DNA of 32,750 bases. It comes from Sphingomonadales bacterium (GTDB taxonomy: Bacteria > Bacteroidota > Bacteroidia > UBA7662). Positions within the stretch are counted from its first letter, which is position 1; each line of letters starts with the position of its first letter. Both the position numbers and the translations under genes were made by a program. The notes beneath the pieces are model-generated. The model did not search any database. It had not been told where the DNA came from and saw only the letters and a list, made by a program, of their open reading frames with translations. The stretch covers positions 1-32,750 of the forward strand of contig VHAX01000025.1 of assembly GCA_016872215.1 (NCBI GenBank), in the 5' to 3' direction. Of this stretch, positions 1 to 32,750 are shown piece by piece.

Positions 1-169
1 CAAACGATTGGATGTGGACGTACAACAATTTTAGACCGCATGAATCACTCAATAACCTACCACCTACTACCTTCATGTTGAAATATGGAAAACTCCACCC
101 ACACCCTGCAGGCCAAACCGAGTTTCCTACATTCCAACATGAAAACAACAAAATTTTAAATAAAAATTA

Positions 170-177
170 TACTTTTG
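170..177 (+). promoter_or_regulatory. Putative -7 promoter element for the CotH-family gene
   Basis: TACTTTTG matches the Bacteroidota primary sigma factor -7 element TAnnTTTG exactly. It lies in an A/T-rich stretch (about 141-180) and would start a transcript near 184, about 60 nt before the CotH start. No convincing TTG -33 element lies at the expected distance. The rest of 1-244 shows no supportable gene. Confidence 0.4.
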
Positions 178-244
178 CATTGAGCTGATTTGGGGAAGGC
201 TTCAATCCCATCCAAAGCACACGCATCACCTTGTCACAAAGCAC

Positions 245-3200
245 ATGCAAGCCAACAACCAGCCCAACACGCCTCAGCTCAACGCACTTCCCGGATTTTA
301 TAGATCGGCTGCAACCTGGGTTGATCGCCAACCTATGGTTCCTCTGCTTGGCTTTTTGATGGGCATTCTGCTGGGCATTTTTCGGATCTACCCGTCTGGC
401 GCGCAGTCGGTGACACCCGCTATGGGATACCTCTACAACGACCAAAGTGTAGCGCGTATTGATGTGATCATGGATCCCGATAGCCTCAACCATATGCTGT
501 TGCAGGCCAATTGGTACACCGACCATGAATACCCGGCCACCTGCATCTTCACCCGCGGAAGTCGCACCGACACCCTCACCCAGGTCGGATTCCGGCTCAG
601 GGGCAACACATCCCGAGGCGCCCAAAAGAAGTCGTTCCGGATTTCCTTCAATACCTTTCAGTCGGGTCGCACCTTCGAAGGGGTCAAGGATCTGAACCTG
701 ATGGGTTCTCACAACGACCCCTCCATTTCGCGTGCCAAGGTGTATACGCTGCTGGCCCGGTCAATAAAAAGCGCATCGCCGAGGGCGGCACATGCACGAC
801 TCTTCATCAACGGCGCGTACCGTGGGTTGTATATCAATATGGAGCACATCAGTGAAGAATTTGTGCAGTTCCGCTACAACAACAACGGGGGGAACCTCTA
901 CAAATGCCTGTGGCCTGCCGACCTCAACTACATCAACACCAACCCCAACTCCTATAAATTCACCTCCGGGGGGCGACGGGCGTATGACCTCACCAACAAC
1001 CAACCGGGCGACGACTACAGCGACCTCGAGCGGTTCATTCGTACACTCAACCAAACCCCGGCGGCATCGACCTACTGCCAGCTCGACACCCTTTTCAACA
1101 TCGAGGAGTTCCTCAGGATGTATGCCATCGACGTACTCGCGGGGCATTGGGATAACTACTACAACAAGAACAACTACTACCTCTACAACAACCAGCGTAC
1201 GCGGCGATTCGAATATTTGCCATACGATATGGACAACACCTTCGGGGTCGACTGGTTCAGCATCAACTGGGCCATCATCAACCCCTATCAGTTCGCCCCC
1301 ACTTCCGAGCCGCGGCCCCTTTTCAATCAGTTGATGGCCAACAATGCAACAAGAGACATATACACCTTTTACCTGCGGCAGGCGGTACAGCGGGCGGCTC
1401 AGGCCGACATCGGAACTGAACTTGACAGCCTGCTGGCGCGGATCACCCCGGCGGCTCTGGCCGACAACTACCGTACGCTCGACTACGGCTTCAGCAACCA
1501 GACCTTTTTGCAGTCATTTACCGCCACCCAGCCCCTCGGGCATGTGAAATTCGGGATTAAACCGTTCCTGACTGCGCGGATCAATTCCATACAAGCGCTG
1601 ATACCGGCCACGTTCAACATCGCCCCTATTGTGCACAGGCCAGAAATCACCCCCCTGTTCGCGGGAATGCCCGGCACCGTCACCGCACAAATTGAGGATG
1701 AACAGCCGACGACCCTACAGGTCGAAGCGCGCTACACCCATCAAGGCCAGGCCGACACCCTCCCGATGTTCGACGACGGTCAGCATGGCGACGAGCAGGC
1801 GGGGGATGGACTATACGGGGCCTTTCTTCCTTCATTTACCCAGGCGGGCCACATCGACCTGCAGGTTTGGGCCCGAGATGCCGCCAATCAGGAGCGATTG
1901 AGGCCTTGCGCCCCGATGCGCCAGTCGATCGACAGTGCTACTTTGCTTTATTTCTGGATGATGGACACGCGCATCCCGAACGACCAGCCCCTGACCGGCC
2001 TCAACAGTACTTTTTCGGCCACAGGCGATACGGCCCGCATCGAATTTTCATCCGCACAAACGGCCTATCCCTATGCCCCAGGTCACCCCCTCTGGCGCAA
2101 GTCATCGCTTGAGCGGCGCAATGCACCCACCCCGTTGAATTATCGGCCACAAGCGGAGGGCGGGGCTACCTACAATGCAGGGGTGATGCGCGGTCTACAG
2201 GTGACCCAGCCCATGTGGACAACTACCCGTTGGAATACGGTCTTGCTGCGCTTGCCCGCCCAAGGTTTTCGCCAGCTGCGCCTGCAGTTTGCGGTGCGCG
2301 ACGAGGGTGCCGCCGACCGCATTCGGGTCGATTATTTCAATCCATCGACCGGGCAATACCAGCGCGACGGCCTGGCCGATACTTTGTTGTCGCTCCTGCC
2401 CACCGGCACCTGGGTGCTGCGGCAGGTCGACCTGTTGAACGTGCCTTTGGCCGGACAATCGCCGCTTTTCACCCTGCGCCTGCGTTTCGACGGCCCTTCG
2501 ATGATGGCCGATCAGGGCAATCGTGTCACTTTCAATAATTTGTCGCTTGAGGGAATTCCCGATCCTTCGGCGGGCAATGCTGGTCCGCTCCGTGGCGTTT
2601 TACGCTACTTGAACACGGCCCAATCACCTATGGTCGGGGTAAGCGTGTGGCTCACCCGTGGCGCAGATACGGTGGGAAGCGCATTGACCCAGGCAAATGG
2701 TGCTTTCGATTTCGGGATGGTGCCGTCGGGCTCGCTCACGTTGTCGGCCAGTTGTAATTTACCATGGGGTGGCGCCAACGCAACCGATGCGCTGATGGTG
2801 GCGCGGCACTTGGGTGGGCAGTCACCCCTCTCCGGAATTCGCCTGGCTGCGGCCGATGTGAACGCCTCCCAGACCGTGAATGCGACCGATGCCCTTCAAA
2901 TTGCGCTGCGCTACACGGGTTCGGGCTTATCCTCGTTCGCAGCGGGTGACTGGAAACTGCCGGTCATCCCCCTCAGCGCGGCGCCAGGCGATACTTTCGC
3001 GTCGTTATCGCAACAGGCCCTTTGCATGGGTGATGTTAACGGGAGTTATACCCCCCTCCCATTGGTGCCGCCCCCCACGGGTGGGCCGCTCGCGGAGCGT
3101 GGTGAGGTTGTGGTTTCGGCGGATGGCTCCATTTGTTGGCCGGTGTTTCTGGAGGGGGTTTCGGGAAGGGTGGGTGCCGCAAGCCTTGAATTTTGGCTGC

Positions 3201-3706
3201 CACGTGGGGCTTTAGTTCGCTCTGTGTCTATGGCGTGCCGGGCGCCGGGCGATACTGTACTTTGGTATGCCGAGGGTCGCCTCCTTCGGGTGGCCTGGTA
3301 TGCCCTGGGTGGCTGTGATCCGGTCGACTCCCTTCCCTGGTTGTGGTTGACCACGGTGGGGGATGAAGGTGGGCCATTGGTGTTGCGTGATGCCTCCGAA
3401 TTGAGTGACCCACAGGCACGGGTGTTAGCCGGGTGGCGACTTCTGGCACCCACTGCCAAGGGTATGAACGGCTCCTCAATCTTGCTGTATCCCAATCCGG
3501 CCCGCGATCGGATCACGCTCGAGTTGCCCGGTGGTGCCGATCAGTTGGAGTTTGTGGATGTGGCAGGCCGCCGTCTTCGTTTGTGGGAGGGTCCCGTCCC
3601 TGCCTATTCAGAGTGGTCGCTCGAGGGTATCCCGGCCGGCATCTATCTGCTGCGGGCCTGGATCGCAGGACAACCCATCAGCACCCGCCTTCGGGTGGAT
3701 GATTAG
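245..3706 (+). CDS. Secreted CotH-family protein with dockerin-like repeats and T9SS sorting domain
   Basis: A 1153-residue exported protein. A hydrophobic segment at about residues 33-50 ending in a GAQS-like cleavage region is the probable signal peptide; an ATG at 335 would give a shorter n-region and is an alternative start. The CotH kinase-like domain covers about 70-450, with NGAYRGLYINMEH near 189-201 and the YDMDNTFG metal-binding type motif near 327-334. The middle holds a choice-of-anchor/beta-sandwich type region that I cannot assign. At about 842-893 two repeats carrying NATDAL resemble dockerin type I repeats. The last 75 residues (LYPNP near 1080, then GIPAGIYLLRA) form a type A T9SS C-terminal domain, so the protein should cross the outer membrane and be released or attached to the surface. 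CotH proteins phosphorylate spore coat proteins in Bacillus; the substrate here is unknown. Identification of CotH and T9SS domains is firm; function is not. Confidence 0.88.
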   Translation: MQANNQPNTPQLNALPGFYRSAATWVDRQPMVPLLGFLMGILLGIFRIYPSGAQSVTPAMGYLYNDQSVARIDVIMDPDSLNHMLLQANWYTDHEYPATCIFTRGSRTDTLTQVGFRLRGNTSRGAQKKSFRISFNTFQSGRTFEGVKDLNLMGSHNDPSISRAKVYTLLARSIKSASPRAAHARLFINGAYRGLYINMEHISEEFVQFRYNNNGGNLYKCLWPADLNYINTNPNSYKFTSGGRRAYDLTNNQPGDDYSDLERFIRTLNQTPAASTYCQLDTLFNIEEFLRMYAIDVLAGHWDNYYNKNNYYLYNNQRTRRFEYLPYDMDNTFGVDWFSINWAIINPYQFAPTSEPRPLFNQLMANNATRDIYTFYLRQAVQRAAQADIGTELDSLLARITPAALADNYRTLDYGFSNQTFLQSFTATQPLGHVKFGIKPFLTARINSIQALIPATFNIAPIVHRPEITPLFAGMPGTVTAQIEDEQPTTLQVEARYTHQGQADTLPMFDDGQHGDEQAGDGLYGAFLPSFTQAGHIDLQVWARDAANQERLRPCAPMRQSIDSATLLYFWMMDTRIPNDQPLTGLNSTFSATGDTARIEFSSAQTAYPYAPGHPLWRKSSLERRNAPTPLNYRPQAEGGATYNAGVMRGLQVTQPMWTTTRWNTVLLRLPAQGFRQLRLQFAVRDEGAADRIRVDYFNPSTGQYQRDGLADTLLSLLPTGTWVLRQVDLLNVPLAGQSPLFTLRLRFDGPSMMADQGNRVTFNNLSLEGIPDPSAGNAGPLRGVLRYLNTAQSPMVGVSVWLTRGADTVGSALTQANGAFDFGMVPSGSLTLSASCNLPWGGANATDALMVARHLGGQSPLSGIRLAAADVNASQTVNATDALQIALRYTGSGLSSFAAGDWKLPVIPLSAAPGDTFASLSQQALCMGDVNGSYTPLPLVPPPTGGPLAERGEVVVSADGSICWPVFLEGVSGRVGAASLEFWLPRGALVRSVSMACRAPGDTVLWYAEGRLLRVAWYALGGCDPVDSLPWLWLTTVGDEGGPLVLRDASELSDPQARVLAGWRLLAPTAKGMNGSSILLYPNPARDRITLELPGGADQLEFVDVAGRRLRLWEGPVPAYSEWSLEGIPAGIYLLRAWIAGQPISTRLRVDD

Positions 3707-3757
3707 TGGTATGTAGGATGTTTGTTGAATTCTAGGAGCAATGGTTTGGACAAACAA

Positions 3758-4534
3758 TCAATAATCGTCCACCGCGAGTGTTTGATCTGTTGTATTCTGA
3801 TGCTTGGGCATGTCATTTGACGGCACTTGTTCATCGAAGTCGACAGATTTGGCCGTTTGCGCTGCCACTGCGGGGGGCGACCACATTCCGGCGGACAACA
3901 ACGCTGTTTCGAGCGCAGCAATCCGCGCTTCCAATTGGGCTACACGCGATTTCAGCGGCTCCGAATGATCGTCGCCCTGAGAAAGCGCTGTGTCGCCGTG
4001 TGACGGGCCCGACACCATAGAAATATCGATCGGGGCGAACAGATGCGCAAAACGCGCTTCTTTTTGTCCGGGCGCCTTGCCGATTGATTGCACATATGGG
4101 GGGTCATTTTGGCTGAGCTTTTCGAGTGTCGCCATCACCTCCGACAGGTCTTTGAAGTCGTATAACCGATTTGAGAGCGTACGAATTTCCCCGGCGGTCA
4201 GCGGGCCGCGCAGGAACAGCAGGGTCAAAACGGCGACTTCGGAGGGTAATAAAGGGTATTTCACCGCCAAATTGTGGCGGAATTTGGGCACACGACCATC
4301 GCCCAAAACCCGGGTGAGCAGGTCTTTGCGACGAAGCGCATCCACGGTGAAGTTCACAGTGGCCTGGCTGTATGACACCACCGGGTCGCGCGAGGTTTTC
4401 TGGTTGCAGGCGGTGGTGAGCGAGACTAGACTCAGGGGGTATAACACGGGTGTGGTTCTCGATTTTTCCATCAGCGATCCAAGTACCCGAATTTCTTCGG
4501 CGCTTAATTGGGGTAGGGAGGTGGCGTTCGACAT
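3758..4534 (-). CDS. YceH-family (DUF480) winged-helix protein
   Basis: A 258-residue protein matching the YceH/DUF480 family: it opens with LSAEEIRVLGSLMEKSRTTP and continues with YPLSLVSLTTACNQKTSRDP, both family signatures. A second winged-helix-like half follows (LLPSEVAVLTLLFLRGPLTAGEIRTLS is the core, about residues 95-120). The family typically runs a little over 200 residues; here an extra C-terminal tail of about 50 residues includes a short heptad-like segment (SRVAQLEARIAALETALL) that could form a coiled coil. The molecular role of YceH is unknown; DNA binding is suggested by the fold. It is downstream of gmhA and gmhB on the same strand, with a 37-nt gap, and may be co-transcribed. 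It converges with the CotH gene. Confidence 0.85.
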   Translation of the reverse strand: MSNATSLPQLSAEEIRVLGSLMEKSRTTPVLYPLSLVSLTTACNQKTSRDPVVSYSQATVNFTVDALRRKDLLTRVLGDGRVPKFRHNLAVKYPLLPSEVAVLTLLFLRGPLTAGEIRTLSNRLYDFKDLSEVMATLEKLSQNDPPYVQSIGKAPGQKEARFAHLFAPIDISMVSGPSHGDTALSQGDDHSEPLKSRVAQLEARIAALETALLSAGMWSPPAVAAQTAKSVDFDEQVPSNDMPKHQNTTDQTLAVDDY

Positions 4535-4571
4535 ACCACAAAAATACGCGTTTAAATGGATCCTTAGGGCT

Positions 4572-5132
4572 TTATATCAAAAAATCCATGACCGAAAACA
4601 GGCTTTCGATGATGTGTGTATGCGAACCTTTGGAGGGGCGAGGTATGCTTGTCGTATTCAGCCCTTCGGAGGTGAACAACAGCAGGCGTGTGGCGATACC
4701 TGCTGCCCGTGCAGCGGCCATGTCACGCTCCGAATCGCCTAACATAATGGAGGCTGATGGGGCGATTTCATAATCCGAGAGTGCCTCGAGGATCATGCCC
4801 GGATTGGGCTTTCGCCTGAGGCTGTCGACAGTCTGACCTTCTGCATCGAGTTGCGGCGCATCCCCACAATAATAGGTATGGGAGATGGGGGCGTTTTCAT
4901 CGAGAAAGTGTTGGTGGATGAATGCCTGCACGCGCTGGTAATCCGATTCGCTAAACAGCCCTCGCCCGATTCCCGATTGGTTGGTCACCACTATCAAGCG
5001 ATACCCCGCCACCCGTGCCGCCCGGCAGAGTTCGAAAATGCCAGGCATCCAAACCAGATCCTGCACGCGGTGCACGTAGCCATCGTCGCGGTTGATGATG
5101 CCGTCGCGGTCGAGGAACAGGGCTTTATTCAT
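4572..5132 (-). CDS. gmhB: D-glycero-beta-D-manno-heptose-1,7-bisphosphate 7-phosphatase (GmhB-like HAD phosphatase)
   Basis: A 186-residue HAD-superfamily phosphatase. Motif I is FLDRDGIIN (nucleophile D8, acid/base D10), motif II lies in VVTNQSGIGRG (49-58), motif III is RKPNPGM (K108) and motif IV is LGDSERDM (D133). These and the length fit GmhB, which removes the C7 phosphate in ADP-heptose synthesis for LPS; the closely related HisB N-terminal domain is the main alternative. The adjacent gmhA (18 nt upstream) supports the heptose role. Oddity: GmhB normally carries a zinc site of the type CxH...CxC between motifs II and III. Here only C89 remains; the His position is D91 and the CxC pair before RKP is replaced by residues around D103-L105. 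Zinc binding is therefore probably lost or altered. Confidence 0.82.
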   Translation of the reverse strand: MNKALFLDRDGIINRDDGYVHRVQDLVWMPGIFELCRAARVAGYRLIVVTNQSGIGRGLFSESDYQRVQAFIHQHFLDENAPISHTYYCGDAPQLDAEGQTVDSLRRKPNPGMILEALSDYEIAPSASIMLGDSERDMAAARAAGIATRLLLFTSEGLNTTSIPRPSKGSHTHIIESLFSVMDFLI

Positions 5133-5150
5133 GCCTGAACGGGGGATCGT

Positions 5151-5741
5151 TTAGGGATGGGGGAAAAGCGCCGATTCAACGGCTCCGCAAATAATGTGGC
5201 CAAACAACAAGTGCCCTTCCTGAATGCGTGGGGTTTCGGTCGATGGCACTTGCAGCAGGTGATCACATAGCGCGCCCATGGCACCGCCCGATTGTCCTCC
5301 GAAACCCACTCGTGTGAGTCCACCCACCCCGGCGGCCTCCAGAGCCCGCAGAATATTGGGTGATGAGCCTGAGGTGGAATACACCATCAGCACATCCCCT
5401 TTCTTGCCCAGAGCCTCCACCTGTCGCGCAAAAACCTGTTCGTAGCCGTAGTCGTTGCCCACCGCTGTGATGATGCTGCTGTCGGTGGTGAGTGCCACAG
5501 CCGGCAGTGCTAGGCGGTGGCACGCGAATCGACCCACATATTCGGCCGCCATATGCTGTGCATCGGCCGCGCTGCCGCCATTTCCGGCCAGGAGGATTTT
5601 CCCACCACTCTTGAGGGAGTTGAGTACGGTCTCCACGACCGCTTCGAGTTGCGCTACCAGAGTGGGATGATGTATAAGGGCTGCATGCAGGTCGCGTGAC
5701 GCTTCCAAATCGCGAAGTACAGCCAGTTGCGTAGGGTTCAT
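5151..5741 (-). CDS. gmhA: Sedoheptulose-7-phosphate isomerase
   Basis: A 196-residue SIS-domain protein, the normal size for GmhA, which converts sedoheptulose 7-phosphate to D-glycero-D-manno-heptose 7-phosphate in the cytoplasm, the first step to ADP-heptose. The signature LAGNGGSAADAQHMAAEY covers residues 51-68. Expected zinc/catalytic residues are visible: H63 and E67 in that motif, Q174 and H182 in the QEGHLLFGH segment. The phosphate-binding loop STSGSSPN is at 122-129. It is the first gene of a minus-strand group with gmhB and the yceH-like gene, and an exact TAnnTTTG element lies about 48 nt upstream of the start. Confidence 0.93.
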   Translation of the reverse strand: MNPTQLAVLRDLEASRDLHAALIHHPTLVAQLEAVVETVLNSLKSGGKILLAGNGGSAADAQHMAAEYVGRFACHRLALPAVALTTDSSIITAVGNDYGYEQVFARQVEALGKKGDVLMVYSTSGSSPNILRALEAAGVGGLTRVGFGGQSGGAMGALCDHLLQVPSTETPRIQEGHLLFGHIICGAVESALFPHP

Positions 5742-5788
5742 GATTGATGTGGGGTATGGTGGATGGGAGGGTCGGTCGGTTAGATTAA

Positions 5789-5796
5789 CAAATGTA
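5789..5796 (-). promoter_or_regulatory. Putative -7 promoter element for the gmhA-gmhB operon
   Basis: On the minus strand TACATTTG matches TAnnTTTG exactly. The predicted start of transcription near 5782 leaves a leader of about 40 nt before gmhA. TTG triplets occur upstream but at 26 nt or more, further than the usual spacing. Confidence 0.4.
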
Positions 5797-5941
5797 CGGC
5801 TCTGTGCGCCTTGGCAGAACTACAACAAATTGGGTGCAATGAAAAAGGTGTGGGGGATTATAGGGCTTATTGATTTTCCCCGTCCCCATCCCCATGAGAT
5901 GCCTGGATTTCCTCGGTCACTGAATTTGGAACACAGAAACT

Positions 5942-5978
5942 AAAAAACCCCATTCCTGGTGTTGAAATGGGGTTTTTT
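5942..5978 (-). terminator. Rho-independent terminator after tRNA-Glu (works in both directions by symmetry)
   Basis: A near-perfect inverted repeat with arms AAAAAACCCCATT (5942-5954) and AATGGGGTTTTTT (5966-5978) and an 11-nt loop. Read on the minus strand it follows the tRNA 3' end within a few bases and ends in six T residues. Confidence 0.8.
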
Positions 5979-5979
5979 G

Positions 5980-6051
5980 TAGTCCGTAGGGGAATCGAAC
6001 CCCTGTTACCAGAATGAAAATCTGGTGTCCTAACCCCTAGACGAACGGACC
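5980..6051 (-). tRNA. tRNA-Glu (anticodon UUC)
   Basis: Read on the minus strand this folds into a full cloverleaf of 72 nt. The acceptor arms GGTCCGT and ACGGACT pair, with a G-U at the first pair. The anticodon stem CCAGA/TCTGG closes the loop TTTTCAT with anticodon TTC. The T arm is AGGGG-TTCGATT-CCCCT, and the D arm includes CTAGGGGTTAG. The discriminator base is A and the CCA end is not encoded. Confidence 0.96.
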
Positions 6052-6066
6052 ATCGTTTAAGGCGTG

Positions 6067-6097
6067 CGAAGATACAAGAATCGAAATTATTTTCCAA
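6067..6097 (-). promoter_or_regulatory. Putative promoter of the tRNA-Glu gene
   Basis: On the minus strand a TTG (6097-6095) is followed after 20 nt by TATCTTCG (6074-6067), which resembles the Bacteroidota TTG-N19-21-TAnnTTTG promoter with C for T at one position. Transcription would start close to 6060, a few bases before the mature tRNA end. Confidence 0.5.
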
Positions 6098-6156
6098 GAG
6101 CAACCCGGAAAAATCAGCCTATACACGATTGCAGACGTAAGCACACGTTTTTCTGC

Positions 6157-6187
6157 TTGTGCCGCCCCCGATTTTAGCGTAATTTCG
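6157..6187 (+). promoter_or_regulatory. Putative promoter of gap-pgk
   Basis: TTG (6157-6159), a 20-nt spacer and TAATTTCG (6180-6187). This is the same layout and the same TTCG variant seen at the divergent tRNA-Glu promoter. The predicted leader to the gap start is about 43 nt, and its last part is A/T-rich. Confidence 0.5.
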
Positions 6188-6236
6188 CAGCTTCAAAAAT
6201 TGAATGTTGAATCCAAAAAATTGAATTTATTAACCT

Positions 6237-7235
6237 ATGAATAAAACCCGCATTGCCATCAATGGATTTGGCCGCATTGGTAGACTCGCTTTTCGCTTTC
6301 TGATGAAGAACCCACAGGTTGAAGTGGTCGGCATCAATGACCTCACCGAGCCGAAAGTATTGGCTCATCTGCTCAAATTCGATTCGGTGCACGGACGATA
6401 CCCCGGCACGGTAGGCTGTGAGGGGCAAAACCTGATGGTAGACGGACAAATCATCCCGATTTCGGCCGAGAAAGATCCGGCAGCCTTGCCCTGGTCGAAA
6501 ATCGGGGTAGATGTGGTTATTGAATCGACCGGTCGCTTCACAGATCACGAAAAGGCCGGCCTGCACCTGCAGGCAGGGGCGCGCAAAGTGATTATTTCCG
6601 CACCCGCGACAGGTGATGTAAAAACCATCGTGATGGGTGTTAATGATTCGGATGTGCTGGGAAGTGATACCATATTATCCAATGCCAGCTGCACCACCAA
6701 CTGCCTCGCACCCATGGTGAAAGTGCTCGACGATCATTGGGGTGTGGAAAGCGGCTTTATGACCACCATACATGCCTACACGGCCGATCAAAATCTGCAG
6801 GACGCGCCCCACAAGGATCTGCGCCGCGCCCGTGCGGCAGCAGCCAGCATCGTGCCCACCTCCACGGGTGCCGCGAAGGCTGTCGGACTCGTACTGCCGC
6901 ACCTGAAAGGCAAACTCAACGGCAATGCCATGCGAGTGCCTGTGCCCGATGGCTCGGTAACCGATTTCACGGTTCAACTGAAGCGCCCGGCTACGGTAAC
7001 AGAGGTGAATGACGCATTTCGTGCCGCCGCAGAGGGATCGCTTAAAGGCATCCTGCACTATGAAACCGATCCCATCGTGTCGGTCGACATCCTCGGAAAC
7101 CCCCACAGCTGCATATTCGACAGCGAACTCACCATGGTTATCGGCCAGACGGTGAAGGTGGTGGGGTGGTACGACAACGAGTGCGGCTACAGCGCACGGA
7201 TTGCGGAGTTGGCGACCCGTGTAGGGAAGCAGTGA
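6237..7235 (+). CDS. gapA: Glyceraldehyde-3-phosphate dehydrogenase, type I
   Basis: A 332-residue protein, full length for the family. It opens with the Rossmann segment IAINGFGRIGRLAFR and has the catalytic motif SNASCTTNCLAP with nucleophile C152; the C-terminal signature WYDNECGYSARI is present. It oxidises glyceraldehyde 3-phosphate to 1,3-bisphosphoglycerate with NAD(P)+ in cytoplasmic glycolysis. pgk, encoding the next enzyme, follows after 25 nt, so the pair is almost certainly one transcript. The ATG at 6237 follows an A/T-rich leader with no Shine-Dalgarno sequence, as is usual in Bacteroidota. Nothing in the sequence suggests a defect. Confidence 0.97.
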   Translation: MNKTRIAINGFGRIGRLAFRFLMKNPQVEVVGINDLTEPKVLAHLLKFDSVHGRYPGTVGCEGQNLMVDGQIIPISAEKDPAALPWSKIGVDVVIESTGRFTDHEKAGLHLQAGARKVIISAPATGDVKTIVMGVNDSDVLGSDTILSNASCTTNCLAPMVKVLDDHWGVESGFMTTIHAYTADQNLQDAPHKDLRRARAAAASIVPTSTGAAKAVGLVLPHLKGKLNGNAMRVPVPDGSVTDFTVQLKRPATVTEVNDAFRAAAEGSLKGILHYETDPIVSVDILGNPHSCIFDSELTMVIGQTVKVVGWYDNECGYSARIAELATRVGKQ

Positions 7236-7260
7236 TTCCCAATACATAAACCGAAATCCA

Positions 7261-8454
7261 ATGAGAAGCCTCTCAACCTTGTCACTCGCAGGGAAGCGGG
7301 TGCTGATGCGCGTCGATTTCAACGTGCCGCTCCATAAGGAAACCCACGAGGTAACCGACGACACGCGCATCCGGGCGGCGCTGCCTAGCATCCGGCATAT
7401 ATTGGAGCAGCCCGGCACCTCTCTGGTGCTGATGTCGCACCTCGGCCGGCCCAAGGGGAGTCCGGAGGAAAAGTACTCACTTCGTCCCGTTTTACCTGTA
7501 TTGGCTGAACTGTTGGGGCAACCGGTACAGTTCGCCCCCGATTGTGTGGGTGAAGAGGCATTTCGTTTGTCGCAGCAACTACCACCCGGTGTGGTGCTTC
7601 TGCTGGAAAATGTGCGGTTCTATCCCGAAGAGGAGCAGGGCAACCCCGACTTCGCGGAACGTTTGTCGAGGCACGGCTCGGTTTATGTCAACGACGCCTT
7701 CGGGGCAGCTCACCGCGAACATGCATCAACTGCTACGGTGGCCCGGTTTTTTGGCGACAACAAAGCGGCGGGTTTCCTGATGGAAACTGAGGTTAAGAAT
7801 GCCGATAAGGTCATGGAGCAGGCCGAACGCCCCTTTACTGCCATCATGGGCGGTGCCAAGGTGTCCGACAAGATTCTGATCATCGAGAACCTCATGAACC
7901 GGGTCGACAACCTAATCATTGTAGGGGCTATGGCCTACACCTTTATGCGGGCCATGGGTGGACAAACGGGCGCCTCTTTGTGTGAGGAGGATAAGTTGGA
8001 CTTGGCCCGCACCCTGATGCAGAAAGCAGGGCAGCGGGGTGTTCGATTGTTGCTTCCGGTCGATACGGTGGCTGCCGACCGCTTTGCGGCGGATGCAGTG
8101 ACCCTTGTGGTGCCCAGTCATGAAATTCCGGAGGGTTGGATGGGACTGGATATCGGCCCCCAAGCTGCCGAGGAAATCGGCGCACTCATCAAGAGCAGCC
8201 GCACCCTGCTGTGGAACGGTCCGGCCGGCGTTTTTGAAATGGAACCTTTTTCGGGCGGGTCCCGTGCCTTGGCACAGGCCGTGGCCTCGGCCACATCCCA
8301 GGGCGCATTCAGCCTGATCGGGGGTGGTGATTCAGCGGCAGCGGTCAACACCTTCGGCTTGTCGACCCAAATGAGCTATGTGAGTACAGGTGGGGGTGCC
8401 CTCCTGGAGTATATGGAGGGCAAAACCCTCCCGGGCGTCGTAGCCCTTTCGTAG
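7261..8454 (+). CDS. pgk: Phosphoglycerate kinase
   Basis: A 397-residue protein, the usual size. Visible signatures are RVDFNVPL near residues 17-24, MSHLGRPKG (phosphoglycerate-binding region), ENVRFYPEE, NDAFGAAHREHAST, the MGGAKVSDKI block, and the nucleotide-binding glycine-rich IGGGDSAAAV with STGGGALLEYMEGK close to the C-terminus. It transfers the acyl phosphate of 1,3-bisphosphoglycerate to ADP. It is the second gene of the gap-pgk pair and is followed by a 457-nt non-coding stretch before mraZ, so it probably ends its own transcription unit. Confidence 0.97.
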   Translation: MRSLSTLSLAGKRVLMRVDFNVPLHKETHEVTDDTRIRAALPSIRHILEQPGTSLVLMSHLGRPKGSPEEKYSLRPVLPVLAELLGQPVQFAPDCVGEEAFRLSQQLPPGVVLLLENVRFYPEEEQGNPDFAERLSRHGSVYVNDAFGAAHREHASTATVARFFGDNKAAGFLMETEVKNADKVMEQAERPFTAIMGGAKVSDKILIIENLMNRVDNLIIVGAMAYTFMRAMGGQTGASLCEEDKLDLARTLMQKAGQRGVRLLLPVDTVAADRFAADAVTLVVPSHEIPEGWMGLDIGPQAAEEIGALIKSSRTLLWNGPAGVFEMEPFSGGSRALAQAVASATSQGAFSLIGGGDSAAAVNTFGLSTQMSYVSTGGGALLEYMEGKTLPGVVALS

Positions 8455-8849
8455 TTTGGTCATCCCGGCGCAGGAATTTGAGTTCATAGGACCGTACTTA
8501 CCGGTGGAAAACGGTCATTTCTCTGGTCTGCCCGTTAGGGGTAGAAGATCGTCCCCGTTCGTTTGGGAACGATTGTCATTTTCGTCTGCTAATTATGAAA
8601 TGAGGGGAATGGCCGGTTGATCTCATGCGAGTGACAGATGGTTTTAAAGCGTTGCTGGTATCTGGCTGAAGGGACTCATTTCAATTTCCGATCTAGCCCA
8701 GAGCCGGGTCTCAATCCCTTATCATCCCATGTTCATCCCTCTCCACATGCTGGCTTTCACAAAAAGGCTGGTGACAGGGATGATTATTTTATGTTCAAAA
8801 CATCGAAAAAGACATGTGTTATGAAATGTGGATAAATTTTTGGTGTAAA
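8455..8849. other. Non-coding region between pgk and the mraZ operator
   Basis: I see no believable gene here; an open frame at 8638-8835 has no recognisable features. There are two possible stem-loops after pgk: GACCGT/ACGGTC (8490-8495 and 8511-8516, 15-nt loop) and ATCGTCCC paired with GGG-A-ACGAT (about 8549-8573, one bulge). Neither has a strong T-tract, so termination here is uncertain. The distal half holds ATCCC repeats, described separately, and then becomes A/T-rich towards mraZ. Confidence 0.5.
8714..8784. repeat. Triple ATCCC repeat and 8-bp inverted repeat upstream of mraZ
   Basis: ATCCC occurs at 8714-8718, 8724-8728 and 8735-8739, a period of 10-11 bases; on the minus strand this reads GGGAT three times. 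The middle copy is part of ATCATCCC (8721-8728), which has a perfect inverted partner GGGATGAT at 8777-8784. Helical phasing suggests protein binding on one DNA face, but chance is possible. Confidence 0.35.
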
Positions 8850-8886
8850 AAAGTGGAGAAAAGTGGAGAAAAGTGGAAAAAGGTGT
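8850..8886 (+). promoter_or_regulatory. MraZ-box array (AAAGTGG direct repeats), probable dcw operator
   Basis: AAAGTGG occurs at 8850-8856, 8860-8866 and 8870-8876, exactly ten bases apart, and a degenerate fourth copy AAGGTGT is at 8880-8886. MraZ is known to bind short GTGG/TGGG-type direct repeats of ten-base period before its own gene (TGGGA-N5 in E. coli, AAAGTG-type in mollicutes). The array ends 25 nt before the mraZ ATG. A weak -7-like TACTTTAG (8886-8893) abuts it, so bound MraZ could block the promoter; that part is inference. Confidence 0.72.
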
Positions 8887-8911
8887 ACTTTAGTGCTTCC
8901 AAATCCCCCGC

Positions 8912-9361
8912 ATGTCGCACTTTATCGGCGAATTCGAAATCCGACTGGATGCCAAAGGGCGGCTGGCTTTGCCAGCCGGGGTCATCCGTCAATTGCCCGC
9001 CGGTGGGGGCAAGGTGGTCATCAACCGGGGTTTCGAACCCTGCCTGGTGCTTTATCCCGGGGTAGAATGGGATCGGCAGGTGACCGAATTATCACGACTC
9101 AATCCCTATGTGAAGGAAAACCGGGAATTTGTGCGCTACTTCCTTCGTGGTGCTAGTCCCGCCGAACCCGATTCCACCAACCGCATCCTGATTCCACGGG
9201 CCCTGCTCGATTATGCGGGCATCGATAAGGATGTGGTGATGATGGGTAACCTCTCCAATCTGGAACTGTGGTCGCCCGAGCGCTATAAAGTCCAACTCGA
9301 CCGAGAGCCTGAGGATTTTTCGGCCCTGGCAGAAAAAGTGATGGGGGGGCGCAGCGTATGA
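8912..9361 (+). CDS. mraZ: Transcriptional regulator MraZ
   Basis: A 149-residue protein with the two tandem SpoVT/AbrB-like halves of MraZ. The first carries DAKGR (13-17) and the second carries DSTNRILIP (87-95), the conserved DNA-contact loops. MraZ forms ring-shaped oligomers that bind repeats ahead of the dcw operon and usually represses it. It is the first gene of the cluster, and its likely binding sites lie directly upstream. The stop codon overlaps the rsmH start by four bases (ATGA). There is no Shine-Dalgarno sequence before the ATG. Start choice is secure because MSHFIGEFEIRLDAKGR is the normal family N-terminus. Confidence 0.96.
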   Translation: MSHFIGEFEIRLDAKGRLALPAGVIRQLPAGGGKVVINRGFEPCLVLYPGVEWDRQVTELSRLNPYVKENREFVRYFLRGASPAEPDSTNRILIPRALLDYAGIDKDVVMMGNLSNLELWSPERYKVQLDREPEDFSALAEKVMGGRSV

Positions 9362-10353
9362 TGAGTATACCCGACACCCATCAGAGGCAGGAGCCATCAG
9401 CCGTGTCCTTCAGCCAGGCTCAGTCGGCCAATGAAACCCGATCCTACCACGACCCGGTCATGTTGCAGGAGTCGCTCGACGCCCTGCACATACGTCCCGG
9501 GGGCCGCTACATCGACCTAACTTTCGGGGGAGGCGGACATAGCCGCGCCCTGCTCGGGCGCCTCGGTGTGACGGGCCGGTTGCTGGCCTTCGACCAGGAT
9601 CCCGACGTACACGCCCATCTGCCCTATGATGGGCGTTTTGCATTCGCAGACACCAACTTTCGTCACCTCAAGCGCTTCGCCGCCCACCACGATATGTTGC
9701 AGGCCGACGGCATCCTGGCCGACCTCGGAATCAGCTCACACCAGATTGATGAGCCCGGTCGCGGATTTGCATTTCGGCACGAGGCCGACCTCGATATGCG
9801 GATGAACCCAAGGGCAGGACGAACAGCAGGGGATTTCCTGCGGCAAGCCGATGAAGAGGAAATAGCCCGTGTACTGCGGCAGTACGGCGAGATTACCGCC
9901 GCACGGCGCGTGGCCCAACTGGTAGCACTCGCCCGGACCCGCAACGCCATGAACACCACCGCCGATCTGTGCCGGGCCATAGAGCCCATTTCCGCCAGTG
10001 GGAAAGAACGGCAGTTCACCGCCCGCCTGTTTCAAGCCATTCGCATTCACCTCAATGACGAGCTGGGGTCTCTGCGCGAAATGCTGCAGCAAACCGCCGC
10101 CGTGTGCGCACCCGGAGGGTATCTGGTCGTAATCAGCTACCATTCCCTGGAGGACCGCCTCGTGAAGCAATTCATGCGTAGCGGACATTTCCACAGCACA
10201 ATCGAAAAGGATGTATTTGGACATTCTATTCGTCCGTTCGAACCCACACCCATACAGGCATTGCAGGCGTCTGAACAGGAAACGGCCGCCAACCCCCGAG
10301 CCAGGAGTGCGCGTTTGCGCGTGGCTCGTCGCACCCCAACCCCCTGGCCATGA
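9358..10353 (+). CDS. rsmH: 16S rRNA (cytosine(1402)-N(4))-methyltransferase RsmH
   Basis: A 331-residue protein. After an unconserved N-terminal stretch of about 29 residues, the family start YHDPVMLQESLDAL appears, then the SAM-binding DLTFGGGGHSRALL (53-66), LADLGISSHQID, RGFAFRHEADLDMRMN, and SYHSLEDRLVK near 260. RsmH (formerly MraW) methylates N4 of C1402 in 16S rRNA; it sits in dcw clusters for historical rather than pathway reasons. It overlaps mraZ and ftsL by four bases each. A second ATG directly follows the first, and the N-terminal extension makes a later start possible, but no other ATG fits before the conserved region. Confidence 0.96.
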   Translation: MMSIPDTHQRQEPSAVSFSQAQSANETRSYHDPVMLQESLDALHIRPGGRYIDLTFGGGGHSRALLGRLGVTGRLLAFDQDPDVHAHLPYDGRFAFADTNFRHLKRFAAHHDMLQADGILADLGISSHQIDEPGRGFAFRHEADLDMRMNPRAGRTAGDFLRQADEEEIARVLRQYGEITAARRVAQLVALARTRNAMNTTADLCRAIEPISASGKERQFTARLFQAIRIHLNDELGSLREMLQQTAAVCAPGGYLVVISYHSLEDRLVKQFMRSGHFHSTIEKDVFGHSIRPFEPTPIQALQASEQETAANPRARSARLRVARRTPTPWP

Positions 10354-10808
10354 ACCAGAACCGCAGGCGCATTGAGAAGTCCGAATCGGTCGGATTTTGG
10401 TCGACTTTGATGGGGCGTGCCGACCGCCACCACGCGCAGGTCGACAACGATCCTGAGGAATCGGAACCGGGTACCACGGCAACATCGGTCTCCGGACAGT
10501 GGCAATGGTCTGATTTGTCGCGCCACATCCCCTTCATCATCTACTGCACCCTTCTGCTCCTGCTTTACATCGCCAACGGTCACAACCAGGAATCGATGCA
10601 GCGAAGAATCCTGACCACCCGGCAAGAAGTGGAGGATCTAAAGGCTGAATATATTCTGCTGCAAGCGGAAGTCATGCACCTCGGACGCCGCAGTCAGGTG
10701 CTCGACCGCCTGCAAACCATGGGAATGGGATGGAAAGCCCCGCAGGACCCACCCATTGAATTGAACCCCGAGTCCAATGGCACAAGCACCCAAAAAGAGG
10801 GAAAATGA
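10350..10808 (+). CDS. ftsL: FtsL-like divisome membrane protein
   Basis: A 152-residue bitopic protein: a charged cytoplasmic N-terminus of about 58 residues, one membrane span at about 60-75 (PFIIYCTLLLLLYIAN), and a heptad-rich extracytoplasmic helix at about 80-122 containing EVEDLKAEYILLQAEV. This is the FtsL/DivIC layout. Sequence conservation in this family is low, so the call rests on topology, size and the fixed position between rsmH and the ftsI-type gene in Bacteroidota. It would link FtsQ and the FtsW-FtsI synthase in the divisome. Start and stop overlap the neighbours by four bases. The C-terminal 30 residues are Pro/Asn/Gly-rich and probably disordered. Confidence 0.8.
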   Translation: MNQNRRRIEKSESVGFWSTLMGRADRHHAQVDNDPEESEPGTTATSVSGQWQWSDLSRHIPFIIYCTLLLLLYIANGHNQESMQRRILTTRQEVEDLKAEYILLQAEVMHLGRRSQVLDRLQTMGMGWKAPQDPPIELNPESNGTSTQKEGK

Positions 10809-13054
10809 GCGGGCAGAAGAACATATTCAACAGAAGCCTGATCGTGTTTGCGATTCTGTCGCTGGGATTTGTGGCGATCCTCGGCCGTGCGGTGTACATA
10901 CAGAAAGTGCACGGAAAGCACTACCGCGATTTGTCGCAGAAGATGATGCTCGCAACCCGAACCCTCGATGCACAGCGTGGAAACATATACGCCCAGGATG
11001 GGAGTCTGCTGGCCACCACCATCACCCGCTATGATTTGCGTTTCGACGCCACTACATCCGGTCTCTCAAATGAGATCATCAACGAGAAAGTAGATTCGCT
11101 GGCAGCGGGACTAGCTAAAATATTGGACGGCAAAAAGAGCGAATACAGCCGATTACTGATTGACGCATGGCATCAAAAGCGCTCCGACCTGCTCATAGCA
11201 CGGAATGTCGATTACCTGCAGCTTCAGCAGGTGCGCGCATTGCCCCTAATCAACCTGGCCCGCACGCGGAAAAGACATGTCTACCATGGTGGACTCGTAG
11301 TGGAGGCTCATTCCCACCGTGAACGGCCTATGGGGCGACTGGCCTCACGGACGGTGGGCTATCACAAGCCGGAGAGCAGGCAGAAGGCGGTGGGCATAGA
11401 AGCATCGTACGACACCGCCCTGGCCGGGGTGCCCGCACAATCCCATATGCGCCGAATTGCTAATGGAATGTGGATTCCGATCGACGGTATGCCACTGGTG
11501 CCGCCAAAACACGGAATGGATGTGGTCACCACCCTCGATATGCAGCTGCAGGACGTGGCTGACGAGGCATTGTGTCAGGCTCTGCACGACTACAGAGCCT
11601 CTCATGGAACAGTAGTGGTTATGGAAGTGGCCACCGGCAACATCCGGGCTATGGTAAACCTGTTGAGAACCGAAGGAGAAAGTCGTTGCGATGAGCAAAT
11701 CAACTATGCAGTAACCGAAAGTCAGGACCCCGGATCCACCTTTAAGCTCATCAGCATGATGGTGGCCCTGGAAGATGCAGGGGTGTTGCCCTCCACTAGG
11801 GTTGACCTCAACGGCGGGATATGGAACTTCGGTTCAAGGGTCATGGAAGACACCCGGCAGCACGGAATCGACCAGGCGGACCTCACCGAAATATTCGCCA
11901 GAAGCTCCAATGTGGGCATTTCACGCCTGATACAGCAGTATTACGGAAAAAATCCATGGCGTTTCATCCACAAGTTGGAGGAGCTGGGCGTTGAACGTCC
12001 GAGTGGCATCTCCCTGGCCATGGAGGGCGTAGCGAAAATCACCAGACCCAACACAGCAGGATGGTCGGACGTTTCCCTACCCTGGCTGAGTGTTGGGTAC
12101 GGACTCAACCTCACCCCTTTGCAGATTTTGTGCCTCTACAATACCGTGGCCAACAAAGGCCGGAGGGTTACGCCACGATTGGTTGATGAAATCCGAAGCC
12201 CCCATCCCAATCATTCCGTAAAGACCCCGATACGGGTAAGCAACGAGCCCATCGCATCCCAAAAGACACTGAACGCGCTCACCCAAATGCTGAGAGCGGT
12301 TGTGGAGCGGAAGGATATGGGCACCGGAATCCGCATGCACAACCCGGCCTACACCGTGGCGGCGAAAACCGGAACGGCGCAAATGGTGGTCAACCAGAAA
12401 TATGTAAAGCGCTACCGGAGCAGCGTGGCCGGCTTTTTTCCAGCCGAAGACCCCCGCTACAGTATGGTGGTGATGTTGGCGGATCTTGGCGACTCCGCTT
12501 ATTATGGAGGTGTGGTGGCGGGCTCCGTGTTTCGGAAGGTGGCCGATCACCTTTATGCCCGCGGTTGGGGCGATGCAGGCCGGAATGCCCCCAGACATTG
12601 GGACAATGACAGCACACCCGCACCCCTTGTGAGCGGCCTCACTGTCCCGACCCGTAAGGCCCTGCAACAGCTTGGAATGAAGCACCATACAACGAAGCTG
12701 CAATCAACCAACTCCGGATCCAAGGGTGGGAACGGATTCATAGGCGACACGGATGCTACCGCATCCCCCGGCGTTTTCGCCTCAGGCAACTCAGCTGGTC
12801 CGGGTGAAGGTATTACAGGCAGCTCCTGGTTACAGACTCATAGCGTTAAAGGCACATGGCAGATGGTGGAAGTCAACGCCCGCAAAGGGGTGGTGGCTGA
12901 CCTCACGGGCATGGGTCTCAGCGATGCCCTTCAGGTGGCCGGTTATCTCGGTTATCCAACAGAAGTATTCGGACGGGGACGGGTGGTACGGCAAAACCCT
13001 GCCCCCGGTACCGCACAGGCAGCCGGTAAAAACCTAACCCTCTACCTCGAATGA
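10805..13054 (+). CDS. ftsI: Penicillin-binding protein FtsI/SpoVD-type transpeptidase with PASTA domain
   Basis: A 749-residue class B PBP. One membrane span lies at about 10-31, a dimerisation/pedestal region follows, and then the transpeptidase domain with the three active-site motifs: S311-T-F-K314 (nucleophile S311), S367-S-N369, and K521-T-G523. It cross-links septal peptidoglycan with FtsW. After the catalytic domain there is a linker of about 80 residues, rich in Gly, Ser, Thr and Asn (about 610-690), then one PASTA domain (about 695-749, GVVADLTGMGLSDAL...). PASTA domains are familiar in SpoVD and in Bacteroidota FtsI. The ATGA overlaps with ftsL and murE point to translational coupling. 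Confidence 0.95.
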   Translation: MSGQKNIFNRSLIVFAILSLGFVAILGRAVYIQKVHGKHYRDLSQKMMLATRTLDAQRGNIYAQDGSLLATTITRYDLRFDATTSGLSNEIINEKVDSLAAGLAKILDGKKSEYSRLLIDAWHQKRSDLLIARNVDYLQLQQVRALPLINLARTRKRHVYHGGLVVEAHSHRERPMGRLASRTVGYHKPESRQKAVGIEASYDTALAGVPAQSHMRRIANGMWIPIDGMPLVPPKHGMDVVTTLDMQLQDVADEALCQALHDYRASHGTVVVMEVATGNIRAMVNLLRTEGESRCDEQINYAVTESQDPGSTFKLISMMVALEDAGVLPSTRVDLNGGIWNFGSRVMEDTRQHGIDQADLTEIFARSSNVGISRLIQQYYGKNPWRFIHKLEELGVERPSGISLAMEGVAKITRPNTAGWSDVSLPWLSVGYGLNLTPLQILCLYNTVANKGRRVTPRLVDEIRSPHPNHSVKTPIRVSNEPIASQKTLNALTQMLRAVVERKDMGTGIRMHNPAYTVAAKTGTAQMVVNQKYVKRYRSSVAGFFPAEDPRYSMVVMLADLGDSAYYGGVVAGSVFRKVADHLYARGWGDAGRNAPRHWDNDSTPAPLVSGLTVPTRKALQQLGMKHHTTKLQSTNSGSKGGNGFIGDTDATASPGVFASGNSAGPGEGITGSSWLQTHSVKGTWQMVEVNARKGVVADLTGMGLSDALQVAGYLGYPTEVFGRGRVVRQNPAPGTAQAAGKNLTLYLE

Positions 13055-14517
13055 ACCGCAACATCGGCCAGATCATCGCGGAAATAGACAGTGCGGTTCT
13101 CAAGGGCTCGCCCGATACCGCTTGCGGCAGGTTGTGCATCGACTCGCGGCAGGTGGGTGAGGGTGATGCATTTGTGGCCCTTAGGGGCACGCGAATCGAT
13201 GGACATGCATTTATTGAAGCTGTACTCGACGCCGGTGCCACAGTTATCGTTGCGGAAACCGAGCCACAGGCTGCTTTGCCGGAAGGCGTGGCCTGGGTTA
13301 GGGTGACCGACAGTAGTAAGGCAGCGGGGCTAATGGCAGCTGCATGGTATGAACATCCCTCGCGGAAGTTGAAATTGACCGGCGTCACCGGCACCAACGG
13401 TAAAACCACCGCGGTAAGCCTAATGTTTGGTCTTTTTCAGGCATTGGGATACCGCTGCGGTATGCTGTCGACCATCGGAAACCGCATAGGTGATCAGGAA
13501 TTCGAGGCCACCCACACCACGCCCGATGCCATACGGATACAGGAGATGCTGTCCCGGATGGTCGAGGCCAGATGTACACATGCCTTCATGGAAGTGAGCA
13601 GCCATTCGGCCGTGCAAAACCGGATCGAGGGACTCGACTTTGCGCTGGCGCTGTTCACCAACATCACCCACGACCACCTCGACTACCACGGCACGTTCGA
13701 CAAATACATACTGGCGAAAAAATCATTCTTCGACCGGCTCGGCTCCGACGCCGTGGCGCTGGTGAATGCCGACGACCGACATGCCGGGGTGATGGTGCAA
13801 AACACTGCGGCCGAGGTGCAGCGCTACGGATTGTTCCACGACGCACGATACAGGGCCCGTATACTCGAAAATAGTTTCGACGGGATGCACCTGCAGATCG
13901 ACGGACACGATTTTTATAGTCCACTCATCGGCAGCTTCAATGCCAGTAACCTCCTGGCCGCCTACGCTGCCGGATGCGCTTTGGAGGAGGAGCCCACCCG
14001 ATTGTTAGTGGAACTATCACGCCTCGGTCCACCCCGCGGACGCTTCGACTATGTGCGATCGGACCGGGGCATCACAGGGATTGTCGACTACGCACATAGC
14101 CCCGATGCACTGGAACACGTGCTTGAAACCCTGCGTGACATCCGCCGGGCGGGACAAAAAATCATTACCGTGGTCGGCTGCGGGGGTGACCGCGACCGCA
14201 GTAAGCGCCCGGTCATGGCGGGACTCGCAGCACGGCTGTCGGATCGCGCCATCCTCACCAGCGACAATCCCCGAACGGAAGACCCAGAAGCCATACTCGA
14301 TGAGATGATGGACGGACTCAGGATTGAGGAGCGCCTCAACTTGCTGCGTATTACCGACCGGACAGAGGCCATTCGGGCTGCCTGCATGCTGGCTAGTCCG
14401 GGCGATCTCGTTTTGGTGGCCGGAAAGGGCCATGAAACCTACCAGGAAATAGCCGGCGTGCGACATCCATTCGATGACCGTGCCCAATTGTGCATTCACC
14501 TTCAACCCGCCCTCTGA
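13051..14517 (+). CDS. murE: UDP-N-acetylmuramoyl-L-alanyl-D-glutamate--2,6-diaminopimelate ligase MurE
   Basis: A 488-residue Mur ligase of normal length. The ATP-binding loop GVTGTNGKTT covers 111-120, THTTPD follows near 150, and the MEVSSHSAVQNRI segment is typical of MurE. The DNPR motif at D405-R408 marks meso-diaminopimelate as the added amino acid; lysine-adding enzymes lack it. It therefore indicates DAP-type peptidoglycan. It acts in the cytoplasm after MurD. The gene overlaps ftsI by four bases and shares one base with the mraY start (TGATG). Confidence 0.96.
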   Translation: MNRNIGQIIAEIDSAVLKGSPDTACGRLCIDSRQVGEGDAFVALRGTRIDGHAFIEAVLDAGATVIVAETEPQAALPEGVAWVRVTDSSKAAGLMAAAWYEHPSRKLKLTGVTGTNGKTTAVSLMFGLFQALGYRCGMLSTIGNRIGDQEFEATHTTPDAIRIQEMLSRMVEARCTHAFMEVSSHSAVQNRIEGLDFALALFTNITHDHLDYHGTFDKYILAKKSFFDRLGSDAVALVNADDRHAGVMVQNTAAEVQRYGLFHDARYRARILENSFDGMHLQIDGHDFYSPLIGSFNASNLLAAYAAGCALEEEPTRLLVELSRLGPPRGRFDYVRSDRGITGIVDYAHSPDALEHVLETLRDIRRAGQKIITVVGCGGDRDRSKRPVMAGLAARLSDRAILTSDNPRTEDPEAILDEMMDGLRIEERLNLLRITDRTEAIRAACMLASPGDLVLVAGKGHETYQEIAGVRHPFDDRAQLCIHLQPAL

Positions 14518-15653
14518 TGCTCTACGAATTGTTTGACTGGCTCGAATCGAACTATGACCTGCCCGGCAGCGGGGTCTTCCGGTTCATCACCTTCCGTGCC
14601 TCACTGGCCGCCATCCTGGCTATGCTCATCGGTACGTTCATCGGCAAATACATTATCAGCCAGCTGCACCGCAAACAAATCGGGGAAACCATCCGTGATG
14701 TGGGTCCCGAGAGCCATAGGTCGAAAAGGGGAACCCCAACCATGGGGGGTATCATCATATTGGTGGCCATACTATTGCCGTGCCTGCTGGTGGCCCGACT
14801 CGACAACATCTACGTGCTGGTTATGATGGGCGCCACGCTTTGGATGGGGCTTATCGGCTTGGCCGATGATTACATCAAGGTGTTTCTGAAAGACAAACAG
14901 GGCCTCCGGTCGGGAGCCAAGGTGCTCGGACAAGTTGGACTAGGAGTGCTCGTGGCCTCCGCCCTGTTTTTTCACCCCGACGTGCAGGACGTGGCCCTGC
15001 GCACCAACCTACCCGTCACGAAGCACCTGTTCGACTACAGCCAGCTCGCCTGGGGGCCCATGTCCTCCTGGCTAGTCTATTTCGGGGTGATCGTGCTGAT
15101 TGTGACCGCAGTCACCAATTCGGTGAATCTCACCGACGGCATCGACGGACTCGCAGCAGGAGTTTCGGCAATCACCGGTACGGGCCTCGGTATCCTCGCC
15201 TATATGAGCGGGAATATCAAAACGGCGGCCTACCTCAACATCCTCTACGTACCCATGAGCGGTGAAGTTGTAGTGTTTCTGGCTGCACTGGTAGGGGCCT
15301 GCATCGGCTTTTTGTGGTACAATACCTATCCCGCTCAGGTCTTCATGGGCGATACCGGATCACTGGCCCTGGGCGGTGCCCTCGCCTCTAGCGCCATAAT
15401 CGTGAAAATGGAGCTCCTTTTGCCCATACTGTGTGGGATCTTCTTTGTAGAGAGCCTTTCGGTAATCGTGCAGGTATCCTATTTCAAATACACCAAAAAG
15501 AGGTACGGAGAGGGCAGGCGCATCTTCCGGATGTCGCCCCTACACCACCACTTTGAATTAGGTGGTTTGGCCGAGCCAAAAATTGTGACCCGCTTTTGGA
15601 TTGTGGCCATTCTCTTAGTGTTGGTAGCCGTGGCCCTCCTCAAACTCAGATAA
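14517..15653 (+). CDS. mraY: Phospho-N-acetylmuramoyl-pentapeptide-transferase MraY
   Basis: A 378-residue polytopic membrane enzyme that moves phospho-MurNAc-pentapeptide onto undecaprenyl phosphate to form lipid I. I chose the ATG at 14517 (MLYELFDWLES) because it is the usual family N-terminus and forms a TGATG junction with murE; an in-frame ATG 27 nt upstream lies within murE. Family motifs are clear: KRGTPTMGG, GLADDYIKV, NLTDGIDGLAAG, FMGDTGSLALGG and PLHHHFELGG. About ten membrane segments are visible. murD follows after 47 nt. Confidence 0.96.
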   Translation: MLYELFDWLESNYDLPGSGVFRFITFRASLAAILAMLIGTFIGKYIISQLHRKQIGETIRDVGPESHRSKRGTPTMGGIIILVAILLPCLLVARLDNIYVLVMMGATLWMGLIGLADDYIKVFLKDKQGLRSGAKVLGQVGLGVLVASALFFHPDVQDVALRTNLPVTKHLFDYSQLAWGPMSSWLVYFGVIVLIVTAVTNSVNLTDGIDGLAAGVSAITGTGLGILAYMSGNIKTAAYLNILYVPMSGEVVVFLAALVGACIGFLWYNTYPAQVFMGDTGSLALGGALASSAIIVKMELLLPILCGIFFVESLSVIVQVSYFKYTKKRYGEGRRIFRMSPLHHHFELGGLAEPKIVTRFWIVAILLVLVAVALLKLR

Positions 15654-15700
15654 GAAACGAACGATTGCACAGACCTGAACAAACCGAAATACCGTTGCTG

Positions 15701-17050
15701 ATGAAAAAAGAAATTCTCGTACTGGGGGGAGGTGAAAGTGGGGTGGGTGCTGCCATGCTGGCAGTAGCCAAAGGAATACGGGTACGGGTGAGCGATTCCG
15801 GACCAGTGCGGGATTCGTTCGGCGAAGAGCTCAACGACCTGGGAATCCCCTGGGAGGCTGGGGGGCACAACACGGGGCGGTGGGGACAAATATCAACCGT
15901 CGTGAAAAGTCCGGGTATACCCGATGATGCGGCCGTTGTTTTGGAACTCAGAAAAAAGGGAATCCCCGTCATCAGTGAAATTGAGTTTGCTGCCCAGCAT
16001 ACTCTGGCACGGTTGATTGGGATTACGGGTACCAACGGAAAGACCACAACGACCCTGCTCACGGCCGATATTTTCCGCCGGGCGGGTTGGAACATGGCTT
16101 ACGCAGGCAATGTTGGGAACAGCTTTGCCCGTTCAGTGGCCGAAGCCGGGCAGGATCGGGATGTGTACATTCTCGAAATCAGTAGTTTCCAGCTCGACGG
16201 GATGTACAACACCCGTCTGGATGTGGGGGTCATCACAAACATCACACCCGACCACCTCGATCGCTATCAATACCGCATGGAGAATTATGTGCAGTCGAAG
16301 CTGCGCATCGCAAGAAACATGCGGTCGACCGAAACCCTGATTTATTGTACCGATGACGCAACAACCTGCGCGGCTTTGTCGGAGGCCGACTCGTCGATCG
16401 GCGCCCGCCGAATGGGATTCGGCACTCAAAGAGTTCCAGGGTCCGGCGCCTGGATCGAAAACAACCACATAGTTCTGCATAACCCCAAAGAAGATATGTA
16501 TATACCCATCGATGATTTGTCGCTTAAAGGCAAACACAACACTCTCAACGCAATGGCGGCCGCCCTTCCCGCCCGATTATTCGACATCCGCAATGAAATC
16601 ATCCGCGATAGTTTGTCGCGCTTCGAGGCCATCGAACACCGACTCGAACCAGTGGCGACCATCAAGGGGGTCGACTACATCAACGACAGCAAGGCCACGA
16701 ATGTGAACTCTGTTTGGTTTGCCCTGGAGAGCATTTCCAAACCCATCGTGTGGATCGCGGGGGGTACCGATAAGGGCAACGACTATTCCGTGCTGGTGAA
16801 CCTGGTGCCGGGTCGGGTTAAGGCGCTCATTTGTATGGGGCTCGACAACCGCCTGCTTCACGACGCCTTTTCAGATGTGGTGCCGGTTATGGTGAACACT
16901 TCCTCCATGGAAGAAAGCGTTCGCATGGCCTATCACCTGGCCGAAAAGGGCGATGTGGTGTTGCTTTCGCCCGCCTGTGCCAGCTTCGATTTGTTTCAGA
17001 ATTATGAGGACAGAGGTCGGCAGTTCAAGAAGTATGTAAAAATGCTATAG
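15701..17050 (+). CDS. murD: UDP-N-acetylmuramoylalanine--D-glutamate ligase MurD
   Basis: A 449-residue Mur ligase. The start at 15701 (MKKEILVLGGGESGVGAAML) places the family Rossmann motif at the N-terminus; the open frame runs further upstream into mraY, but that extension has no homology-like character. The ATP loop GITGTNGKTTTT, the EISSFQLDG segment, NITPDHLDRY, and YINDSKATNVNSV with IAGGTDKGNDY are all standard for MurD. It adds D-glutamate to UDP-MurNAc-L-Ala in the cytoplasm. An unusually A/T-rich 54-nt spacer follows before ftsW. Confidence 0.95.
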   Translation: MKKEILVLGGGESGVGAAMLAVAKGIRVRVSDSGPVRDSFGEELNDLGIPWEAGGHNTGRWGQISTVVKSPGIPDDAAVVLELRKKGIPVISEIEFAAQHTLARLIGITGTNGKTTTTLLTADIFRRAGWNMAYAGNVGNSFARSVAEAGQDRDVYILEISSFQLDGMYNTRLDVGVITNITPDHLDRYQYRMENYVQSKLRIARNMRSTETLIYCTDDATTCAALSEADSSIGARRMGFGTQRVPGSGAWIENNHIVLHNPKEDMYIPIDDLSLKGKHNTLNAMAAALPARLFDIRNEIIRDSLSRFEAIEHRLEPVATIKGVDYINDSKATNVNSVWFALESISKPIVWIAGGTDKGNDYSVLVNLVPGRVKALICMGLDNRLLHDAFSDVVPVMVNTSSMEESVRMAYHLAEKGDVVLLSPACASFDLFQNYEDRGRQFKKYVKML

Positions 17051-17104
17051 AGGAATATATTATTATAAAAAAACACGAAAAGAACATTAAAAAATCAGAA
17101 TTAA
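17051..17104 (+). promoter_or_regulatory. A/T-rich leader before ftsW
   Basis: Fifty-four bases, overwhelmingly A and T, inside an otherwise GC-rich cluster whose other junctions mostly overlap. I see no TAnnTTTG element. It may be a translation-enhancing leader of the kind that replaces Shine-Dalgarno sequences in Bacteroidota, or hold a promoter or processing site. Confidence 0.3.
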
Positions 17105-18295
17105 ATGAGTGTCATTCAATCAATAAAACTCAGAGGCGACCGATATATCTGGTTGCTTTCGGGTTTATTGATGCTGGCCTCAATGTTGCTCGTTTATTCG
17201 GCTACTGGAAGCCTGGCTCATCGCCAGCGGAACAGCGACACCGAGTATTATCTATTCAGACACATCGGGATTTCGGGCTTAGGACTGATTTTGATGTTTG
17301 CCATTCACCATGTGCCGTTCAAGTATGTGGGCAGATTCGCCCAATTCGGGTGGATACCGGCCGTCCTATTGCTTCTCTATACATTAATGAGCGGGACAGA
17401 AATGAACGATGCCAGCCGATGGGTTGAAATACCCTTGCTGGGTGTTAGCTTTCAGTCATCGGAATGGGCCCGGTTTGCGATCGTCTTGTTCCTCGCCCGA
17501 TTCTTGTCGCGCCGGCAAGACCAGCTCGACGATTGGAAGGCGATTTTTCTGCCTTTGATTGTGCCAGTGGGCCTTACTTTTCTGCTCATCGCACCAGCCA
17601 ACCTATCATCGGCCGCACTCTTTCTATTGGTGGTGGTGTTGTTGCTGGGAGTGGGATCCGTGCGCATGCGGCACCTGTTTGCGCTGATTTTTGGTTTTGC
17701 GTTCCTGGTGGTGACATTTGTCACCGTCACCCATCAATTCGGTTGGTTTCGATCCCAAACCTGGGTCAACCGGATCGGGGCCTTTGTTTCAGCTGACCTT
17801 AATGAAGAGCCCGAACAGGTAACCCAGGCCCGCATCGCCATTGTCACCGGTAGTTGGATAGGAAAGGGCCCGGGCAAGAGCACGCAGCGCAACTTCCTGC
17901 CGCAGGCCTACAACGATTTCATTTATGCAACTCTGCTCGAAGAGTATGGCATTGCAGGTGGGGCATCGATCTGCCTCCTCTATATTCTGCTCCTGTATCG
18001 GGTACTCAGGGCCATCCGACGCTCCGAGCAGCTATTTGGTAGCCTGCTCGCAGCCGGACTTGTGATCATGCTCACCGTTCAGGCGCTGGCCAATATGGCA
18101 GTGGCGGTGGGACTAGTACCAGTCACCGGCCAATCCCTCCCTCTGGTCAGCTGGGGTGGCACCTCGGTCCTGTTCACCTGCATTTCCCTTGGCATCATTC
18201 TCAGCGTTTGCCGCGAGGCCAATTCAGATCCATACGATGAAGGCAACGACGCCCGATCCGATCTTGCTTATTCACCCTCAAACCTTCCGGCATGA
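17105..18295 (+). CDS. ftsW: SEDS-family peptidoglycan glycosyltransferase FtsW
   Basis: A 396-residue membrane protein with about ten spans. It polymerises lipid II at the septum together with FtsI. The catalytic-type aspartate is D271 in AYNDFIYATLLEEYG, matching the essential aspartate of SEDS proteins. Other conserved parts are SRWVEIPLLGVSFQSSEWAR, the GSWIGKGPGKS loop and GQSLPLVSWGGTS near the C-terminus. It could be confused with RodA, but the position between murD and murG in the dcw cluster favours FtsW. The stop overlaps the next start by four bases (ATGA). Confidence 0.94.
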   Translation: MSVIQSIKLRGDRYIWLLSGLLMLASMLLVYSATGSLAHRQRNSDTEYYLFRHIGISGLGLILMFAIHHVPFKYVGRFAQFGWIPAVLLLLYTLMSGTEMNDASRWVEIPLLGVSFQSSEWARFAIVLFLARFLSRRQDQLDDWKAIFLPLIVPVGLTFLLIAPANLSSAALFLLVVVLLLGVGSVRMRHLFALIFGFAFLVVTFVTVTHQFGWFRSQTWVNRIGAFVSADLNEEPEQVTQARIAIVTGSWIGKGPGKSTQRNFLPQAYNDFIYATLLEEYGIAGGASICLLYILLLYRVLRAIRRSEQLFGSLLAAGLVIMLTVQALANMAVAVGLVPVTGQSLPLVSWGGTSVLFTCISLGIILSVCREANSDPYDEGNDARSDLAYSPSNLPA

Positions 18296-20871
18296 AGGAG
18301 CCCCGTTCCATATTGAAGGTGATAGTCAGCGGCGGCGGCACGGGTGGACACATATTCCCGGCCATCAGCATCGCACAGGCTCTGCTCAGGCATGTGCCAG
18401 ATGCCCGCATTGAGTTTGTGGGGGCGCGTGGACGAATGGAGATGACCCGCGTACCCCAGGCGGGTTTTCCCATCACCGGACTCTGGATCAGTGGCTGGCA
18501 ACGGGGCGAATTGCTCGGAAATCTTTCCCTTCCCCTCAAACTCCTGTACAGTCTGTGGCAGTCGCTCCGTTTTCTGGCCCAGAAGCGTCCCCACGCCGTG
18601 GTGGGTGTTGGAGGATACGCCAGCGCGCCCTTGATGATGGTGGCGCAATGGCTCGGTATTCCCACCTTTATACAGGAACAAAACGCCCACGCCGGGTTGA
18701 GCAACCGCTGGCTCGGACGCCGGGTACGCCGGTCTTGGGTAGCTTTTGAGGGTATGGAACGCTTTTTCATGGCCGATAGGCTGCGCATCACCGGTAATCC
18801 GGTGCGCAACGACCTCCTCGCACCCCTGCCCGAACGCCGTGAAGCCCTCCGGCACTTTGGTTTGGATGGCGATGGACCCGTACTGCTGGTCGTGGGTGGC
18901 AGCCTGGGCGCCCGTATTCTCAACGAATGCATGCTCGAGGCGCTCACCCAATTGCACTCGGCAGGCGTTAGGGTAATCTGGCAAACAGGCAAGCACTTCG
19001 CTCCAAAGGCGGCTGAATCCGGCACAGGTATTCCGGCGGGTTGGGTGTGGACTGGTGCGTTTATCGACAGCATGCCAATGGCATACGCAGCCGCCGACCT
19101 AGTGGTGTCGCGTGCCGGGGCTGGTACGCTCTCGGAACTGGCCGTGGTAGGCAAACCCGCCATATTGGTGCCCTCACCCTATGTGGCGGAAGACCATCAA
19201 ACTCGTAATGCACAAGTATTTGTGCGCGATGGGGCTGCCCTTATGGTGAAGGAGAGCGAGGCGGGCGGCCCCCAAGGCCAATTGATTCCGCTGATTCTGG
19301 AATTACTTAAAGACTCAGGTCGACGTGCCAATATGCGTTTGTCGCTCCACAAACACAACAGAAGCAGTGCAGCCGACGACATCGCACGGGATTTGTTAGC
19401 GGAAATTGGCTGGGTATATACGATCCCGGAAGGGGACATTTTATCATTCGGACGACTCTATTTCCTCGGCATTGGGGGAATCGGTATGAGTGCCCTGGCC
19501 CGCTGGTTTCGGGCACAGGGACGGCAGGTGGGGGGCTACGACCGGCAACTCGGTGCAATCGGACAAGAATTACAGGCGGAAGGGGTTACGATCACCACAG
19601 ACCCTGAGGTTGAAGCAATCCCGGAGGCATTCCGCACACCACAGTCCACCCTTGTGGTACGCACACCGGCAGTTCCAGCCACCCATCCCCAGCTGCAGTG
19701 GTTCACCCAACTGGGATTCAAGATGTGCAAAAGGGCGGAGGTGCTGGGACAAATATCACGGTCGACCCCCACGCTAGCTGTGGCAGGTACACATGGCAAA
19801 ACCACCACCTCGGTACTGCTCGCCCACCTCCTTCATGAGGCGGGTATGCGGTTCACAGCCATATTGGGGGGCGTATCCACCAATTTTGGCTCGAACTATT
19901 GGTCGACCGGCAACGAGTGGCTGGTGACGGAGGCCGATGAGTACGACCGCTCCTTCCTCCAGCTACACCCACATGCGGCCATAATCACCGGCACCGATGC
20001 TGATCACCTCGATGTCTATGGCAGTCCAGCCTCTATGCTCGAGGCCTATGAACAATTTGCCCGACAAGTACATAAAACCCTGCTGGTGCATACATCCGCA
20101 GAAATATACGCTCCAGAACATCCCGCTGTAGTTCGCTATGGCAATGGAGGAGCGGTTTGGGCCCACGCAGTCCGGGTCGATGGCCTGGGCATACGATTCG
20201 ACTACCACGGTGCCCATATACTCACCGACTTATACCTTCCCATGGGCGGCCGGCACAATGTCGATAATGCTCTGGCAGCCATCACTTTAGCCCTTAAGGT
20301 GGGGGTGCAGCCCGTGGAGATTGCCCCGGCATTGCGTTGCTTTAAAGCAGTGAAAAGGCGTTTCGAATACCGTTATAACAACAACAATATAATATTGATA
20401 GACGATTACGCCCACCATCCGGGCGAAATCGATGCACTCCTGTCGGGTGTGCGACTCCTGCATCCGGGGCGATCAATCATGGGGATTTTCCAGCCGCATT
20501 TGTTCACCCGCACCCGCGACTTCCTCGATGGCTTTGCCGGTAGTTTGTTGCACCTCAACGAGTGCCGTATCCTGCCCATCTATCCGGCACGCGAAGAGCC
20601 AATATCCGGTATCGACTCAGCAATACTTGTGGAAAAAATCAACGCCTGTGGCGGCAAGGGCCTCCTGTCGACCCCCGAAATGGTCATCGAAGAAGTAATG
20701 CGCGATCCTGAGGCGCACATCTGGCTATGCATCGGTGCGGGCGATATCGACCAGCTGGCGAACCAGTTAACCCATGCACTCGAGCAGCACGAAAAGGCCT
20801 CTGGTTTACATCCGAACCCTATGGATGCGGCGATACATCCCTCTGTTCACCCAACCCCCAACCCGGAATGA
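18292..20871 (+). CDS. murG/murC: Bifunctional MurG-MurC fusion: lipid II-forming GlcNAc transferase joined to UDP-MurNAc--L-alanine ligase
   Basis: One 859-residue open frame holds two complete enzymes. Residues 1 to about 378 are MurG: SGGGTGGHIFPAISIA, GVGGYASAPLMM, IQEQNAHAGLSNRW, ITGNPVRNDLL, VVGGSLGARILNE, SRAGAGTLSELAVVGKP and EDHQTRNA. Residues from about 386 are MurC: FLGIGGIGMSALARWF (glycine loop G393-G398), AGTHGKTTTS (K503), EADEYDRSF, TDADHLDVYG and DDYAHHPGEID. The junction is only about ten residues (around IPEGDILSFGR), with no ATG in frame near it. MurG acts at the inner membrane face to make lipid II; MurC starts the peptide stem in the cytoplasm. The two genes are normally adjacent but separate in Bacteroidota. 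Both lengths are normal, so neither domain looks damaged. A lost stop codon or a sequence error at the junction remains possible. Confidence 0.93.
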   Translation: MKEPRSILKVIVSGGGTGGHIFPAISIAQALLRHVPDARIEFVGARGRMEMTRVPQAGFPITGLWISGWQRGELLGNLSLPLKLLYSLWQSLRFLAQKRPHAVVGVGGYASAPLMMVAQWLGIPTFIQEQNAHAGLSNRWLGRRVRRSWVAFEGMERFFMADRLRITGNPVRNDLLAPLPERREALRHFGLDGDGPVLLVVGGSLGARILNECMLEALTQLHSAGVRVIWQTGKHFAPKAAESGTGIPAGWVWTGAFIDSMPMAYAAADLVVSRAGAGTLSELAVVGKPAILVPSPYVAEDHQTRNAQVFVRDGAALMVKESEAGGPQGQLIPLILELLKDSGRRANMRLSLHKHNRSSAADDIARDLLAEIGWVYTIPEGDILSFGRLYFLGIGGIGMSALARWFRAQGRQVGGYDRQLGAIGQELQAEGVTITTDPEVEAIPEAFRTPQSTLVVRTPAVPATHPQLQWFTQLGFKMCKRAEVLGQISRSTPTLAVAGTHGKTTTSVLLAHLLHEAGMRFTAILGGVSTNFGSNYWSTGNEWLVTEADEYDRSFLQLHPHAAIITGTDADHLDVYGSPASMLEAYEQFARQVHKTLLVHTSAEIYAPEHPAVVRYGNGGAVWAHAVRVDGLGIRFDYHGAHILTDLYLPMGGRHNVDNALAAITLALKVGVQPVEIAPALRCFKAVKRRFEYRYNNNNIILIDDYAHHPGEIDALLSGVRLLHPGRSIMGIFQPHLFTRTRDFLDGFAGSLLHLNECRILPIYPAREEPISGIDSAILVEKINACGGKGLLSTPEMVIEEVMRDPEAHIWLCIGAGDIDQLANQLTHALEQHEKASGLHPNPMDAAIHPSVHPTPNPE

Positions 20872-21629
20872 TGTTGCGTCGGATTCTCATCATTTCAGGT
20901 CACCTTGTTGCTGCGACCGTACTCATCTTGCTGCTGTCGTTCACGCGGCACCGCGACCGGGGGCAACGAATAGTAGCCCTACACATCGAAACCGACCACA
21001 GCGAGGGCCTCTATTTCGTCGACAACAGCCGCATCGACCACCTCATCCGCAGTCAGAATTTATATCGCGATAGCCTACCGGTGATTGAGCTCGACCCATC
21101 GGCCCTCGAAAGGCGATTGCTTCAGCATCCCCACATCAAAAGGGCTCAGGTGTTCCTCGATGCCCGCAACCACCTCTATATAAAGGTGTGGCAACGCACC
21201 CCAATCCTTCGGGTGATCAACCGTTGGCAGGAGCACTGCTATATCGATTCGGACCGCAGGGCTATGTATGTCGGTAGCGCTTTTACTGCGGATGTGCCGG
21301 TGGCCAGCGGCTACATCAGTCACCGCCCGTCTTTGGGCGACACCCTTCGCGATTCCCAAATGCTCTTGCTAGCCGATATAGCCGGTTGCATCAACCGCGA
21401 TCCTTGGCTCAAAAATCTGATTGTTCAGCTGTATGCCGACACCAACGGGACGTTGGAGATAATTCCCCGCCTTGGCGGCGCACGCATCCTGCTGGGCGAC
21501 ACCACACGTTGGGTGGCCAAAACCGAGAAACTCAAGGAATTCTGCAGACAAACTACCACCACGGGTGGACTCACCAAGTGGTCAACCATCAACCTATCTT
21601 ATAAAAATCAGCTGGTATGCCAAAAGTAA
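20868..21629 (+). CDS. ftsQ: Divisome protein FtsQ/DivIB-like
   Basis: A 253-residue single-span membrane protein. I chose the ATG at 20868 (MMLRRILIISGHL) because it forms an ATGA overlap with murC and places the membrane segment (about 6-24) at the N-terminus; the frame extends upstream within murC. The region after the span (about 40-110) has the POTRA-type pattern, including SALERRLLQHPHIKRAQVFLD and LYIKVWQRTPILRV, followed by a beta domain with YIDSDRRAMYV. FtsQ family conservation is low, but the fold pattern and the position before ftsA and ftsZ are diagnostic. It recruits FtsL and the septal synthase. It overlaps ftsA by 13 nt. Confidence 0.87.
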   Translation: MMLRRILIISGHLVAATVLILLLSFTRHRDRGQRIVALHIETDHSEGLYFVDNSRIDHLIRSQNLYRDSLPVIELDPSALERRLLQHPHIKRAQVFLDARNHLYIKVWQRTPILRVINRWQEHCYIDSDRRAMYVGSAFTADVPVASGYISHRPSLGDTLRDSQMLLLADIAGCINRDPWLKNLIVQLYADTNGTLEIIPRLGGARILLGDTTRWVAKTEKLKEFCRQTTTTGGLTKWSTINLSYKNQLVCQK

Positions 21630-22966
21630 AACCCGAACCTCCACCCGAGGAAATAGTGGTGGGCCTCGATGTGGGCACCACTAAAATTTGCGCAATTGTA
21701 GGCTCACGTAATGAGTATGGAAAAATCGATATTCTTGGACAGGGCTCCGCTGTTTCCGACGGGGTGAATCTGGGAGAGGTGCAGAACATCGACAAAACTG
21801 TGGCGGCCATTCAGAAGGCCATACGGGCCGCTGAGGAAAGCGCACAGGTCGATATTGGGGTGGTACATGTGGGTATTGCGGGTCAGCACATCAACAGCGT
21901 GCAACACCGGCATTCCATACTGAGGCTGAGCAACACCGAGGAAATATCCCGCAAGGATGTCGACGACCTTGTCGATTCGATCTACCGCCTGCCTATGGAA
22001 ACCGGCTACGAGATAATACATGTGCTGCCACAGGAATTTAGGGTCGACCACATCACTGGCATAAAGGATCCTGTTGGGATGAGCGGTGTGCGCCTCGATG
22101 CTGATTTCCACATCATCACCGGAAAAATTGCCTCGGCAAGCATGTTGAACCGCTGTGTACAAAAAGCAGGCTTGCAGGTGAGCGACCTGATCCTTGAGTC
22201 CATCGCCTCAGCCGAATCGGTCTTGCATGAGGATGAACGCGAGGCCGGTGTGGCGCTGGTCGACATCGGCGGGGGCACCACCGACATCGCCATTTTCAAG
22301 GACAACATCATCCGGCACTCGGCCAGCATACCGCTGGGGGGGAACATAATCACCCACGACATCCATGTAGGCTGCGCAATTATGGCAACGCAGGCCGAGA
22401 AACTGAAGGTGCAGTTCGGTTCGGCCTTGGCCAAGGAGGTACGTGACAACGAAATTGTGGTGGTACCTAACCTCCATGGTCGCGATCCGAAGGAAATATC
22501 GACCCGAAACCTCGCTTCGATCATTCAATCGCGCGTAGAAGAGATGGTGGAACATGTGCGCTACGCAATTCGGGTATCGGGCTTCGAAAGGCAGTTGATT
22601 GGTGGAGTCGTGCTCACAGGCGGTGGCTCCCAAATGCGGCACATCCGACCCCTATTTGAATATATGACGGGCCTCGACGTGCGTTTGGGTTGTCCGGGTG
22701 AACACCTGGCCGCGGGTAATGAGCAGGTCGCGAACGCCCAGTATGCAACTGGGGTGGGACTCGTCATGCTCGGGCTGCTGGATTTTGCCCGTCCCGGGCG
22801 TGAGCGTGATGAGGTCCAACGACCCGAATCCCGCCTGCATCGTGGCGGCTTCTTCGACAATTTCATTCGTCGGGCCGGAAACTGGATGGAAGACCACTTC
22901 AATGAAAAGCCCAATAAGCGAAATCCATCTAACCGGAACCGTCCCAGTGATCAAAATTCTAATTAA
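21617..22966 (+). CDS. ftsA: Cell division protein FtsA
   Basis: A 449-residue actin-fold ATPase. The first phosphate loop is VGLDVGTTKICAIVG; the 1C domain follows (VGIAGQHINSVQ region); the second phosphate motif is LVDIGGGTTDIAIF; the adenosine motif is VVLTGGGSQMRHI. After about residue 395 comes a basic, Arg/Asn-rich tail with FIRRAGNWMEDHF, which resembles the C-terminal amphipathic membrane-targeting helix, although further residues follow it. FtsA anchors FtsZ filaments to the membrane. The gene starts within the end of ftsQ and is separated from ftsZ by a very A/T-rich 31-nt gap. Confidence 0.95.
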   Translation: MPKVKPEPPPEEIVVGLDVGTTKICAIVGSRNEYGKIDILGQGSAVSDGVNLGEVQNIDKTVAAIQKAIRAAEESAQVDIGVVHVGIAGQHINSVQHRHSILRLSNTEEISRKDVDDLVDSIYRLPMETGYEIIHVLPQEFRVDHITGIKDPVGMSGVRLDADFHIITGKIASASMLNRCVQKAGLQVSDLILESIASAESVLHEDEREAGVALVDIGGGTTDIAIFKDNIIRHSASIPLGGNIITHDIHVGCAIMATQAEKLKVQFGSALAKEVRDNEIVVVPNLHGRDPKEISTRNLASIIQSRVEEMVEHVRYAIRVSGFERQLIGGVVLTGGGSQMRHIRPLFEYMTGLDVRLGCPGEHLAAGNEQVANAQYATGVGLVMLGLLDFARPGRERDEVQRPESRLHRGGFFDNFIRRAGNWMEDHFNEKPNKRNPSNRNRPSDQNSN

Positions 22967-22997
22967 TATTTTAATATAAATATAACACATAAAATAT
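22967..22997 (+). promoter_or_regulatory. A/T-rich leader before ftsZ
   Basis: Thirty-one bases almost free of G and C, directly before the ATG at 22998. Like the stretch before ftsW, it stands out from its GC-rich surroundings. It could raise translation of ftsZ or contain an ftsZ promoter; I find no clear TAnnTTTG within it. Confidence 0.3.
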
Positions 22998-25019
22998 ATG
23001 ATTTTTACTTCCTTTCAATCTGATTCCTCCTCCGAAAATTCTCAACCCCTTAACCCCACAAACAACTTTTCTATGTCAATAGCTTCCGAAAACCTCGTTT
23101 TTGATCTGCCTTCGGCACGACCCAACATTATCAAAGTAATCGGTGTGGGCGGTGCGGGCGGAAATGCGGTCAACCACATGTTCCAGACCGGAATCCATGA
23201 GGTCGACTTCCTCCTGTGCAACACCGACTACCAGGCGCTTGAACGCAGCAGAGTGAGCATGCGCCTACAACTGGGCCCAAATCTCACCGCCGGCCGTGGT
23301 GCGGGCAACCGACCAGAGGTGGGACGGGAAGCAGCGATAGAAACGCTCGATGACTTGCGCGCCCACCTGGGCGAGGATACCCGAATGGTCTTCATAACGG
23401 CCGGACTGGGTGGGGGAACTGGCACCGGTGCAGCTCCGGTTATCGCCCGTCTGTGTCGCGAGCTCGACATCCTCACCGTGGGAATCGTAACCCTTCCCTT
23501 CTCCTTCGAAGGGAAGAAACGCCTCAATCAGGCTACCGAGGGATTGGAACAATTGAGGACGCAGTGCGACACCACCCTTGTCATCAGCAACGACAAAGTA
23601 CGGGAGGTCTACGGCAATCTGGCATTTGATCAGGCATTCGCACGTGCCGACGATGTTTTGGCCACTGCAGCGAAAGGAATTGCCGAGATCATCACAATCG
23701 AGGGACACGTCAACGTTGATTTTTCTGATGTGAATACTGTGCTGCGTAACAGCGGAAAGGCGGTGATGGGGAGCGGATTGGGAACAGGAGCCGACCGGGC
23801 CATTATGGCTATTCAGGAAGCTTTAAGCTCGCCTCTGCTCAACGATAACGACATTACCGGAGCGGGGAGCATTTTGCTGAACATTAGCTCGGGCGAGCAG
23901 ACGATCACGCTCGATGAAATTGGCGAAATCAACGATTACATTCAAACGGCGGCGGGTTCCGACACCAACATCATCTGGGGCAACTGCACAGATCCTCAAC
24001 TCGCCGACGCGGTGCGGGTAACCGTCATCGCCACCGGCTTTTTAGGTGGATCCACGGAATCGACCCGTCGCACCCTGGTGCCGATGGCTGAAACAGCCAC
24101 AGAGGTTAACTCAGGCATTTCCGTGGCCGCGGCTTCTGTTGTGCCCCCTGCAACGCAACTACCAGAGATGGAGGCAGGTGCCCGCCTCGAGATCCGGGAA
24201 GGAAAGCAAACGCTGGTCCATACCCTCGACGGACAAAATTCTCAGGTTTTGGGTAGTTCCATGGGTTCAATGACGCCGTCATCGGAAGCGGCAAGCCAAG
24301 CTCAGGACATTCTACAGCAACCGATTGATTCGCAAGCTGAATCTCAAGCATCGGCTCAATCTGCAGCACAAACCGCAGCTCCGTCCACATCGCAAACCTC
24401 GGCACACCCAGCAACGCAACCCGCAGAGCCCAGGACCCTCCGTGAGCACCTTTTTGGTGATAACGCGCCTAGTAAGGCCTTGTTCAGTTTTTTTGGCTCG
24501 TCCGACAAAAATAATGGCCCGTCAACCCCGCCAGTCCCCCAGCCGGAAGAGATGCCGGTTGTTAATCCAGAACCAGTGCCGAACTCAAAGGCGGGGTCAA
24601 AGCTGAAAAAAAAGACGGAAGCAACGCAGGAGTCCAAATCGGAAGTAAGGAGAGGGGCATCGCCACAATCAGAGCCGGAGGCAACGTTACCCACAGCAAC
24701 TACGCCCATCCCGATGGCCCACATCCCGCAAAGCCCGATTTCGGTACCCCCACCGGTGGCCCGGCCTGCACACGAGGACGTGCTCGGACGGTCGGAGCGC
24801 CGCCGGCAAACCCTGCGTGGACTCAGTTTCCGTGGACACGAAATAGCCGGTCCGGGAGAAGTGCGCAGCGAACCCGCCTTTATGCGTAAAGGCGTGCAAT
24901 TGTCACCCGTCGAATCCAGCGATGCCCACCCTGTCAGTCGCTTCACACTGGGAGAATCGCCCGATCAGCGCCCGGAAATCCGTGAGAACAACGCCTTTCT
25001 GCACGACAACGTCGACTAA
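22998..25019 (+). CDS. ftsZ: Cell division protein FtsZ with long C-terminal linker
   Basis: A 673-residue tubulin homologue that forms the Z-ring. The GTPase core runs from about residue 40 to 355: KVIGVGGAGGNAVNHMF, the tubulin signature GGGTGTGAAPVIA (138-150), and NVDFSDVNTVLRNSGKAVMG at the T7 loop. A linker of about 250 residues, rich in Gln, Ala, Ser and Pro, follows; then the C-terminal FtsA-binding type peptide (EPAFMRKGVQL near 624) and the Bacteroidota-style end NNAFLHDNVD. Start choice is uncertain. The ATG at 22998 follows an A/T-rich leader; the ATG at 23073 gives MSIASENLVFDLP, closer to the usual N-terminus in the phylum. It is the last gene of the cluster, with a terminator-like structure about 45 nt downstream. 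Confidence 0.96.
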   Translation: MIFTSFQSDSSSENSQPLNPTNNFSMSIASENLVFDLPSARPNIIKVIGVGGAGGNAVNHMFQTGIHEVDFLLCNTDYQALERSRVSMRLQLGPNLTAGRGAGNRPEVGREAAIETLDDLRAHLGEDTRMVFITAGLGGGTGTGAAPVIARLCRELDILTVGIVTLPFSFEGKKRLNQATEGLEQLRTQCDTTLVISNDKVREVYGNLAFDQAFARADDVLATAAKGIAEIITIEGHVNVDFSDVNTVLRNSGKAVMGSGLGTGADRAIMAIQEALSSPLLNDNDITGAGSILLNISSGEQTITLDEIGEINDYIQTAAGSDTNIIWGNCTDPQLADAVRVTVIATGFLGGSTESTRRTLVPMAETATEVNSGISVAAASVVPPATQLPEMEAGARLEIREGKQTLVHTLDGQNSQVLGSSMGSMTPSSEAASQAQDILQQPIDSQAESQASAQSAAQTAAPSTSQTSAHPATQPAEPRTLREHLFGDNAPSKALFSFFGSSDKNNGPSTPPVPQPEEMPVVNPEPVPNSKAGSKLKKKTEATQESKSEVRRGASPQSEPEATLPTATTPIPMAHIPQSPISVPPPVARPAHEDVLGRSERRRQTLRGLSFRGHEIAGPGEVRSEPAFMRKGVQLSPVESSDAHPVSRFTLGESPDQRPEIRENNAFLHDNVD

Positions 25020-25063
25020 TCACACGCATTCTCCTGCCTGATTTTTGGGTCTTTCATAATAAT

Positions 25064-25107
25064 AAGCCTAAAAAAGGCTGCCGCCCTGTCCGCAGGAGTG
25101 GTTTTTT
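25064..25107 (+). terminator. Terminator-like hairpins after ftsZ
   Basis: A small hairpin AGCCT/AGGCT (25065-25078) is followed by a second stem CCTG/CAGG around 25085-25095 and then GGTTTTTT ending at 25107. The A-run at 25070-25075 could also pair with the final T-run. This fits the 3' end of the dcw transcript. Confidence 0.5.
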
Positions 25108-25194
25108 GCGTCTTCAATCTATACGCAAATAAATAGGGTCATCTATTGTTTTTGTACTTTATGTGTTTTACATTTGCTACATAACCCACTGTCC

Positions 25195-26096
25195 GTGTTC
25201 AACCATCATAGAATTTTCCGTGTTTTTCAGCTGCTCAGCAGCCTTCGTTCACAGCCGCCCAAAGACACCCGCTATCTCTGTTAGCTGCTGGGCACCTCCG
25301 AGCGAACCATCTACCGCTACTTCGACCTACTAAAAAAGGCTGGATTCGATGTGCGTGTCGATTCCGAAGGACGTTATGCACTTCAGGGCAGTGATATGGC
25401 ACCCTACCTCATGCTATGCGATGAGGAGGCCAGTTATCTCACAAAATTGTTGACTCAATCGCCGACAGGCGATCCTATGGCGGAAAACATCCGCACTAAA
25501 CTCGGACTCATCGGTAAAACAGTCAGTGCAGCCGAGTGGGTTCACCACGGCAAAATCTCCCGCATCATTCAGATTTTGTCCCTGTCGATGACCGAAAAGC
25601 GATAGGTATTGCTCAAATCCTACCATTCAGCCAGCAGCGGCACCATCAACAATCGCCTGGTGGAGCCCGCGTGGTATTCACCGATCACTAACAGGCCATT
25701 TCGGCCTATGAGCCGTCAACTGAAGCGAATAAATACTTCAATCTGGAGCGTATGGAGGATATCGAACTTCTCGACGCACCCCAGTTACACGAATCCGCTC
25801 ATGAATTCCGCCCTCCCGATGTATTCAGATTTGCCATCACCAAACCAACTAAAAAAATCCACATGATTATGGACCTGGCACCCATGCTCTACCTGCGCCA
25901 ACACTTTCCCATGACGTGTCCGTTCCTTCAGGATTCACCAGAGGAAGGGCGCTATGAACTCCAGATAAAAGTTGGCAATTACCTGGCCCCCGCAGGCCTA
26001 ACCAGGCTCTTCCCCAATCAGATTCACGCTGTGGGCGGCCCCGGCTTCCGTCTCTATATCAAGCGAGGCCAGAATAGATGGAACGACAGCGAGTAG
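25195..26096 (+). pseudogene. Degraded WYL-domain transcriptional regulator
   Basis: Conceptual translation from a GTG at 25195 gives an N-terminal helix-turn-helix (FRVFQLLSSLRSQPP, then LLGTSERTIYRYFDLLKKAG) and ends with a WYL-type region (ISAYEPSTEANKYFNLERM, then EDIELLD) and a C-terminal effector part. It is broken four times. There is TAG at 25282-25284 in the HTH, TAG at 25603-25605 in the middle, a frameshift near 25660-25680 after RLVEP, and TAA at 25689-25691 in the shifted frame (VFTDH, stop, QAISAYEP). An intact gene would give about 300 residues, normal for the family. Reading continues cleanly to TAG at 26094-26096. The remaining sequence is easy to recognise, so decay is probably recent. 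WYL proteins sense ligands or nucleic acids and regulate transcription; what this one controlled is unknown. Confidence 0.82.
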
Positions 26097-26149
26097 GGGT
26101 ACGGATATTTAGGGTGGTGATTAGGCCGATTCCAACAACTCAAAGCATT

Positions 26150-26764
26150 TCAGCGCATTATCCGGCGAAAGGTTAGGTTGATGCGTGATTCGTTCACCCT
26201 CAGTGCCTTGGGCAGAGCGTGCTTATAGTCCTGCTGAACACCCCCCCGCATTAACAGCAAGCTACCCGAACCCAGCAAAAGCTCGGTTTGATCTTTAGAA
26301 TATGGGGTATTCGAATGTTTTTCGCGGACAGAGGTCTTTAGTCGCAGAAAAAACCGACGCTCGGCGCCCAAACTCAGCGAAGCAATCACCGGATCCGGTC
26401 CCAATGACCGTTCGTCATCCGCATGCCACCCCATATAGTCGCGCCCATCGCGGTAGCAGTTCAATAGAACGCTGTTGAAAGAGCTACTAAATCCAGCTTC
26501 TATCCTGTTTCGCAGTTCTTCCAGCACGGGTATCCAGGGGAGGGGTCGGTTCAGCAGTCCCGAATACGAATAGCAGGCATCCGGATCGCCATACCAGGCC
26601 GTTAACCTCGGCTGCAAAACCCACTTTCCCATCATGCGTATGCGCTCCTGCTGCCAGGGAACGGTCTCCCGCAGATGTCGATACAGGCTATTAGCCTCAT
26701 GCAGCGGAAGAAAACGCCCGAAATAGAGGACTCGGCCATCTAAAAAAGAAAGGTGAGGGTTCAC
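26150..26764 (-). CDS. AlkB-type 2-oxoglutarate/Fe(II)-dependent dioxygenase
   Basis: A 204-residue protein of the AlkB superfamily, closest in pattern to the short ALKBH2/3-like group. The nucleotide-recognition region PRLTAWYGD is at 52-60; LNCYRDGRDYMGWHADDE carries the iron ligands H114 and D116; the third ligand is H182; and the 2-oxoglutarate arginine motif R194-I-N-L-T-F-R200 closes the domain. Such enzymes oxidatively remove alkyl groups from DNA or RNA bases. It stands alone on the minus strand and is divergent from the GH3 lipoprotein gene. The start at 26764 fits the family N-terminus. Substrate (DNA, RNA or tRNA) cannot be told from sequence. Confidence 0.92.
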   Translation of the reverse strand: MNPHLSFLDGRVLYFGRFLPLHEANSLYRHLRETVPWQQERIRMMGKWVLQPRLTAWYGDPDACYSYSGLLNRPLPWIPVLEELRNRIEAGFSSSFNSVLLNCYRDGRDYMGWHADDERSLGPDPVIASLSLGAERRFFLRLKTSVREKHSNTPYSKDQTELLLGSGSLLLMRGGVQQDYKHALPKALRVNESRINLTFRRIMR

Positions 26765-29700
26765 GGAATTTCAATGGTCGATTCCAAAAACCCGCATGCG
26801 GCCCAAAAGTTCAACAGTACACCCAACCACCACAATATTGTTACAGCTTCCTACATTTGCAGGCCTAGCAAACCCGTTCTCTTGTATCCCAAAACCTACA
26901 TTCGGTTCTTGTCGCTGATCCTTTTGATAGGTGCGATGTCTGCCTTAGGGTGCGCCACACGAAGAACCCACCCCAAGTTCGATTCCGATCCCACAGTTAG
27001 TCAGGTAGATTCCATCAGAACATCGGAACAGCAATTGGAGGATCGCGACCGCTCCCATGGTCGAAAAGAGGAAGCCCGGCGATGCCATTGGGTCGACTCC
27101 CTATATGCGCAACTCAACGATACAACGCGCATCACACAATTGTTTATGCCAGCGGTGTATGCCGATTACGCCCAACCCGACTCCCTTTGGCTCCATACCT
27201 TTCAGCGCTGGCAGCCCGGTGGGGTCATACTTATGAAAAGCAGCCCCGGCAAGGTGCGGTTCGTCATACAAGAACTTCAAGGGCAGTCACGTCTACCCCT
27301 ACTGGCCTCCATCGATGCGGAATGGGGACTTTCCATGCGCATCGACTCAACCCCGGTCTATCCCTTTCAGATGACCCTCGGCGCGCTGTCCGATCTGCTG
27401 CTCATCGAGCAGATGGGCATTCAAATAGGAGAGGAAATGAGGGCAGTCGGTCTCAACCTGAGTTTTTCTCCGGTGGTCGACATCAACAACAACCCCAACA
27501 ATCCAGTCATCGGATTCCGCTCCTTTGGATCGCGCGCTGATGAAGTGAGCCTTCGCGCTGAAGCCTACGCCCGAGGCCTCCAAAAATCCGGTGTATTGGC
27601 CTGTGCCAAGCACTTTCCCGGGCATGGCGACACCCACACCGATTCGCACCACGATCTTCCCCTGATGCCGTTCAGAAAAGCGCGCCTCGACAGCCTTGAA
27701 CTCATACCCTTCCGCCGACTCATCCTCTCCGGTGTCGATGCCGTGATGACGGCCCACCTGGCGATGCCCGGCTGGACAGGAGATTCCCTACGGCCCGCAT
27801 CCCTCAGCCGAAGCATAGTGCACGACGCCCTGAGAAAAGAGGAGGGCTTCGACAAACTCATCATCACCGATGCACTCAATATGAAAGGCGTTTCCGCCGG
27901 ATGGACGCCAGGTCGACTTGAAGTGGAGGCCTTAAAAGCCGGTAATGATGTACTGCTGTTCACCACAGACATGCAGCGGGCGCACGACTCCATCCGCGCT
28001 GCACTCAACCGGGGGGAATTGTCGACCCACGAAATCGAACAAAAAGTCAAGCGCGTTCTAACCGCCAAGTATAAAGTCGGCCAGTTCAAAAATAGGGAAG
28101 GAGATGGGTTACAAGATGTACAAACAAAAAAAGTCGAAGGTGAACAAACAGAGCCTTCAAAGGAGCCCATTCCAGGGAATGCAGCGTTCGACGGCGAGCG
28201 TTCCTCGGACTTGCAACAGGCCGTATACCGACAAGCCACAACGCTTTTGAATGATCCCCAGAGAAAAATTCCAATAGCAGGCGCCAAAGCGCGTGGCGGA
28301 ATACATATTGGCATCGGAACAGCCAACGCGGCCGATGATTTCTACAAACACCTGGGCATCTATGCGCTGATGCCATCGATCTGCATCGATCCGGCCAGCA
28401 AAAACCCCATGCAGGTACTCAGCGACAGCATACTTGCCCAAATTCAGTATGCGGTTGTATCCTGGCACCCAGGCAGCCAGCGTCCGCCATACGGCATCGG
28501 CGACACCCTCATCAATCTCCTCAGGCGCAAGCTCAACACGATACCCCGCATCGATGTGGTCTGTGGCAATCCCTACCTCATCAGGCGATTGCTGCCGGCA
28601 GGGGAGGCCAACGTGTTGATGTGTGCCTATGAAGACAAGCCCCAATCGCGACTAGCAGCAGTGGAGGCCCTCTTCGGAGCACAGGAGTTGGGCGGACAAC
28701 TGCCGGTCGACCTCACCCCCGAATTTCCGGCAGGAACTGGCTTGAGAAGAGCCCAAAACAATGGCATAAGGCATGTGAACGGAGCAACGAGCGGCCTCAC
28801 CGCACGGCATGTGGCCCTTATAGACAGTGCTATAGAACAAGCCATCCGAAACGGCGCCACGCCCGGTGCCCAGATTATGGTAGCACATCGGCGACAAATC
28901 ATTTTCAATAAAGCATACGGTTACACAGATTCTACGAAAAGTGCGCCCGTCACCTCCTCCACACGCTACGACCTGGCCTCCCTCACCAAAATACTGGCCA
29001 CAGCACCCGCAATGATGTTGCTCACCGACAGCCAGCGCATCCACCCCAACGGAACAGTCTCCGATTATCTGCCAGAATGCGCAACGCATCCTATTGGCCA
29101 ACTCAGACTATCCCAGATTATGACCCATCAGGCGGGACTAAAACCCTATGTGGAATTTTGGCGACAGACGTTTAGCAACGGCGAACCCGATCCATTTTGG
29201 TATCCCCGCAACGATACCCCAAATCTCAAACTGCTTCCTGTCTCCTCATTATTGCGCATCCGACCCGGGATCCGCGACAGCCTGTGGCAGTGGATCCTCC
29301 AAACCCCACTCGAAAAGCCTGGTAGATACGTGTACAGTGATTTGGGCCCGGTCATCCTGTGGAAAATCATTGAGCGGGTATCAGCCCAGTCACCTGCCGG
29401 GTATCTCAGGAAAAACTATTACGAACCTCTGGGCACAGTTGCCCTTGGCTATTCGACCGATTCCATCATCCCCATTTCCTACATCGCCCCTACTGAGCAC
29501 GACAACATATTCAGGAAGGAACTCATTCGCGGCACCGTTCACGACCCAACAGCGGCCTTGCTGGGTGGAGTGTCGGGCCATGCCGGGCTCTTCGGTAATG
29601 CCGCGGATGTCATGCGTTTGCTGCTGCCATTCAATCCGCCCAAACACAACAAATACCTTGTTCATGGGGCTCCGGGCGACCAGATATCCTCTGTGGATGC

Positions 29701-30034
29701 AAACCCCAGCCTACCCATGTGGAGCCCTTCGACCCTTCAACTATACACCCAGTCCTATTACCCGGGCAATCGAAGAGGGCTGTTGTTCGACAAGCCTCAG
29801 TCACCCCCCGCCCCCGACGGCAACACCGCACCCAGCGCTTCGCCCTCGAGTTTTGGTCACTCCGGCTTCACCGGCACCTACTGCTGGATCGATCCGGAAC
29901 GCGATCTGATTTATGTATTTCTGTCGAACCGCGTACACCCCCACGCCCAACCCAATACCCTCGCCCGCATGGGCACCCGAACTCTAATCCTAGAGATCAT
30001 CCTTCAGGCCATCGATGCTCAGGCGAATCCGTGA
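26753..30034 (+). CDS. Lipoprotein with NagZ-like GH3 domain fused to a serine beta-lactamase-like domain
   Basis: Up to 1093 residues from the ATG at 26753. The hydrophobic signal segment lies only at about 51-64, ending in SALGC (lipid-modified C67). A TTG at 26882 (codon 44) would give a normal lipoprotein signal peptide and avoid overlap with the divergent alkB-like gene, so I favour it. The GH3 domain (about 100-410) has KHFPGHGDTHTDSHHDLP near 286-303 with the NagZ-type catalytic His, and the nucleophile Asp in ITDALNMKG near 373. A GH3 C-terminal-like part follows to about 680. The beta-lactamase/class C-like domain (about 700-1090) shows S743-L-T-K746, Y861-S-D863 and HSGFTGT near the end. 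Likely roles are muropeptide trimming by an N-acetylglucosaminidase plus a serine hydrolase/esterase or DD-peptidase at the outer membrane. Similar fusions are known in Bacteroidota. Confidence 0.9.
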   Translation: MRVHGISMVDSKNPHAAQKFNSTPNHHNIVTASYICRPSKPVLLYPKTYIRFLSLILLIGAMSALGCATRRTHPKFDSDPTVSQVDSIRTSEQQLEDRDRSHGRKEEARRCHWVDSLYAQLNDTTRITQLFMPAVYADYAQPDSLWLHTFQRWQPGGVILMKSSPGKVRFVIQELQGQSRLPLLASIDAEWGLSMRIDSTPVYPFQMTLGALSDLLLIEQMGIQIGEEMRAVGLNLSFSPVVDINNNPNNPVIGFRSFGSRADEVSLRAEAYARGLQKSGVLACAKHFPGHGDTHTDSHHDLPLMPFRKARLDSLELIPFRRLILSGVDAVMTAHLAMPGWTGDSLRPASLSRSIVHDALRKEEGFDKLIITDALNMKGVSAGWTPGRLEVEALKAGNDVLLFTTDMQRAHDSIRAALNRGELSTHEIEQKVKRVLTAKYKVGQFKNREGDGLQDVQTKKVEGEQTEPSKEPIPGNAAFDGERSSDLQQAVYRQATTLLNDPQRKIPIAGAKARGGIHIGIGTANAADDFYKHLGIYALMPSICIDPASKNPMQVLSDSILAQIQYAVVSWHPGSQRPPYGIGDTLINLLRRKLNTIPRIDVVCGNPYLIRRLLPAGEANVLMCAYEDKPQSRLAAVEALFGAQELGGQLPVDLTPEFPAGTGLRRAQNNGIRHVNGATSGLTARHVALIDSAIEQAIRNGATPGAQIMVAHRRQIIFNKAYGYTDSTKSAPVTSSTRYDLASLTKILATAPAMMLLTDSQRIHPNGTVSDYLPECATHPIGQLRLSQIMTHQAGLKPYVEFWRQTFSNGEPDPFWYPRNDTPNLKLLPVSSLLRIRPGIRDSLWQWILQTPLEKPGRYVYSDLGPVILWKIIERVSAQSPAGYLRKNYYEPLGTVALGYSTDSIIPISYIAPTEHDNIFRKELIRGTVHDPTAALLGGVSGHAGLFGNAADVMRLLLPFNPPKHNKYLVHGAPGDQISSVDANPSLPMWSPSTLQLYTQSYYPGNRRGLLFDKPQSPPAPDGNTAPSASPSSFGHSGFTGTYCWIDPERDLIYVFLSNRVHPHAQPNTLARMGTRTLILEIILQAIDAQANP
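26852..26859 (+). promoter_or_regulatory. Putative -7 promoter element for the GH3/beta-lactamase gene
   Basis: TACATTTG matches TAnnTTTG exactly and is identical to the element before gmhA. Transcription would start near 26866, downstream of the first in-frame ATG (26753) and about 16 nt before the TTG at 26882. A TTG lies upstream at 26838-26840, but the 11-nt spacing is too short for a -33 element. Confidence 0.4.
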
Positions 30035-30059
30035 AACCACTCTTTGGGGTTTTGTCGAC

Positions 30060-30083
30060 CTTGTTTTTTAGCAAGATTTTTTT
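30060..30083 (+). terminator. Rho-independent terminator after the GH3/beta-lactamase gene
   Basis: The stem CTTGTT (30060-30065) pairs with AGCAAG (30070-30075), including one G-T pair, around a TTTT loop, followed by A and seven T residues. It lies 25 nt after the stop codon. Confidence 0.5.
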
Positions 30084-30288
30084 GTTATATCAGATTCAGT
30101 TGCTCTTGAATTAAATGTTTTTATGCAACCCGTTTATATAGAGACTTCCATTCATACTTTTTATCAACTGTCCCATTTTCAAATCTGAGGTCAGGTAAGA
30201 CTCGGATTCTCAAAAAAACCTTCGAAATTAACAAAATAGTATATTTTTCAAATCGCTAACGATGAACAAAAAACCGATGAAACAAGGT

Positions 30289-30305
30289 AAAAACCTGCCG
30301 GAGGT
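30289..30305 (-). terminator. Short terminator after the DUF5916 gene
   Basis: Read on the minus strand, ACCT-CCGGC-AGGT followed by TTTT begins four bases after the stop codon of the DUF5916 gene. The stem is short, so strength is uncertain. The rest of 30084-30288 is A/T-rich and shows no gene. Confidence 0.42.
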
Positions 30306-30308
30306 CCC

Positions 30309-32549
30309 TTAGGCGACAAACCGCCAGATGACTTTCGTCACCACCACTTGCCGCAAGGGCAGGAAGCGCCGCTCCTCGCCTTGCCTGTCGCCGCGCCACA
30401 CCTGATTCACAATCAGGAACACGTCGGCCCCCACGAAAGGGATGTATTGAAACCGGAAATTCAAGTTCAGCTCGTCCTGCGCGGAATTCCACTGCGTGAG
30501 CAACGAGCCAAAGCAACGAGCGTTGAGGGCGTACCCGAGTCGACTGCCCACAAGTGTGGTCGACCAACTACCGGCTTCTGTCTGAATGTCGTTGAGTTCG
30601 AGCCTGAGGCTCAGTTGGGCATTGCGGTTGCCGCGCCACCACAACTCAGTTTGGTGCTGCACCGAACGCCCGTCGAAATATCCGCCCCACTGAAGGCGGC
30701 TGTCGACCGCAAGCCGGCGGCCCCTAAAAGTCGAAATCCGCACATTATTTTGGCGCCACCAATACAACCCAGGTGCGAATTGAAGGGTAGGGGTCAGACT
30801 AAATCCAGTACGAAGGCCCTCCGCCACCACGGAGTGACCCATGCTAAGCCTGTCGCCCCTGCGCGTGTCCACCCCGAGCCATTGAATTGTGTAGCTAAAC
30901 GATTGCATCGACCCATCGTCGTCGTTTTGGGTGTGTGATACCGACACCGGCTTAAATTCAAGTTGACGAATGAAAGACAACCACCCGCCCGGCCGAGGCT
31001 TTAGACTCACATCCAGAAACTGTTCACGGAAGGCCTGCCGCAGCATAATACCGACCTGCGGATCGAATAATGAGTCCGCACGCTGAGCCGAGGCAAACAC
31101 CGAGAAACGATCATTCGGATAGCTCAAAAAGCAACGCCAGGCCAAAGCACCCGGCTGAAAACCCGATGAGCGATCGTAGGTATGCAACAAGGCCCCACCC
31201 ACATCCAGATTGCGCCGCCCCCACAGCCACGAGGTGCTCCAGCGCCCGTTGATGCCCGCAGCGGCATGGAAATCGCGCCCGCTGATGCGTTGCACACTCA
31301 TCGCCCCGATGGTGCTTTGTTGTCCCACATCTTGCCGCCACGAGATCGCCGAAAAATTCTCGCCATTGTTTTCCCCAACCCCATCCGCACCCGTTTGCAG
31401 ACTCATGAATCCCAGAGTGCGGTCGGCTTCCTTGCCCAGAACCCGAACCCCACCCAGAATGGGAACCTGCTCGCGCCGGTCATTGAGTCCGATGCGGCGC
31501 GTGTAGAAAGGAATGACCCGATTACCCCCAAATCCAAAATTAAAATAATCGTCGCCCTCCAGGAAAAAATCACGCAATTCCGGAAAAAAAAGCGGGAAAC
31601 GTGTCAAATTCACCTGCTGCTGGTCGGCCTCCACCTGGGCAAAGTCGGTGTTGAGGGTGAGATTCATACGGTAGGCGGGTGTGATCAGGTAGTGAGCCTC
31701 GCCACCCAAACGGGTCAGATCCGAAGCGCCCGAAGGTTCATTTTGGAGCCCACCCAGAGTGTACGGACGAACATCCAGAAAGCTGCGCCCCGATATTTTT
31801 TGTAGTCCATGCAAGGTGCCGGCCATCACAAACTGTTCGATGCGCATGTCGCGGCTCCATCCCTGCCAGCGCACCTGCTCCCTCTTACGACGGATGTTGC
31901 GTTCAAAATTGATGCCCCAAACCGGTTCAGGATGACCTGTTGGGTAGCGCAGCGTATTGAGGGGGATCACCCATTCCGAACTCCAGCCTTCGCTGCTCAG
32001 CTGCGTGCGGACGTCCCAAATCCCATTCCAGAACGCATTCACCGAAGCACCATTGTTGAATACCTGAAAGTCGGCCCGCGCCCCAGCCGGGTTGGTCACC
32101 AACATAATGCCGTTGCGCCGATCGAGGTACGGGTCTATTACCACAATGAAATTATCATCGAGACTGTAGTTGAAATCACGCATCATCTCCCGCGCAATCA
32201 ATAGGTCGGGACGAGCATCAAAGCACATCACACCGATGTAAATGTGTTCCTCATCATATAGAATGCGCACTTCGGTACGCTCGCTCGCCGGCGCCCCCTG
32301 CGTGAGCTCCCTTTGGGTGAAGGAAGTCACCGCACTGCACAACCCCCAAACGGGCTCGTTTAGAAAGCCATCAATTTGCGGAGGTGCTATGCATTTACGG
32401 GCGTGGATCTGTGCTGATGTCGGGTATAGGGCTTTCCCGGTCTGGCCCTTGGAATGGGTGTCAATCTGCGGAAGGATTGAGGGAATTTGGGCCTTAACCA
32501 AAAAAAATGAAATCCAAAACAAGCAGGAAAACAGGGCTTTTTTCGACAT
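30309..32549 (-). CDS. CBM9-like/DUF5916 family outer-membrane protein
   Basis: A 746-residue exported protein. I use the ATG at 32549 (MSKKALFSCLFWISFFLVKAQ), a clear signal peptide ending in KAQ; a TTG three codons upstream is also in frame. Residues about 45-235 form the CBM9-like N-terminal domain seen with DUF5916 (PPQIDGFLNEPVW, then VRILYDEEHIYIGVMCFD, DDNFIVVIDPYLDRRNG, and WSSEWVIPLNTLRY). From about 240 the DUF5916 part follows (FPLFFPELRDFFLEGDDYFNFG, YTRRIG), continuing with alternating aromatic beta strands that suggest an outer-membrane barrel. Such proteins are common in Bacteroidota, and their function is unknown; a carbohydrate-related role is only inferred from the CBM9 resemblance. 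It is transcribed away from the partial gene at the window end. Confidence 0.88.
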   Translation of the reverse strand: MSKKALFSCLFWISFFLVKAQIPSILPQIDTHSKGQTGKALYPTSAQIHARKCIAPPQIDGFLNEPVWGLCSAVTSFTQRELTQGAPASERTEVRILYDEEHIYIGVMCFDARPDLLIAREMMRDFNYSLDDNFIVVIDPYLDRRNGIMLVTNPAGARADFQVFNNGASVNAFWNGIWDVRTQLSSEGWSSEWVIPLNTLRYPTGHPEPVWGINFERNIRRKREQVRWQGWSRDMRIEQFVMAGTLHGLQKISGRSFLDVRPYTLGGLQNEPSGASDLTRLGGEAHYLITPAYRMNLTLNTDFAQVEADQQQVNLTRFPLFFPELRDFFLEGDDYFNFGFGGNRVIPFYTRRIGLNDRREQVPILGGVRVLGKEADRTLGFMSLQTGADGVGENNGENFSAISWRQDVGQQSTIGAMSVQRISGRDFHAAAGINGRWSTSWLWGRRNLDVGGALLHTYDRSSGFQPGALAWRCFLSYPNDRFSVFASAQRADSLFDPQVGIMLRQAFREQFLDVSLKPRPGGWLSFIRQLEFKPVSVSHTQNDDDGSMQSFSYTIQWLGVDTRRGDRLSMGHSVVAEGLRTGFSLTPTLQFAPGLYWWRQNNVRISTFRGRRLAVDSRLQWGGYFDGRSVQHQTELWWRGNRNAQLSLRLELNDIQTEAGSWSTTLVGSRLGYALNARCFGSLLTQWNSAQDELNLNFRFQYIPFVGADVFLIVNQVWRGDRQGEERRFLPLRQVVVTKVIWRFVA

Positions 32550-32555
32550 TAGGGG

Positions 32556-32563
32556 CAAAAGTA
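32556..32563 (-). promoter_or_regulatory. Putative -7 promoter element for the DUF5916 gene
   Basis: On the minus strand TACTTTTG matches TAnnTTTG exactly and is identical to the element before the CotH gene. It ends only six bases before the ATG at 32549, so the transcript would be leaderless or nearly so. No TTG lies at the usual distance upstream. Confidence 0.33.
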
Positions 32564-32596
32564 CCCCAAAGCATACTCAAGTAGTAAAAAAGTTTT

Positions 32597-32627
32597 TTTG
32601 CATAATTTATTTTAGTTGTTAATTTTA
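32597..32627 (+). promoter_or_regulatory. Putative promoter of the gene at the window end
   Basis: TTTG (32597-32600), a 19-nt spacer and TAATTTTA (32620-32627) fit the Bacteroidota promoter layout with one mismatch. The predicted leader to the ATG at 32654 is about 20 nt and is A/T-rich. Confidence 0.42.
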
Positions 32628-32653
32628 CAGAAAATTCATTAAATCATAAACCC

Positions 32654-32750
32654 ATGAAGAAGTCATTATTAGTGGTCTTTCTGCTTTTTACAATTTCGAT
32701 TTCTGCCCACGCGCAGTTTCGGTTGGTTACAAATCCTCCTTTGCAAGGCG
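32654..32750 (+). CDS. Start of an exported protein of unknown function (partial)
   Basis: Thirty-two residues are visible before the window ends. They begin MKKSLLVVFLLFTISISAHA, a textbook Sec signal peptide with two lysines, a hydrophobic core and a probable AHA-Q cleavage site; the mature part starts QFRLVTNPP. The ATG follows an A/T-rich leader and a promoter-like sequence, which supports a real gene. Nothing about the function can be said from so short a piece. Confidence 0.75.
   Translation, partial: MKKSLLVVFLLFTISISAHAQFRLVTNPPLQG

Follow-up and report, generated by a model that had tools for sequence, protein, structure and literature searches.

The question raised by this locus, which comes from a small genus of uncultured Bacteroidota, is whether MurG and MurC are produced as a single polypeptide, and, if they are, how the two genes were joined and what the joining would mean for the cell. 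UDP-MurNAc-L-Ala is formed in the cytoplasm by MurC, and lipid II by MurG, an enzyme peripherally bound to the membrane. In the window (the whole stretch of 32,750 nucleotides that was analysed), positions 8912-25019 contain a complete dcw cluster in the order mraZ-rsmH-ftsL-ftsI-murE-mraY-murD-ftsW-murG::murC-ftsQ-ftsA-ftsZ, in which murE, murG and ftsQ each begin at an ATGA overlap; murF lies elsewhere. Note that the ftsI-type penicillin-binding protein of this cluster (10805-13054) fell far short of all NCBIfam cut-offs, with 217 bits of 455 at best, and carries a long extension at its C-terminus past about residue 590, and that the ftsQ-position protein (20868-21629), with no NCBIfam match at E 1e-10, was named from its position only.

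The fused frame and its join

The initial annotation had described a single frame of 859 residues with the main motifs of both enzymes, and our analysis confirmed both the frame and the motifs. The frame is initiated by ATG, and its predicted product has 859 amino acids and a mass of 93.7 kDa (Table 1). The MurG motifs GGTGGHIFPA, GVGGYAS, EQNAHAG, NPVR, GGSLGAR, RAGAGTLSEL and DHQTRNA, and the MurC motifs GIGGIGMSA, GTHGKTTT, EADEYDRSF, DADHLDVY, RRFEY, DDYAHHP, FQPHLFTRTRD and GAGDI, were all found in it, and the two parts align with solved MurG (3s2u, 7d1i and 1f0k) and solved MurC (6cau among others), respectively. Among the NCBIfam profiles, TIGR01133 (MurG) matched with 275.2 bits against a cut-off of 250.25 (profile 6-351 of 353). 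TIGR01082 (MurC) matched over its full length (profile 2-448 of 449) with 332.4 bits, which is 2.7 below the cut-off of 335.1; the same profile gave 338.2 bits, above the cut-off, for a congener and 351-364 bits for unfused relatives, and the next ligase family, at 189 bits, was a MurC/Ddl model, of which MurC is itself a part. With Pfam, both glycosyltransferase-28 and all three Mur-ligase domains, five in total for the two enzymes, exceeded their cut-offs.

Table 1. Positions of the fused gene, its parts and the neighbouring overlaps in the window, and of the fused genes in family f64
Feature	Location	Strand	Basis
Fused murG::murC gene	18292..20871	+	single stop-free frame; same frame in two congeners
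MurG part, residues 8-366	18313..19389	+	TIGR01133, alignment, Foldseek, motif positions
Linker, residues 372-387	19405..19452	+	codon reading, three-species alignment, model confidence
MurC part, residues 389-826	19456..20769	+	TIGR01082, alignment, Foldseek, motif positions
C-terminal extension, residues 827-859	20770..20868	+	pLDDT, congener comparison
ATGA overlap, ftsW stop / murG start	18292..18295	+	sequence
ATGA overlap, murC stop / ftsQ start	20868..20871	+	sequence
f64 fusion, G165 (L120/L131)	G165:C5:49436-51871		
f64 fusion, G295 (L121/L130)	G295:C97:11719-14256		

An AlphaFold model of the fused protein, built from 71 aligned rows, had a mean pLDDT of 92, with most of both domains above 90, and a pTM of 0.66. 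Foldseek matched its MurG half to 1nlm, 3s2u and 1f0k and its MurC half to 2f00 and 1p3d. The linker, which follows the last MurG helix (residues 360-371) and precedes the first MurC strand (388-392), is closer to 16 residues than to the ten or so estimated initially and has a pLDDT below 50 at residues 376-380. The pTM and the low-confidence linker fit a pair of rigid bodies without a fixed position relative to each other in the model. At the other end of the protein, the last MurC helix ends at residue 837 and is followed by a variable tail, with a pLDDT below 50 at 849-859 and a sequence that diverges from the congener's.

The fused gene is the only copy of each of its parts in this genome (2.09 Mb, 99.3% complete, draft in 53 contigs). 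The initial annotation had asked about another murG or murC elsewhere in it, and our search of the 99.3%-complete assembly found neither a second MurG-type glycosyltransferase domain nor a second MurC. One match on contig C5, a frame of 473 amino acids with 30% identity, is Mpl-like, and the remaining Mur-ligase matches were MurE, MurD, MurF, a MurF-like/alanine racemase fusion and one further protein with the ligase middle domain, which is presumably FolC. The MurF-like/alanine racemase fusion is apparently encoded in the same genome around 24237 of contig C27 (G000:C27; L205:1135-3351), and a normal separate MurF is encoded on contig C12 (L203:1198-2550).

A sequencing or assembly error, which deleted a stop codon or shifted the frame between two separate genes, could in principle produce such a frame; the assembly is a draft, and murG and murC are separate in relatives from outside the genus. 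We sampled three other genomes of the genus, and the locus was present in two of them. These two, G001 (contig VGGT01000233) and G002 (contig CAIVQI010000044), come from separate projects and have the same uninterrupted fused frame, with proteins 76-78% identical to that of the window, although the locus in G002 stops inside MurC at a contig end; in the third (G003), the contig ends at murE, leaving no locus to read. The alignment of the three proteins at the join is gap-free, with neither a stop nor an indel, the two kinds of change that had been named beforehand as arguing against the fusion, and the relatives with separate genes belong to other genera and are not near-identical loci. Since independent assemblies share the frame and the join length despite a synonymous divergence in MurG of about 1 to 1.7, which is near saturation, the probability of such an error is negligible, and we rejected it for practical purposes.

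Within the genus, the linker has kept its length and frame in all three species while its sequence has been relaxed: its dN is 0.25-0.48 versus about 0.09-0.13 for MurG, and its changes are more numerous at third codon positions than at first or second positions. The linker residues are poorly conserved, which gives no sign that the linker has a function of its own. The initial annotation had noted the absence of an in-frame ATG at the join, which proved correct, and the codons there also include no GTG or TTG. The closest TTG is at residue 368 (19393), within the MurG helix, and an ATT is found at 19438. The window retains GGAAGGGG-ACATT at the place where sister genera carry a purine-rich stretch followed by ATG, and GGAAGGGGACATT can still be read there, so that two products might be conceived, the full fusion and a free MurC started internally near the join at AUU 19438 behind GGAAGGGG or at UUG 19393. 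The linker of G002 contains an in-frame ATG, which would also fit an internal start. However, the three species share neither a start codon nor a purine-rich stretch at any one position, and we regard the production of a free MurC as improbable.

Distribution and origin of the fusion

To survey the fusion, we used the whole protein as the query against 395 sampled genomes of the class, 392 sampled genomes of the phylum and 60 near relatives, and a collection of 84,980 species was scanned with a pattern. The DNA was read for nearly all listed full-span matches with a single internal stop and for several long-frame matches. Among the matches read, 174 loci had both genes, and these were in separate frames at 164 loci and in one frame at ten, the latter from five genomes; among the further loci read beyond these, only repeat copies of the window's gene were not separate. 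As the initial annotation expected, adjacent but unfused murG and murC genes are the norm in Bacteroidota. Fused lineages numbered two among the 738 genomes drawn, in a survey where fused genes with a very long linker between them would appear split and could escape. A widespread fusion in Bacteroidota was rejected because dozens of full-length same-frame matches carry a stop at the join, and the very long 'open frames' of G077, G359, G190, G318 and others turned out, when the DNA was read, to be separate genes.

The second fused lineage is family f64 of Bacteroidia, in which both sampled genomes, from two different genera, have the fusion (Table 1), with linkers of about 13 and 33 residues that differ from those of the window genus. 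In the rest of the order of f64, no fusion was found at loci where both genes were readable. A maximum likelihood tree of MurG plus MurC required two changes, and the AU test rejected a single clade of all fused rows (P = 0.00013), indicating at least two origins in Bacteroidia and rejecting one common origin for the fusions of the window genus and f64.

The relatives of the window genus suggest how its fusion arose. In the sister genera g2, g3 and g4 and in family f3 of the same order, murG and murC are separate genes, and the stop codon of the first overlaps the start codon of the second in four bases, ATGA, as in GGGGGGAAGTCATGATTGCC of G010 (L010) and GCCGCATGATTGG of G005 (L013). Junctions of this kind still flank the fused gene at either end, and the murG/murC boundary has lost its own. 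As the ATGA overlap puts murC out of the murG frame, a fusion requires a net length change of +1 (mod 3) and the loss of the stop codon; a conserved isoleucine close to the MurG terminus and the first MurC strand are 44 bases apart in G010 and 51 bases apart in the window. Judging from these sequences, a small indel that placed murG in the frame of murC is the most likely origin of the fusion. The ancestor would have had murG and murC meeting at the overlap, probably with translational coupling, and the change near the end of murG would have led into the murC frame, removed the stop and made the murC start dispensable. A bifunctional MurG-MurC would then have replaced the two separate genes on the stem of the genus, its product being presumably two independently folding enzymes with intact signature motifs and a short flexible linker between them. 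Taken together, we consider it highly probable that the locus encodes a true bifunctional MurG-MurC, which replaced overlapping genes via a frame change and in which MurC would be tethered to MurG at 1:1.

Possible consequences of the fusion

The most likely consequence, as read from the gene, is a fixed 1:1 output of the two enzymes, because both are in one polypeptide, and the tethering of MurC to the membrane-associated MurG. MurC would be kept within a few nanometres of MurG and hence at whatever place on the membrane MurG occupies. An intermediate is not expected to pass directly between the two sites since their steps are not consecutive, and the benefit, if any, would likely be co-localisation and fixed dosage. 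The initial annotation proposed that the fusion could bring the pathway to the septum, which is plausible, although translational coupling or neutral explanations may account for the fusion as well.

A serious rival to any such benefit is neutral fixation by a frameshift between overlapping genes: the neighbours lost a stop by accident, both enzymes work, and the tether gives nothing. One small indel suffices to fuse genes overlapping at ATGA, the linker is short, variable and predicted to be disordered, fusions are rare in our survey, and the two reactions are non-consecutive. On the other hand, the fusion has stayed whole in each of the three sequenced loci of the genus and in the two genera of f64, it has two origins in Bacteroidota in addition to the case in C. 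gilvus (PMC4929429), and elsewhere MurG binds other Mur enzymes (PMC6420597), although none of these is proof of selection. We consider the neutral account a substantial possibility that falls somewhat short of being probable; it opposes only the supposed benefit and not the fusion itself, and our estimates for the different readings are not parts of one total. The adaptive reading, in which the first ligase was recruited to the membrane-bound last enzyme and helps to keep the cytoplasmic Mur enzymes where lipid II is formed, and in which recurrence would make closeness of MurC and MurG a general property of the Mur complex, is offered tentatively and seems to us rather doubtful. If unrelated lineages repeatedly fuse enzymes from opposite ends of the pathway, this would support a physical Mur complex around MurG. 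The fused gene is also a natural construct with a fixed MurC-MurG stoichiometry, and the fused genus and its sister genera with ATGA-overlapping genes offer a clear comparison for the effect of tethering.

Comparison with known fusions

The initial annotation left open whether the fusion had been described in this lineage. We found no description of a MurG-MurC fusion in Bacteroidota in the searchable literature, which is weak evidence as most subscription papers lie outside such a search, but the fusion itself is known: murG/murC fusions, one of them named in the actinomycete C. gilvus, were reported in 2016 (PMC4929429, Figure 3), and MurG and MurC fusions were mentioned again in 2019 (PMC6420597), in both papers without a phylogeny of the C. 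gilvus fusion. The latter paper also made the argument from non-consecutive steps for MurG/MurC and MurC/Ddl fusions, and found MurG to oligomerise and to bind MurE-MurF. In searchable papers, the Bacteroidota cases and the route from overlap to fusion appear to be unreported. The window fusion is an independently evolved case of a known type, an uncommon variation rather than a new system.

Like the C. gilvus fusion (PMC4929429), that of the window has murG and murC in one uninterrupted frame in the dcw cluster, although C. gilvus belongs to a different phylum; its fusion was compared through the published description. Bordetella MurE-MurF (PMC6420597) is similar in joining two Mur enzymes of the dcw cluster in one flexible, elongated polypeptide and in its tie to MurG, which binds it, but it consists of consecutive ligases, whereas here a late glycosyltransferase is joined to the first ligase. 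Verrucomicrobium MurB/C (PMC4803751) and Chlamydia MurC/Ddl likewise combine MurC with another enzyme of the pathway in a lineage-restricted manner, the partner there being MurB or Ddl. The MurF-like/alanine racemase fusion (NCBIfam PRK11930 type) also joins two enzymes of cell wall precursor synthesis, although the enzymes are others and the origin is unrelated.
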